Positions 1 through 64,000 of a stretch of 64,000 nt of DNA are shown here, one piece after another. The notes beneath the pieces are model-generated. The model was not told the DNA's origin. It was given only the letters and a program-made list of their open reading frames with translations, and ran no database searches. This stretch comes from Agromyces archimandritae (lineage in GTDB: Bacteria > Actinomycetota > Actinomycetes > Actinomycetales > Microbacteriaceae), in the NCBI RefSeq assembly GCF_018024495.1, contig NZ_CP071696.1, forward strand, positions 2,232,001 through 2,296,000. Direction: 5' to 3'. Made by a program: the position numbers and the translations under genes. Each line of letters begins with the position of its first letter. Position 1 is the first letter of the stretch.

Positions 1-76
1 ACCGACGGCCCCATGCCCCGGGTGGATGCCCGGGGCCGCCCGTCCGGGGCGCAGCGTCTCGGCACCCACTCGCGGA

Positions 77-367
77 CAGGAGCGTATCGAGACCCCCGGG
101 CACCGGGTCTCGATACGGCGCTGCGCGCCTGCTCGACCGACGTGCATCCGCATCCGCCGGTCGAGGAGCGACGCAGGAGCGTATCGAGACCCCCGGGCAC
201 CGGGTCTCGATACGGCGCTGCGCGCCTGCTCGACCGACGTGCATCCGCATCCGCCGGTCGAGGAGCGACGCAGGAGCGTATCGAGACCCCCGGGCACCGG
301 GTCTCGATACGGCGCTACGCGCCTGCTCGACCGACGTGCATCCGCATCCGCCTGTCGAGTAGCGACG
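77..367. repeat. Three tandem copies of a 97-bp unit
   Basis: Three units start at 77, 174 and 271, each opening with CAGGAGCG(T)ATCGAGACC. Each unit holds a palindrome (TATCGAGACCC, a short C/G-rich centre, GGGTCTCGATA) followed by GCTCGACC and GGTCGAG arms. The copies are nearly identical, with only a few substitutions in the third, so the expansion looks recent. The same GGTCTCGA...TCGACC core recurs at 4100-4130 and 13857-14105. I see no gene in 1-368: reading frames through the array are only the repeat translated. It lies just beyond the 3' end of dgt. Confidence 0.9.
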
Positions 368-368
368 C

Positions 369-1904
369 TCAGAGGTTCTGCCCGATGTCCCACAGCCGGT
401 CGGGGCGGCCGTCGATGGCTTCGGAGACGGCGAGGGCCTGGTCGTCGGAGAGCGAGGCGACGTAGTCGACGACGCCGCGGGCGACGGCGAGGCTCGGCAC
501 GTCGGCGCGGTCGGGCAGCGGGATGCCGTCGGGGCGTTCGTCGTGCAGTCGCGCGTAGCCGTCTGCGGCGATCTCGACGAGTTCGCGGAGGCGTTCGGGC
601 ACGCGCGTGCGGTCTTCTTCGTCGGTGATCCAGGCGGCGAGGCCCTTGACGGCGCGGGTCAGCACCCGGCTGAGGCCGCGCTGGTACATGACGATGTCGG
701 CGCGGTCGAGGATGAAGTGCCGGTGCACGAACTTCAGCACCTCGACCTCGTGCCAGGCCCGCCGGTCGAGGGTGACGAGGCCGGATCGCACGACGCCCTC
801 CGGCGCGGGGACGACGGAGGCCTGCAGGTGCGCGATCCAGCGGCCGGTGAAGGAGGAGAGGGCGCGTTCGGCGGAGATGGATCCGTCGAACGGGGTCGCG
901 AGCAGGCCGTCGACGAGGTCGTCGGCGACGACGGAGACGGCGTCGGCGAAGGCATCGTCGTCCGCGATCCAGGGGTCGCTGCGGTGCAGCTTCCGGCGGA
1001 GGGCGTCGAGGGCGGCGCCGGGCGGGGCGCCGCGTTCGGCGAGGGCTTCGGCGTCGAGGGCGGCCAGTTCGCTCGAGGCCTCGGTCCAGCCGCGGAACTC
1101 GCGGGCGACCGCGCCCTGGCCGAGGAGGCCCGCCCGGTAGAAGTCGTCGACGTCGTGGATGGAGTAGGCGATGTCGTCGGCGAGGTCCATGATCGAGCAT
1201 TCGAGGGACTGCTGCATGGGCGGCAGACCGGCGCGCGCGCCGAACAGGTCGGCGGCGTCGAGGTCGTACGCCGAGAACTTGGGGGCCTCGACGGTGCCGG
1301 GCGCCCCGCCGACGCCCGGGGTGCGCCGGAGGCCGCGCGGCAGCGGGCCGTCGCCGTAGGCGGCGGCGTCGACGAAGCGCGTCCACGGATACTTGGCGAC
1401 GGCCGCCCGCACCGCGGCGGTGAGGTTCAGGCCGCGCGGCGCGGTCGCCGAGACGTCGAGGGTGGCGAGGATGCGATAGCTCTGCGCGTTGCCTTCGAAC
1501 CCGTCGGCGAGGCCGAGGGTATCGCGGGCGAGCCGGTCGAGGACGCGTTCGCCGAGGTGGCCGAACGGGGGATGCCCGAGATCGTGGGCGCTTGCGGCGG
1601 CCTGGACGACGACGGCGTCGCAGCCCGAGGCCAGGGCGAGTTCGCGGGCCGGCGAGTCCGGGGCGGCGAGTTCCACGGCGATCGTGCGGGCGACGGCGGT
1701 GACCTTCACCGAGTGGGTGAGCCGGTTGTGGATGAGGGGCCCGGCTCCCGGCTGGGCGATGACCTGGGTGACGGCCGAGAGCCGGGAGAAGTACGGCGAG
1801 AAGCGGATGCGTTCGAGGTCGGCGCGGAATTCGGCGTGCTCGCCGCTCGGTTCGAGGCCGCGATTCGGTTCGGCGAAGCGGCGTGCGGCGCGTTCGGGCT
1901 GCAT
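369..1904 (-). CDS. dgt: Deoxyguanosinetriphosphate triphosphohydrolase-like protein
   Basis: Predicted HD-domain dNTP triphosphohydrolase of 511 residues, a cytosolic enzyme that splits dGTP to deoxyguanosine and triphosphate. The HD motif is clear in ASAHDLGHPPFGH near residue 110. The upstream NRLTHSVKV stretch, the downstream SIMDLADDIAYSIHD segment and the FEGNAQSYRIL stretch are family hallmarks. I start at the ATG at 1904 rather than the in-frame ATG at 1934, because GAAGGGGGA lies just ahead of 1904. In actinobacteria dgt usually sits near dnaG; here it is divergent from tRNA-Trp and secE. Family assignment is firm; exact substrate preference is not visible. Confidence 0.93.
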   Translation of the reverse strand: MQPERAARRFAEPNRGLEPSGEHAEFRADLERIRFSPYFSRLSAVTQVIAQPGAGPLIHNRLTHSVKVTAVARTIAVELAAPDSPARELALASGCDAVVVQAAASAHDLGHPPFGHLGERVLDRLARDTLGLADGFEGNAQSYRILATLDVSATAPRGLNLTAAVRAAVAKYPWTRFVDAAAYGDGPLPRGLRRTPGVGGAPGTVEAPKFSAYDLDAADLFGARAGLPPMQQSLECSIMDLADDIAYSIHDVDDFYRAGLLGQGAVAREFRGWTEASSELAALDAEALAERGAPPGAALDALRRKLHRSDPWIADDDAFADAVSVVADDLVDGLLATPFDGSISAERALSSFTGRWIAHLQASVVPAPEGVVRSGLVTLDRRAWHEVEVLKFVHRHFILDRADIVMYQRGLSRVLTRAVKGLAAWITDEEDRTRVPERLRELVEIAADGYARLHDERPDGIPLPDRADVPSLAVARGVVDYVASLSDDQALAVSEAIDGRPDRLWDIGQNL

Positions 1905-2004
1905 GCGTCCCCCTTCCGAGCGGCTGCTATCCACGAATCTATTGCGCCGCGGCGCCGTGCGCGAGCGGCTCCGGCCCCTGCCGAGGATTCCCGCGCCGGG
2001 CGGT

Positions 2005-2033
2005 TTGGCCGAGGGCCCGGCGTCACCTAGACT
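2005..2033 (+). promoter_or_regulatory. Sigma-70-type promoter for tRNA-Trp/secE/nusG
   Basis: TTGGCC at 2005-2010 and TAGACT at 2028-2033 are separated by exactly 17 bases, about 100 bases ahead of tRNA-Trp. No other good promoter lies between here and secE, so tRNA and secE-nusG may share this transcript. Predicted by eye. Confidence 0.6.
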
Positions 2034-2109
2034 TGCTGAGGTTGCGAACGACGACCAAGCTCGACTGCGCCCGTTTTCACGGGTGCGGAACGGATCGGGC
2101 GTCGTGCAG

Positions 2110-2133
2110 CTTCAGGGGTTGATTCCCCTGAAG
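2110..2133 (+). other. Hairpin abutting the tRNA-Trp 5' end
   Basis: CTTCAGGGG, a TTGATT loop and CCCCTGAAG form a perfect 9-bp stem. Its last two bases are the first two bases of the tRNA, so this hairpin and the acceptor stem cannot both form completely. It may influence 5' processing, or simply be leader structure. Confidence 0.5.
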
Positions 2134-2204
2134 GGCGGTGGCTCAATTGGTAGAGCAGCGGTCTCCAAAACCGCAGGTTGCAGGTTCGAGTCCTGTCCGC
2201 CCTG
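2132..2204 (+). tRNA. tRNA-Trp (CCA anticodon)
   Basis: The 73-base cloverleaf has acceptor arms AGGGCGG and CCGCCCT with discriminator G, a D-arm (GCTC...GAGC), an anticodon loop CTCCAAA with CCA, and a T-loop GGTTCGAGTCC. CCA is not encoded. tRNA-Trp directly ahead of secE-nusG-rplKA is the standard bacterial arrangement. Confidence 0.97.
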
Positions 2205-2245
2205 CGAGTCGGCAGCGAATGCCGACCCATCCGAAAGGTGACGAG

Positions 2246-2521
2246 GTGGCTCGGAAAATCATCGACGAACCCAGTGAGGATGTCGTCGCCGACGCGAAGC
2301 GCCAGCGCGCTGCGCGCCGGAACCCGTTCTCGAGGATCGCGCTGTTCATCCGTCAGGTCGTCAACGAGCTCAAGAAGGTCGTCACCCCGACCCGCAAAGA
2401 GCTCTTCAGCTTCACCGGCGTGGTGCTCGTCTTCGTGGTCATCATGATGGCGATCGTCTGGGGCCTCGACCAGCTGTTCGGATGGGCCGTGCTCTGGACC
2501 TTCGGTCAACCGGGCGCCTGA
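2246..2521 (+). CDS. secE: Preprotein translocase subunit SecE
   Basis: SecE (91 residues) is the single-span clamp subunit of the SecYEG translocon in the cytoplasmic membrane. The conserved cytoplasmic segment [20 protein letters not shown] is followed by one hydrophobic helix (about residues 54-80). I choose the GTG at 2246, giving VARKIIDEP, because AAAGGTGA precedes it. Frames starting further upstream would read through the tRNA gene. The N-terminal tail is charged, as in other actinobacterial SecE. The gene follows tRNA-Trp and precedes nusG, a near-universal order. Confidence 0.96.
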
Positions 2522-2598
2522 TCGGACCTTCCGGCGGGAGCCGGCCGGCGGTCGGGGCGCACGGCCGGGGGGCACAGACCAGCGAGAAGGATAGAGAA

Positions 2599-3519
2599 GT
2601 GGCAAAGAGCGAGTACGAGGACGCCGACTGGGCGACCGCCGCAGAGCAGTCGGCCGACGACGACGAGGCCCAGGAGGGCAACGTCCTCGAGCAGGCCGAG
2701 GATTCGGTCGAGCCCGCCGAGGAGCGCGCCATGCACGTCGACGGCGATGACGAGACCGACCTGCAGGCCGCGCTCGATTCCCTCGCCGAGGCGAAGGACG
2801 CCGAGGCCGATGCGGTCGTCGACGACGCGCTCGACATCGACTCCGCCGAGGAGGCGGAGGCCGCGGCCGACGCCGCGGAGGACGAGGCGGAAGAGGTCGA
2901 CCCCTACGCCGACTTCCGTGCCGAACTGCGCTTCCAGCCCGGCAAGTGGTACGTCGTGCACTCGTATGCGGGCTTCGAGCGTCGTGTGAAGGCGAACATC
3001 GAACAGCGTCGCGAGTCGATGGGCATGGCCGACTACATCTACCAGGTCGAAGTGCCCATGGAAGACGTGGTCGAGATCAAGAACGGCCAGCGCAAGATGG
3101 TCACGCGCGTGCGCATCCCGAGCTATGTGCTCGTGCGCATGGAGCTGAACGAGGACTCCTGGTCGGTCATCCGTCACACCCCGGGCGTCACCGGCTTCGT
3201 CGGCAACGCCCACAACCCCACGCCGCTTCGCTTCGAAGAGGCCTTCAACATGCTGAAGAGCCTCGTCGAGCCCAAGGAGGTTCCGGCGGCCAAGGGCGGC
3301 AAGGCTCAGGCCGGCGGCGCGCAGGCTGCCCGCCCGGTCATCGCCGAGGTCGATTTCGAGATCGGCGAGACCATCACGATCAAGGACGGCTCCTTCGCGG
3401 GCCTGCCCGGCACGATCAACGAGATCAAGCCCGAGAGCGGCAAGCTCACGGTGCTCGTCTCGCTCTTCGAGCGCGAGACGCCGGTCGAGCTGAGCTTCGA
3501 CCAGGTCACCAAGCTCTAA
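2599..3519 (+). CDS. nusG: Transcription termination/antitermination protein NusG
   Basis: NusG (306 residues) binds RNA polymerase and couples it to Rho or the ribosome. The first ~105 residues are an Asp/Glu/Ala-rich extension typical of actinobacterial NusG. The NGN domain follows ([19 protein letters not shown]...), and a C-terminal KOW domain begins near residue 250 ([18 protein letters not shown]). Between them is an Ala/Gly/Lys-rich linker. The start is the GTG at 2599 preceded by GAGAAGGA; a start at 2482 would overlap secE and has no ribosome site. About 80 bases separate it from secE. Confidence 0.96.
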
Positions 3520-3548
3520 CGATCCAGTCGGCGCGCAGGCGCATCCGC

Positions 3549-3554
3549 TATGCT
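3549..3554 (+). promoter_or_regulatory. Candidate -10 box ahead of rplK
   Basis: TATGCT lies about 100 bases upstream of rplK, just after nusG. The base pattern at the expected -35 position is poor. A separate rplKA promoter here is common in bacteria, and the intervening leader could hold an L1-type control site, but I cannot fold it confidently. Confidence 0.35.
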
Positions 3555-3655
3555 TGAGCGGTTGTGCCTTCGCGCACATCCCCACCGCATCCCGGATCGA
3601 CCGGGACCGCGGGAGAGTGCCCCGATGCGGGCGTTCGAACAGAAAGAGAGAAATC

Positions 3656-4084
3656 ATGGCACCGAAGAAGAAGGTCACCGGTCTGATCAAGCTTCAGATC
3701 AAGGCCGGCGCCGCGAACCCCGCCCCGCCGATCGGCCCCGCCCTGGGTCAGCACGGCGTGAACATCATGGAGTTCTGCAAGGCCTACAACGCCGCGACCG
3801 AGTCGCAGCGCGGCAATGTGATCCCCGTCGAGATCACCGTCTACGAGGACCGCTCGTTCACCTTCGTCCTGAAGACCCCGCCCGCCGCGGAGCTCATCAA
3901 GAAGGCCGCCGGCGTCGCCAAGGGCTCGGGCGTCCCGCACACCACCAAGGTCGGCAAGATCAGCAACGACCAGGTGCGCGCGATCGCCGAGCAGAAGATG
4001 GCCGACCTGAACGCGAACGACCTCGACGCCGCGTCGAAGATCATCGCGGGCACCGCCCGTTCGATGGGCATCACGGTCGAATAA
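3656..4084 (+). CDS. rplK: 50S ribosomal protein L11
   Basis: L11 (142 residues) forms the stalk base and GTPase-associated centre on 23S rRNA. The Pro-rich N-terminal motif [25 protein letters not shown] and the C-terminal RNA-binding domain with [22 protein letters not shown] are canonical. The start is the ATG at 3656 after AGAAAGAGAG; the in-frame ATG at 3554 lies within the leader. Length matches the family. It pairs with rplA 147 bases downstream. Confidence 0.97.
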
Positions 4085-4089
4085 CCGGC

Positions 4090-4139
4090 CGATCTCGTCG
4101 GTCGAGGAGCGCGAAGCGCGTCTCGAGGCCACGAGATCG
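4090..4139. repeat. Palindromic repeat between rplK and rplA
   Basis: Outer arms CGATCTCGT (4090-4098) and ACGAGATCG (4131-4139) enclose a GGTCGAGGAGCGCG...CGCGTCTCGAGGCC core. The core belongs to the same family as the arrays at 77-367 and 13857-14105. It would form an intra-operon hairpin in the rplK-rplA message, without a U-tract, so it is probably not a terminator. Confidence 0.75.
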
Positions 4140-4231
4140 AGGACGCCGCATCGCGCGGCATCCCGCACAGAACTCACATCGTGGCAGCGCCCGCCAGGCG
4201 CGATGACCACACTCTCTCAAGGAGAACCAAC

Positions 4232-4921
4232 ATGGCGAAGAAGTCCAAGGCCTACCGGGCCGCGGCCGAGAAGATCGAGGCCGGCAAGTACTACACCCCG
4301 TCGGAGGCCGTCGCCCTCGCCAAGCAGACGGGTTCGGCCAAGACCGACTCGACCGTCGAGGTCGCCGTCAAGCTCGGCGTCGACCCGCGCAAGGCGGACC
4401 AGATGGTGCGCGGCACCGTCATCCTCCCGCACGGCACCGGCAAGACCGCCCGCGTCATCGTCTTCGCGACCGGCCCCGCGGCCGAGGCCGCGATCGCCGC
4501 GGGCGCCGACGAGGTCGGCGGCGCCGAGCTCATCGAGAAGGTCGCCGGCGGCTACACCTCGTTCGACGCGGCTGTGGCCACGCCCGAGCTCATGGGCCAG
4601 GTCGGCCGTCTCGGCAAGGTGCTCGGCCCCCGCGGCCTGATGCCGAACCCGAAGACCGGCACGGTGACCCCGAACCCGGCCAAGGCCGTCGAGGACATCA
4701 AGGGCGGCAAGATCGAGTTCCGCGTCGACAAGCACGCCAACGTGCACTTCGTCGTCGGCAAGGCCTCGTTCTCCGAGCAGCAGCTCGACGACAACATCAA
4801 GGCCGCCCTCGAAGAGGTCGTGCGCCTGAAGCCGTCGAGCGCGAAGGGCCGCTACATCCAGAAGGGCGCTGTGTCGACCACGTTCGGCCCCGGCATCCCG
4901 CTGGACGTCAACGCGATCTGA
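4232..4921 (+). CDS. rplA: 50S ribosomal protein L1
   Basis: L1 (229 residues) binds 23S rRNA at the E-site stalk and often represses its own operon. It is recognisable throughout, for example [16 protein letters not shown] near residue 130 and the [11 protein letters not shown] region. The ATG at 4232 has AAGGAG eight bases ahead; an upstream in-frame ATG at 4181 lacks a site. It is the last gene before a strong terminator. rplJ-rplL, which usually follow closely, lie about 40 kb away at 44765. Confidence 0.97.
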
Positions 4922-4936
4922 CGCACACCGCGTACA

Positions 4937-4970
4937 CGAAGGGCCCGCCTCGGCGGGCCCTTCGTCGTTT
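4937..4970 (+). terminator. Rho-independent terminator after rplA
   Basis: CGAAGGGCCCGC, a CTCG tetraloop and GCGGGCCCTTCG form a perfect 12-bp stem just past rplA, followed by a short T-rich stretch (TCGTTT). It ends the secE-nusG-rplK-rplA region. Confidence 0.85.
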
Positions 4971-5039
4971 CCGGGGGCGGGGAGGAGCGGGAGCGGAGGC
5001 GGCGCGCCGCGGCATCCGTTCGCCGCGGCGCGCGCCCGC

Positions 5040-6407
5040 TCAGCCGCCGATGCGGATGAGCTTCTTGTTGACGAACTCGTCGGCGCCGAGACGGCCGAGC
5101 TCGCGGCCCGAACCCGAACGCTTCACACCGCCGAAGGGCAGCTCGGCGCCCTCTGCGCCCACCGCGTTGATGAAGACCATGCCGGCCTCGATCGCATCCG
5201 CCACGCGCAGCGCCTGCTCGGGATCCGTCGTGAACACGTACGAGCCGAGGCCGAACGGGGTGTCGTTGGCGATCCGCACCGCCTCCGCCTCGTCGGCGGC
5301 GCGGTAGACGGCCGCGACCGGTCCGAAGAACTCCTCGCGGTACGCGTCGTTTCCGGCATCCACCTCGGTCAGCACCGTCGTCTCGAAGAAGTTGCCGCTG
5401 CGGCCGCCGCCGGCCACGAGCGTCGCCCCGCCGGCCACGGCCCGCTGCACCTGGCCCTCGAGCCGCTCGGCGGCCGCCGCCGACGACAGCGGGCCGATGA
5501 CCGCATCCGGCGACGACGGATCCTTCGCCTCGACCGCGGTGAGCGCCGCCGTGAACTTCTCCAGGAACGCGTCGTACAGCCCGTCGACCACGATGAAACG
5601 CTTGGCGGCGTTGCACGACTGACCGCTGTTGTCGAGGCGGGCGGAGACGGCGGCATCCACCGTCGCATCGAGGTCGTCGGTCGAGAACAGCAGGAACGGA
5701 TCCGAACCGCCGAGCTCGAGCACGACCTTCTTCAGGTGCCGGCCGGCGAGCTCGGCGACCGCCGTGCCGGCCCGCTCCGAGCCGGTGAGCGAGACGCCGC
5801 GCACCCGCGGGTCGGCGATGACGCCCTCGATCTGCTCGTTCGAGGCGAGGATGTTGACATAGGCGCCTGCGGGGAAGCCGGCGTCGCGGAAGATCTGCTC
5901 GATCGCGATCGCCGACTCGGGGCACTGCGGGGCGTGCTTCAGGACGATCGTGTTGCCGGTCACCAGGTTCGGCCCCGCGAAGCGGGCGACCTGGTAGTAC
6001 GGGAAGTTCCACGGCATGATGCCGAGCAGCACCCCGAGCGAATCGCGGCGGATGAACGCCGAGCCCTCGCCGGCGAGCAGATCGATCGGCTCGTCGCGCA
6101 TGATCGCCTCGGCGTTGTCGGCGTAGTACGTGTAGATCTCGGCGGCGAAATCGACCTCGCCGAGAGCCTGCTCGATCGGCTTGCCCATCTCGCGCACGAT
6201 GATCTTCGCGAGCTGCTCGCGCCGCTCCGAATGCAGCTGCCCGACCCGGCGGATGAGGGCGCTGCGCTCGCCGACCGTCGAGGTCTTCGACCAGTCGCGA
6301 TGCGCGGCGTCGGCCAGGCCCAGGGCCGCCTCGAGCTCGGCGTCGGTGATGGTGGGGTACTGCTCGATCGTTGCTCCGGTCGCGGGGTCGACGACGGCGT
6401 AGCTCAT
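5040..6407 (-). CDS. NAD(P)-dependent aldehyde dehydrogenase, succinate-semialdehyde type
   Basis: This 455-residue cytosolic aldehyde dehydrogenase would oxidise an aldehyde to its acid. It carries the complete catalytic set: Asn134 in PWNFP, Glu231 in ELGG and Cys265 in NSGQSC, plus the GSERAG cofactor loop. Length and the MSYAVVDPATG opening resemble the Sad/YneI and short GabD succinate-semialdehyde dehydrogenases. The ATG at 6407 follows GGAAGGAG. It stands divergent from the CoA-transferase gene. Together with the class III aminotransferase at 8954-10369 it could form a route from an omega-amino acid such as GABA, but they are not in one operon. Substrate is inferred from family only. 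Confidence 0.85.
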   Translation of the reverse strand: MSYAVVDPATGATIEQYPTITDAELEAALGLADAAHRDWSKTSTVGERSALIRRVGQLHSERREQLAKIIVREMGKPIEQALGEVDFAAEIYTYYADNAEAIMRDEPIDLLAGEGSAFIRRDSLGVLLGIMPWNFPYYQVARFAGPNLVTGNTIVLKHAPQCPESAIAIEQIFRDAGFPAGAYVNILASNEQIEGVIADPRVRGVSLTGSERAGTAVAELAGRHLKKVVLELGGSDPFLLFSTDDLDATVDAAVSARLDNSGQSCNAAKRFIVVDGLYDAFLEKFTAALTAVEAKDPSSPDAVIGPLSSAAAAERLEGQVQRAVAGGATLVAGGGRSGNFFETTVLTEVDAGNDAYREEFFGPVAAVYRAADEAEAVRIANDTPFGLGSYVFTTDPEQALRVADAIEAGMVFINAVGAEGAELPFGGVKRSGSGRELGRLGADEFVNKKLIRIGG

Positions 6408-6545
6408 GAGGCTCCTTCCACGGGTATGCGAACGACGGGCCCCGCAGGTTCGGCGTCGGCGCCGTCGGGCACCAGCCTACGGGTATGGTGGCCGTGCACG
6501 GTGGCGCTGTTCGCGGCAACCGGCGACGACGGCGAGGAGGCCGAG

Positions 6546-7745
6546 GTGCAGGCAGTGCTCGCGGGCATCCGCGTCGCCGACTTCTCGCGGGTGCTCGCCG
6601 GCCCCTACGCGACGATGCTCATGGCCGACTTCGGCGCCGACGTGATCAAGGTCGAGCCGCCCGGCGGCGACGAGACGCGCGCATGGCGTCCGCCGGTGGA
6701 TGCCCTGGGCCGATCCACCTACTTCGGCGCCGTGAACCGCGGCAAACGATCCGTCGTGCTCGACCTGACGACGGAGGCCGGGCTCGCCCGGGCGCGACGG
6801 CTCGCGGCATCCGCCGACGTCGTCGTCGAGAACTTCCGCCCGGGGGTGATGGCCCGCTTCGGGCTCGACCACGCCTCGCTCGCCGCCGGGAACCCCGCGA
6901 TCATCAGCTGCTCGATCACCGGATTCGGCGCCGGGGCCGGGATGCCCGGCTACGACCTGCTCGTGCAGGCCGTCGGCGGCCTCATGTCGGTCACCGGGCA
7001 CCCGGGCGGCGAGCCGGTGAAAGCCGGCGTCGCCCTCGTCGACGTCATCACCGCGCAGAACGCGCTGAGCGGCATCCTGCTCGCCCTCCGCGAGCGGGAT
7101 CGAAGCGGCATCGGCCAGCACGTCGAGGTGAACCTGCTGCAGAGCCTGCTGTCGGCCCTCGTGAACCAGGCCTCCTCGACGCTGGCCACCGGGCAGGCGC
7201 CGGCGCGACTCGGCAACCGGCACCCCTCGATCGCGCCGTATGCCGTGTTCCGCGCCGCCGACCGGGAGCTCGTGCTCGCCGTCGGCAACGACCGCCAGTT
7301 CCGCACCCTCGCGCGTCTCATCGGCCGACCCGAGCTCGCCGACGACCCCCGCTATGCGACGAACCCGGCCCGCGTCGCCGCACGCGACGAGCTCGAACCC
7401 CTCCTCGAGGCCGCCTTCGCGACGCGGCCGGCGGCCGAGTGGGTGGGGGTGTGCACGGACGCCGGCGTTCCGGCCGGGCTCGTCAACGACATCGCCGAGG
7501 CCGTCGCGTTCGCCGAAGGGCTGGGGCTCGACCCCGTCGCCCCCGGCGGCGCCTCGATCGCGAACCCCGTCGGCCTCGGCCGCACGCCGGCCGCGTACAC
7601 GGAGGGGCCGCCCGGGCTCGGCGAGCACGACGGCGCGGTATGGGCGGATGCCGGGGCGCGCCCGGGCGACGCCCCCGACGGGCGCGCCGGCGCGGCCGAG
7701 AACGCCGCGCCACGGCATCCGCACCCGAGAAAGGAACCCGCGTGA
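6546..7745 (+). CDS. CaiB/BaiF (family III) CoA-transferase
   Basis: This 399-residue protein is a family III CoA-transferase, moving CoA between a donor thioester and a carboxylate. LAGIRVADFSRVLAGPYATMLMADFGADVIKVEPPGGDETR at the N terminus is the family's opening, and ENFRPGVMARFGLD and GYDLLVQAVGGLMSVTG follow. I choose the GTG at 6546 because GAGGAGG lies just before it; a GTG at 6501 is possible but has no site. Its stop overlaps the next gene's GTG. Since the partner resembles glutaryl-CoA dehydrogenase, glutarate is a plausible acceptor, as in the human glutarate CoA-transferase SUGCT. That is inference. Confidence 0.88.
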   Translation: MQAVLAGIRVADFSRVLAGPYATMLMADFGADVIKVEPPGGDETRAWRPPVDALGRSTYFGAVNRGKRSVVLDLTTEAGLARARRLAASADVVVENFRPGVMARFGLDHASLAAGNPAIISCSITGFGAGAGMPGYDLLVQAVGGLMSVTGHPGGEPVKAGVALVDVITAQNALSGILLALRERDRSGIGQHVEVNLLQSLLSALVNQASSTLATGQAPARLGNRHPSIAPYAVFRAADRELVLAVGNDRQFRTLARLIGRPELADDPRYATNPARVAARDELEPLLEAAFATRPAAEWVGVCTDAGVPAGLVNDIAEAVAFAEGLGLDPVAPGGASIANPVGLGRTPAAYTEGPPGLGEHDGAVWADAGARPGDAPDGRAGAAENAAPRHPHPRKEPA

Positions 7746-8923
7746 CCGCGCTCGACCGCATCTTCGACCTCGACGCCCTGCTCAGCGAGGAGGAACGCGG
7801 CTGGCGCGACCGGGCGCGCGCCTTCGCCGCCGAACACATCGCCCCCGTCGTCGACGACGACTGGGAGCGCGCGCACTTCCGCCGCGAACTCGTTCCCGCG
7901 CTCGGCGAGGCCGGCTTCCTCGGCATGCACCTCACCGGGTACGGCTGCGCCGGCGCCGGCGCCGTCTCGTACGGGCTCGTGTGCAGCGAGATCGAGGCCG
8001 CCGACTCGGGGTGGCGCACCTTCGTCTCGGTGCAGGGCTCGCTCGCGATGAGCGCGATCGCCGAATACGGCACGGAGGCGCAGAAGGAGCAGTGGCTGCC
8101 CGGGATGGCCGCAGGCACCCTCGTCGGATGCTTCGCGCTCACCGAACCGCAGGGCGGCAGCGACCCGGGCGCGATGACGACCGTCGCCCGGCGCGACGGC
8201 GGCGACTGGGTCATCGACGGCGCCAAGCGGTGGATCGGCCTCGCCTCGCTCGCCGACGTCGCCGTGGTGTGGGCGCGGGTCGAGGAGGACGGCTTCGGCA
8301 CCGGTGCCCGGGCGGTGCGCGGCTTCCTCGTGCCGACCGCGACGGCCGGCTTCGAGGCGACGCCGATCACCGGAAAGCTCTCGATGCGCGCCTCGGTGCA
8401 GTGCGATGTGCGCCTGGACGGCGTGCGTCTGCCGGCCGAGGCGATGCTGCCGGATGCGGCGGGCCTGTCGGGCCCGTTCGGCTGCCTGAACGAGGCGCGC
8501 TTCGGGATCGTGTGGGGGGCGATGGGCGCGGCCAGATCCTGCTTCGACGCCGCCGTCGGCCGCGCGAGCGAACGCGAGGTGTTCGGCCGCCCCATCGGCG
8601 CCGCCCAGCTCACCCAGGCCAAGCTCGCCGATATGGCCGTCGAACTCGAGAAGGGGTACCTGCTCGCGCTGCACCTCGGGCGTGCGAAGGAGCGCGGGGC
8701 GCTCACGCCGGCGCAGATCTCGGTCGGCAAACTGAACGCGGTGCGCGAGGCGCTCGAGATCGCCCACCAGGCGCGCTCGATCCTGGCCGGCGACGGCATC
8801 ACGAGCGCGTTCCCGGTGATGCGGCACGCTGCCAACCTCGAATCGGTCCGCACCTACGAGGGCACGGACGAGATCCACCAGCTCGTCATCGGCCGCGAGC
8901 TGACGGGCCTCGGCGCGTTCTGA
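7742..8923 (+). CDS. Acyl-CoA dehydrogenase, glutaryl-CoA dehydrogenase-like
   Basis: A flavoprotein of 393 residues that would oxidise (and perhaps decarboxylate) an acyl-CoA. The FAD/substrate motifs CFALTEPQGGSDPGAM and the C-terminal YEGTDEIHQLVIGRELTG are those of glutaryl-CoA dehydrogenase, with the catalytic base Glu373 in YEGT. The GTG at 7742 overlaps the stop of the CoA-transferase (GTGA) and has AGAAAGGA upstream, so the two are co-translated. The pairing suggests a two-step route: activate a dicarboxylate with CoA, then dehydrogenate it. Other short acyl-CoAs remain possible. Confidence 0.85.
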   Translation: MTALDRIFDLDALLSEEERGWRDRARAFAAEHIAPVVDDDWERAHFRRELVPALGEAGFLGMHLTGYGCAGAGAVSYGLVCSEIEAADSGWRTFVSVQGSLAMSAIAEYGTEAQKEQWLPGMAAGTLVGCFALTEPQGGSDPGAMTTVARRDGGDWVIDGAKRWIGLASLADVAVVWARVEEDGFGTGARAVRGFLVPTATAGFEATPITGKLSMRASVQCDVRLDGVRLPAEAMLPDAAGLSGPFGCLNEARFGIVWGAMGAARSCFDAAVGRASEREVFGRPIGAAQLTQAKLADMAVELEKGYLLALHLGRAKERGALTPAQISVGKLNAVREALEIAHQARSILAGDGITSAFPVMRHAANLESVRTYEGTDEIHQLVIGRELTGLGAF

Positions 8924-8953
8924 GGGCGGATGCGGCCGGGGCCCCGCGCCGCG

Positions 8954-10369
8954 TCAGCCGAGGTGTGCGTCGGCGACATCGAGCGCCTCGTCGATGATGT
9001 CGAGGCCGTGGGCGAGCTCCTCCTCCGCGATGACGAGCGGCGGGGCCACGTGCACCCGGTTGAAATGCGTGAACGGCCAGAGCCCGGCGCGTTTGCAGGC
9101 GGCGGCCACTGCGGCGACGGGCGCTGCATCGGCACCGGAGGCGTTGAAGGGGACGAGCGGCTCGTGCGTGCCCTGATCCCGCACGAGCTCGATCGCCCAG
9201 AACAGGCCGCGCCCGCGGACCTCGCCGACCGAGGGATGCGCATCGGCGACGGCGGCCAGACGCGGGGCGACGATGCGCTCGCCGAGGTCGCGGACGTGTT
9301 CGAGGATGCGGTCCCGCTCGAAGACCTCGAACGTCGCCACGCCGGCCGCGCAGGCGAGCGGGTGCCCGGAGTAGGTGAGCCCGCCGGGGAACGGCCGCTC
9401 GTCGAAATACGCCGCGATCCACGGGGACATGATCACCCCGCCGAGCGGGACGTACCCCGAGTTCACGCCCTTCGCGAAGGTCACGAGATCGGGCACGACG
9501 CCGAAGCCGTTCACCGCGAACCACTCGCCGACCCGGCCGAACCCGACCATGACTTCGTCGGCGATGTAAACGATGCCGTACCGGTCGCACAGCTCGCGTA
9601 CGCCGGCGAGGTATCCGGGCGGCGGCACGAGAACCCCGTTCGTGCCCACGATCGTCTCGAGGATGATCGCTGCGATCGTCTCCGCGCCCTCGAGGACGAT
9701 GACCTGTTCGAGATGCGCGAGCGCACGATCGGCCTCCTCTTCCGGGGTGGACGAGTGGAACGCGGAACGATACGGGTACGGGCCGAAGAAGTGGGCGACG
9801 CTGCCGTCGCCGGGCTCGTTCGCCCAACGGCGCGGGTCTCCCGTGAGCGAGATCGCCGTGGCCGTCGCACCGTGGTAGCTGCGGTACGCCGAGAGCACCT
9901 TGCGCCGGCCCGTGACCAGGCGCGCCATCCGCACCGCGTATTCGTTCGCGTCGGCCCCGCCGTTCGTGAAGAAGACCCGGTCGAGATCACCCGGTGCGAC
10001 CTCTGCGATGCGTCGCGCGAGCTCGCCGCGCACGTCGGACGCCATCGAGGGCTGGATCGTCGCCAGTCGTCCGGCCTGGTGCCGGATGGCTTCGACGAGG
10101 TCCGGATGCCCGTGGCCGAGGTTCAGGTTCACGAGCTGGCTCGAGAAGTCGAGATAGGCGTTGCCCTCGTAGTCCCAGAAGGTCGAGCCCGATCCGCCGG
10201 CGACGGGCAGCGGGTCGATGAGCGACTGCGCGCTCCAGGAGTGGAAGACGTGCGCGCGGTCGTCCGCGCGCACTGCGGCCCCGAGCTCAGGCGCCGGCAG
10301 CGGATGCCGGGTGCCTGTCGGGGCCGTGAACGGCATGGCATGCGCCGGTGCGCTCGTCGTATCGGTCAT
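8954..10369 (-). CDS. Class III (omega-amino acid) aminotransferase
   Basis: A PLP-dependent class III aminotransferase of 471 residues. PLP contacts are visible: GGADANEYAVRMAR near 137, Asp271 in YIADEVMVGFGR, and the Schiff-base Lys300 in TFAKGVNSGYVPLGG. The closest themes are taurine/beta-alanine/GABA-pyruvate aminotransferases, which turn an omega-amino acid into a semialdehyde. Start ATG at 10369 follows GAAGGAG and overlaps the peptidase stop (ATGA), so the peptidase and transaminase are translated together. The coupling suggests the peptidase supplies the amino acid. The exact amino donor is not readable. Confidence 0.87.
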   Translation of the reverse strand: MTDTTSAPAHAMPFTAPTGTRHPLPAPELGAAVRADDRAHVFHSWSAQSLIDPLPVAGGSGSTFWDYEGNAYLDFSSQLVNLNLGHGHPDLVEAIRHQAGRLATIQPSMASDVRGELARRIAEVAPGDLDRVFFTNGGADANEYAVRMARLVTGRRKVLSAYRSYHGATATAISLTGDPRRWANEPGDGSVAHFFGPYPYRSAFHSSTPEEEADRALAHLEQVIVLEGAETIAAIILETIVGTNGVLVPPPGYLAGVRELCDRYGIVYIADEVMVGFGRVGEWFAVNGFGVVPDLVTFAKGVNSGYVPLGGVIMSPWIAAYFDERPFPGGLTYSGHPLACAAGVATFEVFERDRILEHVRDLGERIVAPRLAAVADAHPSVGEVRGRGLFWAIELVRDQGTHEPLVPFNASGADAAPVAAVAAACKRAGLWPFTHFNRVHVAPPLVIAEEELAHGLDIIDEALDVADAHLG

Positions 10370-11565
10370 TCGTGCTCCTTCACGGTCTGGCGGTCGGTGG
10401 TCGGCACGGAGGGGGACGGGTGCGGCGGTGCCGCGAAGGCGGACCGCACCTCGTCATGCGGGAGGGCGAAGGCGACGTGCCCGTCACGGCCGACCGTGTC
10501 ACGGGCGGCCACGAGAGCGTTGACCGTGGCCTCCTCGACCGCCTCGACGACGGCGGCGAAGAACGGATCGATCCGCCCCCATGGCACGAAGGCGAGCGTC
10601 TCGAGACCGCGGCCCTGCTCGTGGCCGAGCATCGAGGTCAGAGCGCCGGGGTTCGCGGTCGAGAAGGCGAGGAAGATGTCACCGGAGAAATGGCTCGCGG
10701 TGGTCCCGGTGCGGGCGAGGCCGAGGGGAACGCGCCGCGCGAGCGCGGCGCACTGACCGGGCAGCAAGGGGGCATCCGTTGCGACGACGACGATCACGCT
10801 GCCCGATCCCCCGGCGACTCGGGCGCGTTCCCCGTCGCGTTCGAGCCAGGCGGTCGTCTCCATGGGATTCGGTGCAGCCGAGGAACGGCCGAGGCGGCGC
10901 CCATCGATGCGCAGCTCGTCGCGGGAGCCGAAGTTCGCCTGCAGGAACACGCCGACCGTGTAGTGCTCACCGCCGACCTCGACGAGGCGGGACGCCGTGC
11001 CCGAACCTCCCTTGAAGCCGTAGCAGGTCATGCCGGTGCCGCCGCCCACGGAACCCTCGGAAATCGCTCCGCCGTGCGCGGCGTCGAGCGCGGCGCCGGC
11101 GTGCTCCGGCCGGACGTTGCCGGCGTTGATCGCGTTCAGGTATCCGTCCCAGGTCTCGCCGACGACGGGTAGCATCCACTGCGCGGAAAGGTCGGGGCGC
11201 GTGCGATGCACCCATTCGTCGACCCCGCGGTGCACGGCGCCGACCGCATGCGAGTTCGTGAGGGCGATCGGCAGGGTGAGCGCGCCGGACTCGTCGATCC
11301 AGGTGCGCCCGGTGAGCTCGCCGTTCCCGTTCAGCGAGAAGGTCCCCGCCGCGCAGGGCACGCCGATACCGTCCCTCCCTCGGGGGAGGATCGCCGTGAC
11401 CCCCGTACGGGCGACGGACGCGGAGCCGGGGCCCGCCGGATCGCCGGACGCGATCGTCGCGTAGCCGACCTCGACGCCCGGAACGTCGGTGATCGCGTTC
11501 CAGCGCCCGGCGCGCCCGTCGAAGGGGATGCCGAGGTCTCTCGCGCGGGGTGCGGTGGTCGTCAT
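10366..11565 (-). CDS. P1 family (DmpA-type) aminopeptidase
   Basis: This 399-residue protein belongs to the DmpA/BapA family of N-terminal nucleophile aminopeptidases, several of which cleave beta-aminopeptides or D-residues. The GSVGGGTGMTCYGFKGGSGTASR segment (171-193) is characteristic. The predicted self-cleavage site is Gly255|Ser256 in GSVIVVVATDAPLLP, equivalent to Gly249|Ser250 of DmpA. After cleavage, Ser256 would be the nucleophile. GAGGAG precedes the ATG at 11565. No signal peptide is apparent. It heads an operon with the aminotransferase and faces an APC permease across a short shared control region. Confidence 0.9.
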   Translation of the reverse strand: MTTTAPRARDLGIPFDGRAGRWNAITDVPGVEVGYATIASGDPAGPGSASVARTGVTAILPRGRDGIGVPCAAGTFSLNGNGELTGRTWIDESGALTLPIALTNSHAVGAVHRGVDEWVHRTRPDLSAQWMLPVVGETWDGYLNAINAGNVRPEHAGAALDAAHGGAISEGSVGGGTGMTCYGFKGGSGTASRLVEVGGEHYTVGVFLQANFGSRDELRIDGRRLGRSSAAPNPMETTAWLERDGERARVAGGSGSVIVVVATDAPLLPGQCAALARRVPLGLARTGTTASHFSGDIFLAFSTANPGALTSMLGHEQGRGLETLAFVPWGRIDPFFAAVVEAVEEATVNALVAARDTVGRDGHVAFALPHDEVRSAFAAPPHPSPSVPTTDRQTVKEHE

Positions 11566-11583
11566 CGACGCTCCTCAAAATGC

Positions 11584-11664
11584 TGAACAGACGTTCAAAC
11601 CGTCTGCGGCACAACTTAGCACTCTTGACAGGCATTCTTACCTGTGGCTTGAATGGGCGTTCAA
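11584..11664. promoter_or_regulatory. Divergent promoter region with two matching operator dyads
   Basis: Two copies of TGAA-N6-TTCA occur, at 11584-11597 and 11650-11663; the second extends to TTGAA-N6-TTCAA (11649-11664). Both share CGTTCAAA on the right side. A plus-strand promoter, TTGACA at 11625-11630 and TTGAAT at 11649-11654 with an 18-base spacer, is overlapped at its -10 by the second dyad. The first dyad lies in front of the peptidase. The likely binder is the TetR regulator at 13206. Confidence 0.6.
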
Positions 11665-11709
11665 ATCCAGGATCCCGTACCGGACGGGCCCCGAGCGGAG
11701 GAGACGACG

Positions 11710-13209
11710 ATGTCCGAACAGACGGTCAACAGCGGCGAACGAGCTCCATCCACACGAAGAGGCGCACTCGCCGCCGGGCGGCTCGGCGTCGGCGACATCG
11801 TCTTCTTCGTCGTCTCGGCCGCGGCCCCGCTGACGGTGGTCGCGAGCGCCGCCCCGACCTCGATGCGCATGGGCGGCATCGGTGCGGCCGGTGCGATGCT
11901 CGTGTGCGCGGTCGTGCTCATCCTCTTCGCCTCGGGCTTCACGGCGATGTCGACGCACGTGCGCAACACGGGCGCCTTCTACGCCTACGTCGCCCGCGGC
12001 ATCGGCAAGCCCGCCGGCACGGGCGTGGCCTTCGTCACGATCTTCGCCTACGCCATCCTCTCGGTCTGCTTCTACGGCTTCATCGGCTTCTTCGGCGAAC
12101 TCACCTTCGGCGGGATCTTCGGCATCGAACTGCCGTGGGTGGTCTGGTCGCTCATCGCGGCCGCACTCGTCGCCGTCCTCGGGTACCGCAAGATCGACGT
12201 CGGGGCGAAGGTGCTCGGGGTCCTGCTCACGCTCGAAGTCGTGATCCTGCTCGCGCTCGCGATCGCCGTGCTCGGTCAGGGCGGACCAGAGCCGATCAGC
12301 GCGGCGCCCTTCGACCCGCGGGAGATCTTCTTCGCCGCCGGCTCCGGAAGCCTCTTCGTCGTCGGGTTCGGCGCATACCTCGGGTTCGAGGGCACCGCGA
12401 TCTACGCCGAGGAGGCGAAGCGCCCGAAGCGCACGATCCCCATCGCGACGTACGTCGCCATCGCCTTCCTCGGCGTCTTCTACGCCTTCACGTTCTGGAT
12501 GCTGACGGTCGCCTTCGGTGCCGACGGCGTCATCGAGATGGCCCGGTCCGACGCCTTCGAGACGATGGTCTTCGCCGCAGGCGAGGAGTACCTGGGCGCG
12601 TGGGCTGCCGTCGTCATGCAGGTGCTCATCGTGACGAGCTTCTTCGCCTGCGTCCTCGCGTTCCACAACGCCTCCAGTCGTTACCTCTACGCGCTCGGGC
12701 GGGAACGGCTGCTGCCGGCCGTCCTCGGCCGGACGCATGCGAAGACGAAGGCCCCGCACGCGGCGAGCGCCGTCATGAGCGTGCTCGCGCTCGTCGCCAT
12801 CCTCGTGGCCTTCGCCCTCGGCGCCGACCCGTTCCTCCAGTTCGCGATCTGGACCTACGCGACCGGGGTCGCCGGGCTCGTCTTCGCACAGGGGGTCGCC
12901 GCCGTCGCCGTCGTCGGGTTCTTCGCACGGAACCGCCGCGGGCACAGCCCGTGGCGCGTGCTCGTCGCCCCGGCGCTCGGTGCCGCCGGCCTCATCACCG
13001 GGTTCCTGCTCATCGCCTTCAACTTCGAGATCGTCACGACCTTCACGGGGCCGATCAACTGGGTGCTCCTCGCGCCCACGCCCGTGCTGTTCATCGCCGG
13101 TATCGTCATGGGCATGGTCATCAGACGGCGCGATCCCGCACGGTATGCGGCGCTCGCCGAGAACCTCGACGACGCGGCTGCGGCCGGGCCCCGCGTGGGG
13201 GCCGAGTGA
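11710..13209 (+). CDS. APC superfamily amino acid permease
   Basis: A 499-residue integral membrane transporter with about twelve hydrophobic segments. The first segment carries the APC signature (GVGDIVFFVVSAAAPLTVVA), and GFEGTAIYAEEAKRPKRTIPIATYVAI near 235 is the conserved TM6-loop-TM7 region. It should import amino acids or amines by proton symport. GGAGGAG at 11697-11703 fixes the ATG at 11710. It is followed by an overlapping TetR gene and faces the P1 peptidase/aminotransferase operon, so uptake of beta- or omega-amino acids is a reasonable guess. Substrate cannot be read. Confidence 0.88.
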   Translation: MSEQTVNSGERAPSTRRGALAAGRLGVGDIVFFVVSAAAPLTVVASAAPTSMRMGGIGAAGAMLVCAVVLILFASGFTAMSTHVRNTGAFYAYVARGIGKPAGTGVAFVTIFAYAILSVCFYGFIGFFGELTFGGIFGIELPWVVWSLIAAALVAVLGYRKIDVGAKVLGVLLTLEVVILLALAIAVLGQGGPEPISAAPFDPREIFFAAGSGSLFVVGFGAYLGFEGTAIYAEEAKRPKRTIPIATYVAIAFLGVFYAFTFWMLTVAFGADGVIEMARSDAFETMVFAAGEEYLGAWAAVVMQVLIVTSFFACVLAFHNASSRYLYALGRERLLPAVLGRTHAKTKAPHAASAVMSVLALVAILVAFALGADPFLQFAIWTYATGVAGLVFAQGVAAVAVVGFFARNRRGHSPWRVLVAPALGAAGLITGFLLIAFNFEIVTTFTGPINWVLLAPTPVLFIAGIVMGMVIRRRDPARYAALAENLDDAAAAGPRVGAE

Positions 13210-13802
13210 CGCGGGGCGTGAAACGGACGGAGCGTCGCGGCGAACTCGTCGCGGCGCTGCGCCGTGTCGCCCGTGACCAGGGCCTCGCGCAGGCGAACGT
13301 GCGCGCGGTCGCCGCGGAGGCCGAGATGAGCGTCGGCAGCGTGTTGTACTACTTCGAGAACTTCGAACAGTTGCAGCTCGCCGCGGTGGAAGGCGTGCTG
13401 GAGGAGTTCTACGAGCGTCGCCGGGCGATCACCCTCCGCGAGCCCGACCCGGTCGCCCGCTTGCGCGCACTCATCGAAGCCGGGGTGCCGGACGAGATCA
13501 GCGGCGATCTCAGGATCGTCTACGAGAGCATCGGGCTCTTGCGCGAGAAGCCCAGCTACAAGCCCTTGCACCGTTCGATCGTCGAACGTCAGGTCATGCT
13601 GTACCGATCCACGATCGAGATCGGGGTCGCGCTCGGTGCCTTCCGCCCGAGGCAGGAACTGTCCATGGTCGCCCGGAACATCGTCGCGCTCGAGGACGCA
13701 TACGATCTCTACCCGCTCGTCGGGGTGGATCTCGACCGTGGCGAATGCCGCGGGGCCGTGATCGGCTACGCCGAACTCGCCCTGGACTGCGATCTCGGCT
13801 GA
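13206..13802 (+). CDS. TetR/AcrR family transcriptional regulator
   Basis: A 198-residue regulator with an N-terminal helix-turn-helix (VRAVAAEAEMSVGSVLYYFENFEQL, about residues 30-55) and an all-helical ligand-binding C-terminal part. The GTG at 13206 overlaps the permease stop; a second GTG at 13218 is also possible, as neither has a good ribosome site. Being co-transcribed with the permease and adjacent to two identical dyads upstream, it most likely represses both divergent units in response to an imported amino acid or peptide. The ligand is unknown. Confidence 0.85.
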   Translation: MTRGVKRTERRGELVAALRRVARDQGLAQANVRAVAAEAEMSVGSVLYYFENFEQLQLAAVEGVLEEFYERRRAITLREPDPVARLRALIEAGVPDEISGDLRIVYESIGLLREKPSYKPLHRSIVERQVMLYRSTIEIGVALGAFRPRQELSMVARNIVALEDAYDLYPLVGVDLDRGECRGAVIGYAELALDCDLG

Positions 13803-13856
13803 AACCGGGGCGAAGCCGCCGGTCTGGGTCGGTGCCTCGGGTAGTTGATCGGCGGG

Positions 13857-14105
13857 GGTCTCGAGACGCTCGCTGCGCTCGCTCCTCGACCGGCGGAGGG
13901 GGGCTCGCTGCGCTCGCTCCTCGACCGGCGGAAGGGGGCTCGCTGCGCTCGCTCCTCGACCGGCGGAAGGGGGCTCGCTGCGCTCGCTCCTCGACCGGCG
14001 GAGGGGCGCCGCCCGTCGGTCGAGTAGGCCGCTGGCGGCCGTATCGAGACCAGCGAGCCCCCCTCCGTCGGTCGAGTAGGCCGCTGGCGGCCGTATCGAG
14101 ACCAG
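13857..14105. repeat. Tandem 35-bp repeats plus two palindromes
   Basis: This fills the 313-base gap 13803-14115, which has no gene. Four 35-bp units beginning GCTCGCTGCG start at 13868, 13903, 13938 and 13973, each ending in CTCGACCGGCGGA(A/G)GGG. Then come two copies of an element opening GGTCGAGTAGG and closing GTATCGAGACCAG (about 14016-14053 and 14070-14105), separated by 16 bases. All share the GGTCTCGA...TCGACC ends seen at 77-367. The array separates convergent genes (TetR and ramB), where it may serve as a bidirectional stop. Confidence 0.9.
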
Positions 14106-14115
14106 CCCCGCGCGG

Positions 14116-15621
14116 TTACTCGGCGGGGGCGTGCGCCTCGAGGAACTCGTACACCTCGGTCTCGTCGACGCCCGGGAAGCCGCCCGTCGGCAGTGCCGCC
14201 AACAGGCTCGTCGGGGTGCGCGCGGCCGGCCATGCGGCATCCGCCCATCGCTCGGAGAGTCCGCCCGGCGCCCGCCGGCAGCACGACTCCTCGGGGCAGC
14301 GCGACACCGCCCGATTCGCGGTCTCGCGGCCCCGGAACCACTTCACATGCTGGAACGGCACCCCGACCGACACCGAGTACTCGCCCTCCTTCGCCTTCTC
14401 GATGCGGGAGGTGCACCAGAAGGTACCGGAGGGGGTGTCGGTGTACTGGTACCAGGGGCTGAAGCGGTCCTCGACGTCGAAGACGGTGCGCGCCGTCCAG
14501 TTGCGGCACACGGTCGTGCCCTCGATCGCACCGAGCGCGTCGGACGGGAAGCGCACCTGGTCGTTCTCGTACGCCTTGATGATCGTGCCCGACTCGTGCA
14601 CCTTCATGAAGTGCACCGGGATGCCGAGGCGAGCGGTGGCGAGGTTCGTGAAGCGGTGCGCTGCGGTCTCGTAGGAGACGGCGTAGGCGTCGCGGAGGTC
14701 TTCCATCGAGATGCGCCGGAGGTTCTTCGCCTCGGTGAGGAAGCGGACCGTGGCCTCCTCGGGCAGCAGGATCGCCGCCGTCAGGTAGTTGGTCTCGACG
14801 CGCTGGCGGAGGAACTCGGCGTAGCTCTCGGGCTCCTCGTGGCCGAGCACCTGGCTCGCGAGGGCCTGCAGGATGGGGGAGCGGGAGTCGCGCGAGGGCG
14901 AGTGCGTCGTCGGCAGGTAGATGCGGCCGTTGCGTTTGTCGGTGACGGATCTCGTGGAGTGCGGCAGGTCGCCGACGTAGTGCAGCGAGAAGCCGAGATG
15001 GGCGGCCATGTCGCCGACGAGCTGGTGGGAGACGGGCCCGCCGGAGTGGCCGACGGCGGCCAGGAGTTCGGCGGCCTCGGCCTCGAGTTCGGGGAAGTGG
15101 TTGTCGCGGGCGCGCATCTCGTCGCGGAGTTCGGCGTTGGCCCGCCGGGCCTCCTCGGGCGTGGCGGCCCGCTCGCGGTGCAGGCGGTCGATCTCGTTGT
15201 GCAGGGCGAGCAGGGTCTGCAGGGTCTGGTCGCTGAGGCCCTTGCCGATGCGGAAGCGCGGCAGCCCGAGCGCTTCGAAGACGGGGCCGCGCTGGGCGCG
15301 TTCGACGGCGATCTCGAGCGCGGCCCGCTCGGAGGGCGGCTCTTCTTCGAGGAGTTCGTCGGCGCTCGTGCCGAGGGTCAGGGCGATCTGGCGGAGCATC
15401 GACAGGCGCGGTTCGCGCTTGCCGTTCTCGATCATCGAGATCTGGCTCGGTGCCCGGTCGACGCCGGCGGCGAGCTGGCCGAGGGTCATGCCGCGTGCGG
15501 TGCGGCGTTCGCGGATGCGGCGGCCGAGGGTGAGCGCATCGACGTCGTGCCCGTCGGCCTCGGCCTGCGCAGGCTGGTGCGCGGATGCGGTGAGCGTTCG
15601 ACCCGAATCGACGATGACCAT
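14116..15621 (-). CDS. ramB: RamB-type regulator (XRE HTH + ScfR/ImmA-IrrE-like domains)
   Basis: A 501-residue regulator. An XRE helix-turn-helix occupies about residues 30-88 (GMTLGQLAAGVDRAPSQISMIENGKREPRLSML). A long middle region (LHYVGDLPHSTRSVTDKRNGRIYLP) matches the metalloprotease-like domain of the ScfR/RamB family, and the C terminus has a Cys-containing domain (WCTSRIEKAKEGEYSVSVG). RamB of Corynebacterium represses acetate-utilisation genes including aceA and aceB, and both lie 6-7 kb downstream here. The chosen ATG at 15621 has no strong ribosome site; the HTH begins well inside, so the start is approximate. Confidence 0.87.
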   Translation of the reverse strand: MVIVDSGRTLTASAHQPAQAEADGHDVDALTLGRRIRERRTARGMTLGQLAAGVDRAPSQISMIENGKREPRLSMLRQIALTLGTSADELLEEEPPSERAALEIAVERAQRGPVFEALGLPRFRIGKGLSDQTLQTLLALHNEIDRLHRERAATPEEARRANAELRDEMRARDNHFPELEAEAAELLAAVGHSGGPVSHQLVGDMAAHLGFSLHYVGDLPHSTRSVTDKRNGRIYLPTTHSPSRDSRSPILQALASQVLGHEEPESYAEFLRQRVETNYLTAAILLPEEATVRFLTEAKNLRRISMEDLRDAYAVSYETAAHRFTNLATARLGIPVHFMKVHESGTIIKAYENDQVRFPSDALGAIEGTTVCRNWTARTVFDVEDRFSPWYQYTDTPSGTFWCTSRIEKAKEGEYSVSVGVPFQHVKWFRGRETANRAVSRCPEESCCRRAPGGLSERWADAAWPAARTPTSLLAALPTGGFPGVDETEVYEFLEAHAPAE

Positions 15622-15686
15622 GGTTCATGCTCACACGAGCCTGCGTCGATGGCAAACAGAAGAACAAGAGAAGTTCTGCGAAGCAG

Positions 15687-15729
15687 GGGTGTGGATGCCG
15701 GTACGCGCGGCATCCCGGCATCCACACCC
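15687..15729. other. Large GGATGCC hairpin between two minus-strand genes
   Basis: GGGTGTGGATGCCGG (15687-15701) and CCGGCATCCACACCC (15715-15729) form a perfect 15-bp stem with a 13-base loop. It lies between the PotD-like gene and ramB. No T-tract follows on the transcribed strand. It is one of several intergenic hairpins built from the GGATGC motif. Confidence 0.75.
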
Positions 15730-15761
15730 GGAAAAAACCGCGGGTGTTGCGAAAATCGCAC

Positions 15762-16949
15762 TCAGGCGCCGACGCGCGCCTTCGCCGCGTCGAGGATCTC
15801 CACCAGGCGCGGCTGCGCCGCCGTCAGCTCGCCCTCGTCCATCGTCTCGAGCTGCTCGGGGGAGAAGAAGATCATCTCCGGCAGTTCCACGCCGGCATCC
15901 CGGGCCGCACGCTCGACGCCGGCCGTGCCCGTGTGATAGCCCGTGAACTCGAGCTCGGCGAGCGAATGCGGAGGCTCCAGCACCCAGTCGATGAACGCGT
16001 GCGCCGCGTCCGGGTTCGCCGCATCGGCCGGGATCGCCCAGCAGTCCATCCACAGCTCCGTGCGCGGGGCTCCGAGCACCCAGCGCCACCGCTCCGGCTC
16101 ATCGCTCGCGAGGATGCCGAAGCGCGCATCGCCGTTCCAGTCCTGCACGAGCGCACTCGTGGCATCCGGGATCCGCGCCTCGCTCGGCGCCGAATCGAAC
16201 CCCTGCAGATGCGGTGCGAGCGTGTTCACCAGGAAGTCCTCGGCGGCCGCGAGCTCGGCCTCGTCCGTCGTCATCCAGTCGATGCCGTTCGCCCAGAAAT
16301 ACGCGCCCGCGACGTCCTCCTTCGCATCCAGCATCGTCGTCGCCCCGCTCGCCTCGCGCTGGGCGGCATCGAGGAAGTCCGCCCACGTCGACAGCTCACG
16401 GCGGATGACCGTCGTGTCGTACAGGAAGCCCGTCGTGCCCCACGCCTTGCAGACCGAGAACTCGTCGTCCGGATCCCACGGCATGCCGCGGTATGCCGCG
16501 TCGACGTTCGCGAGATTCGGGATGCGGTCGCGGTCGAGACGCCGCAGGCGCCCCCGGGCGATCATGGGCGGCAGATACGTGCTCGTCGGCACCACGAGAT
16601 CGTAGGCGGCGCCCGCGTCGAGCTTGGCCAGCATCTCCTCGTTCGACCCGTAGGAATCCAGCGTCACCGCCGGGCCGAACGTCTGCGTGAACGACTCCAG
16701 CACCTCGGGGGCGTCGTAGGCGCCCCAGGTGCCGATCGACAGGCCGCCGGCGATCCGCCGATCGGTGCCCGACGGCGCCGGACTCGGGCCGCGGCCGCTC
16801 GGCGTGCAGGCCGCCAACAGCCCCGTCGCCCCCGCGACCGCCGCCATGCCGAGGAAGCGCCGGCGCGAGAGATCGCGCCCGATCCGCTCGGCCGCCGACT
16901 CGCCGGCCAGCACCCGCACGGGTCGGCCCGCACCCCAAGGACTCCGCAC
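15762..16949 (-). CDS. PotD-like ABC transporter substrate-binding protein (Tat lipoprotein)
   Basis: A 395-residue extracellular solute-binding protein of the spermidine/putrescine type. The N terminus has a twin-arginine signal (SRRRFLGMAAVAG) ending in a lipobox (LLAAC), so it is exported folded and lipid-anchored. GTWGAYDAPEVLESF and SYGSNEEMLAKL are typical of PotD-type proteins. I choose the GTG at 16949, since GGGGGAGG lies five bases upstream; longer frames would cross the divergent promoter. No permease or ATPase is adjacent, so it is an orphan binding protein here. Polyamine binding is family inference. Confidence 0.83.
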   Translation of the reverse strand: MRSPWGAGRPVRVLAGESAAERIGRDLSRRRFLGMAAVAGATGLLAACTPSGRGPSPAPSGTDRRIAGGLSIGTWGAYDAPEVLESFTQTFGPAVTLDSYGSNEEMLAKLDAGAAYDLVVPTSTYLPPMIARGRLRRLDRDRIPNLANVDAAYRGMPWDPDDEFSVCKAWGTTGFLYDTTVIRRELSTWADFLDAAQREASGATTMLDAKEDVAGAYFWANGIDWMTTDEAELAAAEDFLVNTLAPHLQGFDSAPSEARIPDATSALVQDWNGDARFGILASDEPERWRWVLGAPRTELWMDCWAIPADAANPDAAHAFIDWVLEPPHSLAELEFTGYHTGTAGVERAARDAGVELPEMIFFSPEQLETMDEGELTAAQPRLVEILDAAKARVGA

Positions 16950-17035
16950 GACAACCTCCCCCGTGCGCCATTCAACCGCCGCCCGCGCACGGGGCGCAAG
17001 AGGGGCGACGCTGGCCCGACCCATAGGAATCGGGA

Positions 17036-17041
17036 TATGCT
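17036..17041 (+). promoter_or_regulatory. Candidate -10 for the DcuA/B-like gene
   Basis: TATGCT lies about 58 bases ahead of the ATG at 17099, in the gap between divergent genes. The -35 region is poor (TGGCCC, 18-base spacer). Prediction only. Confidence 0.3.
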
Positions 17042-17098
17042 CATCCCACGTGCGCCGCTTCGGGGGGAGCGGCCGTCGCCTCCGGGGGGAGCGGGCGA

Positions 17099-18595
17099 AT
17101 GGAGATCTTTCTCGCGATCGTGCAAGCGTGCGTGGTGCTCGGCGCCATCGTGCTCGGCGTTCGAATGGGCGGAATCGGCCTCGGCCTCTGGGGCGTCGTC
17201 GGCACCGGCGTGCTCGTGTTCGGCTTCGGCCTGGCACCGGGCGATCTGCCCATCGACGCGTTCTTCATCATCATCGCGGTCATCACGGCATCCGCCGCGA
17301 TGCAGGCCGCAGGCGGCATCGACTACCTCGTCGGCATCGCCTCGAAGATCATCCGGGCCAACCCGAAACGCCTCACCTACGTCGCCCCGCTCGTCGCCTT
17401 CGCGTTCACCGCGCTCTCGGGCACCTCGAACATCTTCTTCGCGCTCATCCCGGTCATCTACGAGACCGCCTACCGCAACGGGCAACGGCCCGAACGCTCG
17501 CTGGCGGCATCCACCGTGACCAGCGGACTCGGCATCACCGCGAGCCCCGTGTCGGCCGCGATGGCCGCCTACCTCGTGCTCGTCGAACCGCAGGGGTTCC
17601 CGCTGCCTCGCATCCTCATGATCACCGTGCCCGCCGCCATCGTCGCGTGCATCGTCACCTCCTTCGTGCAGCAGCGCATCGGCAAGGAACTCATCGACGA
17701 CCCGAAGTTCCTGAAGCGCGTCGAAGCCGGCGAGGTCGAGATGCCGCCCGTGCTCGCCGCGAAGTACCGTGCGAAGCTGGCCGCCGAGGGCGGTGCGGGC
17801 GGGGGCGTCGGCGGCTCGTCGTCGGCGGATGCCGCGGGCAGTGCGACGGCGACGGACGCCGGGAACGATACGAGCAGCGGATCGGGCGGCTCCCCGGCAT
17901 CCACCGTGGAGGCCACGGCTCCGCACGAGCAGCCCGTGCCGAAGGGCGGCCGATCCTCCGCCTGGGTCTTCATCGCCGCGATCATCGTGATCGTCGCCCT
18001 CGGCCTGTTCCCCTCGATCCGGCCGCAGGTGCCCACCGGCGACGACGGCGAGACCGAGGCCATCAGCATGTCGATCGTCATCGAGATCCTGATGTTCACG
18101 GCCGCGCTCGTCATCATGATCATGCGCAAGGTCAAGCCCGCCAAGGTCCTCGACCAGTCCCTCATGGCCTCCGGCTTCATCGCCGCGATCGCCCTCTTCG
18201 GTATCGCCTGGATGGCCGACACCTTCATCGGCGGCAACCAGGAGACGATCATCGACCCGCTCGGCGACCTCATCACGCACGCGCCGCTGCTCCTGGCCGT
18301 CGCCCTCTTCATCGTCTGCGGCCTCACGACCAGCCAGTCCGCGACGACGAACATGATCGTGCCCATCGCGATCGCCGCCGCCGTCGCACCCGGCGTCATC
18401 ACGGCGATGTGGCCCTCGCTCATCGGCGTCTGGCTGTTCCCCGCGAACGGCTCGCAGATCGCCGCCGTCGAAACCGACCGCACCGGCACGACGAAACTCT
18501 CGCCCGTGCCGATCTGGCACTCCTTCACGATCCCGATGCTCGTGTCGTGGGTGGCCGTCGTCGGCGTCGGACTGCTCATCCAATTGATCCCGTGA
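17099..18595 (+). CDS. Anaerobic C4-dicarboxylate transporter (DcuA/DcuB family)
   Basis: A 498-residue polytopic membrane protein. The opening MEIFLAIVQACVVLGAIVLGVRMGGIGLGLWGVVG and the later GLGITASPVSAAMA motif are those of Dcu exchangers, which move fumarate, malate, aspartate or succinate. A low-complexity hydrophilic stretch (about residues 228-285; Gly, Ser, Ala, Thr) interrupts the middle, where related proteins usually have a shorter cytoplasmic loop. GGGGGAG precedes the ATG at 17099. The dipeptidase gene follows 112 bases later on the same strand. In an aerobe-type gene set the role is probably C4-dicarboxylate or aspartate exchange. Confidence 0.88.
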   Translation: MEIFLAIVQACVVLGAIVLGVRMGGIGLGLWGVVGTGVLVFGFGLAPGDLPIDAFFIIIAVITASAAMQAAGGIDYLVGIASKIIRANPKRLTYVAPLVAFAFTALSGTSNIFFALIPVIYETAYRNGQRPERSLAASTVTSGLGITASPVSAAMAAYLVLVEPQGFPLPRILMITVPAAIVACIVTSFVQQRIGKELIDDPKFLKRVEAGEVEMPPVLAAKYRAKLAAEGGAGGGVGGSSSADAAGSATATDAGNDTSSGSGGSPASTVEATAPHEQPVPKGGRSSAWVFIAAIIVIVALGLFPSIRPQVPTGDDGETEAISMSIVIEILMFTAALVIMIMRKVKPAKVLDQSLMASGFIAAIALFGIAWMADTFIGGNQETIIDPLGDLITHAPLLLAVALFIVCGLTTSQSATTNMIVPIAIAAAVAPGVITAMWPSLIGVWLFPANGSQIAAVETDRTGTTKLSPVPIWHSFTIPMLVSWVAVVGVGLLIQLIP

Positions 18596-18627
18596 GCGGA
18601 TGCCCGGGCGCGTCCGCCGCGCGCCAC

Positions 18628-18678
18628 GGCATCCACCGCAGCACAGGCATCCATCGCAGCACAGGCATCCACCGCCGG
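18628..18678. repeat. Short 18-bp tandem repeat
   Basis: GGCATCCACCGCAGCACA is repeated at 18628 and 18646 (one change) with a partial third copy from 18664. It lies between the transporter and dipeptidase genes and contains the GCATCC motif in every unit. Confidence 0.85.
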
Positions 18679-18707
18679 CCGGGCCGGCACCGCAGGAAAG
18701 GCGAACC

Positions 18708-20051
18708 ATGACCGACGCAGCCGAACTCATGCAGAAACTCGACGCACTCATGCCCGACGTGCTCGACCGGCACGCGAAACTCGTCCGCATCCCGTCCATC
18801 GCGTTCCCCGGCTTCGACGAGAAACCCGTGCACGAGATGGGGCAGGCCGTCGTCGACATGCTCCGCGACGCCGGCGCGGCCGACGCCGAACTGCTCGCCG
18901 TGCCGGACGGCTACCCGTGCGTCTACGCCGACATCCCCGGCCCCGAAGGCTCGCCGACCGTGCTGCTCTACGCCCACTACGACGTGCAGCCCGCCCCCAA
19001 GGAGCAAGGCTGGACGAGCGACCCGTGGGAGCCGACGAAGAAGGCCGACGGGCGCATCTACGGACGCGGCGCCGCCGACGACAAATCCGGCCTCGCCATG
19101 CACTACGGCACCCTGAAACTGCTCGCGGCGAACCCGCCGTGCCGCATCAAGATCCTCGTCGAAGGCGAAGAGGAGACCATCTCGCACCTCGAACCCTTCG
19201 TCGAAGCCAACCCCGAACGCTTCGCGTGCGACGTGGCCGTCATCGCCGACATCGGCCCGCAAGCCGTGAACCGGCCCGGCCTCACCACCGCGCTCCGCGG
19301 CGACGTGTCCTGCACCATCACCGTCTCGACGCTCGCGAACCCCGTCCACTCCGGCCTGTTCGGCGGCGCGGCGCCCGACGCGATGACCGCCATGATCCGC
19401 ATCCTCGCCGGCCTCCACGACGACGCCGGCGACACCGTCATCCCCGGCGTCGACAGCGGCACCTGGCCGGGCGCCGCCATGGACGAACCCGTCTACCGCG
19501 CCGGATCGGCCATCCTCGACGGCGTCGACTACCTCGGCACCGGCTCGCTCTCCGACCGCATCTGGGCCAAGCCCTCCGTCACCGTCATCGGCATGGACGT
19601 GCCGAACACCGTGGAGGGCTCCAACGTGCTGCTGCCCTCGGTGAAGGCGCGACTCTCGCTCCGCATCGCCCCCGGCTCCGACGCCGACGCCCAGCTCGAC
19701 GCGCTCATGTCGCACCTGCGGGCGCAGACGCCGTGGAACTGCAAGGTCGAGGTCGAGAAGGTCAAGACCGGCCACGCCTTCGCCGTCGACACCTCCGCCT
19801 CGGCCATCAAGGCCGCCGAAGACGCGCTCTCGGAGGTCTACGGCAAGAACGTCGAAGCGATCGGCTCGGGCGGATCCATCCCCCTCGTCGCCTCGATCCA
19901 GAAGGTCGCGCCGAAGGCGGCGATCGTGCTGTGGGGGGTGCAGGACACCGAACACGCCCGCATCCACGCCTCCGACGAATCGGTCGACCCCGCCGAACTG
20001 CAGCGCATGACCGCCGCGCAGGCGCTGCTGCTCACGAAGCTGGGCGCGTAG
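18708..20051 (+). CDS. M20 family dipeptidase
   Basis: A 447-residue zinc-dependent M20 peptidase, cytosolic. Metal-binding motifs are VLLYAHYDVQPA (His and Asp), IYGRGAADDKSG (bridging Asp) and LVEGEEE (catalytic Glu pair), in the usual order; a C-terminal His lies in DTEHARIHASDE. AGGAAAGG precedes the ATG at 18708; longer frames run into repeats. Family members hydrolyse dipeptides such as carnosine-like or Cys-Gly substrates. Position behind a dicarboxylate/aspartate-type transporter may hint at amino-acid scavenging, but the gap contains repeats and co-transcription is unproven. Confidence 0.9.
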   Translation: MTDAAELMQKLDALMPDVLDRHAKLVRIPSIAFPGFDEKPVHEMGQAVVDMLRDAGAADAELLAVPDGYPCVYADIPGPEGSPTVLLYAHYDVQPAPKEQGWTSDPWEPTKKADGRIYGRGAADDKSGLAMHYGTLKLLAANPPCRIKILVEGEEETISHLEPFVEANPERFACDVAVIADIGPQAVNRPGLTTALRGDVSCTITVSTLANPVHSGLFGGAAPDAMTAMIRILAGLHDDAGDTVIPGVDSGTWPGAAMDEPVYRAGSAILDGVDYLGTGSLSDRIWAKPSVTVIGMDVPNTVEGSNVLLPSVKARLSLRIAPGSDADAQLDALMSHLRAQTPWNCKVEVEKVKTGHAFAVDTSASAIKAAEDALSEVYGKNVEAIGSGGSIPLVASIQKVAPKAAIVLWGVQDTEHARIHASDESVDPAELQRMTAAQALLLTKLGA

Positions 20052-20088
20052 CGCGCTGCCGCGCCGCCCGCGCCACCCCGCTCCTCAT

Positions 20089-20145
20089 CGAGTTGCCACC
20101 TTTCGCGGGAATGGGTGGGTCATTCCCGCAAAAGATGGCATCTCG
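20089..20145. repeat. Palindrome type A, copy 1
   Basis: Left arm CGAGTTGCCACCTTT... (20089-20113) and right arm CATTCCCGCAAAAG... (20121-20145) pair over 25 positions with three mismatches and a 7-base loop. A second copy with the same right-arm sequence occurs at 21187-21244. The two bracket the AbiEi/DUF559 gene. Confidence 0.85.
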
Positions 20146-20279
20146 GTGGGGTGGCCGTTGGGGGCGGTGGCGGCGCGTCGAGGGCGCACCGGTCCTCCAC
20201 AGCGGCGGCCGGGCGGGTAAGGGTCCACAGATTCCGTGAGAGGCGACCGTGGATGCCGGGGGCTTGCCACGCTCGTCGA

Positions 20280-21194
20280 ATGCGATCTCCGAGCCCGTTG
20301 CCGACGCCTTTCCGCGCTCAGCCCTTCTCGACCCGCGACGCGCTCGCGGCCGGCGTGCGGTCGACGCGCCTGCGCGCCGGAGACCTCCGGGCGCCGTTCA
20401 GCGGAACGCGCGTGCCGTCCCGCGCGGATCCGTCGTTCGTCCAGCGATGCCGGGCGCTCGCCGCGGTGATGGAGGAGCACCACGTGTTCGCCGGACCGAC
20501 CGCGGCGCGGCTGTATGGGATCCCGTTGCCGGCACATGTCGATCGCGACGAGACCCTGCACGTCCTCTCCATCGGGGGCCGGCGGGCGATGTGCCGCAAC
20601 GGCGTCGCCGGGAGCACCACGGCGGCGGTGCCGGCGACCGTGCCGGCGCCCGGCATCCGCACCCGGATGACGACGGCTGCCGACACATGGTGCGCGCTGG
20701 GGGCGATGCTCGCGCAGGAGGACCTCGTGATCGCCGGCGATCGCCTCATCGGCCTGCCGCGCCCGCTCGCCGACCCGCGGCAGATCGATGCCGCGATCGA
20801 GCGTCACGGCTCCCGCCGCGGGTCGCGGGCGCTCGCCGCGGCGAGGGGTGCGATGCGCGCGGGCTCCTTCTCGCCGAGGGAGAGTCGTACCCGGCTGCGG
20901 ATCGCACGGGCCGGCCTGCCGGAGCCGGAGCTGAACGCGCGCATCGTGCTCTCGACCGGCCGATGGGTCCGCGGCGATCTCGTGTTCCGCGTCTTCCGCG
21001 TGCTGCTGGAGTACGAGGGCGAGCACCATCTGACTGACGCACGGCAGTGGGCGATCGATATCGAGCGGTACAACGACCTCGTCGCTGACGGGTGGCAGGT
21101 CATCCGGGTGACGAAGGCGATGAGCGAGACGGAACTCGTCGCGCGCGTCACTCGGGCGCTGCGCGTTCAGGGCTGGCCGCCGGCATCGAGATGA
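20280..21194 (+). CDS. AbiEi-like protein with C-terminal DUF559 (Vsr-like) domain
   Basis: A 304-residue protein. The N-terminal ~200 residues resemble the AbiEi-type antitoxin/HTH-like domain of actinobacterial proteins (FAGPTAARLYGIPLP...). The C terminus (about 225-304) fits DUF559, a PD-(D/E)XK nuclease-like fold related to Vsr: RGDLVFRVFRVLLEYEGEHHL carries the D...E-x-E residues, followed by RYNDLVADGWQVIRVT. The ATG at 20280 is the best start by homology, without a clear ribosome site. No AbiEii toxin partner is adjacent. A palindrome lies on each side, and the stop codon sits inside the second one. Function is unknown. Confidence 0.75.
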   Translation: MRSPSPLPTPFRAQPFSTRDALAAGVRSTRLRAGDLRAPFSGTRVPSRADPSFVQRCRALAAVMEEHHVFAGPTAARLYGIPLPAHVDRDETLHVLSIGGRRAMCRNGVAGSTTAAVPATVPAPGIRTRMTTAADTWCALGAMLAQEDLVIAGDRLIGLPRPLADPRQIDAAIERHGSRRGSRALAAARGAMRAGSFSPRESRTRLRIARAGLPEPELNARIVLSTGRWVRGDLVFRVFRVLLEYEGEHHLTDARQWAIDIERYNDLVADGWQVIRVTKAMSETELVARVTRALRVQGWPPASR

Positions 21195-21244
21195 CGTTTT
21201 CTGCAGGAATGGCGAGGGTTATTCCCGCAAAAGGTGGCATCTCG
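21187..21244. repeat. Palindrome type A, copy 2
   Basis: Left arm 21187-21210 and right arm 21221-21244 (ATTCCCGCAAAAGGTGGCAT then CTCG) pair at 18 of 24 positions around a 10-base loop. The right arm matches copy 1 at all but one position. The AbiEi/DUF559 stop codon (21192-21194) is within the left arm, so gene and element are fused at this end. Confidence 0.85.
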
Positions 21245-21456
21245 ACGGGGAGGCGGGCGGGTGGATGCGTGCGGGCGGCGGGAGGGGGAGAGCAGGAGGG
21301 GAGGGTGAGAGGGGGCGAGGCGGCGACGGACGGCCGGAGTTCCGCGGCGCAGAAGAACGCCGGAAGTTCACCCCACGAAATGTCGGGTGAGGGGGCCCGG
21401 GCGCCCGCAGAGTGGATGCCACAGCACATCCGCACCACTCACGAGGAGCCGAACCG

Positions 21457-22788
21457 ATGAGCACCACCCGCCCCGGAGACCAGACCCAGACCGCCGCCGA
21501 ACTCGAGCTCGAGTGGCAGGCCGACCCGCGCTGGACCGACGTCAAGCGCGACTACACCGCCGAAGACGTCATCGCCCTCCGCGGCCCCGTCCGCGAGGAG
21601 CGCACGCTCGCCCGTCGCGGCGCCGAGAAGCTGTGGGAGCAGATCCAGCAGAACACCGGCACCGCCCTCGCCCCGCAGGACGACCCGGAGTGGTCGTACG
21701 CGCTCGGCGCCCTCACCGGCAACCAGGCCGTCCAGCAGGTCCGCGCGGGCCTGAAGGCCATCTACCTGTCGGGCTGGCAGGTCGCCGCCGACGCGAACCT
21801 CTCCGGCCAGACCTACCCCGACCAGTCGCTGTACCCGGCGAACTCGGTGCCCGCCGTCGTCCGCCGCATCAACAACGCGCTGCTGCGCACCGGCCAGATC
21901 GAGCAGGGGGTTTCGACAGGCTCAACCGACGAGAAGGACTGGATGGCGCCGATCGTCGCCGACGCCGAGGCCGGCTTCGGCGGCCCGCTGAACGCCTACG
22001 AGCTCATGCACCAGATGATCGAGGCCGGCGCCGCAGGCGTGCACTGGGAGGACCAGCTCGCCAGCGAGAAGAAGTGCGGCCACATGGGCGGCAAGGTGCT
22101 CGTGCCGACGAGCCAGCACATCCGCACCATCAACGCGGCCCGTCTCGCGGCCGACGTCGCCGGCGTCCCGTCGATCATCATCGCGCGGACGGATGCCCTC
22201 GCCGCGACGCTCCTGACGAGCGACCACGACGAGCGCGACCGCCCCTTCGTGACCGGCGAGCGCACCGCCGAAGGCTTCTACGAGGTGCAGAACGGCATCG
22301 AGCCGGTCATCGCCCGCGGCCTCGCCTACGCCGAATACGCCGACCTGCTGTGGGTCGAGTCGGCCGAGCCCGACCTGGCGCTCGCCCGCCGCTTCGCCGA
22401 GGCGGTGCACGCGAAGTTCCCCGGCAAGCGCCTCGCCTACAACTGCTCGCCGTCGTTCAACTGGAAGCGCCACCTCGACGACGACCAGATCGCGAAGTTC
22501 CAGCGCGAACTGGCATCCATGGGCTACGCGTTCCAGTTCATCACCCTCGCGGGCTTCCACGCGCTGAACCACTCGATGTTCGAGCTGGCCAGCGGCTACC
22601 GCGACCGTCAGATGTCGGCCTACGTCGAACTGCAGGAGGCCGAGTTCGCCTCGGAGGCGAACGGGTACACCGCCACCCGCCACCAGCGCGAGGTCGGCAC
22701 CGGCTACTTCGACAAGATCGCCACCGCCCTGAACCCGTCGAGCGCGACCCTCGCCCTCGTCGGATCCACCGAAGAAGCCCAGTTCTGA
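21457..22788 (+). CDS. aceA: Isocitrate lyase
   Basis: Isocitrate lyase (443 residues) splits isocitrate into glyoxylate and succinate, the first step of the glyoxylate shunt. The catalytic signature [16 protein letters not shown] carries Cys207. [10 protein letters not shown] and ARTDALAA are also present. GAGGAG precedes the ATG at 21457. Residues about 151-157 (GVSTGST) are encoded by a GGTTTCGACAGGCTCAACC repeat that looks like an intergenic element captured in frame, in a region where the family varies. It is followed after 20 bases by aceB. RamB at 14116 is the likely repressor. Confidence 0.96.
21909..21927. repeat. Intergenic-type repeat inside aceA
   Basis: GGTTTCGACAGGCTCAACC has GGTT/AACC ends and resembles a short repeat usually found between genes in Microbacteriaceae (from memory, not checked). 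Here it is read in frame within isocitrate lyase, just before the conserved [15 protein letters not shown] stretch. Confidence 0.5.
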
Positions 22789-22808
22789 ACAGCAGTGAGG
22801 AGCAGACG

Positions 22809-24479
22809 ATGAACACCACGCCCAGCGCCACGCTCGAGGAGCGCGAGACGGCATCCGTCTCCGAGAGCTTCGAGACCGTCGCCTCGCGCATCGAGGTCAC
22901 CGAGCCGTACGGCGAGCGCTACGAGGAGATCCTGACGCCCGCCGCCCTCGACTTCCTCGCCGCCCTGCACGACCGCTTCGCCGGCACCCGGCACGAGCTG
23001 CTCGCCGCCCGCCTGCAGACGCGGATCGACACGGCCAACGGCCGCGACCCGAAGTTCCTGCCCGAAACCGAGTGGATTCGCCTCGACCCCGAATGGCGGG
23101 TCGCCGGCGCGGCCCCCGGCCTCGAAGACCGCCGGGTCGAGATCACCGGCCCGACCGACCGCAAGATGGCCATCAACGCGCTGAACTCCGACGCGAAGGT
23201 GTGGCTCGCCGACCAGGAGGACGCCACGAGCCCCACCTGGGCGAACGTCATCGAAGGGCAGCTGTCGCTCTTCGACGCGCTGCGCGGGCGGCTGTCGTAC
23301 ACGAGCCCCGAGGGCAAGGAATACCGCGTCGCACGCGACATCATCGAGACCCCGACGATCGTGCTGCGCCCGCGCGGCTGGCACCTCGTCGAGAAGCACA
23401 TCCGCTTCCACGACCGGGCGGGCCGCGACATGCACGCCTCCGGCTCGCTCGTCGACTTCGGCCTGTACTTCTTCCACAACGCCGCCCGGCTCATCGAGCT
23501 CGGCCGCGGGCCGTACTTCTACCTGCCGAAGCTCGAGCACCACCTCGAGGCACGGCTGTGGAACGACATCTTCGTGTTCGCGCAGGAGTACCTCGGGATC
23601 CCGCAGGGCACGATCCGGGCGACCGTGCTCATCGAGACCATCCAGGCCGCGTTCCAGATGGAGGAGATCCTCTACGAGCTCCGCGAGCACTGCGCGGGCC
23701 TGAACGCCGGGCGCTGGGACTACATCTTCTCGATCGTGAAGACGTTCCGCTGCCGCGGCCGCCGCTGGGTGCTGCCGAACCGCACCGACATCACGATGAC
23801 GGTGCCGTTCATGCGGGCCTACACCGAACTGCTCGTCGCGAGCTGCCACAAGCGCGGGGCGCATGCCATCGGCGGCATGAGCGCGTTCATCCCGAACCGT
23901 CGCGACCCCGAGGTCACGGAGCGTGCCTTCGCGGCGGTCACGGCCGACAAGCGCCGCGAGGCCGGTGACGGCTTCGACGGCACCTGGGTGGCCCACCCCG
24001 ACCTCATCCCGGTCGCGCGGGCCGAGTTCGACGCGGTGCTCGGCGAAGCGCCGAACCAGGTCGGGCGCCTCCGCGACGACGTGTCGGTGAGCGCCGCGGA
24101 CCTCCTCGACATCCCGTCGGCCGGTGGGTCGGTGACGGATGCCGGGGTCGTCGACAACGTCTCGGTCGCGATCCGCTACCTCGAGTCGTGGTTGCGGGGC
24201 ATCGGCGCCGCGGCGATCGACAACCTCATGGAGGACGCGGCGACCGCCGAGATCTCGCGCTCGCAGATCTGGCAGTGGCTGCACGAGAACACCGTCACCG
24301 CCGAGGGGCGCACCATCGACCAGGCGTACATCGTCGCGGCGATGGGCGAGGCCGTCGCAGCCCTGCAGCGGTTCGACGGCGACCGTTTCGACGATGCGAT
24401 CCAGGTGTTCCGCACCGTCGCGCTCGAGCCGGAGTTCCCGACGTTCCTCACGGTCGGGGCGTACGCGCGCTACCTCTGA
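22809..24479 (+). CDS. aceB: Malate synthase A
   Basis: Malate synthase A (556 residues) joins glyoxylate and acetyl-CoA to make malate, completing the glyoxylate shunt. Conserved runs include GPTDRKMAINALNSDAKVWLADQEDA, RPRGWHLVEKHI, ATVLIETIQAAFQMEEILYEL and FRTVALEPEFPTFLTV near the C terminus. The start at ATG 22809 has GAGGAG at 22797-22802. Length is normal for the AceB class. It lies 20 bases downstream of aceA, so both are expressed together for growth on acetate, fatty acids or other C2 sources. A strong hairpin follows at 24530. Confidence 0.96.
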   Translation: MNTTPSATLEERETASVSESFETVASRIEVTEPYGERYEEILTPAALDFLAALHDRFAGTRHELLAARLQTRIDTANGRDPKFLPETEWIRLDPEWRVAGAAPGLEDRRVEITGPTDRKMAINALNSDAKVWLADQEDATSPTWANVIEGQLSLFDALRGRLSYTSPEGKEYRVARDIIETPTIVLRPRGWHLVEKHIRFHDRAGRDMHASGSLVDFGLYFFHNAARLIELGRGPYFYLPKLEHHLEARLWNDIFVFAQEYLGIPQGTIRATVLIETIQAAFQMEEILYELREHCAGLNAGRWDYIFSIVKTFRCRGRRWVLPNRTDITMTVPFMRAYTELLVASCHKRGAHAIGGMSAFIPNRRDPEVTERAFAAVTADKRREAGDGFDGTWVAHPDLIPVARAEFDAVLGEAPNQVGRLRDDVSVSAADLLDIPSAGGSVTDAGVVDNVSVAIRYLESWLRGIGAAAIDNLMEDAATAEISRSQIWQWLHENTVTAEGRTIDQAYIVAAMGEAVAALQRFDGDRFDDAIQVFRTVALEPEFPTFLTVGAYARYL

Positions 24480-24529
24480 GGCGCGAACCGGGGCGGGCGA
24501 TGGGATGCGGATCCCGCCGAACCCGGGAC

Positions 24530-24571
24530 GGGGTGCGGATGCCGCGGGGCGACCTGCGGCATCCGCACCCC
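24530..24571 (+). terminator. Hairpin after aceB
   Basis: GGGGTGCGGATGCCGC and GCGGCATCCGCACCCC form a perfect 16-bp stem around a 10-base loop, 50 bases past aceB. Only CTTCGTC follows, so termination would rely on the stem. It again contains the GGATGC motif. Confidence 0.7.
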
Positions 24572-24743
24572 TTCGTCATGCGCCGCGCCTTCGCGTGCCT
24601 TGCCCGTGCCGCCGTCCCATGCCCGCGCCGTCGCCGCTTGCGTGCCGCCGCCCTGGCGCGACGCTTCGCTGCGCATGATCCGCCGCGATCGGCCGCCGTC
24701 CACCCCTGCCGCTCCGGGCCGGCGTCTGCGACAATGTCGCGTG

Positions 24744-25559
24744 ATGCCCCCGCACACCACTCGTCCCAACCCGCCCGTGCAGATCCCCACCCCGTTCCGT
24801 TCCCTGTCGCTCGTGCTCGCCATCGCCTTCGCCGGCGTCCTCGCCGGATGCGCGCCGACGCCCGACGCGCCGGCCGCGTCGACCCCCGCCGAAACCGGCC
24901 GGGCCGCCGAACTCGAGCCGACCCCCATCCCCACCCCCGAGGCGTGCGCCGCACTCGACTTCGCGCCCGGTTCCGCGATCGCCGGCACCTCGCTCGCCGA
25001 CTGCCTCATGGCCGCGATGAGCGCCGCCGGCACCGGGGCGCAGCGCGTCGACACCGACGTCGACGGCCTGGGTGCGACGAGCGCATCGTTCCGCTGGCAG
25101 CCGGCCTTCGGCATGCTCGTGCAGCGCGCCGGCGTCGAGATGGTCATCGACGACCAGCGCGGCTGGCTCTACGACGGCGCCCGCTGGGTCGCCGCCGACC
25201 CGAACTCCGACGACGAGGCCCTCGCCACCGCGGCGATGATCGGCCAGTCGTTGCGCCCCTTCGCCGACCCGCGCAACCTCGGCCAGTCGCTCGCGATGGT
25301 CGAGACGTGGACGGTGCTCGCCGAGGACGAGGTGCCCGCAGCCGACGCCGCCCGCACGACCGCCTGGCACCTCGAGCCGGCCGCCCCGATCCCGCTCGAA
25401 GACGTCGTGCTCACCGACGTGGCCCTGTGGATCGGCGCCGACGGGCTGCCCGCGTACTACACGGCGACCGAGGGCTACGAGGGGCAGACGGCGACGACGA
25501 GCAACACCTTCCTGCAGTGGGGCGGGCCCGTCGACATCCCGACGCCGTCGGAGGAGTAG
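24744..25559 (+). CDS. Hypothetical lipoprotein
   Basis: A 271-residue secreted lipoprotein of unknown function. The signal peptide SLSLVLAIAFAGVLAGC ends in a lipobox (Cys about residue 37), followed by a Pro/Thr/Ala-rich linker (TPDAPAASTPAETG). The rest has no domain I recognise; it could be a LppX/LprG-like carrier fold (TDVDGLGATSASFRWQPAFGML...), but this is a guess. The ATG at 24744, or the adjacent GTG at 24741, is only a few bases after ACAATG, possibly a leaderless start. The last codons (PTPSEE-stop) are duplicated just downstream. Confidence 0.72.
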   Translation: MPPHTTRPNPPVQIPTPFRSLSLVLAIAFAGVLAGCAPTPDAPAASTPAETGRAAELEPTPIPTPEACAALDFAPGSAIAGTSLADCLMAAMSAAGTGAQRVDTDVDGLGATSASFRWQPAFGMLVQRAGVEMVIDDQRGWLYDGARWVAADPNSDDEALATAAMIGQSLRPFADPRNLGQSLAMVETWTVLAEDEVPAADAARTTAWHLEPAAPIPLEDVVLTDVALWIGADGLPAYYTATEGYEGQTATTSNTFLQWGGPVDIPTPSEE

Positions 25560-25666
25560 GCGCGAGTGGATGCCGGGGCGGGCGGATGCCGGCAGCCACG
25601 CATCCCGACGCCGTCGGAGGAATGAGGGCGTGTGGATGCCGGGGGTCGGCGGTTGCCGGGCGGCGG
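25535..25666. repeat. Imperfect 66-bp duplication of the lipoprotein 3' end
   Basis: CATCCCGACGCCGTCGGAGG occurs at 25535 and again at 25601. Each copy is followed by a stop codon and GTGGATGCCGGGG. The first copy contains the lipoprotein stop; the second would encode the same PTPSEE-stop ending. Confidence 0.8.
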
Positions 25667-25711
25667 CCGTGCGACTGCGGTGCCCCCGAGCATCCACACC
25701 CGGCCCGGCGG

Positions 25712-25717
25712 TAGCCT
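25712..25717 (+). promoter_or_regulatory. -10 box of a leaderless fgd transcript
   Basis: TAGCCT ends six bases before the fgd ATG, leaving no room for a 5' leader. The same TAnnnT-to-start spacing recurs at several other genes in the window. Confidence 0.55.
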
Positions 25718-25723
25718 GAGGGG

Positions 25724-26764
25724 ATGACCGAACCGCGCCCCCTCACCCTCGGATACAAGGCATCGGCGGAGCAGTTCGCCCCGCGCGAGCTCGTCGAGAT
25801 CGCCGTCGCCGCAGAGGGCAACGGCTTCGAATCCGTCTTCACGAGCGATCACTTCCAGCCCTGGCGGCACGACGGCGGGCATGCGCCGTTCTCGCTCGCG
25901 TGGATGGCGGCCGTCGGCGAGCGCACGAGCGGCATCCGCATCGGCACGAGCGTGATGACGCCCACGTTCCGCTACAACCCGGCGGTCGTCGCACAGGCCT
26001 TCGCGACCCTCGGCTGCCTCTCGCCCGGGCGGATCGTCGCCGGGTTCGGCACCGGCGAAGCGCTGAACGAGATCGCGACCGGCTTCCGCGGCGCGGGCGA
26101 TCAGGAGTGGCCCGAGTTCAAGGAGCGCTTCGCGAGGCTCCGCGAGTCGGTGCGGCTCATGCGCGAACTGTGGCGCGGCGACCGGGTGAGCTTCGCCGGC
26201 GACTACTACTCGACGCACGACGCGTCGATCTACGACGTGCCCGAGGGCGGCGTCCCCGTCTACATCGCCGCCGGCGGGCCGACCGTCGCGAAGTACGCCG
26301 GCCGCGTCGGCGACGGCTTCATCGCGACGAGCGGCAAGGGCGCGGAGCTCTACACCGACAAGCTCATCCCGGCGGTCAAGGAGGGCGCGGAGGCCGCTGG
26401 CCGCGACTTCGACTCGATCGACCGGATGATCGAGATCAAGCTGAGCTACGAGGAGAGCGAGGAGGCCGCGCTCGAGAACACGCGCTTCTGGTCGCCGCTG
26501 TCGCTCACGCCCGAGCAGAAGCACTCCATCACCGACCCGATCGAGATGGAACGCGCCGCCGACGCCCTGCCGATCGAGCAGATCGCCAAGCGCTGGATCG
26601 TCGGCACCGACCCCGACGCCGTCGCCGACGAGATCGGGCAGTATCTCGATTGGGGCTTCAACCACCTCGTCTTCCATGCCCCGGGAGCCGATCAGCTGCG
26701 CTTCCAGGAGCTCTTCGCCCGCGACCTCGCACCCCGGCTGCGCGCGCGTGGCCTCCCCGGCTGA
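25724..26764 (+). CDS. fgd: F420-dependent glucose-6-phosphate dehydrogenase
   Basis: A 346-residue LLM-fold enzyme that oxidises glucose-6-phosphate to 6-phosphogluconolactone and reduces coenzyme F420. Nearly the whole chain follows mycobacterial FGD1: [26 protein letters not shown] with catalytic His43, [41 protein letters not shown] and [23 protein letters not shown]. It implies that the organism makes F420, although no biosynthesis gene is in the window. It stands alone, behind a leaderless-type promoter, and converges on the pcaR gene with a 24-base gap. Confidence 0.95.
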
Positions 26765-26788
26765 GCCTGCGCGCGGCGCCGGCACGGG

Positions 26789-27682
26789 TCACTGGAGCGC
26801 GAGGTCGGATTCGATGCGTGCGGCGGTGTCGCGGAGGGCGTCGAGCAGCGGGCCGGCGAGCTCGTCGAGCGGGGTGCGGGTGCTCACGGCGACGTTGACG
26901 GCCGCGACGACCTCGCCGCCGCGGGCATGAACGGGCACGGCGACCGAGCGCAGCCCGGGCTCGAGTTCGCCGTCGACCAGGGCGAATCCGTCGGCGGCGG
27001 CGCGGGCGACCGCCGCAGCGACGTCCAGGGTTCCGGGGGCGGAGCCCGCGGCATCCACGGCGGCCGCCCCGGCATCCACCGCTCCCGCGGGACCTGCTGC
27101 TCCTACGGCATCCACTCCGGCATCCGCCGCGCGCCCGGCGAGGAGCACGCGGCCCATCGCGGTGGTCGCCGCGGGCATCCGGGTGCCGATCATGATGTCG
27201 ACGCGCATGATGCGTCGGGTGGATGCGCGGGCGATGTAGACGATGTCGTCGCCGTCGAGCACTGAGGCTGATGACGATTCGCCGATGCGCCGGGAGAGGT
27301 CGGCGAGATGCGGCTGGATGATCTCCGGCAGCCGTAGCGCCGACAGGTACGCGTACCCGAGTTCGAGCACGCGCGGCGTGAGCTCGAAGCGGCCGTCCTC
27401 GGCGCGAACGTAGCCGAGCGTCGCGAGCGTGAGCAGGAATCGGCGCGCGGTCGCCCGGGTCAGCCCGGTGCGGGAGGCGACCTCGCTGAGCGTCATGCGC
27501 GTGTGCTCGGCGTCGAAGGCGCGCACGACGGCGAGACCACGGGCCAGCGACTGGACGAATCCGTCGCCGGGCATCGCCTCGAGCGCCATCCGAGCGGATG
27601 CCTCGATCGGGGACTCCGCTCCGGGGGGTTCGGAGGCCGCGCGCCTCGGGGCGTCGCCGGCGGCATCCACTCGCTCGTTCAT
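26789..27682 (-). CDS. pcaR: IclR family regulator, PcaR-like
   Basis: A 297-residue IclR regulator. A winged HTH (about 45-100: SLARGLAVVRAFDAEHTRMTLSEVASRTGLTRATARRFLLTL) precedes the effector domain. The sequence LPEIIQPHLADLSRRIGESSSASVLDGDDIVYIARA matches PcaR/PobR-type regulators of the beta-ketoadipate pathway. Between about residues 184 and 225 is a low-complexity Ala/Gly/Asp insertion that the family lacks, encoded by repeated GGATGCC words. A TACGCT -10 box lies 7 bases before the ATG (27690-27695), inside the end of pcaF, so it may have its own promoter. It follows pcaIJF. Confidence 0.87.
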   Translation of the reverse strand: MNERVDAAGDAPRRAASEPPGAESPIEASARMALEAMPGDGFVQSLARGLAVVRAFDAEHTRMTLSEVASRTGLTRATARRFLLTLATLGYVRAEDGRFELTPRVLELGYAYLSALRLPEIIQPHLADLSRRIGESSSASVLDGDDIVYIARASTRRIMRVDIMIGTRMPAATTAMGRVLLAGRAADAGVDAVGAAGPAGAVDAGAAAVDAAGSAPGTLDVAAAVARAAADGFALVDGELEPGLRSVAVPVHARGGEVVAAVNVAVSTRTPLDELAGPLLDALRDTAARIESDLALQ

Positions 27683-27704
27683 CCTGCTCAGCGTATCGGC
27701 GCGT

Positions 27705-28877
27705 TCATCGTTCCAGTACGACCGCGAGGCCCTGCCCGACGCCGATGCAGATCGCGGCGACGCCGACGCGCCCGCCCGTGCGGGCCAGTTCGTGGGCGAG
27801 GTGACCGACGATACGCCCGCCCGATGCCCCGAGCGGATGCCCGAGCGCGATCGCCCCGCCGTGCACGTTGAGCTTCTCGGGGTCGAGCTCGGGCCAGAGT
27901 CGGAGGCACGCGAGGCTCTGCGCCGCGAAGGCCTCGTTCAGTTCCACGAGGTCGACGTCGGCCCAGCTGCGTCCGGCGCGCGCGAGGGCACGGTTCGCGG
28001 CCTCGACGGGGGCGATGCCGAAGACGTCGGGGTCGTTGCCGGCGATGCCACGGCCGGTGATACGGGCAAGGGGTTCGACAGCGGAGCCGGGCAGCGTTTC
28101 GCCGCCGACGAGCAGCGCCGAGGCGCCGTCGCTGAGGGGCGAGGAGTTGCCGGCGGTGACGGTTCCGTCGGCGCGGAACGCGGGCTTCAACGGGGCCAGG
28201 GTCTCGAGGGTGGATGCCGGGCGGATGCCCTCGTCGCGCTCGAGCGCGGTGCCCGGCACCGGAACCGACTCGGCGTCATAGGCACCGGTGTCCCAGGCGG
28301 CGGCCGCGTTTCGGTGGCTACGCACCGCGAAGGCGTCCTGCTCCTCGCGCGAGATGCCGAAACGGTCGGCGAGGATCTCGGCCGACTCCCCGTTCGGGAT
28401 CGTCCACCGGGCATCCATCCGCGGGTTCACGAAGCGCCAGCCCAGCGTCGAGGAGTGCATGACCTGGTCGCCGTGCGGGTACGGCCGGGAGGGCTTGCCG
28501 ACGACCCACGGCGCCCGGCTCATCGACTCGACCCCGCCGGCCACGACGACCCCGGCATCGCCGGTCTCGATCGCCCGGCTCGCCTGGATCACCGACTCGA
28601 CGCTCGACCCGCAGAGACGGTTCACCGTCACGGCCGGCACCGAGGTGGGCAGCCCGGCGAGCAGCCCCGACATGCGGGCGACGTTGCGGTTGTCTTCGCC
28701 GGCCTGGTTCGCGTCGCCGAAGGACACCTCGTCGATCGTGGCCGGGTCGATGCCGCTGCGCTCGACGAGCGCAGCGATCACGTGCGCGCCGAGGTCGTCG
28801 GGGCGGATGCCGGCGAGCCCGCCGCCGAGCTTGCCGAAGGGGGTGCGGACGGCGTCGTAGACGTACGCGGCGCTCAT
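27705..28877 (-). CDS. pcaF: 3-oxoadipyl-CoA thiolase
   Basis: A 390-residue thiolase that cleaves 3-oxoadipyl-CoA into succinyl-CoA and acetyl-CoA, the last step of the beta-ketoadipate pathway. GDANQAGEDNRNVARM (about 54-69) is the mark of the PcaF subgroup. The acyl-accepting Cys89 lies in NRLCGSS, and the C-terminal His and Cys motifs are GGAIALGHPLGASG and AICIGVGQG. The ATG at 28877 overlaps the pcaJ stop (ATGA). Gene order pcaI-pcaJ-pcaF with an IclR regulator supports aromatic ring degradation. A general acetyl-CoA acyltransferase is the alternative. Confidence 0.9.
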   Translation of the reverse strand: MSAAYVYDAVRTPFGKLGGGLAGIRPDDLGAHVIAALVERSGIDPATIDEVSFGDANQAGEDNRNVARMSGLLAGLPTSVPAVTVNRLCGSSVESVIQASRAIETGDAGVVVAGGVESMSRAPWVVGKPSRPYPHGDQVMHSSTLGWRFVNPRMDARWTIPNGESAEILADRFGISREEQDAFAVRSHRNAAAAWDTGAYDAESVPVPGTALERDEGIRPASTLETLAPLKPAFRADGTVTAGNSSPLSDGASALLVGGETLPGSAVEPLARITGRGIAGNDPDVFGIAPVEAANRALARAGRSWADVDLVELNEAFAAQSLACLRLWPELDPEKLNVHGGAIALGHPLGASGGRIVGHLAHELARTGGRVGVAAICIGVGQGLAVVLER

Positions 28878-29560
28878 CGTGCGGTCTCCTCGGGGGCGGC
28901 GGCCGCGCCCGCGCCGCCCGTGGCATCCACGAGCCGAAGCCCGGTGCGCTCGGAGAGCTCGGCGACCGTGTTGCAGGCGAACAGCTCCGTCACAGCGAAA
29001 CCCGCCTCGGTGACGTCGAAGACCGCGTGGTCGGTGTAGACGCGGGTCACGCAACCGAGGCCGGTCACCGGGTAGCCGCACGTCTCGACGAGCTTCGGCT
29101 CCCCGGCCCGCGTGAACAGGTCGGTCATGACGTAGACGGCTTTCGCGCCGATCGCGAGATCCATCGCGCCGCCGACGGCGGGGATCGCCCCGGGCTCGCC
29201 TGTCGACCAGTTCGCGAGGTCGCCGCGCTCCGAGACCTGGAACGCGCCGAGCACGCACACGTCGAGGTGCCCGCCGCGCATCATCCCGAACGAGTCGGCG
29301 TGATGGAAGTACGCAGCACCCGTCAGCTCGGTCACGGGCTGCTTGCCGGCGTTGATGAGGTCCGGATCCTCGTGCCCCGGCTCGGGCGCCGGGCCCATGC
29401 CGAGCATGCCGTTCTCGGTGTGCAGGATGATCTCGCGGTCGGCCGGCAGCTGATCGGCGACGAGGGTGGGGGCTCCGATGCCGAGGTTCACGATCGCGCC
29501 CTCGGGGATGTCGGCTGCGATGCGCGCGGCCAGTTCGGTGCGTCCGATGCGGCCGCTCAT
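28874..29560 (-). CDS. pcaJ: 3-oxoadipate CoA-transferase subunit B
   Basis: The beta subunit (228 residues) of a family I CoA-transferase. The catalytic glutamate is Glu49 in ILHTENGMLGMGP, and GGAMDLAIGAKAVYVMTDLF is typical of the family. GAAGGAG precedes the ATG at 29560, which overlaps the pcaI stop. With pcaI it would transfer CoA from succinyl-CoA to 3-oxoadipate. Succinyl-CoA:acetoacetate transferases (ScoB) are close relatives; the neighbouring thiolase and IclR regulator favour the oxoadipate role. Confidence 0.9.
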   Translation of the reverse strand: MSGRIGRTELAARIAADIPEGAIVNLGIGAPTLVADQLPADREIILHTENGMLGMGPAPEPGHEDPDLINAGKQPVTELTGAAYFHHADSFGMMRGGHLDVCVLGAFQVSERGDLANWSTGEPGAIPAVGGAMDLAIGAKAVYVMTDLFTRAGEPKLVETCGYPVTGLGCVTRVYTDHAVFDVTEAGFAVTELFACNTVAELSERTGLRLVDATGGAGAAAAPEETAR

Positions 29561-30336
29561 GCGTGCTGCTCCTTCGAGGTCGAGGTCGAGGTGGGTGTCG
29601 GGGGTTCGTGAGTGGATGCCGGACCGGCGCTCGCGGCATCCGCACCGGCATCCGTATCCCGCAGCCACGGGCGCACGCCGACTTCGACGACGCGGTCCAC
29701 GAAGATGCCGGGCGTGACGACGCGCTCGGGGTCGAGCTCGCCGAGGGGGACGATGCGGTCGACCTGCGCGATCGTCATCGCCGCCGCAGACGCCATGATC
29801 GGGCCGAAGTTGCGCGCCGTCTTGCGGTAGACGAGATTGCCCCAGCGGTCGCCGGCGAGCGCCGAGATGAGAGCGACGTCGGCGCGCAGCGGGTGCTCGA
29901 GGACGTAGTCGCGGCCGTCGATCGTGCGGGTCTCCTTGCCGACGGCGAGCTCCGTGCCGAAGCCCGTCGGCGTGTAGAAGGCGCCGATGCCGGCGCCGGC
30001 CGCGCGGATCCGCTCGGCGAGATTTCCCTGCGGCACCAGCTCGAGCTCGATGTCGCCGGCCCGGTAGAGGGCGTCGAACACCTGCGAGTCGGACTGCCTG
30101 GGGAACGAGCAGATGATCTTCCGCACGCGACGGGCGGCGAGGAGCGCGGCCAGGCCGGTCTCGCCGTTGCCCGCGTTGTTGTTGACGATCGTGAGGTCGC
30201 GCGCACCCTGGGCGATGAGCGCGTCGATGAGCTCGACCGGCTGGCCGGCGCGGCCGAATCCGCCGATCATGACGGTCGCCCCGTCGGGGATGTCGGCGAC
30301 GGCGGCGTCGATGCTGCCTGCGGTTTTCTGGATCAT
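29557..30336 (-). CDS. pcaI: 3-oxoadipate CoA-transferase subunit A
   Basis: The alpha subunit (259 residues) of the same transferase. The glycine-rich ATVMIGGFGRAGQPVELIDALI and the TIVNNNAGNGETGLAAL run are diagnostic. The C terminus carries an extra ~25-residue Ala/Thr/Pro-rich tail (DTDAGADAASAGPASTHEPPTPTSTSTS) that the enzyme core does not need. GAGAAGG precedes the ATG at 30336. It is the first gene of the pcaIJF unit, behind a well-formed promoter and operator at 30418-30486. Confidence 0.9.
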   Translation of the reverse strand: MIQKTAGSIDAAVADIPDGATVMIGGFGRAGQPVELIDALIAQGARDLTIVNNNAGNGETGLAALLAARRVRKIICSFPRQSDSQVFDALYRAGDIELELVPQGNLAERIRAAGAGIGAFYTPTGFGTELAVGKETRTIDGRDYVLEHPLRADVALISALAGDRWGNLVYRKTARNFGPIMASAAAMTIAQVDRIVPLGELDPERVVTPGIFVDRVVEVGVRPWLRDTDAGADAASAGPASTHEPPTPTSTSTSKEQHA

Positions 30337-30417
30337 GCGGCCTTCTCGGTCTCGGCGTGCGCGGGCTTCGGGTGTGGATGCCGGGGCGCGCCGCTCAGCG
30401 CATCCGGCTCCGATCCG

Positions 30418-30486
30418 GTTCGCGATGCGAACAGAACTCCGCAATACGAACACCTCCAGTATGCGCGCACCCTCCGCCCTCGGCAA
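30418..30486 (-). promoter_or_regulatory. pcaIJF promoter with palindromic operator
   Basis: On the minus strand TTGCCG (30486-30481) and CATACT (30463-30458) are 17 bases apart. Downstream of the expected transcription start lies a perfect 15-bp dyad, GTTCGCGATGCGAAC (30418-30432), with a related half-site GTTCGTATTGC just beyond (30441-30451). An IclR-type repressor such as the adjacent PcaR could bind here. Confidence 0.6.
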
Positions 30487-30540
30487 CCCCCACCGCATCC
30501 GCCGCCCACCGCATCCGCACCGGCATTCGCCCGCGCTTTC

Positions 30541-30626
30541 TGCGCAATGCAGGAACGCACCCGGCGTGTCGTCCCCGCCCATGCGGGAGAACGCCCCGCG
30601 ACACGGTTGCACTCCTGCATTGCGCA
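30541..30626. repeat. Palindrome type B, copy 1
   Basis: An 86-bp element with ends TGCGCAATGCAGGA and TCCTGCATTGCGCA. Inner GTGTCG/CGACAC arms continue the pairing. It is almost identical to copy 2 at 30753, and shares its terminal arms with copies 3 and 4, which bracket the second AbiEi/DUF559 gene 28 kb away. Confidence 0.9.
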
Positions 30627-30752
30627 AGGGCTGCCGCTGTAGATGCAGCCGGCATCCACCGCCCCCGGCATCCGCCCCCGGCATCCGCCCCCGGCATCCG
30701 CCGCCCCCAGATGCCGCCCGCTGCACCCGGCCCCGAATTCGCTCCCGCTTTC

Positions 30753-30837
30753 TGCGCAATGCAGGAACGCACCCGGCGTGTCGTCCCCGCCATGCGGGAG
30801 AACGCCCCGCGACACGGTTGCACTCCTGCATTGCGCA
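30753..30837. repeat. Palindrome type B, copy 2
   Basis: An 85-bp element, one base shorter than copy 1 and otherwise nearly identical, including flanking CGCTTTC and AGGG. Both copies run in the same orientation, 212 bases apart, suggesting duplication of the whole element with its flanks. Confidence 0.9.
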
Positions 30838-30937
30838 GGGAGAGAGGGAGCAGAGCAGAGCAGGGGAGGGGGAGTGCAAGGGCCGAACAGAGAGAGCAGG
30901 GCGGAAAGCAGGGGGCGGAGGAGCGCGGAGGGGTGGG

Positions 30938-32374
30938 TCAGGGGCGGGCGGCACGGATGCCGACCGCGGCGAGGCCGAGGCCGGAGACCAGGAAGATCGC
31001 GGCCAGCAGTGCCCAGCCGGCGAATCCCATCGACAGGGCCGTCGCGTTCACGAGCAGCGGCGATGCCAGCGACGCCAGCGAATACCCCATCGAGAACACC
31101 CCCTGATAGGCACCAGGGCGTTCCGGGTCGGCGAGCTCGAAGCTCATGCCCCAGCCGCCGGCCTGCGAGAGCACCTCCGCGAAGCCGTGGGCGAGGGCGC
31201 CGGCGACGATGCACGCGACCGCCCACCACACCGGACCGTCGGCGGCGATCGCGTAGACGAGGCACGCGACTCCCATGAGCACGGCGGCGATGCCGCTGAC
31301 TCGCCCCGCGACGCGGAGGTCGTGGGTTCCGCGCGAGAGCGGAACCTGGAAGACGATCACGACGATCGTGTTCAGAATGAGCACGGCCGACACGAGCACC
31401 TCGGGCGCCGCCGTGTCGTGGGCGATCCAGAGGGGCACGGCGACCTCGCCGACGCCGAACTGCATGCCGAACACCGCGCTCAGCAGCGTCAGCAGCAGGT
31501 AGCGAGGGTCGCGCCAGGGCGAGCGTCCGGGTGTGGATGCCCCGGCCCGCTGCCGTGCCGCGGCGCCCGCCGCCCGGGCGGTGCTCGCGGGGCTCGCGGT
31601 GCCCGCCGTGTCGTCGCCGTCGGCCGAGTCCGCGGCATCCACCGCGGCATCCACCCCGTCGTCCCGGGCGCCGGCATCGTCCACCGCGTCCGCACCGTCG
31701 CCCGCCGCACCGCCGTCGCCCGCCGCACCGCCGCCGGCCCCCGCGGCCCGCGGCGCATCCACTCGTGCCGGCAGCCGCACGAGCTGCGTGATCCCGGCGA
31801 GGAACACGACGCCCGCCCCCGCGAGGGCGATGCGGTACGCCTCGCCGGTGCCGACCGCCAGGGCGATGGCGCCGGCGCCGCTGCCGATCGCGATGGCGAG
31901 GTTGGTCACCGTGCGCAGGATCGCGCGCGCGTTCACACGTTCGGGGCCGTCGAAGGCGCGGGCGATGATCGCCATGCGGGCCGAGTTCGATCCCTGGTCG
32001 GTGACGCCGAGGAAGACGGCGACGATGAGCGCCGATACGAAGTCGCCGGCGAACACGTAGCCGATCAGGCCGATGCCGCTTGCGGCGGTGAAGCCGATGA
32101 GCATACGGCGGGCGCTGAAGCGGTCGGCGGCCTGCCCGGCGAGTACCGAGGTGACGAGGCCTGCGGCGCTCGTCGCGGCGAGGATCAGTGCCACCTCGCC
32201 CGCTGTGAGCCCGACGACGAGGGTGAAGTACAGCACCGTGACGGTGAGGAAGACGCCCCGGCCGGTGCGGCTGATCGCGGTCGCGAGCACGAGGACGCGC
32301 AGCACGGGGTCGGCGATGGATGCCGAGATCCGCCCGATGAGGTTGCGCGTGCGAGGGGTGGGGGCCCCGCTCAC
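30938..32374 (-). CDS. MFS transporter
   Basis: A 478-residue major facilitator with two six-helix halves. DRFSARRMLIGF after the second segment is the expected loop 2-3 motif, and the N-terminal half shows RTGRGVFLTVTVLYFTLVVGLTAGEVALIL. The central loop (about 207-285) is long and low in complexity (Ala, Gly, Asp), with several VDA units from GGATGCC words. The GTG at 32374 overlaps the stop of the quinone-reductase gene (GTGA), so the two are co-translated. Substrate unknown; drug-efflux-like MFS proteins are nearest in feel. Confidence 0.85.
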   Translation of the reverse strand: MSGAPTPRTRNLIGRISASIADPVLRVLVLATAISRTGRGVFLTVTVLYFTLVVGLTAGEVALILAATSAAGLVTSVLAGQAADRFSARRMLIGFTAASGIGLIGYVFAGDFVSALIVAVFLGVTDQGSNSARMAIIARAFDGPERVNARAILRTVTNLAIAIGSGAGAIALAVGTGEAYRIALAGAGVVFLAGITQLVRLPARVDAPRAAGAGGGAAGDGGAAGDGADAVDDAGARDDGVDAAVDAADSADGDDTAGTASPASTARAAGAAARQRAGASTPGRSPWRDPRYLLLTLLSAVFGMQFGVGEVAVPLWIAHDTAAPEVLVSAVLILNTIVVIVFQVPLSRGTHDLRVAGRVSGIAAVLMGVACLVYAIAADGPVWWAVACIVAGALAHGFAEVLSQAGGWGMSFELADPERPGAYQGVFSMGYSLASLASPLLVNATALSMGFAGWALLAAIFLVSGLGLAAVGIRAARP

Positions 32375-33333
32375 GAGGGTTCGGCGGCGACGCGCAGCAC
32401 GAGCTTGCCGCGCACATGCCCGGCCTCGAGCAGGCGGTGGGCCTCGGCGCCGTCTTCGAGCGGGAACTCGCGTTCGACGTGCACTCGCAGTTCGCCGTCT
32501 TCGATGAGGCGGGTGACGGTCTGCAGGGTGCGGGCGTCGGGGGCGACCGAGTACCCGGTGGCGCGGATGCCGCGGGCGGCGGCCTCCTCGGCCATCGTCG
32601 GCCAGCTGCCGGTGGGCACGTTGACGATGATGCCGTCGGTGCCGAGGAGCGAGAGGGAGCGGGTGCCGGTGTCGTCGGCGACGTTGCCGATGAGGTCGAT
32701 GACGGCGTCCTGCTCGCCGGCGACGTCTTCGAAGCGTTCGCTGCGGTAGTCGATGACGCGTTCGGCGCCGAGCTCGCGCAGGAACTCCGCGTTCCGTGCC
32801 GAGCCGGTCGCCGTGACCCGCGCGCCGAAGATGCGGGCGAACTGCACCGCGAAGTGGCCGACCCCGCCGGCCCCGGCGTGGATCAGCATCCGCTGCCCGT
32901 CGTGCACCTTGGCCGTTTCGACGACCGCACCCCAGGCGGTCAGGGCGGCCAAGGGCACCGCGGCCGCCTCGCCGAAGCCGAGCCCGGCGGGCATCGGCGC
33001 GACGCTCAGGCTGCTGACCGAGACGAGTTCGGCGTAGCTGCCGCCGGTGCGCGGCACACGTGCCATGCCGTAGACCCGGTCGCCGGGCTGCAGCGGATGC
33101 GCGGCGTACGGCACGGCCTCGACGACGCCGGCGAAGTCGCCGCCGAGCACGACGGGGTAGTCGCGGATCGCAGCCGAGACCCCGCGCCCGGCGCGCGTCT
33201 TCGCGTCGATGGGGTTCACGCCCGCGGCGATGACGCGCACGAGCACCTCGTCGCTCACACGGACGGGGTCGGGCACCTCGCCGATCGTGAGTTCCTCGGG
33301 CCCGCCGGTGCGGTCGATCGTCAGTGCGCGCAT
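32371..33333 (-). CDS. NADP-dependent zinc-less alcohol dehydrogenase/quinone oxidoreductase
   Basis: A 320-residue medium-chain reductase of the quinone-oxidoreductase class. The GroES-like half (MRALTIDRTGGPEELTIGEVPDP) precedes a Rossmann half with IHAGAGGVGHFAVQFARIFGARV (GAGGVG). Zinc ligands are absent, as expected for quinone reductases. AGAGGA precedes the ATG at 33333. It overlaps the downstream MFS gene, suggesting joint action on a small redox-active or toxic compound. The true substrate is unknown. Confidence 0.87.
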   Translation of the reverse strand: MRALTIDRTGGPEELTIGEVPDPVRVSDEVLVRVIAAGVNPIDAKTRAGRGVSAAIRDYPVVLGGDFAGVVEAVPYAAHPLQPGDRVYGMARVPRTGGSYAELVSVSSLSVAPMPAGLGFGEAAAVPLAALTAWGAVVETAKVHDGQRMLIHAGAGGVGHFAVQFARIFGARVTATGSARNAEFLRELGAERVIDYRSERFEDVAGEQDAVIDLIGNVADDTGTRSLSLLGTDGIIVNVPTGSWPTMAEEAAARGIRATGYSVAPDARTLQTVTRLIEDGELRVHVEREFPLEDGAEAHRLLEAGHVRGKLVLRVAAEPS

Positions 33334-33463
33334 GATGTCCTCTCGTCCGCTGCCTATGCTGCCACGGACCGCCGACGCCGGGCGCCCGGCGATCCGCGCG
33401 TGCGACCCACGCGTGCGCCGAGCTGGTCGGCGACCCGTGCGCCGAACGTGTCGGCGACCGCCC

Positions 33464-34252
33464 TTACGCCCCCGAGCCGAGCCAGTCGGCGATGCGCTCG
33501 CGCATCCACGTCTGCTGGGCGGCGGGGCCGTCGTCGCGGGCGGGGGCGAGGCCGAAGGCGGCGCCGAGGCCGCCGGCCCAGCGTTCGCCGAGCTCGAGGG
33601 GGTGCACGGGATCGCGCGGGGCGGCGATGACGAGGCTGCGGATGCCGCGGGCGGCGAGCCCGGCGAGTTCGGCGTCGTCGTCGAAGGCGCGGTTGCGGGG
33701 GATCTCGACGAGGCGGATCGCGCGTGCGGCGGCGGCGGGGGCCGCGAACTGGGAGAGGAGTCCCAGCCCGCCGGACGGCGAGACGGCATCCACCGCATGG
33801 AACACGCTCGTCTCGCGGAAGCGGTCGACGGCCGCCGGCCCGCCGGTGCGCAGGAACTCGCCGATCACGGGGAAGGGCCGCAGATTCGGCGGCAGGCTCC
33901 GGTCGCCGAAGGCGGGGCGGACGAAGACGGCGCGTTCGATCGGCAGCAGCCCGCGCAGGGCGATGCGCAGCGCGATCGCGGCGCCCATCGACAGGCCCAT
34001 GACGGTCACCGGTTCGCCTCGCGGGCGGCCGGCGGCGTCGGCGGCCTCGAGCGTTTCGAGCACGACCTCGTCGGCGAGCCGGTCGAGTGCGAAGTCGGCC
34101 GGATCGCCGATCGCGGTGGATGCCCCGTGCGCCCGCACATCGGGGGAGACCATGAGTTCGTCTTCGCCGAACACGGCGCGCACCGCAGGTGCGAAGAGTT
34201 CGAGGCTCTGGCGGCGGTCGGCGCCGAGGCCGTGCAGCAGCAGGGTCGTCAC
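33464..34252 (-). CDS. Alpha/beta hydrolase
   Basis: A 262-residue alpha/beta-hydrolase-fold protein. The nucleophile elbow is GLSMG with Ser88, the oxyanion stretch LLLHGLGADRR lies near the N terminus, and a late Asp-His pair fits APRDPVHPLELGERW. The GTG at 34252 has GGGAG upstream and overlaps the stop of the YqaJ-type nuclease gene (GTGA). No signal peptide is evident. Substrate is unknown. The pairing with a nuclease is unusual and may only reflect compact packing. Confidence 0.82.
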   Translation of the reverse strand: MTTLLLHGLGADRRQSLELFAPAVRAVFGEDELMVSPDVRAHGASTAIGDPADFALDRLADEVVLETLEAADAAGRPRGEPVTVMGLSMGAAIALRIALRGLLPIERAVFVRPAFGDRSLPPNLRPFPVIGEFLRTGGPAAVDRFRETSVFHAVDAVSPSGGLGLLSQFAAPAAAARAIRLVEIPRNRAFDDDAELAGLAARGIRSLVIAAPRDPVHPLELGERWAGGLGAAFGLAPARDDGPAAQQTWMRERIADWLGSGA

Positions 34253-34899
34253 CGGCCGCTCCCGAGGGCCGCCAGCAGCTGCCCGGCGAGGCCGACGAGC
34301 ACGGCGATCTGGTCGTCGTCGCGGTCGACCCAGCGGCATTCGGGGTCGCCGACGGGCACGAAGTCCTCGTGCCGTTCCCAGACGACGAGGGTGCGTTCGG
34401 CGCCGAGCACGTACTGCTGCCACCACACCTGCCGCAGGTAGTTGCGGGGGATGGCCCGCCACGGCTTCGAGGTCGTTTTGATCTCGCAGAGTTCGAGCCG
34501 GCCGCCGGCGTCGACGCGGAGGCCGTCGGGTGTGGCGAGGTGGCGGCGTTCTGTTTCGGCGTGGAAGAGCAGCGTGGATCCGGCGATGCCGTGCTCGCGC
34601 AGCACCCACTTCGCGATCTCGGGTTCGCGCGCCCGGCCGTGGTCGGTGTAGGCGCTGCCGCCGAAGCGGGTGCCGTGGCGTTTCTCCCAGACGGCCCCGC
34701 GGACGGATGCCGGCGAGGCGAGCTTGGCGGCATCCGTCGCCGTGATGCCCTGCGATCTCGCCCGGAGCCAGGCGACGCGGTCGCCCGAGTCGGCGACGAT
34801 GCGCCGTTCGTGGGGCAGCCGCCGATCGGCTCCGGCGGCCTCGGCCTTCACGCCCGCCTCGCCGTCGAGCTCGAAGAGGGCGAAGGGCGTGTCGGTCAC
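34249..34899 (-). CDS. YqaJ-like exonuclease/recombinase domain protein
   Basis: A 216-residue protein with the YqaJ/lambda-exonuclease-like PD-(D/E)XK fold. GITATDAAKLA, HGRAREPEIAKWV and GLRVDAGGRLELCEIKTTSKPW provide the conserved Glu, Asp and E-x-K residues. Most well-known relatives are phage recombination nucleases, but nothing phage-like surrounds it, so it is probably a resident chromosomal copy. The start is the GTG at 34899, with TACCCT six bases upstream. It is followed by the alpha/beta hydrolase through a GTGA overlap. Role in DNA repair is only inferred. Confidence 0.82.
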   Translation of the reverse strand: MTDTPFALFELDGEAGVKAEAAGADRRLPHERRIVADSGDRVAWLRARSQGITATDAAKLASPASVRGAVWEKRHGTRFGGSAYTDHGRAREPEIAKWVLREHGIAGSTLLFHAETERRHLATPDGLRVDAGGRLELCEIKTTSKPWRAIPRNYLRQVWWQQYVLGAERTLVVWERHEDFVPVGDPECRWVDRDDDQIAVLVGLAGQLLAALGSGR

Positions 34900-34905
34900 C
34901 CTTCG

Positions 34906-34911
34906 AGGGTA
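34906..34911 (-). promoter_or_regulatory. -10 box of a leaderless YqaJ-hydrolase transcript
   Basis: TACCCT on the minus strand ends six bases before the GTG at 34899. No Shine-Dalgarno sequence is present. Predicted. Confidence 0.5.
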
Positions 34912-34986
34912 CTCGGGCCCGGCGACGCGGGCGCGCGGGCGTGTCGGAGTCGCGGGTGGCGAACGAGGCTCCGCCTCGCCCTCGGC

Positions 34987-35733
34987 TCACCGCTCGCTGA
35001 CGCGCCCCGCCTTCAGGTGCAGGCGCCGGTCGGCGCGCCGGGCGACGGCCGAGTCGTGGGTGACGACGACCAGGGTGAGGCCGCGGTCGGCGCGGAGCCG
35101 TTCGAGCAGCGCCATGATGTCGTCGCGGGTGTCTTCGTCGAGGGCGCCGGTGGGTTCGTCGGCGAGGAGCACGCCCGGGTCCTTCACGATGGCACGGGCG
35201 ATGGCGACGCGCTGCTGCTGCCCGCCGGAGAGCTCGGCGGGTCGGTGCGTGACCCGGTCGGCGAGCCCGACCGAGGCGAGCGCGGCGGCGGCCCGCTCGG
35301 CCCGGTCGGCGGGCGTCGCGTCGAGCGGAACGAGGGCGGCTTCGACGTTCTCCTGCGCGGTGAGGGTGGGCACGAGGTTGAAGTTCTGGAAGACGAAGCC
35401 GATGCGTTCGGCGCGGACGCGCGTGAGCTGCCGGTCGCCGATGCGGGAGAGTTCGACGTCGCCGAGCCGGACGGTGCCCGAGCTCGGCCGGTCGAGTGCG
35501 CCGAGCATCTGCAGCAGGGTGGATTTGCCGCCGCCGGTCGGGCCCTGGATCGCCACGTGCTCGCCGGCGCCGATGCGGAGCGTGACGTCGTTCAGCGCGG
35601 TCACGGTGCGGCCGTTCTGCGGGTAGCGCTTGGTGACGGCGTCGAGTTCGTAGGCGGTCTGCGGCCGGGGTGCGGATGCCGCGGGCGAGGCCGCGTCGGC
35701 GGCGAGGCCTGCGGCGGCGGCGGTGTCGGTCAT
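34987..35733 (-). CDS. MacB-type ABC transporter ATP-binding protein
   Basis: A 248-residue ATPase of the MacB/LolD group. Walker A is GPTGGGKST, the signature is LSGGQQQRVAIARA, Walker B is VLLADEPTGALD and the H-loop is VVVTHD. A ~30-residue Ala-rich tail precedes the domain. GGAGAACGCC stands before the ATG at 35733. It pairs with the FtsX-like permease 47 bases upstream. Such pairs export peptides or antibiotics, or act as mechanotransmitters. The divergent two-component system suggests inducible expression. Confidence 0.92.
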   Translation of the reverse strand: MTDTAAAAGLAADAASPAASAPRPQTAYELDAVTKRYPQNGRTVTALNDVTLRIGAGEHVAIQGPTGGGKSTLLQMLGALDRPSSGTVRLGDVELSRIGDRQLTRVRAERIGFVFQNFNLVPTLTAQENVEAALVPLDATPADRAERAAAALASVGLADRVTHRPAELSGGQQQRVAIARAIVKDPGVLLADEPTGALDEDTRDDIMALLERLRADRGLTLVVVTHDSAVARRADRRLHLKAGRVSER

Positions 35734-35780
35734 GGCGTTCTCCGTTGGGGGTGCGGTGGGTGCGGGGGAGGGCTGCGCGG

Positions 35781-37322
35781 TCACTGGATGCTCCGGAGCG
35801 CTGCGGCCGGCCGGAGTCGGGCGGCGCGCCATCCGCCGAAGGCGCCGGCGATGAGCCCGCCGGCGATCGCGATGGCGACGGCGATGGCGATGACCCAGGG
35901 GGTGACGGGGGCGCTCAGCACGATCTCGGCGCTCGCCAGGGTGCTGCCGCCGCCCTGCCCGAAGCCGGGCATCCCGCCGGGCATCCCGCCGCCCATCCCG
36001 TCCGCCATGCCGCCGTCCGGCATCCCCGCCGGCCCGCCGGCGCTCACGTCCCCGCCGCCGATGGTCGGCCGCACGAGGTTCACGATCCAGATGCCCGCGA
36101 GGCCGAGCGCGAGGCCTGCGGCGCCGCCGATGAGGCCCTGCACGAGCGATTCGCCGGCGACCTGGCCGACGATGCGGCCGTTCGACCAGCCGATCGCCTT
36201 GAGGGTGCCGAACTCGCGGGTGCGGCGCGAGACCGACTGCAGCGTGAGCAGCACGGCGATGAGGAAGGCGGCGACGAGCACCGCGACCGACAGCCACAGG
36301 CCCAGGGAGGAGACGAGCGTCGAGGCCGAGCCGAGCGAGCCCGACACGGTCTCGGCGAGCTCGGACTGGGTGGCGACGTCGAGTTCGGGCAGTGCGGCCT
36401 CGATGGCGGCCTGCACCTCGCCGATGGATGCCGCGGAGGCGGCCGACACCGAGACGGTCGAGATCATCGCCTCCTCGCCCGAGACGAGCTGGGCGATGTC
36501 GAGGGGGATGTAGGCGTTCGCGGCGGTGTCGGCGTCGGCCGAGGTGCTCGCGACGGTGCCGACGATCTCGAAGTCCGTGCCGCCGATGTCGATCGTGTCG
36601 CCGACGGCGAGCTCGGCGCTGGTCGCGTAGCCGGCGTCGAGCACGGCGACCTCGGAGCCGGCGTCCGATGCGTCGAGGCCGCGGCCGTCGGCGAGTTCGA
36701 CGGCAGAGAGCGGGCCGACGGACTCCTGGGCCGGGTCGAGGCCGATGACCGAGAACGTGTCGACGTCGAAGGCGGATCCGCCCCGGCCGTCGAAGCCGCC
36801 GCGCCCGCCCTCGTTCGCCGTTTCGTCGCCGGCCCCGCCGGCGCCCGGCGCGGCGGGCGCCTCGCCCTGCTGCATGGCGGAGAAGTCGGGCAGCTCGCCC
36901 GAGAAGCTCGTGTTCTGCAGTTCGAGGATGCCGGCGGCCGCCTGCACTCCGTCGATGCCGGCGACGGTCTCGGCCGCGGCCGCGTCGAAGGTCTGCGAGC
37001 CGAAGCCGGCCGTCAGGCGCGAGGTCGACAGGCTCGTCGAGTCGCCGTCGCTCGTGCCGTCGCCGGAGCCGAACTCGAAGCGGCCGGGGCCGCCCTCGCC
37101 GCGGCCGCCGTCCGCGGAGGGCTCGGGGGTCGCCGCGGTGACGGTGAGGTCGGTGCCGACGCCGTAGACCGAGGCGAGGGCGGATGCCTGGGCGTCCTTC
37201 ACCCCGGTGGCGATCGAGTTGACGAGGATGACGAGGGCGACGGCGAGCGCGGTGCCGAGGGCGATGACGATCGTCTGGCGCCGTCGGCCGGCGAGCTCGC
37301 GCCGGAGCAGGGTCGGGAACAT
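35781..37322 (-). CDS. MacB/FtsX-like ABC transporter permease
   Basis: A 513-residue permease with four predicted membrane spans: one near the N terminus (VIALGTALAVALVILVNSI), then a large extracellular domain (about 45-345), and three near the C terminus. RTREFGTLKAIGWSNGRIVGQV is the typical FtsX-family coupling segment. The last extracellular loop (about 443-474) is remarkable for its Gly/Met repeats (GMPDGGMADGMGGGMPGG). I start at the ATG at 37322, giving MFPTLLRREL, with a TACCGT box 7 bases ahead. It is expressed with the ATPase at 34987. Confidence 0.88.
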   Translation of the reverse strand: MFPTLLRRELAGRRRQTIVIALGTALAVALVILVNSIATGVKDAQASALASVYGVGTDLTVTAATPEPSADGGRGEGGPGRFEFGSGDGTSDGDSTSLSTSRLTAGFGSQTFDAAAAETVAGIDGVQAAAGILELQNTSFSGELPDFSAMQQGEAPAAPGAGGAGDETANEGGRGGFDGRGGSAFDVDTFSVIGLDPAQESVGPLSAVELADGRGLDASDAGSEVAVLDAGYATSAELAVGDTIDIGGTDFEIVGTVASTSADADTAANAYIPLDIAQLVSGEEAMISTVSVSAASAASIGEVQAAIEAALPELDVATQSELAETVSGSLGSASTLVSSLGLWLSVAVLVAAFLIAVLLTLQSVSRRTREFGTLKAIGWSNGRIVGQVAGESLVQGLIGGAAGLALGLAGIWIVNLVRPTIGGGDVSAGGPAGMPDGGMADGMGGGMPGGMPGFGQGGGSTLASAEIVLSAPVTPWVIAIAVAIAIAGGLIAGAFGGWRAARLRPAAALRSIQ

Positions 37323-37329
37323 GGCCGTC

Positions 37330-37383
37330 ACGGTATGCCGCGCGGCTATGGCATCCACGCCGCGGCGCTATGGCGGCGCTATG
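37330..37383. promoter_or_regulatory. Direct repeats with 11-bp phasing upstream of the ABC exporter
   Basis: GGCGCTATG occurs at 37364-37372 and 37375-37383, 11 bases apart, and a close match GCGGCTATG at 37342-37350 lies a further 22 bases (two turns) away. OmpR-family response regulators bind such direct repeats. The array lies just upstream of the permease's TACCGT -10 box (37335-37330 on the minus strand), between the exporter and the regulator gene. Confidence 0.55.
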
Positions 37384-37447
37384 AAACATGAAGGGCTTCT
37401 TCGTGGAATCCATAGGAATTGCAAAGTGGAATCGCAATACTGGAGAC

Positions 37448-38185
37448 ATGACTCCTTCCCCCGCTCGCGCACAGGCCATCGAGAAGGCCGACGGAACCCC
37501 CGTGCGCGTCCTCGTCGTCGATGACGAGGCATCCCTCACCGACCTGCTCAAGATGGCCCTCCGCTACGAAGGCTGGGAGGTGCGCACCGCCGCCGACGGC
37601 CTCGGCGCGGTCCGCGCCGCCCGCGAGTTCCGCCCCGACGCCATCGTGCTGGACATCATGCTGCCCGACATCGACGGACTCGAGGTGCTGCAGCGGGTGC
37701 GCTCGGACGGCTCCGAGGTGCCCGTTCTCTTCCTCACCGCCAAGGACTCCCTCGACGACCGCATCGCCGGCCTCACCGCCGGCGGCGACGACTACGTCAC
37801 GAAACCCTTCAGCCTCGAAGAGGTCGTCGCACGCCTGCGCGGCCTCATCCGCCGCTCGACGCTCATGCTCGCCAAGGAGCACGACCCGCGCATCGTCGTC
37901 GGCGACCTCGTGCTCGACGAGGACGCCTACGAGGTCACCCGCGACGGCGACGAGATCGACCTCACCGCGACCGAATTCGAACTGCTCCGCTATCTCATGC
38001 GCAACCCCCGCCGCGTGCTCTCGAAGGCGCAGATCCTCGACCGCGTCTGGAACTACGATTTCGGCGGCCGCGAGAGCGTCGTCGAGCTCTACATCTCCTA
38101 CCTGCGCAAGAAGATCGACGCCGGCCGCACGCCCATGATCCACACGGTCCGCGGGGCCGGATACGTGCTGAAAGCCGCCGGATGA
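37448..38185 (+). CDS. OmpR-family response regulator
   Basis: A 245-residue response regulator. The receiver domain shows VLVVDDEASL, phospho-accepting Asp69 in IVLDIMLPD, and the KPF switch lysine. The C-terminal winged helix (about 150-243) includes LTATEFELLRYLMRNPRRVLSKAQILDRVW and ends in HTVRGAGYVL. I choose the ATG at 37448, before MTPSPARA, with TGGAGAC just ahead; an upstream frame from 37388 would cover the promoter. Its stop overlaps the kinase start (ATGA). It probably controls the divergent ABC exporter. Confidence 0.93.
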   Translation: MTPSPARAQAIEKADGTPVRVLVVDDEASLTDLLKMALRYEGWEVRTAADGLGAVRAAREFRPDAIVLDIMLPDIDGLEVLQRVRSDGSEVPVLFLTAKDSLDDRIAGLTAGGDDYVTKPFSLEEVVARLRGLIRRSTLMLAKEHDPRIVVGDLVLDEDAYEVTRDGDEIDLTATEFELLRYLMRNPRRVLSKAQILDRVWNYDFGGRESVVELYISYLRKKIDAGRTPMIHTVRGAGYVLKAAG

Positions 38186-39756
38186 CGAAACCGGGCGAGC
38201 CGGGCCACGCCGCCGCCGCGCGGGCGGCGCGCGAGGCGGCGGTGCGCGAGGGCGACGCGGCGGCGGTGGATGCCGGCTCGCGCGCCCCCTGGACGCTCCG
38301 CCGACGCCTGCTCGTCCTCATCGCCGCCCTGCTGATCGCCGTGAGCGCGGCGATCGGCGTCGTCGGCGTGCTGCTCTTCCACGCCTCATCCGTCGGCCGG
38401 CTCGACGCGAGCCTCGGGGCCGCATCCGACCGGGCCACGGCCGTCGCCCCCTCGGGGGCGCCGGCCGACCCGCTGCAGACCGTGCGCCAGTTCCTCGGCG
38501 TGCCCGGCCAGCCCAACGGTACGCTCGCCGGCCTCCGCTACGACGGGCGGACCGTCGCCGCCGTCATCGACAACGGCGTCATCGTCGATCTCGGCACCGA
38601 ATCGCGGGCCGCCCTCGCCGCGCTCGCCGACGTCGCCGCCGACCGGCGGCCGCACACGATCACGGCGCGCGGCTACGGCGAATACCGGGCGCTGGCCGTG
38701 CAGACCGACCCCGGTGTCACCGTCATCCTCGCGCTGCCCCTGGCCGATGTCGCCGCCCAGACCAGGCAGCTGGCGGTCACGGTCGCCGTGGTCGCCCTCG
38801 GCGGGGTCGTCGTCGCGCTCGTGGCCGGTTCGCTCATCGTACGGCGTGCGCTCGAACCGCTCGAGCGGGTCACCGCCACCGCGCAGGCGGTCTCGGAACT
38901 GCCGCTCGACCGCGGCGACGTCGACCTCGACGAACGGGTGCCGACGGGCGATCCGCGCACCGAGGTCGGCCGCCTCGGCACCGCGTTCAACCGCATGCTC
39001 GGGCACGTCTCGACGGCGCTGAACGCGCGCGAACGCAGCGAACGCCAGGTGCGCCGCTTCGTGGCCGACGCGAGCCACGAACTGCGCACACCCCTCGCGT
39101 CCATCCGCGGCTACTCGGAGCTCATGCGCCTGCACGGCGGCGAACTGCCGGAGGACGTCCGCCGCGCCCTCGGCCGCATCGAGTCGGAGTCGGTGCGCAT
39201 GACGACCCTCGTCGAAGAGCTGCTGCTGCTCGCCAGGCTCGACGAGGGCCGTGAGCTCGAACGCCGGCCGGTGGATCTCGGCGCCCTCGTGGCCGACGCC
39301 GTCGGCGACGCGCAGGTCTCCGGCCCCGACCACGACTGGTCGTTGGAGGCGCCGGAGGAGGGCGTGCACGTCTCGGGCGACGACGGGAGGCTGCGGCAGC
39401 TCGTGGCGAACCTGCTCGCGAACGCCCGCCTGCATACGCCCGAGGGCACCCGGGTGCGCGTCTCGGTGACGGCGGATGCGGGCGAGGCGCGCCTCGTCGT
39501 CGCGGACGACGGCCCCGGCATCCCGGCCGAACTCCGCGACACCCTCTTCGAGCGTTTCGCCCGCGGCGACTCCTCGCGCTCGCGCCGGGCCGGCAGCACC
39601 GGCCTCGGGCTCTCGATCGTGCGCGCGGTCGCCGAGGGGCACGGCGGCCGGGTGGAGGTCGACAGCGAACCGGGCTCCACGGTGTTCACGGTGGTGCTGC
39701 CGCTGGGCGAGGCGGGCGACGGCCGGGATGCCGGTGACGCCCCGGCCGGCGCGTAG
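38182..39756 (+). CDS. Sensor histidine kinase
   Basis: A 524-residue membrane kinase. Two transmembrane segments (about 45-66 and 195-220) enclose an extracellular sensor of about 130 residues; a HAMP domain follows. The H-box is FVADASHELRTPLASIRGY with phospho-accepting His299. N-box (LVANLLANARLHTP), G1 (ADDGPGIP) and G2 (GSTGLGLSIV) complete the ATPase. A charged Ala-rich cytoplasmic tail precedes TM1. It is translationally coupled to the regulator. The signal is unknown. Confidence 0.93.
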   Translation: MTKPGEPGHAAAARAAREAAVREGDAAAVDAGSRAPWTLRRRLLVLIAALLIAVSAAIGVVGVLLFHASSVGRLDASLGAASDRATAVAPSGAPADPLQTVRQFLGVPGQPNGTLAGLRYDGRTVAAVIDNGVIVDLGTESRAALAALADVAADRRPHTITARGYGEYRALAVQTDPGVTVILALPLADVAAQTRQLAVTVAVVALGGVVVALVAGSLIVRRALEPLERVTATAQAVSELPLDRGDVDLDERVPTGDPRTEVGRLGTAFNRMLGHVSTALNARERSERQVRRFVADASHELRTPLASIRGYSELMRLHGGELPEDVRRALGRIESESVRMTTLVEELLLLARLDEGRELERRPVDLGALVADAVGDAQVSGPDHDWSLEAPEEGVHVSGDDGRLRQLVANLLANARLHTPEGTRVRVSVTADAGEARLVVADDGPGIPAELRDTLFERFARGDSSRSRRAGSTGLGLSIVRAVAEGHGGRVEVDSEPGSTVFTVVLPLGEAGDGRDAGDAPAGA

Positions 39757-39759
39757 CGG

Positions 39760-40272
39760 CTATCGCCCGAGGCGGCCGAGCAGCTCGCTGAACCGGGCCA
39801 GATCCTCCTCAGACCAGTCGCGCAGGCGGTCGCCCATGTTCGACTGGTACTTCGCCCGCGCCCGGGTGATGCGTTCGCGGGCGAGCGGGGTCGCCGCGAG
39901 GATGCGGGCGCGCCGGTCGGCCGGGTCGGGCACGCTCTCGACGAGGCCGAGCTCTTCGAGGCGGCGCACCTGACGGCTCACGGTCGACTTGTCGGTCTGC
40001 AGGCGCTCCATGATCGCCCCGGCCGTGGTCGCCCGGCCGCTCTCGATCGAGGTCAGCACCTGGTAGCCGAAGGGCTGCAGTTCGGGGTGCACGGTCGAGG
40101 ACGCTTCGCGCCAACCGCTGCGGATGCGTGCGAACAGCGCACCGAGCTCCTGCTCGACGCGGCGGACGGCCGTCTCGAGATCGTCCGGAGTGTCGCCGGC
40201 GAGGGGGCCGGCGGTTTCGGCGGGGCGTTGGGCGTCGGCGGGCGGTTCGCCCGGCGCGGCGTCGACGGTCAT
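39760..40272 (-). CDS. MarR family regulator
   Basis: A 170-residue MarR protein with the winged helix (about 75-130: TTAGAIMERLQTDKSTVSRQVRRLEELGLVESVPDPADRRARIL). It resembles the regulator at 40358, sharing ELQP..GY, DK(S)xVSRQVR and RRILxATP-like runs, so the two look like a tandem duplication that has diverged. TACACT lies 7 bases ahead of the ATG at 40272 (leaderless type). Its 3' end converges with the sensor kinase with only three bases between. The target is unknown. Confidence 0.88.
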   Translation of the reverse strand: MTVDAAPGEPPADAQRPAETAGPLAGDTPDDLETAVRRVEQELGALFARIRSGWREASSTVHPELQPFGYQVLTSIESGRATTAGAIMERLQTDKSTVSRQVRRLEELGLVESVPDPADRRARILAATPLARERITRARAKYQSNMGDRLRDWSEEDLARFSELLGRLGR

Positions 40273-40357
40273 GCCCGCAAGTGTACGACGGTCGCCGGAT
40301 GCCGGTGCGGGCGCGCGGCGCGGGATGCCGGGCGTACCGCGCTCGGCCGGCATCCGC

Positions 40358-40861
40358 TCAGCTCTCGGCCATGCGGCGGAAGACCTTCGCGGCCGCCGCG
40401 AGCTCTTCGGGCCGGAGCTCGCCGAGCACCTCGTGGAAGCGCGCGCGGTTGCGTTCGTGCGCGCGGGCGATGCAGGCGCTCGCCGTGGGGGTGGCCGTGA
40501 GGATGCGCTGACGGCCGTCGTGCTCGTCGGCGCGCGAGACGATGAGGCCGAGCTCCTCGAGCATCCGCACCTGACGGCTGACGACGGACTTGTCCATCTC
40601 GAAGACCTCTGCGAGCTGGTGCGCGTTCGCCTCGCCGGCCCGGGCGATGTAGGAGAGCAGCTTGTAGCCGGCCGGCTGCAGTTCGGGTGCGATCTCGGCC
40701 GCCGACTCCTTCCAGCGCAGCCGTGCCCGGTTGAAGGCGAGGTTCATGCCGAGTTCGACTTCGACGATCGCCGCCTCGATCTCTTCGGCCGGCAGGGCGG
40801 AGACGTCGCCGCTTCCGCCGAGGGCGGTGCCCTCGACGGAAGCGCGCGCCGCGGTGGTCAT
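40358..40861 (-). CDS. MarR family regulator of the DHA2 exporter
   Basis: A 167-residue MarR regulator. The DNA-binding region HQLAEVFEMDKSVVSRQVRMLEELGLIVSRADEHDGRQRIL is complete. It starts one base after the stop of the DHA2 transporter gene, so both share one transcript. A perfect palindrome overlaps the exporter promoter, which fits autoregulation: ligand binding would release the repressor and raise exporter and repressor together. Confidence 0.9.
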   Translation of the reverse strand: MTTAARASVEGTALGGSGDVSALPAEEIEAAIVEVELGMNLAFNRARLRWKESAAEIAPELQPAGYKLLSYIARAGEANAHQLAEVFEMDKSVVSRQVRMLEELGLIVSRADEHDGRQRILTATPTASACIARAHERNRARFHEVLGELRPEELAAAAKVFRRMAES

Positions 40862-40862
40862 C

Positions 40863-42575
40863 TCAGCGGGTCCGCTCCTCGTCGTCCGGCCGCTCGAGCA
40901 CGGCGACCGATCCGGTCGCCGGCGATCCGTCCGATCCGCCGGCGTGGACGGTGGCGATCGAGCCGGTCGCCGACGCGCCGATCTCGGCCTCGGCGACCTC
41001 GATGGCCGACGCCTCGGCCTGCTCGCGCAGCTCCTCGGCGGCGTTCTTCGTCGACAGCGGCTTGTTCTTGATGAAGAGGATCGCCACGAGGCTCAGCACC
41101 GCCAGCGGGATGGCGAGCAGGAACACGTCGCCGATCCCGTGCCCGTAGGCGCTCTCGACGATCACGCGGATGCGTTCGGGCAGCGCGCTGACCGTGGGCA
41201 CGGCGCCCGAGGAGAGGCCCTTCAGCGCCTCGATCTCCTCCGGCGACTTCGGCACGAAGCCGTCGAAGCCGTTCGTGATGTGCTCGGTGACCTGGCTGGC
41301 CAGCGCCGAGCCCATGATCGTCACGCCGACCGTGCCCATGACGGTGCGGAAGAAGTTCACGTTCGAGCTGGCGACGCCCAGGTGCTTGGCCGGGGTGTCG
41401 TTCTGGACGATGAGCGTGAGGTTCTGCATGACCATGCCGAGGCCGGCGCCGAGGACGACCATGTAGATCGCGACGAACACGTAGGGGGTGTCGTGCCGCA
41501 TGGTCGACATGAGGCTGACGCCGGCGATCGCGAGCACGCTGCCGAAGATCATCCACCCCTTCCACTTGCCGAAGCGGCTGATGACCTGGCCGATGACGAT
41601 CGAGGCGCCCATCTGCCCGACGATCATCGGGATCTGGAGGAGCCCCGACTCGGTGGGCGTGGCGCCGCGGGCGAGCTGGAAGTACTGGGCGAGGTAGATC
41701 GCGGTGGCGAACATCGCCACGCCGATGCCGATGGAGGCGACGACCGAGAGCGTGAAGGTGCGGTTCGCGAAGAGCGACATCGGCACGATGGGCTCCTTCA
41801 CGAAGAACTCGGTCACCACGAAGGCGATGATGCCGGCGCCGGCGACGGCGGCGAGGGCGTAGCTCGTCGTCGAGTCCCAGTCGAACTGGTTGCCGCCGAG
41901 CGAGACCCAGATGAGCAGGGTCGAGATGCCGACGACGAGGAACACGATGCCGAGGTAGTCGATCCGGACCTTGCCGTTCGGGTTCGGCAGGTGCAGGGTG
42001 ATCTGGATCAGGATGAGGGCCGCGATGGCGAAGGGGACGCCGACGAAGAAGTTGGCCCGCCAGCCGAGCCAGTCGGTGATGACGCCGCCGAGGAGGGGGC
42101 CGCCGATGGTGGCCAGGGCCATGATGCCGCCGACGAAGCCCATGTACTTGCCGCGTTCGCGCGGCGAGATGATGAGGGCGATGGCGATCATGACGAGCGA
42201 CATGAGGCCGCCGGCGCCGATGCCCTGCACGACGCGCATGGAGATGAGCCACTCGATGTTCTGCGAGAGGCCGGCGATGACGGTGCCGACGGCGAAGAGC
42301 GAGAGGGCGACCTGCAAGAGGATCTTGCGGTTGACGAGGTCGGCGAGCTTGCCCCAGATCGGGGTGGTGACGCCGGTGGCCAGGAGGTTGGCCGTGACGA
42401 CCCAGGTGTAGGCGGTCTGGTCGCCGCCGAGGTCGCCGACGATGATCGGCATGGAGGTGGAGACGACGGTGCCGGAGATGACGGCGACGAACATGCCCAT
42501 GACGAGGCCGGAGATCGCGGTGAGGACCTCGCGGTGCGAGCGTTTCGTCTCGGCTTCAGGTGGAGTGACAGTCAA
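40863..42575 (-). CDS. DHA2 (EmrB/QacA) family drug exporter
   Basis: A 570-residue, 14-span major facilitator. GMFVAVISGTVVSTSMPIIVGDLGG is the DHA2 motif D1 region, WGKLADLVNRKILL the loop 2-3 motif, and RVVQGIGAGGLMSL motif B. The C-terminal cytoplasmic tail (~60 residues) is acidic. I prefer the TTG at 42575 (LTVTPPEAETKRSH), because the in-frame ATG at 42641 lies inside the -35 box and would not be transcribed. AGGGG lies ten bases before the TTG. It should expel cationic or amphipathic drugs by proton antiport; substrates are unknown. Confidence 0.87.
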   Translation of the reverse strand: MTVTPPEAETKRSHREVLTAISGLVMGMFVAVISGTVVSTSMPIIVGDLGGDQTAYTWVVTANLLATGVTTPIWGKLADLVNRKILLQVALSLFAVGTVIAGLSQNIEWLISMRVVQGIGAGGLMSLVMIAIALIISPRERGKYMGFVGGIMALATIGGPLLGGVITDWLGWRANFFVGVPFAIAALILIQITLHLPNPNGKVRIDYLGIVFLVVGISTLLIWVSLGGNQFDWDSTTSYALAAVAGAGIIAFVVTEFFVKEPIVPMSLFANRTFTLSVVASIGIGVAMFATAIYLAQYFQLARGATPTESGLLQIPMIVGQMGASIVIGQVISRFGKWKGWMIFGSVLAIAGVSLMSTMRHDTPYVFVAIYMVVLGAGLGMVMQNLTLIVQNDTPAKHLGVASSNVNFFRTVMGTVGVTIMGSALASQVTEHITNGFDGFVPKSPEEIEALKGLSSGAVPTVSALPERIRVIVESAYGHGIGDVFLLAIPLAVLSLVAILFIKNKPLSTKNAAEELREQAEASAIEVAEAEIGASATGSIATVHAGGSDGSPATGSVAVLERPDDEERTR

Positions 42576-42610
42576 GTGTGGAGAACCCCTCAGAAAAAAG
42601 TTGACGAAGA

Positions 42611-42641
42611 TCAACGATACCTGATCGTTGAGAGATGTCAA
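42611..42641 (-). promoter_or_regulatory. DHA2 exporter promoter and MarR operator
   Basis: On the minus strand TTGACA (42641-42636) and TATCGT (42619-42614) are 16 bases apart. A perfect palindrome, TCAACGAT-N5-ATCGTTGA (42611-42631), covers the -10. Two AGTTGAC words further upstream, 18 bases apart, may be extra contacts. The likely ligand is the MarR protein at 40358. Confidence 0.7.
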
Positions 42642-42721
42642 CTATGGACGTCGGTCAACTATTCCCGACCCGCGTCCGGGGGTATTTGACCTCGCCCGGC
42701 CGAGCGGGGAGGCTGGATCGG

Positions 42722-44299
42722 ATGAGCAGTGCGTCCACGTCCCAGCCGCCGAGGGAGCAGTTCACCGGCCAGCTCGGATTCATCCTGTCGGCGATCGGCT
42801 CGGCCGTCGGCCTCGGCAACATCTGGCGCTTCCCCGGCGTCGCCTACGAGAACGGCGGCGGCGCCTTCCTGCTGCCGTACATCATCGCGCTGCTGACCGC
42901 CGGCATCCCGATCCTCTTCCTCGACTACGCGATCGGCCACCGCTTCCGCGGCGGACCGCCCATGGCCCTCCGCCGCATCCGCCGCTGGCTCGAGGGCCTC
43001 GGCTGGTTCCAGGTGATGATCTGCCTGGTCATCGCGATCTACTACGCGGTCATCATCGGCTGGGCGCTGAGCTTCTTCGTCTACTCCTTCGACCTGCGCT
43101 GGGGCGCCGACACGGCCGCCTTCTTCACGGGGGAGTACCTGCGCCTGTCCGACACCGCCGCCGGCGAGCCGTGGTTCACGCTCGACTTCGTGCCGGCCGT
43201 GCTCATCCCGCTCGCGATCGTCTGGATCGCCACGATCGCCGTCCTCGCCGCCGGCGTCGCCAAGGGCATCGAGAAGGCGAACATCGTCTTCCTGCCGATC
43301 CTCGTCATCGCCTTCGGCATCCTCGTCGTCCGCTCCCTCTTCCTCGACGGCGCCGTCGACGGGCTGAACGCGCTCTTCACGCCCGACTGGGGCGCCCTCG
43401 GCGACCCGAACGTGTGGATCGCCGCCTACTCGCAGATCTTCTTCTCGCTTTCGGTGGCCTTCGGCATCATGATCACCTACTCCTCCTACCGGGCGCGGCG
43501 GGCGAACCTCACCTCGCCCGGCCTCGTCGTGGCGTTCTCGAACTCCGGCTTCGAACTGCTGGCCGGCATCGGCGTGTTCTCCGCCCTCGGCTTCCTCGCC
43601 CACGAGCAGGGCGTCGGCGTCGCCGAGCTCGAGGGCATCACCGGGCCGATCCTGTCGTTCGTGACCTTCCCGGCGGTCGTCTCGCAGATGCCGGCCGGCC
43701 AGATCTTCGGCGCGCTCTTCTTCCTCTCGCTCGCCGTGGCCGGCTTCACCTCGCTCATCTCGATCCTGCAGGTGGTGATGGCCTCCTTCCAGGAGAAGTT
43801 CGGCCTCACGCGCCTCCAGGCCGTGTTCTGGATCGGCGGAGTCGCCGCGGTGCTCTCGATCGCCGGCTTCGCGACGACGACGGGCCTCATCGCCCTCGAC
43901 ACGATCGACAACTGGGCGAACAACATCGGCATCGTCGCCTCGGCGGTGGTCATGACGATCCTGCTCGTCTGGGTGCTGCGGAAGGGCCCCGAGCTGCGCG
44001 CCCACCTGAACGCCGTCTCGACGTTCCAGGTCGGCCGCTGGTGGTACGTGTGCGTCGGCGTCGTCGTGCCGGCGATCCTCGGCTACATGCTCGTCTCGCG
44101 GGTGGTGGATCTCATCGTGAACGGCTATGAGGGATACGACGCGGGATACCTGCTCATCGCCGGATGGGGCACGATCGTCGTGCTGCTCGCCGGGGCGCTC
44201 CTGCTCTCGGCCATGCGCTGGCGGCGGGATCCGGATCGCTTCACCGCATGGCCGCCGTACCCGCCGGCCGTGCCGGAGGGGAAGGAGGCGACGCGATGA
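42722..44299 (+). CDS. metP: Sodium-dependent NSS transporter, MetP-like
   Basis: A 525-residue neurotransmitter:sodium symporter. The TM1 motif GFILSAIGSAVGLGNIWRFPGVAYENGGGAF is unmistakable, and about eleven or twelve spans follow. In Corynebacterium glutamicum MetP with the small subunit MetS imports methionine and alanine with sodium. An MetS-like gene overlaps its end here. The ATG at 42722 follows GGGGAGG at about ten bases; an upstream ATG at 42635 lies in the divergent exporter's promoter. Substrate is inferred from the pair. Confidence 0.9.
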   Translation: MSSASTSQPPREQFTGQLGFILSAIGSAVGLGNIWRFPGVAYENGGGAFLLPYIIALLTAGIPILFLDYAIGHRFRGGPPMALRRIRRWLEGLGWFQVMICLVIAIYYAVIIGWALSFFVYSFDLRWGADTAAFFTGEYLRLSDTAAGEPWFTLDFVPAVLIPLAIVWIATIAVLAAGVAKGIEKANIVFLPILVIAFGILVVRSLFLDGAVDGLNALFTPDWGALGDPNVWIAAYSQIFFSLSVAFGIMITYSSYRARRANLTSPGLVVAFSNSGFELLAGIGVFSALGFLAHEQGVGVAELEGITGPILSFVTFPAVVSQMPAGQIFGALFFLSLAVAGFTSLISILQVVMASFQEKFGLTRLQAVFWIGGVAAVLSIAGFATTTGLIALDTIDNWANNIGIVASAVVMTILLVWVLRKGPELRAHLNAVSTFQVGRWWYVCVGVVVPAILGYMLVSRVVDLIVNGYEGYDAGYLLIAGWGTIVVLLAGALLLSAMRWRRDPDRFTAWPPYPPAVPEGKEATR

Positions 44300-44463
44300 A
44301 CGCTGCGGCCATCGCCCTCATGGTGTTCGCGCTCCTCGTCGTGTGGGGCGGCATGATCGCGAGCATGATCGCGCTCGGCCGCCGCCCCGGACGGAAAGAC
44401 TACCCGCCCGGCGGCACCGACGACCACCGCGAGGACGACGCCATCCCCGAACGCGACACTTGA
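44296..44463 (+). CDS. metS: Methionine/alanine importer small subunit MetS
   Basis: A 55-residue single-span membrane protein. One hydrophobic helix (AAIALMVFALLVVWGGMIASMIAL) is followed by a short charged tail (GRRPGRKDYPPGGTDD). This layout and its position directly after an NSS transporter match MetS of Corynebacterium, needed for MetP activity. The ATG overlaps the metP stop (ATGA), with GAAGGAGG eight bases ahead. Short but convincing by context. Confidence 0.88.
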   Translation: MNAAAIALMVFALLVVWGGMIASMIALGRRPGRKDYPPGGTDDHREDDAIPERDT

Positions 44464-44505
44464 GCCGGGGCATGTGCCGGGTGCGGATGCCGGGCTGCCG
44501 CCGAT

Positions 44506-44534
44506 TTGGCGGTGCGCCCGGTATGTCGTAAGCT
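44506..44534 (+). promoter_or_regulatory. rplJ-rplL promoter
   Basis: TTGGCG (44506-44511) and TAAGCT (44529-44534) stand exactly 17 bases apart, about 230 bases ahead of rplJ. It gives the ribosomal pair its own transcript. Confidence 0.7.
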
Positions 44535-44692
44535 GATCCGAGCCGAAGACCGCCGGTCGTTCGTGCGCGCGCAAGCCCCGCTTGTTCGCCGCGACCGAAG
44601 TCTCGTGAGGAACGAGAGGCCTGCGCAGGTGTGACGAAGACTTCCCGGGAGACCGGGCCGAAGCTCCGCGCAACTGCGTCGGAGCTTTTTTT
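44535..44692 (+). ncRNA. rplJ leader RNA (L10-type) with attenuator
   Basis: The 301-base stretch 44464-44764 has no gene. After the promoter comes a structured leader, including CCCGGGAGACCGGG and, at its end, an intrinsic terminator. Bacterial rplJ leaders bind the L10(L7/L12) complex and regulate the operon; the AGGCCTGCGCAGGTGTGACG segment looks like this class. Fold and family match need a covariance-model search. Confidence 0.55.
44661..44692 (+). terminator. Intrinsic attenuator in the rplJ leader
   Basis: AAGCTCCG (44661-44668), an 11-base loop and CGGAGCTT (44680-44687), with a run of seven T (44686-44692), make a textbook terminator about 75 bases before rplJ. It must be read through for rplJL expression. 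Confidence 0.85.
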
Positions 44693-44764
44693 GATGTCAC
44701 GGGCCCGTCGTGTCGAGGCCGTGCACCGCCGCTGCGGTGCACGTGGAAGATACAAGGAGTGGCC

Positions 44765-45280
44765 ATGGCGAACAAGGAAGCCTCGGTTGCCGAACTCACG
44801 ACGCTGTTCGAGAGCTCGACCGCCGTTCTGCTGACCGAATACCGCGGCCTCACTGTTGCCCAGCTCAAGGAGCTGCGCAAGTCCATCAGTGGGGACGCGA
44901 GCTACGCCGTGGTGAAGAACACGCTGACCAAGATCGCGGCCAACAAGGCCGGGATCACCGCGTTCGACGACGACCTCAAGGGCCCGTCGGCGATCGCGTT
45001 CGTGCACGGCGACCCCGTCGCCGTCGCGAAGGGCCTGCGCGACTTCGCCAAGGCGAACCCTCTCCTCGTGGTCAAGGGCGGCTTCTTCGACGGCAAGCCC
45101 CTGACCGCTGAAGAGGTAGGCAAGCTCGCCGACCTCGAGTCCCGCGAAGTGCTCCTGGCGAAGCTCGCCGGCGCCTTCAAGGCCTCGCTGTTCGGAGCCG
45201 CATATCTGTTCAACGCACCGCTCTCGAAGGCCGTCCGCACGGTCGACGCGCTGCGTGAGAAGCAGGAGTCCGCGGCGTAG
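44765..45280 (+). CDS. rplJ: 50S ribosomal protein L10
   Basis: L10 (171 residues) anchors L7/L12 dimers on the stalk and binds its own leader RNA. The N terminus [38 protein letters not shown] and the [12 protein letters not shown] run are conserved. I start at the ATG at 44765 behind AAGGAG (44754-44759), skipping the ATG two codons upstream. rplL follows in 47 bases. Confidence 0.97.
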
Positions 45281-45327
45281 GCGAGAGCCCGCACGCGGTG
45301 AGTACCCAGAAACAAGGAGAAGACATT

Positions 45328-45717
45328 ATGGCAAAGCTGTCCACTGAGGAGCTGCTCGAGCAGTTCAAGGGCCTGACCCTCATCGAGCTCTCGGAGTTCG
45401 TCAAGGCGTTCGAGGAGACCTTCGAGGTCACCGCCGCCGCCCCCGTCGCGGTTGCCGCCGCGGGTGCCCCGGCCGCCGGCGGCGACGCCCCGGCCGAGGA
45501 GGAGAAGGACTCGTTCGACGTCATCCTCGAGGCCGCCGGCGACAAGAAGATCCAGGTCATCAAGGTCGTCCGCGAGCTCACCTCGCTCGGCCTCGGCGAG
45601 GCCAAGGCCGTCGTCGACGGTGCTCCCAAGGCCGTCATCGAAGGCGCCAACAAGGAGACCGCCGACAAGGCGAAGGAAGCCCTCGAGGGCGCCGGCGCCA
45701 CCGTCACCCTCAAGTGA
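45328..45717 (+). CDS. rplL: 50S ribosomal protein L7/L12
   Basis: L7/L12 (129 residues) forms the flexible stalk dimers that recruit elongation factors. The N-terminal dimer domain ([29 protein letters not shown]), the Ala-rich hinge and the factor-binding domain ([41 protein letters not shown]) are standard. The ATG at 45328 has AAGGAGA eight bases ahead. No rpoB follows, unlike many genomes: a terminator and a carbohydrate locus come next. Confidence 0.98.
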
Positions 45718-45774
45718 TCCGGCGCCCGCGTTCCGCGGGCATCGGTGTGAGGGGCGGCAGCCTCCAGCAACGCA

Positions 45775-45812
45775 CGAACGGGCGTCGCATCTTCGGATGC
45801 GGCGCCCGTTCG
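45775..45812 (+). terminator. Terminator after rplL
   Basis: CGAACGGGCG...CGCATC, a TTCG tetraloop and GATGCG...CGCCCGTTCG form a 17-pair stem with one mismatch. No T-run follows. It also lies at the 3' end of the converging oxidoreductase gene and could serve both directions. Confidence 0.75.
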
Positions 45813-45824
45813 CCGCACCCGGGG

Positions 45825-46961
45825 CTACCTCGGCTCGGCCACGGCCCACGGAGCCCCGAGCTCGGCGAAGGTGCGGCCCTCGGCGACGGCGCGGCGGCTC
45901 CAGTGCTCGATGCCGTCGACGACGAGATGGGGGCCGTCGGGCGAGTCGATGCGCCTGGCGTACGGGGCCGCGATCGGGCGCGGATCCGTCCCCGTCCGCA
46001 CGGCCTCGAGCACGCGCATGAACGCGCCCGCATCCTCGAGCGGGGCGACGAGCGCCGCACCGTTCGACACATGGTCGACGAGGTTGTCGAGCAGCCCCGT
46101 ACGCGGGTGCACGCTCGTCACGGGCGCGGTACCGGGGCCATCGAACTGCACCGTGTCCAGCGTGTACCAGAGCACGATGCGCCCGGCCTCGCCGTGCACG
46201 ACGATGTACGGCTCGCTGCGGCGAGGGGCGGTGAGGCTGAGCGCGGCAGTGAGCGGTGCGCGGCCGGCCAGCCCGACGACGAGGGACGAGGTGTCGTCGG
46301 CCTCGATCGCATTGGCCCGGTACAGGTCGAGCCGCACTCCGGAGACGTCGTCGACGGTGCGCGCGCCCGCGATCGCGAAGGCGGTGGCGATCGCGTGCGC
46401 GAGCGGGTTCGTCACGGCGCCGTCCACGACCGGCACCCCGCCGAGGCTCCGGCGCCCCGCCCAGGCCGAGCGGGCCCAGTACGCCTCCGTGCGAAGCCAG
46501 GTGCCGAGCGCCCCGTAGCGCGTGACGGTGCCGATCGCCCCGCCGGCGATGAGCTCGCGGACGGCGCCGATCGCCTGCGAACCGAGGCTCTGGAACCCGG
46601 TCTGCACCGAACGCCCGGCGGCTTCGGCGGCGGCGGTGAGCCGTTCGAAATCGGCGAGGGTCGCCGTCGGCGGTTTCTCGAGCAGCACGTGCCGGCCGCG
46701 GGCGAGGGCGGTGAGCGCGAGCGGCAGATGGGTGTGGATCGGCGTGGAGAGCACCACGATGTCGAGCTCGGCGCGCTCGATCATCTCGGCGGCGTCCGCG
46801 AAGCGTGCCGCGCCCGGTACGGGGGTCGCACCCGCCAGCGGGTCGGCGACCGCCGCGAGCCGGGCGCGCCCGGCCGATTCGAGGGAGCGGGCGGCACGCA
46901 CATGGTTCGCGCCGTGCCCGTGGATGCCGGCGACGCCGATGCGGGGGAGTCCGGCGCTCAT
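45825..46961 (-). CDS. Gfo/Idh/MocA family oxidoreductase
   Basis: A 378-residue NAD(P)-dependent dehydrogenase of the Gfo/Idh/MocA family. The N-terminal Rossmann part contains GVAGIHGHGANHV; the EKPPTATLADFERL motif near 95 carries the family's catalytic lysine. The C-terminal domain is the usual alpha/beta type. The ATG at 46961 overlaps the stop of the LacI-DUF6807 gene (ATGA). It is the last gene of the sugar importer cluster and probably oxidises or epimerises the imported sugar or its derivative. Exact substrate unknown. Confidence 0.87.
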   Translation of the reverse strand: MSAGLPRIGVAGIHGHGANHVRAARSLESAGRARLAAVADPLAGATPVPGAARFADAAEMIERAELDIVVLSTPIHTHLPLALTALARGRHVLLEKPPTATLADFERLTAAAEAAGRSVQTGFQSLGSQAIGAVRELIAGGAIGTVTRYGALGTWLRTEAYWARSAWAGRRSLGGVPVVDGAVTNPLAHAIATAFAIAGARTVDDVSGVRLDLYRANAIEADDTSSLVVGLAGRAPLTAALSLTAPRRSEPYIVVHGEAGRIVLWYTLDTVQFDGPGTAPVTSVHPRTGLLDNLVDHVSNGAALVAPLEDAGAFMRVLEAVRTGTDPRPIAAPYARRIDSPDGPHLVVDGIEHWSRRAVAEGRTFAELGAPWAVAEPR

Positions 46962-48847
46962 GCGGCCGGCTCCCAGGAGGCGGCGCGCCGCGCGGCCAGT
47001 TCGGCGGCGAGCCCGGCCAGCCGCTCCGGGTCGGTGACGGCCTCGTCGAGCATCAGGGCGTCGAGGCCGAGCTCGACCGAGCCGCCTGCCGGCACCCGCA
47101 CCGTCTCGTCCCAGGCGAGCGCCGGGCCCACGCCGAGATACTCGGCGACGCGCACGAACCAGGGGCGCGGCACGCCCGGCTGGGCGAGCAGCACGCTCGC
47201 TCCGCGCGCGGCATCCACCACCGCAAGCCATGGCGAGCGGGAACCGTGCGCGACGGCCTCGCCGGTGCCGTCGGCGGTCACGACGAGCGCCGCATCCACC
47301 GCGGGGAAGCGCCAGAACACGCCCCCGTACCCGGCGCCGGGCCGGCCGTTCGTCGCCGGCGAGCCGAACGTCAGCGGGCCGTGGGCCGCCGTCAGGCGGC
47401 TGCGCCAGCCGAGCATCCAACCCGGCCCGCCTGGGCCCTGCCAAGCGCGGCCGCGCACCGTGCGCCGCTCGTCGACGAGCGGTGCGCCGCCGGCATCCAC
47501 CCACGTCAGCCGTTCGGAGAGCCCGTCGCCGTCGAGCTCGAGGCCGTCGCGCCGTTGCCGGCCGTGGTTGTCGAGCATGACCGAACCGGTGCCGGCCACG
47601 AAGCTGCGCCCGCCCCAGGTCGAGGTGCCGTTCACGTCGGCGATCGCGAGCCCGAGCCCGAAATGATGCGGATGGTCGCCCGGTGCGATCGCCGTGAGCG
47701 GAGTGCCCGCCGACGTGGTGATCGGGTGCAGGTAGGGCCGCGGCGAGGACTCGTCGGGCACCGCGGCGCCGTCCGCGTAGCGGGCGAGCGTGCGCCCGCC
47801 GATGCGGAGGGCCGGATGCCGGGGCGCGATCCACCCGTCGCCGGCCGGTGCCGGGCCCGTGCTCGCACGCGCCCGCAGCACCGTGCGGAGCGAGAGGGGA
47901 TGCGCCGCCGGCTCCCCGGCGATCGCGTCGCGCAGCCGCCGCCATGCCAGCACGCCGAGTTCGACGTGCGGAACCGACACCGTCGTGAGCGACGGTGCGG
48001 CGAAGCGGGCGAGCGGGATGTCGTCGAAGCCGGCCACCGAGAGTTCGCCGGGCACGTCGATGCCGAGCTCCCGCAGGCGTGCGATGAGGCCGAGGGCGAC
48101 GAGGTCGTTGAAGCAGGCGACGGCCGTCGCGCCCGAGGCGAGCACCGCCTCGGCGGCGCGGAAGCCGTCTTCCAGCTGCGAGCCGGCGTCGACCTCGTGC
48201 ACGTGGGCGCCCGGATGCGCCGCGGTCAGCGCCGCGAAGCCCCGGCGGCGGAGGCCGTCGGCGTGCGCATGCGGGGGGCCGGCGAGGAAGACGATGCGGC
48301 GGTGCCCGAGCCCCAGCAGGTGCTCGCCGAGCGTGCGGGCCGCGTGCTCGAAGTCGACGGAGAGCTCGGCGGCCGGATCGGCTGCGACGGGACGGTTCAC
48401 GACGACCGCGGGACGGGTGCGGGCGATGAGCGCATCGAGGCGTTCGGCTGGCATGCGCGGTGAGACGATGACGAGGGCGTCGCAGCGGAACCTCGCCTCG
48501 GTCGCGACGGCCTCTTCGTCCTCGACGCGTTCGGCGGTGTCGGCGACGAGCACGCGGGTGCCGTCGCGTGCGGCCTCGCGGCTGAGCCCGCCGAGCACGC
48601 CCTGGAACACGGGGTTCTCGAGGTCGGGCACCACGAGGGCGACGGTGTTGCTGCGGCCGCGTGCGAGGCTGCGGGCGGTCTGACTCGGAGCGTAGCCGAG
48701 CTCGTCGATCGCGGCGCGCACGCGTGCGGCGATCGCGGGATCGACCCGCTGATTGCGGTTCAGCACGCGTGAGACGGATGCCTGCGAGACGCCGGCTCGG
48801 GCGGCGACCTGCGCGATGGTGACGTGTCGCCGGGTGGCGTCTGGCAC
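46958..48847 (-). CDS. LacI regulator fused to a DUF6807 (PmoA-like) domain
   Basis: A 629-residue fusion. Residues 1-340 form a full LacI-family regulator: HTH VTIAQVAARAGVSQASVSRVLN followed by a periplasmic-binding-protein-like sugar domain (ALVVPDLENPVFQGVLGGL). Residues about 345-629 form a second globular domain with HPITTSAGTPLTAIAPGDHPHHFGLGLAIADVNG..WGG, matching the DUF6807/'methane oxygenase PmoA' family found in carbohydrate loci. Both parts are intact and in one frame. GGAGGA precedes the GTG at 48847. It likely controls the neighbouring importer; the second domain may act on or sense the sugar. Confidence 0.85.
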   Translation of the reverse strand: MPDATRRHVTIAQVAARAGVSQASVSRVLNRNQRVDPAIAARVRAAIDELGYAPSQTARSLARGRSNTVALVVPDLENPVFQGVLGGLSREAARDGTRVLVADTAERVEDEEAVATEARFRCDALVIVSPRMPAERLDALIARTRPAVVVNRPVAADPAAELSVDFEHAARTLGEHLLGLGHRRIVFLAGPPHAHADGLRRRGFAALTAAHPGAHVHEVDAGSQLEDGFRAAEAVLASGATAVACFNDLVALGLIARLRELGIDVPGELSVAGFDDIPLARFAAPSLTTVSVPHVELGVLAWRRLRDAIAGEPAAHPLSLRTVLRARASTGPAPAGDGWIAPRHPALRIGGRTLARYADGAAVPDESSPRPYLHPITTSAGTPLTAIAPGDHPHHFGLGLAIADVNGTSTWGGRSFVAGTGSVMLDNHGRQRRDGLELDGDGLSERLTWVDAGGAPLVDERRTVRGRAWQGPGGPGWMLGWRSRLTAAHGPLTFGSPATNGRPGAGYGGVFWRFPAVDAALVVTADGTGEAVAHGSRSPWLAVVDAARGASVLLAQPGVPRPWFVRVAEYLGVGPALAWDETVRVPAGGSVELGLDALMLDEAVTDPERLAGLAAELAARRAASWEPAA

Positions 48848-48940
48848 GGATCCTCCGGGGGTGGTGGATGTCGGGGGTGGATGCGGCGGCGCGCCGCCGG
48901 CGCCCGGTCGCCTCGGGCACCGGCGGCGCGCCGCCTCGGG

Positions 48941-50263
48941 TCAGAACGCGGCGTCGTCGAGGGCCTGCTGCAGCTCGGCGATGAAGCTCTTCGCCGCATC
49001 CTCGGGGCTCAGCTCGCCGAAGAGCACCTTCTGGGTGTGCTGCTCGACGATGGTCTCGATCTCGCCGCCGCCCGGCGGCGTCGCCGGCGGGGCGTCGCCG
49101 ATCTCGGGGGCGAGGTCGTCGAGGTAGGCGACGACGGACTGGTTGGCCTCGTCGAGCTTCGGCGTCAGGTAGGCGCGGATGGTCTCGTTGGCCGGCACGC
49201 CGCGCTCGGCGAGCAGGATGTCGGCGGCCTCCTCGCTGTTGCCGAGGAAGTCGAGGAACGCCGCCACCTCGGCGGGGTGCTCGGTCTTGGCCGAGGCCGA
49301 CCAGAACATCGACGGCTTGTAGTACTGCCAGCCGTCTTCGGCGCCCTCGATCGCGGGCACGTGCAGGGCGACGAGGTTCTGCCCGCTCGCTTCGCGGAGA
49401 GCCTGGACCTGGTTCGACCACCAGGGCCCGAATGCCGACTCGTTGGTCGCCGTGAACGACTCGGCCAGCCCGCCGGCCTCGCGTTCGACCGTCGCAGCCG
49501 GGTCGGGCATCGCGCCCGATTCCGTCGACTCGAGCAGGAACCGCCACCAGCCGGCCAGGTCGTCCTCGGTGGCGGCGACCTTGCCGTCGGTCGAGTAGAG
49601 CGAGCCGCCGTGCTGGCGCAGCCAGTTGTTGAGGCCTCCGTCTTCGAAGCCCCAGGACTGGGTGCCGACGACGGTGCCGCCGGAGGCCTTCGAGATCTGC
49701 TCGGAGGCCGCGCGCAGGTCGTCCCAGGTCCAGCTCGCGTCGTCGGGCGCTTCGACGCCGTACTGCTCGAGCAGGTCGAGGTTCGCCATGATCGTGTACG
49801 AGTTGATGCCGACGGGCACGCCGTAGAGGGCGCCGTCGAGCATGCCGGTGCCGAGGACGGCCTCGGGGATGTCGTCGGTCGGCAGGGCTTCGGCCAGGGT
49901 GGTGAGATCCATGAGCACGCCGTTGGAGGCGTAGGTGGTCAGCTGCTTCTCATCCATCTGGATGATGTCGGGGATGTCGCCGGCGGCCACCGAGGTCGAG
50001 AGCTTGTCCCAATAGCCCGACCAGTCCGTGTACTGAGGCTCGATGGTGATGTTCGGGTGCTCCTTCTCGAAGGCGGCGATGACCTCCTCCGTCATGGCGT
50101 GGCGGGTGTCGTTGCCCCACCAGGTGAACGAGAGCGTCACCTCCTCGTCGCCGAGTTCGAGCGACTGCTCGCCGGCGCCGTTGCCGGCGCAGGCCGTGAG
50201 GGCGAGGGCTGCCGCCCCGACGCCGGCGACGATGCCGAGCCGGCGCCTGCTGTTGCTTCGCAT
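48941..50263 (-). CDS. Carbohydrate ABC transporter substrate-binding lipoprotein
   Basis: A 440-residue family 1 extracellular solute-binding protein. The signal peptide RRRLGIVAGVGAAALALTAC ends with a lipobox (LTAC). EEVTLSFTWWGNDTRHAMTEEVIAAFEKEHPNITIEPQYTDWSGYWDKL is typical of oligosaccharide-binding proteins. AGGAAGGAACG precedes the ATG at 50263. It follows its two permeases in the operon. No ATPase gene is present; actinobacterial sugar importers often share one MsiK-type ATPase encoded elsewhere. Confidence 0.92.
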   Translation of the reverse strand: MRSNSRRRLGIVAGVGAAALALTACAGNGAGEQSLELGDEEVTLSFTWWGNDTRHAMTEEVIAAFEKEHPNITIEPQYTDWSGYWDKLSTSVAAGDIPDIIQMDEKQLTTYASNGVLMDLTTLAEALPTDDIPEAVLGTGMLDGALYGVPVGINSYTIMANLDLLEQYGVEAPDDASWTWDDLRAASEQISKASGGTVVGTQSWGFEDGGLNNWLRQHGGSLYSTDGKVAATEDDLAGWWRFLLESTESGAMPDPAATVEREAGGLAESFTATNESAFGPWWSNQVQALREASGQNLVALHVPAIEGAEDGWQYYKPSMFWSASAKTEHPAEVAAFLDFLGNSEEAADILLAERGVPANETIRAYLTPKLDEANQSVVAYLDDLAPEIGDAPPATPPGGGEIETIVEQHTQKVLFGELSPEDAAKSFIAELQQALDDAAF

Positions 50264-50322
50264 GTGCGTTCCTTCCTGGTGCTGTCGTGGTGCGAAGGGG
50301 TGGTGCCGACCGGCGGCGCCGG

Positions 50323-51273
50323 TCACTTGATCCCCGTCGTCGCGATGCCCTTGATGAGGAACCGCTGGCCGAAGAGGAAGACGAGGAAGATCGGGATGAG
50401 CGAGACGACGCTCATCGCGAACATCTCGCCGTAGTCGGTGGCGCTCTGCGCGTCCTGGAAGGCGTTCAGGGCCAGCGGCACCGTGTACAGGCCGGGTTTG
50501 GTGAGGTAGATGAGCTGGCTGAAGAAGTCGTTCCAGGTCCAGATGAAGGTGAAGATCGTCGTCGTGGCCAGGGCCGGCACCATGAGCGGCAGGATGATCT
50601 GCAGGAAGATGCGCGGATGCCCGGCTCCGTCGATGCGGGCGGCCTCGTCGAGTTCGCGCGGGATGCCGCGGATGAACTGCACCATGAGGAACACGAAGAA
50701 GGCGTCGGTGGCCAGCAGTTTCGGCACGATGAGCGGCAGGAAGGTGTTCACCCAGCCGAGCTGGCTGAACATGACGTACTGCGGCACGATGATGACGTGG
50801 ATCGGCAGCATGATGCTGACGAGCATGATCGCGAACCAGATGCGCTTGCCGGTGAACTCGAGCCTCGCGAAGGCGTAGGCGGCCAGCGAGCATGAGACGA
50901 GGTTGCCGATGATCGAGCCGAGCACGACGAGGCCCGAGTTCACGAGGTACACGTTGAACGGGTAGCTGAGCGCCTCCCACCCCTCGGTGTAGTTCGAGAT
51001 CTCGAAACTGTCGAGGATGATGCCCTGCTCGCGGAAGATGATCTCGTTCGGCCGGAGGGAGCTTGCGACCATCCAGATCACCGGGTAGAGCATGAGCACC
51101 GCGGCGGCGATGAGGATCGCGTGCCGGATGAGGCTCGTCACGGGCGTGCGGAGCGGATGCCGGCGCGGGGGCCGTTGCGCCACGGCATCCACCGCGGCGT
51201 CGTGGGGCCCTGCGGGCGGAGCGGATGCCGGCCGGGCGGTGTTCGCGGGGGCGGCGGGGTCAGTCTTGGTCAT
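50323..51273 (-). CDS. Carbohydrate ABC transporter permease (MalG-type)
   Basis: A 316-residue permease with six predicted spans. The EAA loop is visible as ELDEAARIDGAGHPRIFLQIILPLMVPAL. The N-terminal ~50 residues are a Pro/Ala-rich cytoplasmic tail. The ATG at 51273 lies within the end of the upstream permease gene (14-base overlap), so translation is coupled. It forms the importer channel with the permease at 51260 and the binding protein at 48941. Confidence 0.92.
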   Translation of the reverse strand: MTKTDPAAPANTARPASAPPAGPHDAAVDAVAQRPPRRHPLRTPVTSLIRHAILIAAAVLMLYPVIWMVASSLRPNEIIFREQGIILDSFEISNYTEGWEALSYPFNVYLVNSGLVVLGSIIGNLVSCSLAAYAFARLEFTGKRIWFAIMLVSIMLPIHVIIVPQYVMFSQLGWVNTFLPLIVPKLLATDAFFVFLMVQFIRGIPRELDEAARIDGAGHPRIFLQIILPLMVPALATTTIFTFIWTWNDFFSQLIYLTKPGLYTVPLALNAFQDAQSATDYGEMFAMSVVSLIPIFLVFLFGQRFLIKGIATTGIK

Positions 51274-52189
51274 CGTAGAACACCCAGAATCTCGAGGCCC
51301 AGAAGTTGACGGCGGTGAACGCGGCGATGATGACGAGCAGGAGCCACGCCATCGCGGAGGCGTAGCCCATGTCGAGGTTCGCGAAGCCGCGCTGGTAGAG
51401 GTACAGCGTGTAGAAGAGGGTGGAGTCGACCGGGCCGCCGCTGCCGCCCGAGACGATGTAGGCCTGCGTGAACGACTGGAAGGCGCCGATGATCTGCAGG
51501 ATGAGGTTGAAGAAGATGATCGGCGTGAGCATCGGCATCGTGATGCGCCAGAACTGCTGACGCCGGTTCGCACCGTCGACGGCGGCGGCCTCGTAGTACA
51601 TGGCGGGGATCTGGCGGAGGCCGGCGAGGAAGATGACCATGGGGGAGCCGAAGGTCCACACGTTCAGCACCATGAGCGTGCCGAGCGCCGTGTCGGGGCT
51701 CGAGATCCACCCCTGGCCTTCGATGCCGAACCAGCCGAGCACGGCGTTCACGAGCCCGTCGACGCCGAAGATCTGCCGCCAGAGCATCGCGATGGCCACG
51801 CTCGCACCGAGCAGGCTCGGCAGGTAGAACGCGGATCGGTAGAAGGAGAGCCCGCGCAGGCCCCGGTCGAGCACGACGGCGAGCAGGAGCGCGAGGGCCA
51901 GCTGCAGCGGCACCGAGATGAAGACGTACTGGAAGGTGACGGCCAGGGATTTCATCAGCCGCTCGTCTTCGAACATGCGCGCGAAGTTGTCGATGCCGGT
52001 GAAGCGCGGCGGGCTCAGCAGGTTGTATCGCGTGAACGAGAGCGCGAAGGAGGCCGCCATGGGGCCGAGGGTGATGAGTGCGAGGCCGAGGAACCAGGGC
52101 GCGAGGAAGAGGAAGGCGGCACGGTTCTGCTTGCGCTGGCGGCCCGGCGGCTTGCCCTTGAGCGCGCGGAGCTCGCCGAGGGCGCTCAT
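51260..52189 (-). CDS. Carbohydrate ABC transporter permease (MalF-type)
   Basis: A 309-residue permease with six predicted spans. FLFLAPWFLGLALITLGPMAASFALSFTRYNLL is the typical opening, and YYEAAAVDGANRRQQFWRITMPMLTPIIFF carries the EAA loop that docks the ATPase. It is the first gene of the minus-strand sugar cluster. A LacI-type operator lies 100 bases upstream at 52291. Sugar unknown. Confidence 0.92.
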   Translation of the reverse strand: MSALGELRALKGKPPGRQRKQNRAAFLFLAPWFLGLALITLGPMAASFALSFTRYNLLSPPRFTGIDNFARMFEDERLMKSLAVTFQYVFISVPLQLALALLLAVVLDRGLRGLSFYRSAFYLPSLLGASVAIAMLWRQIFGVDGLVNAVLGWFGIEGQGWISSPDTALGTLMVLNVWTFGSPMVIFLAGLRQIPAMYYEAAAVDGANRRQQFWRITMPMLTPIIFFNLILQIIGAFQSFTQAYIVSGGSGGPVDSTLFYTLYLYQRGFANLDMGYASAMAWLLLVIIAAFTAVNFWASRFWVFYDDQD

Positions 52190-52290
52190 CGGCGGGCCCG
52201 TCGATCGGGGCCCGCGGGGCGGGGGGTCGTGGATGGCACGAGTCCTCCAGACATCGTCGTCGCATCGAGCGGAGAGCGTTCGGCCGGGAT

Positions 52291-52308
52291 TGGGAAAGCG
52301 CTATCCCA
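52291..52308. promoter_or_regulatory. LacI-type operator upstream of the sugar importer
   Basis: TGGGAAAGCGCTATCCCA is an 18-bp palindrome with one mismatched pair and the central CG usual for LacI-family sites. It lies about 100 bases before the first permease gene, and the regulator at 46958 in the same operon is the obvious candidate. Confidence 0.65.
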
Positions 52309-52375
52309 TCCGGTGTCCTCGTTTCTACCGCAAGATCGCCCGGCTCCGCAAGCGCTTCGGGCAGATCGCCGCGCC

Positions 52376-52391
52376 GTGAACGCGCGTTCAC
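52376..52391. promoter_or_regulatory. Perfect 16-bp palindrome in the divergent region
   Basis: GTGAACGCGCGTTCAC is a perfect dyad midway between the sugar importer and the MarR-MFS pair. It could be an operator for either side; no regulator can be assigned by sequence. Confidence 0.45.
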
Positions 52392-52452
52392 GAGAAAGGG
52401 CTTTCAGGGACGCGCACGGGCGCCCGAGGGGTCGTGTCGATTCGGCGGATAG

Positions 52453-52470
52453 ATAGCCTGGCTATATAAT
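52453..52470 (+). promoter_or_regulatory. MarR-MFS promoter with overlapping operator
   Basis: TATAAT (52465-52470) is a perfect -10, six bases before the MarR ATG, so the transcript is probably leaderless. The 13-bp dyad ATAGCC-T-GGCTAT (52453-52465) overlaps its first base. This fits MarR autorepression. Confidence 0.65.
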
Positions 52471-52476
52471 CGACGG

Positions 52477-53043
52477 ATGCCTCGGACCGACTCCTCCCAG
52501 CCCGCCGAAGAGCCGGCCGCCAGGCTCCACCGGCTGCTCGGGGAACTCGTCGCCGTCAACAACCGACTCACGCGCCTGGCCGTCTCGGCCGTGGGGGAGA
52601 CCGAATCGCCCGCCGTCTGGCGCACCCTCGGCGTGCTGCGCGACCTCGGACCCATGCGCCTCGGCGCCCTCGCCCGCGCCAGCCGCGTCAGCCAGCCCAC
52701 CATGACCAAGCTCGTGCACACCCTCGACGAACGCGGGTGGATCCGCCGCACCCCCGACCCGGAAGACGCCCGCGCCTGGCTCATCGCCGCCGACCCGAAG
52801 GGGCTCGCCGCCGTCGCAGCATGGCGCGAGTCCGTCGCCACGGCCCTCGCCCCCCGCTTCGCCGGGCTCGCCGAGGCCGACCTCGACGCCCTCGACCGCG
52901 CCGTCGCCATCGTGCACGAACGCGCCGGCCTCGGCGAGGTCTCCGGCGAGGGGCGCACGCCGGCATCCGCCGCGGAACCGGCATCCGCCCCCGAATCGTC
53001 CGTATCCGAACCCGAACACCCCCAGGAGCACCCCGCCGAATGA
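52477..53043 (+). CDS. MarR family regulator
   Basis: A 188-residue MarR protein. The winged-helix region is RLGALARASRVSQPTMTKLVHTLDERGWIRRTPDPEDARAWLI. The C-terminal ~30 residues are Ala/Pro/Glu-rich and probably disordered. It overlaps the downstream MFS gene by ATGA, so repressor and transporter are made together. An operator dyad sits on its own promoter. Confidence 0.9.
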   Translation: MPRTDSSQPAEEPAARLHRLLGELVAVNNRLTRLAVSAVGETESPAVWRTLGVLRDLGPMRLGALARASRVSQPTMTKLVHTLDERGWIRRTPDPEDARAWLIAADPKGLAAVAAWRESVATALAPRFAGLAEADLDALDRAVAIVHERAGLGEVSGEGRTPASAAEPASAPESSVSEPEHPQEHPAE

Positions 53044-54281
53044 GTACCGCGCACGACACCGGATCCATCCTCAAGCAGCCGAAGGCGGTGTGGGCCGTCG
53101 CCTTCGCCGCCGTCGTCTCGTTCATGGGCATCGGCCTCGTCGACCCGATCCTGCCCGCCATCGCCCGCGACCTGCACGCGAGCCCCGTCGAGACGCAACT
53201 GCTGTTCACGACCTACCTCGCCGTCACCGGCCTCGCGATGTTCTTCACGAGCTGGCTGTCGACCCGCATCGGCGCCAAGCGCACCCTGCTCATCGGCCTC
53301 GCCGTCATCGTCGTCTTCGCCGCCCTCGCGGGCCTTGCCGGCTCCGTCTACGGCGTCATCGGCTTCCGCGCCGGCTGGGGCCTCGGCAACGCCCTCTTCA
53401 TCTCCACCGCGCTCGCGACCATCGTCGGCGCGGCATCCGGCGGCGCGGCATCCGCGATCATCCTCTACGAAGCCGCCCTCGGCCTCGGCATCGCGATCGG
53501 GCCGCTGCTCGGCGGGCTCCTCGGCTCCGTGTCGTGGAAGGCGCCGTTCTTCGGCACCGCCGGCCTCATGGCGATCGGCTTCATCGCGATCGTCGTGATG
53601 CTGCAGAAGGAGCCCGAGCGCCCCGAACCCACCAAGCTCTCCGCCCCCTTCAAAGCCCTCGCCACCCCCGGGCTCGGCGTCATGGCCGGCACCGCGATCT
53701 TCTACAACATGGGCTTCTTCGTGCTGCTGGCCTACACGCCCTTCGCCCTCGAAGCGCTCGGCATGGGCTCGGCCATCACCCTCGGGCTCATCTTCTTCGG
53801 CTGGGGCGTCGCGCTCGCCGTCACCTCGGTGTGGGCCGCGCCGTGGCTGACCGCCAGGATGCGGCGCACCACGGTGCTCCGCATCGTGCTGCCGCTGCTC
53901 GCCGTCGTCCTGCTCGGCGCCGCCCTGCTCGTGAACTCGGTCGTCGGGCTCATCGTCTGCGTCATCGTCGGCGGCCTGCTCCTCGGCATCCTGAACACCG
54001 TGCTCACCGAATGCTCGATGGAGGCGACGGATCTGCCCCGCCCCGTCGCATCCTCCGCCTACTCCGGCGTGCGCTTCATCGGCGGCGCGATCGCCCCGCC
54101 GCTGTCGACCTGGATCGGCGCGCAGTTCGGCGGCGCCTGGCCGTTCGTCTTCGGCGCAGCCGTCGTCGTCGTCGCATTCCTCGTCGTCACGATCGGCCGC
54201 AAGGCGCTCGTGCGCGCCGACGCCGCCGAAGAGCACACCGAGGAGGTCGGCGAGGCGATCGCCCTCGGCGACGCCGCCTGA
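53040..54281 (+). CDS. MFS efflux transporter
   Basis: A 413-residue, 12-span major facilitator of the drug:H+ antiporter type. VVSFMGIGLVDPILPAIARDL in TM1 and STRIGAKRTLLIGLAV after TM2 are the DHA1 motifs; YEAALGLGIAIGPLLGG is motif C. The ATG overlaps the MarR stop. Controlled by the MarR protein upstream, it most likely exports a toxic compound that the regulator senses. It ends before a large palindrome. Confidence 0.9.
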   Translation: MSTAHDTGSILKQPKAVWAVAFAAVVSFMGIGLVDPILPAIARDLHASPVETQLLFTTYLAVTGLAMFFTSWLSTRIGAKRTLLIGLAVIVVFAALAGLAGSVYGVIGFRAGWGLGNALFISTALATIVGAASGGAASAIILYEAALGLGIAIGPLLGGLLGSVSWKAPFFGTAGLMAIGFIAIVVMLQKEPERPEPTKLSAPFKALATPGLGVMAGTAIFYNMGFFVLLAYTPFALEALGMGSAITLGLIFFGWGVALAVTSVWAAPWLTARMRRTTVLRIVLPLLAVVLLGAALLVNSVVGLIVCVIVGGLLLGILNTVLTECSMEATDLPRPVASSAYSGVRFIGGAIAPPLSTWIGAQFGGAWPFVFGAAVVVVAFLVVTIGRKALVRADAAEEHTEEVGEAIALGDAA

Positions 54282-54303
54282 CCCCGATCCCGATCCCTTC
54301 CCG

Positions 54304-54373
54304 TTCCGGGGGTCGTATCCCGCCACCTTTCCGCGGTTTCCGCGATTCGGATGGCGGGATACGACCCCCGGAA
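54304..54373. repeat. Palindrome type C with perfect 22-bp arms
   Basis: The arms open TTCCGGGGGTCGTATC (54304-54325) and close with the exact complement (54352-54373). Inside, CGCGG-TTT-CCGCG makes a second hairpin. It lies between the MFS and FBP genes, after the former's stop; it has no T-run. It belongs to neither type A nor type B. Confidence 0.9.
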
Positions 54374-54396
54374 TGATCCGACTACCCTGGAGCACC

Positions 54397-54885
54397 ATGC
54401 GCGCACTCACCGAAACCGACATCCGCGGCTCGTTCGTGAACGCATCGCGAAAAGAGATCGCCGACCTCGCCCTGCCGCTCGACTTCGCCGAGACCGACTG
54501 GGCCTCGCGCGACTTCTACGGCTGGCGCGACCGCAAGGCGCCCATGCGCGGCGCCGTCGTCGTCGAACTCGGCGACCGGCTCGTGGGCGTCTCGCTCCGC
54601 CGCGCCGACGCGAAACCCCGCACCCGCGCCCAGTGCTCCTGGTGCCAGGACGTCGAGCTGACCCGCGAGGTCGTCTTCTACGCAGCCAAGCGGGCCGGGG
54701 ATGCCGGGCGCCGCGGCGATACCGTCGGCACGCTCGTCTGCGCCGACTTCGGCTGCCCGGCGAACGTGCGACGCAACCCCTCGGTCGCCTACGTCGGCTT
54801 CGACGTCGAGGCGGCGCGCGGTGCGCGCATCGAGGGCCTCGCCGAGCGCGTGCGCGGCTTCGCGGCCTCCGTGCTGGGGGAGTAG
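54397..54885 (+). CDS. FBP (FusB/EF-G-binding-like) zinc-finger protein
   Basis: A 162-residue protein of the FBP family, the C-terminal treble-clef zinc-finger domain of FusB-type EF-G-binding proteins. Four cysteines are placed as expected: Cys80 and Cys83 (CSWC) and Cys115 and Cys120 (CADFGC). FusB proteins rescue EF-G from fusidic acid, but members of this shorter group are found widely in actinobacteria and their normal task is unclear. TACCCT (54383-54388) stands eight bases before the ATG, so the transcript may be leaderless. No operon partner. Confidence 0.85.
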   Translation: MRALTETDIRGSFVNASRKEIADLALPLDFAETDWASRDFYGWRDRKAPMRGAVVVELGDRLVGVSLRRADAKPRTRAQCSWCQDVELTREVVFYAAKRAGDAGRRGDTVGTLVCADFGCPANVRRNPSVAYVGFDVEAARGARIEGLAERVRGFAASVLGE

Positions 54886-54925
54886 GCCCGCGGCGGATCG
54901 TTCCCGTCCCGTGACCCGGCGTGTC

Positions 54926-54954
54926 TTGTGAGCGCTCCCTCGGCGACGTAGCGT
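54926..54954 (+). promoter_or_regulatory. LacI-controlled promoter of the AglEFG-like importer
   Basis: TTGTGA (54926-54931) and TAGCGT (54949-54954) are 17 bases apart. The palindromic core GAGCGCTC (54930-54937) with flanking TGT and CCT overlaps the -35, a classic LacI-family site. The regulator may be encoded outside the window. Confidence 0.65.
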
Positions 54955-55010
54955 TGGAAAACGGGGACCGGGTCCGGATGCGGATCCGCATGACTCGACG
55001 AGGAGATGAC

Positions 55011-56357
55011 ATGAAACTCACACGGCATCGCCGATGGATCGTGCCGGCGGCCGCCGTCGCGGCCCTCGGCCTCACGCTCACGGCCTGCACGGGCGACATC
55101 GCCGCCGACGACGCGGCCGACGTCGACTGCGGGCCTTACGAGGAATACGGCACATTCGAGGGCGAGACCGTCACGATCGGCGGAACGATCCAGGACGTCG
55201 AGGCCGACCGGCTCATCGAGTCCTGGAAGGACTTCGAGAGCTGCACCGGCATCACCATCGACTATCAGGGCTCGAAGGAGTTCGAGGCGCAGATCGCCGT
55301 GCAGGCCGAGGGCGGCAACGCCCCCGACATCGGCATCGTCCCGCAGCCGGGCCTCCTGCAGCGCCTCGCCGCGGGCGACTGGCTCGTGCCGGCGTCCGAG
55401 GCCGTCGAGGCCAACGCCGACGAATTCTGGTCCGAAGACTGGAAGACCTACGGCACGGTCGACGACACCTTCTACGCCGCACCGCTCATGGCGAGCGTCA
55501 AGGGCTTCATCTGGTACTCGCCGACCGAGTTCGAGGAGAACGGATACGAGGTTCCGACGACCCTCGACGAGCTGAACGCCCTCGCCGACCAGATCGCCGC
55601 CGACAGCGGCCGGCAGCCCTGGTGCGCCGGCATGGGCTCCGGCGACGCGACCGGTTGGCCCGGCACCGACTGGATCGAGGACTATGTGCTCCGCCAGGCG
55701 GGCGCCGACTTCTACGACCAGTGGGTGACGCACGAAGTGCCGTTCAACTCGCCCGAGGTCGTCACCGCCTTCGACACCGTCGGCGACGTGCTGAAGAACC
55801 CGGAGATGGTCAACGGCGGCCTCGGCGACGTGTCCACCGTCATCTCCACCGAGTTCGGCGACGCCGGTCTGCCGATCCTCGACGGCGAATGCTCGCTGCA
55901 CCACCAGGCCTCCTTCTACGAGGGCTTCTGGCCCGAGGGCACGGAGGTGGCCGAGGACGGCGACGTGTATGCGTTCCTGCTGCCGCCGGTGAACGCCGAC
56001 GACCCGCAGGCTGTCACGGGCGGCGGCGAGTTCCCCGTCGCGTTCACCGATTCCGAGACGGTCGAAGCCGTGCGCGCCTACCTCTCCAGCGACACCTGGG
56101 CGAACAACCGGGTGGAGCTCGGCGGCGTCATCAGCGCGAACTCGGGCCTGGACCCCGAGGTCGCCTCCAGCGAGGTGCTGAAGCAGTCGATCGAGATCCT
56201 GCAGGACGAGAACACCACCTTCCGCTTCGACGGCTCCGACCTCATGCCGGGCGCCGTGGGCAGCGACTCGTTCTGGAAGGGCATCATCAACTGGCTCGGC
56301 GGCGAGTCGACCCAGCAGACGGTCGACACGATCGAATCCAGCTGGCCGAAAGACTAG
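55011..56357 (+). CDS. Alpha-glucoside-type ABC substrate-binding lipoprotein
   Basis: A 448-residue binding protein with a signal peptide (WIVPAAAVAALGLTLTAC) and lipobox. ETVTIGGTIQDVEADRLIESWKDFESCTGITIDYQGSKEFEAQIAVQAEGGNAPDIGIVPQPGLL resembles AglE-type alpha-glucoside-binding proteins. AGGAGATGAC precedes the ATG at 55011. The following permeases support the assignment. A large hairpin separates it from them, which may keep the binding protein more abundant. Confidence 0.9.
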   Translation: MKLTRHRRWIVPAAAVAALGLTLTACTGDIAADDAADVDCGPYEEYGTFEGETVTIGGTIQDVEADRLIESWKDFESCTGITIDYQGSKEFEAQIAVQAEGGNAPDIGIVPQPGLLQRLAAGDWLVPASEAVEANADEFWSEDWKTYGTVDDTFYAAPLMASVKGFIWYSPTEFEENGYEVPTTLDELNALADQIAADSGRQPWCAGMGSGDATGWPGTDWIEDYVLRQAGADFYDQWVTHEVPFNSPEVVTAFDTVGDVLKNPEMVNGGLGDVSTVISTEFGDAGLPILDGECSLHHQASFYEGFWPEGTEVAEDGDVYAFLLPPVNADDPQAVTGGGEFPVAFTDSETVEAVRAYLSSDTWANNRVELGGVISANSGLDPEVASSEVLKQSIEILQDENTTFRFDGSDLMPGAVGSDSFWKGIINWLGGESTQQTVDTIESSWPKD

Positions 56358-56383
56358 GCCGCACACGCCCGAACGGGCATGAT

Positions 56384-56417
56384 CGAGGGGCGGGGCCGGT
56401 TTCGGTCCCGCCCCTCG
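56384..56417 (+). other. Intra-operon hairpin after the binding-protein gene
   Basis: CGAGGGGCGGGGCCG and CGGTCCCGCCCCTCG form a 15-pair stem (one G-U) with a GTTT loop. No T-run follows, so it is more likely an mRNA-stabilising or partial attenuation hairpin between binding protein and permeases than a full stop. Confidence 0.7.
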
Positions 56418-56453
56418 ACGGGCCCGATCCATCGTCGCAATCGGGAGGCGCGC

Positions 56454-57422
56454 ATGACCACCGCCGATCTCATCGGCAAGATCCTGCAGATCCTCATGGG
56501 TCTCGCGGTGTTCGCCGCGATCATCGGGCTCATCATCTTCTTCATCGACAAGGCGCCGAAGAAGGGCCGCGACTACTGGCAGCTCGTCGGCTTCCTCGCC
56601 CCGGCGATGGTGCTGCTCGCCTTCGGCCTCATCTACCCGGCCGTGCGCACCGCGCTCCTCGCGTTCCAGAACGGCGACGGCGAGTTCACCTTCGACCACT
56701 TCGTGTGGATGTTCACGCAACCGGCCGCGATCCGCACCCTGATCAACACGATCATCTGGGTCGTGCTCGTGCCGACGGTCTCGACGATCGTGGGCCTGGC
56801 GTATTCGGTCTTCATCGACAAGTCCCGCGGCGAGAAGTACTACAAGGCGCTCGTGTTCATGCCGATGGCGATCTCCTTCGTCGGCGCCGGCATCATCTGG
56901 AAGTTCGTCTACGAGTACCGCTCGGGCGGCCGTGAGCAGATCGGCCTGCTGAACGCGATCGTGGTCGCCTTCGGCGGCGAGCCCGTGCAGTGGATCCAGA
57001 CCGACCCCGTCAACACCTTCCTGCTGATCATCGTCATGATCTGGATCCAGACCGGGTTCGCGATGGTCGTGCTCTCGGCGGCGATCAAGGGCATCCCGAC
57101 CGAACAGCTCGAGGCCGCCGAGCTCGACGGCACGAACGCGTGGCAGCGCTTCCGCAACGTCACCCTGCCGGGCATCCAGGGCTCCCTCGTCGTCGTCGTC
57201 ACGACGATCTCGATCGCCACACTCAAGGTCTTCGACATCGTCCGCACCATGACCGCCGGCAACTTCAACACCTCGGTCGTGGCGAACGAGATGTATACGC
57301 AGGCATTCCGCGCGAGCGAATACGGGCGGGGCGCAGCGCTCGCGCTGATCCTCTTCGTGCTCGTGCTGCCGATCGTGGTCTACAACGTCAGAGTGCTCCG
57401 CAAGCAGAGGGAGATCCGATGA
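56454..57422 (+). CDS. Alpha-glucoside ABC transporter permease (AglF-like)
   Basis: A 322-residue permease. An extra N-terminal helix (LIGKILQILMGLAVFAAIIGLIIFFI) precedes the normal six spans, as in AglF-type permeases. QLEAAELDGTNAWQRFRNVTLPGIQGSLVVV carries the EAA loop. GGGAGG precedes the ATG at 56454. Its stop overlaps the next permease (ATGA). No ATPase gene is present in the cluster. Confidence 0.9.
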   Translation: MTTADLIGKILQILMGLAVFAAIIGLIIFFIDKAPKKGRDYWQLVGFLAPAMVLLAFGLIYPAVRTALLAFQNGDGEFTFDHFVWMFTQPAAIRTLINTIIWVVLVPTVSTIVGLAYSVFIDKSRGEKYYKALVFMPMAISFVGAGIIWKFVYEYRSGGREQIGLLNAIVVAFGGEPVQWIQTDPVNTFLLIIVMIWIQTGFAMVVLSAAIKGIPTEQLEAAELDGTNAWQRFRNVTLPGIQGSLVVVVTTISIATLKVFDIVRTMTAGNFNTSVVANEMYTQAFRASEYGRGAALALILFVLVLPIVVYNVRVLRKQREIR

Positions 57423-58405
57423 GCGACGACATCGTCGACCTGCCGACGCCGGGCACCCGGGGCGGGAGCGACACGGCATCCATCGTCGCGCAGGGTTCGA
57501 AGACGCACCGCGTCAAGCGCCGTCTCACCTCCCGCACCGCCACGGTCGTCTCCCTCGTCATCGCCGTGATCTGGACGATCCCGACCTTCGGCCTGCTCGT
57601 CTCCTCGTTCCGGCCCGCCGAGCAGATCCAGTCGACCGGCTGGTGGACGGTCTTCCAGAACTGGGGCTGGACCCTCGACAACTACGCCGAGGTGCTGTTC
57701 TCGCCCTCGCAGTCGTCGCCGCAGCTCGGCGCGTACTTCGTGAACTCGCTCGCCATCGCGATCCCGGCGACCCTGTTCCCGCTGGTGATCGCCTGCATGG
57801 CCGCGTACGCCTTCGCGTGGATCAAGTTCAAGGGCGCCGGCGCCCTGTTCGTGTTCGTGTTCGCGCTGCAGATCGTGCCGCTGCAGATGGCGCTCATCCC
57901 GCTGCTGCAGATCTTCACCGCGTGGCTGCGGCCCATGCAGGCGTGGCTGCACGACATCGTGCCGATCATCCCCGAGCAGAACTACCTGCCGGTGTGGATC
58001 GCGCACACGATCTTCGCGCTGCCGCTCGCGATCTTCCTGCTGCACAACTTCATCTCCGAGATCCCGACCGACGTCATCGAGGCCGCCCGCGTCGACGGCG
58101 CCACGCACGGGCAGATCTTCTTCCGCATCGTGCTGCCGCTGTCGATCCCGGCGATCGCCTCGTTCGCCATCTTCCAGTTCCTGTGGGTGTGGAACGACCT
58201 GCTGGTCGCCCTGATCTTCTCGGGCGGCACGCAGGACGTCGCGCCGCTCACCCAGCGATTGGCGGAGCTCACCGGCACCCGCGGGCAGGACTGGGAGCGC
58301 CTCACGGCCGCCGCCTTCGTCTCCCTCATCATCCCCCTCATCGTCTTCTTCAGCCTGCAGAGATACTTCGTGCGCGGCCTTCTGGCCGGTTCCACGAAGG
58401 GTTGA
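57419..58405 (+). CDS. Alpha-glucoside ABC transporter permease (AglG-like)
   Basis: A 328-residue permease with six spans. DVIEAARVDGATHGQIFFRIVLPLSIPAIASF is the EAA loop and FVRGLLAGSTKG the usual permease end. The ATG overlaps the AglF-like stop, behind GGGAGATCC. It is the last gene of the importer; repeats follow. A glycoside hydrolase that often accompanies such systems is not present. Confidence 0.92.
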   Translation: MSDDIVDLPTPGTRGGSDTASIVAQGSKTHRVKRRLTSRTATVVSLVIAVIWTIPTFGLLVSSFRPAEQIQSTGWWTVFQNWGWTLDNYAEVLFSPSQSSPQLGAYFVNSLAIAIPATLFPLVIACMAAYAFAWIKFKGAGALFVFVFALQIVPLQMALIPLLQIFTAWLRPMQAWLHDIVPIIPEQNYLPVWIAHTIFALPLAIFLLHNFISEIPTDVIEAARVDGATHGQIFFRIVLPLSIPAIASFAIFQFLWVWNDLLVALIFSGGTQDVAPLTQRLAELTGTRGQDWERLTAAAFVSLIIPLIVFFSLQRYFVRGLLAGSTKG

Positions 58406-58426
58406 GCCGGGTGGATGCCGGCGCGC

Positions 58427-58566
58427 GCTGCATCCACCGGCGCGCGCCGCATCCCGGTGCGCGCTGCATCCACCGGCGCGCGCCGCATCCCGGTGCGCGC
58501 TGCATCCACCGGTGCTCGCCGCATCCGCATCCACCGGTGCTCGCCGCATCCCGGTGCGCCTTGCAT
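58427..58566. repeat. 36-bp tandem array rich in GCATCC
   Basis: Units beginning GCTGCATCCACCGG start at 58427, 58463 and 58499; later copies are degenerate. Each holds two GCATCC words in the same orientation. Together with palindrome B copy 3 it fills the 316-base gap 58406-58721, which has no gene. Confidence 0.85.
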
Positions 58567-58584
58567 CCCGTGCGCCCCGTTCCC

Positions 58585-58670
58585 TGCGCAATGCAGGAAC
58601 GCACCCGTGTCGCGGCCGGTTCCGCCGCATGGCCGGGGGCGACACGCCGTGCGCGTTCCTGCATTGCGCA
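58585..58670. repeat. Palindrome type B, copy 3
   Basis: An 86-bp element with ends TGCGCAATGCAGGAACGCAC and its near-exact complement, and inner GTGTCG/CGACAC arms. It lies 51 bases past the stop of the AbiEi/DUF559 gene. Copy 4 lies on the other side of that gene. Confidence 0.92.
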
Positions 58671-58721
58671 GAGCCGAGGGGTGGATGCCGGGGTGCGCCC
58701 ATCGCGGTGACCGCGGCCGTC

Positions 58722-59576
58722 TCAGGCCGGCGCCCGGCCGGCGCCGTCGAGCGAGGCGCGCACGGCCGCGATGACGAGGTACCAGGAATCCATCACCGTG
58801 CGGTAGTCGAAGCGCAGCACCCGGTACCCCATCGCGGTGAGCATGGCATCCCGTCGGCGGTCCTCGGCGTACTGCTCGGCCGTGCGATGCGTCGAACCGT
58901 CCCATTCGACGACGAGCCAGCCGTCGATGACGAGGTCGACACGGCCGACGCCGGCGATCTCGACCTGATGCCGGCCGCGGATGCCGCACCGTTCGAGCCG
59001 GACGCGGCCGATCGTCTCGAGGAAGCTGTGGCAGAGGGCCTCGAGCTCGGGAAGGGCGGCGCGGATGTGCGGCGGCAGCTTCGACATCCACTGTTCGAGC
59101 AGGACGTCACGCCCGCGCCCCTGAGCGAGGAAGGAATCGAACGCGGCGGCGGTGTGCTCGGGGCTCGCGCAGCGGGCGATCTGCATGAGCGTTTCGAACC
59201 ATGAGGTGACGAGGCGCGTGCTGCGCTCCGTCGTGCTCCAGTGCACGACGGTGCCCGGCGGTTCGTCGGCGCGGCGCAGGCGGGATGCAGTGGCCGGCAC
59301 GGTCACGTGCAGTCCGTGGTGTTCGGGCGTCGCCCATCCGTGGTGGGCGGCGGCGGAGACGCAGCCGAGCCGGCCGCCGATGCGGATCGCCTCGCGGATG
59401 CCGGGGTCGAGGGCGGGCAGCGCGTACCACCCGCGGCGGATGCGTTCGATGTCGCCTGCGTGCATCGCCGCGGCGAGGGCGGAGCGGTCGACGCCGAGCG
59501 CACGGAGCTCCGCGGTCGTGGCCGCGCCGTCGAGGCGTCGCAGGGCGTGACGGGGCGGGATTCGGGTGTGGGCCAT
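58722..59576 (-). CDS. AbiEi-family protein with C-terminal DUF559 (Vsr-like) domain
   Basis: A 284-residue protein. The first ~80 residues are an AbiEi-type N-terminal winged-helix (RLDGAATTAELRALGVDRSALAAAMHAGDIERIRRGWYALPALD). The C terminus (about 195-284) is DUF559: GVGRVDLVIDGWLVVEWDGSTHRTAEQYAEDRRRDAMLTAMGYRVLRFDY, with the D...E-x-D nuclease residues. No AbiEii toxin gene is next to it. The ATG at 59576 has no strong ribosome site. Type B palindromes lie 51 bases past its stop and 187 bases before its start. It is a distant cousin of the protein at 20280. Function unknown. Confidence 0.8.
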   Translation of the reverse strand: MAHTRIPPRHALRRLDGAATTAELRALGVDRSALAAAMHAGDIERIRRGWYALPALDPGIREAIRIGGRLGCVSAAAHHGWATPEHHGLHVTVPATASRLRRADEPPGTVVHWSTTERSTRLVTSWFETLMQIARCASPEHTAAAFDSFLAQGRGRDVLLEQWMSKLPPHIRAALPELEALCHSFLETIGRVRLERCGIRGRHQVEIAGVGRVDLVIDGWLVVEWDGSTHRTAEQYAEDRRRDAMLTAMGYRVLRFDYRTVMDSWYLVIAAVRASLDGAGRAPA

Positions 59577-59763
59577 GCGGAGATCTTCGGGCCCGCGGGG
59601 GCCTCGGATCGGCTGCGGCGAGAATCTGTGGATTCGGCGGCGGCTCAGGATGCCGGTGGAGGAGACGTCGCGGGGCGGCGGAGCGGATGCCGGTCGGCAG
59701 CGGGGACCCCTTCGAGCTCCTCCGGGTTCCCCCGGATTCGTCCGCGGTTCTCGGGGCGCCTTC

Positions 59764-59848
59764 TGCGCAATGCAGGAACGCGCACGGCGTGTCGGGCTCG
59801 CCATGCGGCGGGAGGGGTCGCGACACGGGTGCGTTCCTGCATTGCGCA
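59764..59848. repeat. Palindrome type B, copy 4
   Basis: An 85-bp element with the same TGCGCAATGCAGGA(A) ends as copies 1-3 and a slightly different centre. It lies upstream of the AbiEi/DUF559 gene within the 436-base gap 59577-60012, which has no gene. Confidence 0.92.
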
Positions 59849-59851
59849 GGA

Positions 59852-60000
59852 GTGGATGCGCGGGGGTGGATGCGCAGGGTGGGTGCGGCGGGGTGGATGC
59901 GCAGGAGCGGGTGCGCGGGGGCGGGTGCGGCGGGGTGGATGCGCAGGGGGTGGATGGGGCGGAGCGGATGCCCGGGCGCCGGTGGATGCGGTGCGCGGCG
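59852..60000. repeat. GGATGCG-rich low-complexity run
   Basis: Irregular repeats of GGGTGGATGCGCAGG and GGTGCGGCGGGG fill the DNA between palindrome B copy 4 and the ABC exporter. The motif GGATGC occurs repeatedly in one orientation. I see no gene or fold; the exporter's -10 (TAGGGT, 60001-60006) follows. Confidence 0.75.
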
Positions 60001-60012
60001 TAGGGTGAGGGC

Positions 60013-61923
60013 ATGAGCATGGGCGGCGGTGGGGGCCGCGCGGCGCGTGCCGCAGGGGTGCCGCCGGGCGGCGGGCACGGCGGCGGGCGCGGGCGTGTCG
60101 GGGCGGCCGACGAGGACGCGCAGCGTGCGCTGAACGCCGAGGCGCCGAAGATCCCGAACCTGCTCGGGCGTATCGCCGGGCTGTTCCGGGCCCACCGGGG
60201 GCCGCTCATCACGGTCGTGGTGCTCGTGCTCGTCGGTGCGGCGCTCAGCGTGGTGCCGCCGCTGCTCACGCAGCGCGCCTTCGACGACGGGCTCTTCCCC
60301 GAGACCGGGCCGGATCTGCCGGTGCTCGGCGGCCTGGTCGCGGCGATGATCGTGGTGTTCGTCGTGTCGGCGCTCATCGGCGTGTGGCAGACGTGGCTGA
60401 CCTCGCGCATCGGCAACCGGGTGATGGGCGAGCTCAGGGTGCGGCTGTTCACGCATCTGCAGGCGATGGAGCTGAGCTTCTTCACCCGCACGAAGACGGG
60501 CGTCATCCAGTCGCGGCTGCAGAACGACGTCGGCGGGGTCGCGAACGTGCTGACGAACACGGTGTCGAGCGTGCTCGGCAACACCGTGACGGTGATCTCG
60601 GCGTTCGTGGCGATGGTGCTCCTGAACTGGCAGCTGACCCTGATCGCGGTCGTGCTGATGCCGTTCATGGTGATCGCCCAGCGCAGGGTGGGGCAGGTGC
60701 GGGCTCGCATCGCGGCGAAGACGCAGGAGTCCTTGTCGGAGATGACGGCGATCACGCAGGAGACGCTGTCGGTCTCGGGCATCCTGCTGTCGAAGTCGTT
60801 CAGCCGCCAGCAGTCGGAGATCGACCGCTACGCCGACGAGAACCGGAACCAGATCCGTCTGCAGGTCAAGCAGCAGATGACCGGGCAGTGGTTCTTCGCG
60901 ATGGTGAACATCTTCCTGTCGTCGATCCCGGCGATCGTGTACCTCTTGTCGGGCTGGCTGATCACGGGCGGGGCGACGGATGTCACGGCGGGCACGATCG
61001 TCGCGTTCACGACCGTGCAGGGCCGGCTGCTGTTCCCGCTGATGGGCCTGATGCGGGTCGCCCTCGACCTGCAGACCTCGGGGGCGCTGTTCGCGCGCAT
61101 CTTCGAGTACCTCGATCTGAAGCCCGCGATCACGGACGCGTCGGATGCGGTGGATGTGCCGCCCGGCGCCCCGGTCGGCCGCATCGAGTTCGACCACGTC
61201 TCGTTCCGTTATCCCGATGCCGAGGCGGATGCCCGGCCGACCCTCGACGACGTGTCGTTCACCGTGGAGCCGGGGCAGTTCGCGGCGTTCGTGGGGCCGA
61301 GCGGGGCGGGCAAGACGACGGTGTCGTACCTCGTGCCGAGGCTGTACGAGGCGTCGAGCGGATCGGTGCGGTTCGCCGGCGTGGACGTGCGGGACCTCAG
61401 GCGCGAGTCGCTCATGGAGCACATCGGCATCGTGAGCCAGGAGACCTACCTCTTCCACGCATCCATCGCCGAGAATCTGCGGTACGCGAAACCCGACGCG
61501 AGCGATGCCGAGCTCGAGGCGGCGGCACGGGCGGCGAACATCCACGAGACGATAGCCTCGTTCCCCGATGGCTACGACACCCTCGTCGGCGAACGCGGGT
61601 ACCGGCTCTCGGGCGGCGAGAAGCAGCGGATCGCGATCGCGCGGGTGCTGCTGAAGGACCCGGAGGTGCTCGTGCTCGACGAGGCGACGAGCGCCCTCGA
61701 CACGATCTCGGAGCGCGTCGTGCAGTCCGCGATCGACGACGCGTCGAAGGGGCGGACGACGATCGCGATCGCCCACCGGCTGACGACGGTGATCGCCGCG
61801 GACGTGATCTTCGTGATCGTGGCGGGGCGGATCACCGAGCGCGGCACGCATGCGGACCTCCTCGCGGCCGGCGGCGTGTACGCGAGCCTGTACGCGCAGC
61901 AGGCCGAGCAGCCCGCCGACTGA
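60013..61923 (+). CDS. ABC exporter (fused permease-ATPase)
   Basis: A 636-residue half-transporter of the MsbA/LmrA type. A Gly/Arg-rich cytoplasmic tail (~45 residues) leads into six spans (about 60-340). The ATPase domain has Walker A GPSGAGKTT, Q-loop IVSQETYLF, signature LSGGEKQRIAIARVLL, Walker B VLVLDEATSALD and H-loop AIAHRL. It would homodimerise or pair with a similar protein to export lipids or drugs. TAGGGT ends six bases before the ATG at 60013, so it is probably leaderless. The gene stands alone. Confidence 0.92.
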   Translation: MSMGGGGGRAARAAGVPPGGGHGGGRGRVGAADEDAQRALNAEAPKIPNLLGRIAGLFRAHRGPLITVVVLVLVGAALSVVPPLLTQRAFDDGLFPETGPDLPVLGGLVAAMIVVFVVSALIGVWQTWLTSRIGNRVMGELRVRLFTHLQAMELSFFTRTKTGVIQSRLQNDVGGVANVLTNTVSSVLGNTVTVISAFVAMVLLNWQLTLIAVVLMPFMVIAQRRVGQVRARIAAKTQESLSEMTAITQETLSVSGILLSKSFSRQQSEIDRYADENRNQIRLQVKQQMTGQWFFAMVNIFLSSIPAIVYLLSGWLITGGATDVTAGTIVAFTTVQGRLLFPLMGLMRVALDLQTSGALFARIFEYLDLKPAITDASDAVDVPPGAPVGRIEFDHVSFRYPDAEADARPTLDDVSFTVEPGQFAAFVGPSGAGKTTVSYLVPRLYEASSGSVRFAGVDVRDLRRESLMEHIGIVSQETYLFHASIAENLRYAKPDASDAELEAAARAANIHETIASFPDGYDTLVGERGYRLSGGEKQRIAIARVLLKDPEVLVLDEATSALDTISERVVQSAIDDASKGRTTIAIAHRLTTVIAADVIFVIVAGRITERGTHADLLAAGGVYASLYAQQAEQPAD

Positions 61924-61981
61924 ACGGCGGGGTGGATGCCCGGGCGCGCCGTCAGGGGCGCCCGCGTACACTGGCGGGGCC

Positions 61982-63106
61982 ATGCAGTGCGCCTATTTCG
62001 ATGCGGGGGAGTGCCGTTCGTGCACCCTCATGGGCGTGCCGTACCCGGAGCAGCTCCGGGGCAAGGAGGAGGCGCTGCGCGGGCTGCTCGCGGCGCATGA
62101 GGGCATCCACTGGCTGCCGACCGTCGCGAGCCGCGAATCCGGCTACCGCAACAAGGCGAAGATGGTGATCGGCGGCACGATCGAGGCGCCGACGATCGGC
62201 CTGCTCGGGCCGGGCGCCCGCGGCGTCGACATCCGCGAGTGCGGGATCTGCGAACCCGGCCTCGTCGACGTGTTCCCGGCGCTCGCGCGCTTCATCGGCC
62301 TCGCCCGCCTCGAACCCTACGATGTGCCGGCCCGCCGCGGCGAGCTGAAGGCGGTGCTCGTCACCGAGTCGGCCGTCGGCGAACTCATGCTGCGCTTCGT
62401 GCTGCGCTCCGAGGAAGCCCTCGCCCGCATCCGCAAGCACCTCCCGGCGCTGCTCGCGGAGGTGCCGCGGCTCGCGGTCGTCACCGTGAACCTGCAGCCG
62501 AAGCCCGCCGCGATCCTCGAGGGGGAGCGCGAGATCGTCCTCACCGAGTCGAGTCTGCTGCGGATGCCGGTCGGCGGCCTCGACCTCGCGCTCCGGCCGC
62601 AGGGCTTCTTCCAGACGAACACGGCGATCGCCGAGGCGCTGTACGGGCAGGCGGCCGAGTGGGCGGGCGAGCTCGACCCGGCGAGCGTGTGGGACCTCTA
62701 CAGCGGGGTCGGCGGGTTCGCGCTCGCCACCGCGGACGGACGCCGCGAGGTCCTCGGCATCGAGGTCAGCGCGGACGCGGTCGAGGCGGCCCGGGCGGCC
62801 GCCCGCGAGGCCGGTCTCGAGCGGGTGCGCTTCGAGGCGGGCGATGCGACGGAGTTCGCGGAGCAGGCGGCATCCGCCCCCGAACTCGTCATCGTGAACC
62901 CGCCGCGTCGCGGCATCGGGCCGCGCCTGGCGGCCTGGCTCGAAGCATCCACCGCACGCTACGTCGTCTACTCGAGCTGCAACGCCGAAACGCTCGCGAG
63001 CGACCTCGCGGCGATGCCGTCGCTCGTGCCGACGCGGGTGCGGATGCTCGACATGTTCCCGCAGACCGCCCACTTCGAGGCGATCGCGCTGCTCGAACGC
63101 GCCTGA
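61982..63106 (+). CDS. rlmC: 23S rRNA (uracil-5)-methyltransferase RlmC
   Basis: A 374-residue SAM-dependent methyltransferase making m5U747 (E. coli numbering) in 23S rRNA. The N terminus MQCAYFDAGECRSCTLMG matches RlmC (RumB), and Cys3, Cys11, Cys14 and Cys87 are in the E. coli iron-sulfur cluster positions. SAM motif WDLYSGVGGFAL, NPPRRGIG and the catalytic YSSCNAETLA (Cys about 334) are intact. TACACT (61967-61972) is nine bases before the ATG; GGCGGGG might serve as a weak ribosome site. Confidence 0.95.
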   Translation: MQCAYFDAGECRSCTLMGVPYPEQLRGKEEALRGLLAAHEGIHWLPTVASRESGYRNKAKMVIGGTIEAPTIGLLGPGARGVDIRECGICEPGLVDVFPALARFIGLARLEPYDVPARRGELKAVLVTESAVGELMLRFVLRSEEALARIRKHLPALLAEVPRLAVVTVNLQPKPAAILEGEREIVLTESSLLRMPVGGLDLALRPQGFFQTNTAIAEALYGQAAEWAGELDPASVWDLYSGVGGFALATADGRREVLGIEVSADAVEAARAAAREAGLERVRFEAGDATEFAEQAASAPELVIVNPPRRGIGPRLAAWLEASTARYVVYSSCNAETLASDLAAMPSLVPTRVRMLDMFPQTAHFEAIALLERA

Positions 63107-63143
63107 GCGCTACCCGCGCTCGGCGTGACTGCGGTCGAACGCG

Positions 63144-63203
63144 GCCTCTCCTGGGCCGACGACGGCGGTTGCGGTCGCAGGCCCGTCCTGAGGCAGGAGA
63201 GGC
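63144..63203. other. Inverted repeat between rlmC and the frameshifted gene
   Basis: GCCTCTCCTG (63144-63153) and CAGGAGAGGC (63194-63203) are perfect 10-base arms around a 40-base loop. They lie between two converging genes; a long-loop terminator is possible but weak. Confidence 0.4.
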
Positions 63204-63221
63204 TCGGGAATACCGCCCAGG

Positions 63222-64000
63222 TCAAGTGATCGGTTTGGTTGCGGCCGGAACGAAATACCGTCGATGTCGACTCTGCGGAGCGGCCGTCGCTTCGACCCAT
63301 CCGTCGTCGACGAGTCGGCGCAGGCGCACTCTCAACGCACCGACTGAATAGCCGCTCCACTCAGAAATCTCATGGATGCTCTGCGGCTCGGTACTCGACA
63401 ACCCACGGATGATCTCCGCGTCCGCACCGCGGGGAAGCGGTGATCCAGTGGCGGTGACATACGCTCCGCCGCCGATCCCCCGGAGGATGCCTTCGCTGCG
63501 CAGTTTCGCGAGGATCTGCCTTGCCTCGTCCGAGTCAATCCGGAGTGCTTCGCGCAGGCTCTCTACCGAGACTCGTCCTTCACGGCGCGAAATCAGTAGT
63601 GCGGTGTCTTCGTCGGAGAGAGCTCTCGATCTGCCAACGCACGAAGCCATGCGCGATGCTCGGGAATCTCTGCGCCGTGACGCCTGAGTGTGACCTTGAC
63701 CTGATCTGCAGAAGCCGTGAAAAGCGGCCGATCGAGGGCATGCGCCTCCATCTCGGTGAACATCGAGCGCACCCCGCCACCCTGTCCTTCTACGGTGAAT
63801 CCGGATTGTCCGCGCGGAGAAACGTGCTGCATGAGCGGCAGGAGCACCTGGTTCCTGCATCGGGAGGTCCCGTCGTCGAGATTGTCGGTGGTCTTCCCGC
63901 CCCAGAGCCCACCGGGGTTCGTGACCTCGACCCGGTCCGAGAAGACATCGACCGAGACCGGCTGGCCGAGGAAGATCGGAGAGTATTCGCGATGCAGTAC
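63222..64000 (-). pseudogene. Frameshifted AlbA/RecG-C-like ATP-binding protein, 3' part
   Basis: The gene enters from the right edge. The first frame reads through HREYSPIFLGQPVSVDVFSDRVEVTNPGGLWGGKT (a HATPase_c_4/'RecG C-terminal' type segment with the NPGGL motif) to about position 63620, then stops at 63593. A second frame continues seamlessly (LSDEDTALLISRREGRVSVESLREAL...) with a C-terminal winged helix to the stop at 63222. Removing one CT from GAGCTCTCTCC on the minus strand (about 63622-63632) restores one frame. Domain content fits Schlafen/AlbA-type DNA-binding ATPases, often linked to defence islands. It may be a true mutation, a repeat-length switch, or a sequencing error. Confidence 0.75.

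Follow-up and report, generated by a model that had tools for sequence, protein, structure and literature searches.

INTRODUCTION

Why should the gene for a putative nuclease lie between two copies of a palindrome, further copies of which occur where there is no such gene? The question is raised by a 64,000-nucleotide stretch of the genome of Agromyces archimandritae (contig NZ_CP071696.1, positions 2,232,001 to 2,296,000), referred to here as ‘the window’. The layout recalls that of REP palindromes and the RAYT genes that accompany them. RAYT genes are reported to be flanked always by two inverted REPs (PMC2817692), and to be single-copy and vertically inherited, their presence going with larger numbers of REPINs (PMC8049555).

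In this report, we describe the bracketing of the gene by its palindromes, the match between palindrome ‘dialects’ and protein clades, the way in which copy number tracks the gene, the near-invariant arms and free linkers of the elements, and the conservation of the putative catalytic residues. We conclude that gene and palindromes are very probably functionally paired, a real pairing of protein with palindrome. We also lean toward the full account, in which the AbiEi-EDxHD nuclease and the palindromes form one system organised like REPIN-RAYT; the binding, cutting and copying that this account includes are what we infer. The palindromes of the window are termed ‘family A’, and two further sets, ‘family B’ and ‘family C’. 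The features of the locus are collected in Table 1.

Table 1. The gene, its neighbours and the family A palindromes in the window
Feature	Position	Strand or polarity	Remarks
AbiEi-DUF559 gene, 284 aa	58722..59576	minus	Pfam AbiEi_4 and DUF559, both above cut-offs
Left neighbour, transport permease BPD_transp_1	57419..58405	plus	homologous neighbour in 4/4 genomes with the gene subfamily
Right neighbour, ABC transporter	60013..61923	plus	homologous neighbour in 4/4 genomes with the gene subfamily
Palindrome downstream of gene	58585..58670	polarity minus	short arm outward
Palindrome upstream of gene	59764..59848	polarity plus	short arm outward
Orphan palindrome	30541..30626	polarity plus	
Orphan palindrome	30753..30837	polarity plus	tandem neighbour of 30541
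Outer arm TGCGCAATGCAGGA	58585..58598	plus	near-invariant box 1
Outer arm, reverse copy	58657..58670	minus	
Inner box GTGTCG	58607..58612	plus	fixed offset 22 from short arm
Inner box GTGTCG, opposite strand	58640..58645	minus	offset 25; extra GGC gives polarity

THE PROTEIN AND ITS RELATIVES

The protein comprises an AbiEi-like winged helix and C-terminal part (approximately residues 3–179), fused to an EDxHD/Vsr-like nuclease domain (approximately residues 180–280). It was modelled with AlphaFold2 from 88 input sequences (mean pLDDT 94.4), and the predicted model was compared with known structures by Foldseek and VIA-align, the matches being 6y8q, 3r3p, 1cw0 and 3hrl. Residues 3–179 of the model resemble the AbiEi antitoxin 6y8q, and residues 180–280 the catalytic domain of the homing endonuclease I-Bth0305I, Vsr, and 3hrl. 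The AbiEi/DUF559 assignment of the original prediction agrees with both Pfam domains, and the kinship with Vsr that it had suggested for the DUF559 part reappears in the predicted fold.

Four residues, E187, D214, H230 and D239, are invariant in all 90 Agromyces homologues examined; in the same proteins, position 224 is E in 72, Q in 17 and D in one. In our reading, the four form an EDxHD motif and are putative catalytic residues. EDxHD nucleases are a recognised family of homing endonucleases (PMC6083498). By this reading, the predicted domain shares with these the E-D-x-H-D residues and, by its model, the I-Bth0305I catalytic-domain fold; unlike them and Vsr, it is fused to an AbiEi part, and its gene has an intergenic setting with a transport gene on either side, families A and B each having a single conserved locus.

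AbiEi proteins are the antitoxins of type IV systems. AbiEi and Rv2827c are each described as binding the 23-bp inverted repeats of their own promoter and not those of the other (PMC7319586), an analogy that makes it plausible that the AbiEi part here reads palindromes. The likeness to these antitoxins lies in the AbiEi fold predicted for the N-terminal two thirds, and in the inverted repeats that AbiEi is reported to bind (PMC7319586); the differences are the attached nuclease domain and the dispersal of the matched palindromes over the genome. AbiE toxin–antitoxin loci differ further, since the genes on either side in the window are for transport and no DUF1814 (AbiEii) toxin gene is adjacent.

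The same features bear on a role in defence or addiction, in which the nuclease would be tamed by binding to palindromes and set free under stress or when a phage enters, with the orphan copies as decoys. The match of the AbiEi part to type IV antitoxin models, the binding of inverted repeats by AbiEi relatives (PMC7319586) and the intact putative nuclease residues all fit such a role. We consider it improbable nonetheless: no toxin partner adjoins the gene between its two transport neighbours, PADLOC gave only AbiEi models and a weak match to DpdF, and decoys would leave the bracketing pair unexplained.

Protein matches occur in four of 72,556 plasmid records and one of 50,697 phage records, which disfavours spread by plasmids or phages, and a search of a genome-contig collection yielded no close protein relative. 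DUF559 has five matches in the genome of the window. The family A palindrome is absent from the other four of these loci, each taken with 1.5 kb on either side. Two of the four genes, L031 (at 3399724) and L034 (at 1988457), appear to be bracketed by palindromes of their own that differ from family A, with arms TTCGGAGATC and AGGTGACGCG; these matched pairs emerged after several start codons had been tried. A single genome may thus hold several independent pairs.

ANATOMY OF THE PALINDROME

Palindromes had been predicted at four positions in the window, with terminal arms alike. All four are there, and their outer arms are perfect over 14 nt (TGCGCAATGCAGGA). Folded as single strands, they give z-scores of -6.6 to -7.2, and none of 200 shuffles was equally stable. 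Read in one polarity, the element consists of TGCGCAATGCAGGA, 8 nt, GGC followed by GTGTCG, a centre of approximately CATGCGGCAGAA, CGACAC, 8 nt and TCCTGCATTGCGCA. In 63 of the 67 copies collected from the genome, the inner box is offset by 25 nt at one end and by 22 nt at the other; because these offsets are unequal, the element has polarity.

The elements combine near-invariant boxes with freely varying sequence between them. Over 38 separate sites, divergence is 0.56% in the outer arms and 2.2% in the inner boxes, against 39% in the linkers and 36% in the centre, figures that are biased by the collection of elements through their exact arms. Only four of the 67 copies have one damaged arm, so doubly damaged copies should be rare. 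An RNA with conserved structure can be set aside, as double changes were found at none of 19 consensus pairs; the boxes are therefore conserved as sequence, as expected of sites for a protein. Rfam at gathering scores finds only a tRNA in the window, which disposes of a known RNA family. At the 38 sites there is no excess of direct repeats of 2–10 nt that would indicate target-site duplication, and the junctions have pyrimidines on the 5' side of the element and purines on the 3' side.

The window contains other inverted repeats. One type, unlike the family A palindromes in sequence, occurs at 72-336 and 13882-14079, with arms resembling CTCGACCGGCGG and GTCTCGATACG. Another, at 54304-54373, is a perfect 22-nt inverted repeat with a 26-nt spacer (TTCCGGGGGTCGTATCCCGCCA).

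COPIES THROUGHOUT THE GENOME

The exact 14-mer TGCGCAATGCAGGA occurs 68 times in the forward and 64 times in the reverse orientation in the 3.45-Mb genome, and its reversed control not once in either. From the stretches around these exact-arm sites, at least 67 full elements of 85–87 bp were collected, and a covariance model added at least two further places among the candidates that it scored. The two orphans that the original prediction had placed at 30541 and 30753 are real, then, and are merely the window's share of this larger population.

Sixty-six of the 67 elements lie outside called genes, most often between convergent gene pairs; the gene calls come from a crude codon-usage script, one that missed the DUF559 gene itself. 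Some copies have multiplied in tandem (e.g. five at 1609736-1610632). The elements span 0.47 to 2.52 Mb and crowd toward the origin, with 37 of 40 sites in the half of the chromosome closest to it (KS P = 4e-8); the origin was placed by dnaA alone, at 1,713,618. Their polarity has no clear bias with respect to the replication strand (10 plus and 10 minus to the left, six plus and 12 minus to the right). Nearby copies do not enclose a special cargo: of ten genes scanned between them, seven have ordinary Pfam domains (GntR, methyltransferase, LacI, LysR, metallo-beta-lactamase fold, NUDIX and FKBP), one is an ISL3 transposase gene and two have no Pfam match.

These scattered copies weigh against the simplest reading of the locus, that the flanking palindromes are the operator and terminator of the gene and the dispersed ones unrelated repeats. 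AbiEi proteins are described as autoregulating through inverted repeats in their own promoter (PMC7319586), which speaks for this reading. The dispersed copies are the same 85-bp sequence, however, with the same near-invariant boxes, and the downstream copy is also a full palindrome; moreover, scattered copies occur with the gene, and their tracking of it, described below, is hard to square with this reading, to which we give very little credence.

The exact form of the element was not found outside its species in the genome-contig collection, which possibly lacks the genome of the window itself. The exact arm occurs in one of 60 genomes searched as relatives, and the two-armed pattern in one of 60 Agromyces genomes, in both cases the genome of the window.

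FAMILY A ACROSS THE GENUS

A covariance model revealed that this architecture recurs elsewhere in Agromyces, where the outer boxes differ (GCAATTCAGGT, GCAATTCAGGA and GCAACGCAGGT) and the inner box is unchanged. In counts of exact pattern matches, family A half-elements number 135 in the genome of the window (G000), 76 in G069, 33 in G005, 14 in G015, nine in G002, seven in G060 and six in G004; G010 and G081 have two each, four genomes have one, and 47 of the 60 have none. The reversed-pattern control found none in any of the 60. Matches to the covariance model number at least 75, 73, 41 and 29 in the top four genomes, followed by G002 (20), G004 (14) and G060 (11). In that search, 75 candidates were scored for each genome. 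When every match with E of 1 or less is counted, 37 of the 60 genomes have one or more; many of these matches are weak and may be due to chance.

The gene has a matching distribution. Among the protein matches listed, close relatives (57–64% identity) occur only in G015, G069 and G005, the next near-full-length match being 42% identical, and this close subfamily is single-copy in each of the four genomes that have it. These four are the richest in the palindrome of all 60. With the gene-flanking copies subtracted, their half-elements still number at least 131, 72, 29 and 10, against nine in the best other genome (rank test, P = 2e-6, phylogeny ignored). An equal abundance of copies in genomes without the gene had been named at the outset as a sign that the association is chance; instead, the four gene-bearing genomes head the 60. 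Copies do occur where there is no close gene, as the half-elements of G002, G060 and G004 attest.

In all four genomes, the gene is bracketed on both sides, in the same inverted polarity and with the short arms outward, and lies at the same locus between the permease and the ABC transporter genes. Because the locus is shared, the four bracketings are one inherited state and not four events. Both flanking elements of the G015 locus are imperfect, and it fails the automatic pair test described below.

FAMILIES B AND C

Families B and C provide independent copies of this comparison. Family B (arm GCGGATATACGATC) is present in G035 (25 copies), G017 (10), G026 (eight), G002 (seven), G062 and G020 (five each), G033 (four), G075 and G076 (two each), and G012, G063, G070 and G018 (one each); 47 of the 60 genomes have none. 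A bracketed family B gene was found in G035, G017, G026, G002, G062 (where it contains a stop), G020 and G075, and the seven loci align with one another as one conserved locus. Copies in the gene-bearing genomes thus number 25, 10, 8, 7, 5, 5 and 2, against 4, 2, 1, 1, 1 and 1 in six of the 53 genomes without the gene and none in the other 47. When only orphans are counted, the seven have 24, 8, 6, 6, 4, 3 and 0 (rank test, P = 2e-7, phylogeny ignored). G033 is an exception: its four copies, near which no gene was found, exceed the three orphans of gene-bearing G020.

Family C (arm GCATGAGAATC) was predicted beforehand in seven genomes, and is present in four of them: G070 (eight copies), G010 (six), G011 (four) and G080 (one). 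An exact-pattern search found none in the other three, G068, G026 and G076. It also occurs in four genomes for which it was not predicted, G009 (five copies), G077 (four), G063 (two) and G012 (one); G009 holds a broken gene of the family C clade between two copies, 80% identical to the G026 gene over 185 residues. Without gene-flanking copies, G080 falls to zero and the prediction holds in three of seven. Fisher's test gives P = 0.004 for the prediction as written and 0.03 without the flanking copies, phylogeny again ignored; the thresholds for the Fisher tests (10 half-elements, five copies) were set after the counts were known, while the rank tests use none. Copy number tracks the gene strongly in family B and partly in family C.

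A different explanation of this tracking is that the palindromes do a job for the host, in chromosome organisation, DNA repair or self-marking: the protein would read them and selection would keep the sites, copying being rare or absent. Across 38 separate sites, the arms have hardly varied despite diverged linkers, and conservation in situ could account for this without copying; sites are concentrated in the origin half of the chromosome (37 of 40); and certain family B copies in different species have centres that are recognisably alike. The last comparison covered 37 of the 72 copies, with none from G035, G026 or G076, and few cross-species pairs among them match. Half-elements range, furthermore, from 0 to 135 among congeners, with 47 of 60 genomes having none, and a necessary job should be more widespread. 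We regard such a job as rather unlikely.

DIALECTS FOLLOW THE PROTEIN

The pairing of gene and palindrome extends beyond these families. A locus was scored as having a matched pair when palindromes lay on both sides, no more than 330 nt upstream and 280 nt downstream, with arms agreeing at 9 or more of 10 positions. The 90 Agromyces loci tested were drawn from the near-full-length ones among the protein matches listed, shorter and weaker matches being left out. Matched pairs were found at 43 of the 90 and 47 fell short, compared with 408 of 8010 when the upstream flank of one locus was paired with the downstream flank of another (part of these within one clade) and 0 of 450 when flanks were shuffled. 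At a stricter 11-nt setting, the figures are 35 of 90 loci versus 170 of 8010 cross-pairs. Other genes of the window rarely pass: two of 53, both at 9/10, and one of the ten that are flanked on each side by 100 nt or more of free sequence. It had been argued that the association would be chance if the flanks of relatives rarely held palindromes; with both sides occupied in all four members of the subfamily, and matched pairs at nearly half of the 90 loci, they hold them often.

Grouped by eye, the matched pairs comprise some twenty dialects, and across the 43 loci different protein clades have different arms, each clade its own. Sharing of an arm (a run of at least 8 nt) is all but nil below 50% protein identity, at 0% for 20–29% (232 pairs), 0.4% for 30–39% (484) and 0% for 40–49% (74). 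Above this it rises to 14% at 50–59% (78 pairs), 50% at 60–69% (22) and 62% at 70–79% (eight), and reaches 100% at 80% or more (5/5 pairs). By eye, CAGGA-like cores recur in many dialects, and an inner GACACGCCG box in several clades. Tandem copies occur here, too: at L189 (G010:C1:2662581-2662847), three palindromes lie approximately 105 bp apart beside a DUF559 gene.

MITEs, typically, are short inverted-repeat elements in many copies; those such as Correia or RUP are intergenic and have no gene inside. The palindromes are alike in being short, intergenic, multi-copy inverted repeats that enclose no gene. They might thus be common MITEs mobilised by a DDE transposase, with the DUF559 gene as a passenger flanked by chance, and the ISL3 transposase gene mentioned above does lie between copies, at genome positions 2013290 and 2014961. 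Against this, around twenty differing palindromes bracket members of one protein family, the arms track the protein, and target-site duplication was not found at the 38 sites; unlike Correia and RUP elements, the palindromes are matched to a nuclease gene family and not to an IS. We think this explanation very improbable.

In the order as a whole, the protein has matches (E 0.001 or better) in 198 of 297 sampled genomes and 70 of 94 genera. Outside Agromyces, nine of 26 loci pass the pair test versus 13 of 650 cross-pairs. One of the nine, L219, is of low complexity and doubtful; the nine span five family codes, or four without it.

A LAYOUT LIKE REPIN-RAYT, WITH A DIFFERENT ENZYME

The likeness to REP/REPIN-RAYT systems is fourfold. 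The gene lies between two inverted palindromes of its own dialect, in four of four genomes; dispersed intergenic copies match the flanking ones, at least 67 of them in the genome of the window; copies are more numerous in genomes that have the gene, for families A and B and partly for C, phylogeny being ignored; and the gene is single-copy and vertically inherited, as the homologous neighbours in four of four family A genomes and the alignment of the seven family B loci indicate. The differences lie in the enzyme and the element. In place of a Y1 (HUH) transposase there is an AbiEi part with an EDxHD nuclease, and the elements are approximately 55–115 bp long, with an arm that is bipartite and no head of the GTAG type in the alignment; inspection by eye of the aligned elements and their 30-nt flanks showed neither a GTAG- nor a CGTC-type head at a constant position. 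Nor is the enzyme a RAYT in disguise, for PF01797 has no match in the genome of the window, while control genomes were positive in 5 of 14 cases. The enzyme class of the gene is unrelated to RAYT, just as the original prediction had it in proposing a REP-like layout. As these traits of REPIN-RAYT are shared, its defining transposase is absent and no head was seen, the system works like REPIN-RAYT, and is not one.

The mechanism that we favour, in which nuclease and palindromes act as one system, would run as follows. A vertically inherited AbiEi-EDxHD protein would recognise its own palindrome dialect. Its winged-helix part would probably read the paired inverted arms, that is, the outer box together with the inner GTGTCG at fixed spacing, and its EDxHD domain would cut or nick the palindrome, which might be in extruded hairpin form. 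Further intergenic sites would then receive copies of the short palindrome through repair or re-insertion, and the gene would stay in place with a copy on either side. The original prediction also allowed that the hairpins might guard the gene, a possibility toward which the present results are neutral.

No family that we searched covers the enzyme class, the element or the pairing, which are new in this sense; what converges with a known system is the layout. In the open-access literature, we found no report of DUF559/AbiEi proteins paired with palindromes or repeats, nor of a REP-type system with an endonuclease in Actinobacteria, nor of Microbacteriaceae intergenic palindromes. A wider proposal, to which we attach about even confidence, is that AbiEi-EDxHD (DUF559) proteins are the enzymes of unreported intragenomic palindrome populations, convergent with REPIN-RAYT, across an actinobacterial order. 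Many lineages would each have one nuclease and its own dialect, several pairs might coexist in a genome, and the nuclease would actively seed and maintain its palindromes.

Relatives of AbiEi-DUF559 are very common and unexplained, and the matched palindrome offers a candidate DNA substrate for them, gene by gene. The dialects form a natural series of pairs of protein and DNA site, in which changes of specificity may be read directly. And if the proposal is true, the way of life exemplified by REPIN-RAYT would have arisen at least twice, with unrelated enzymes.
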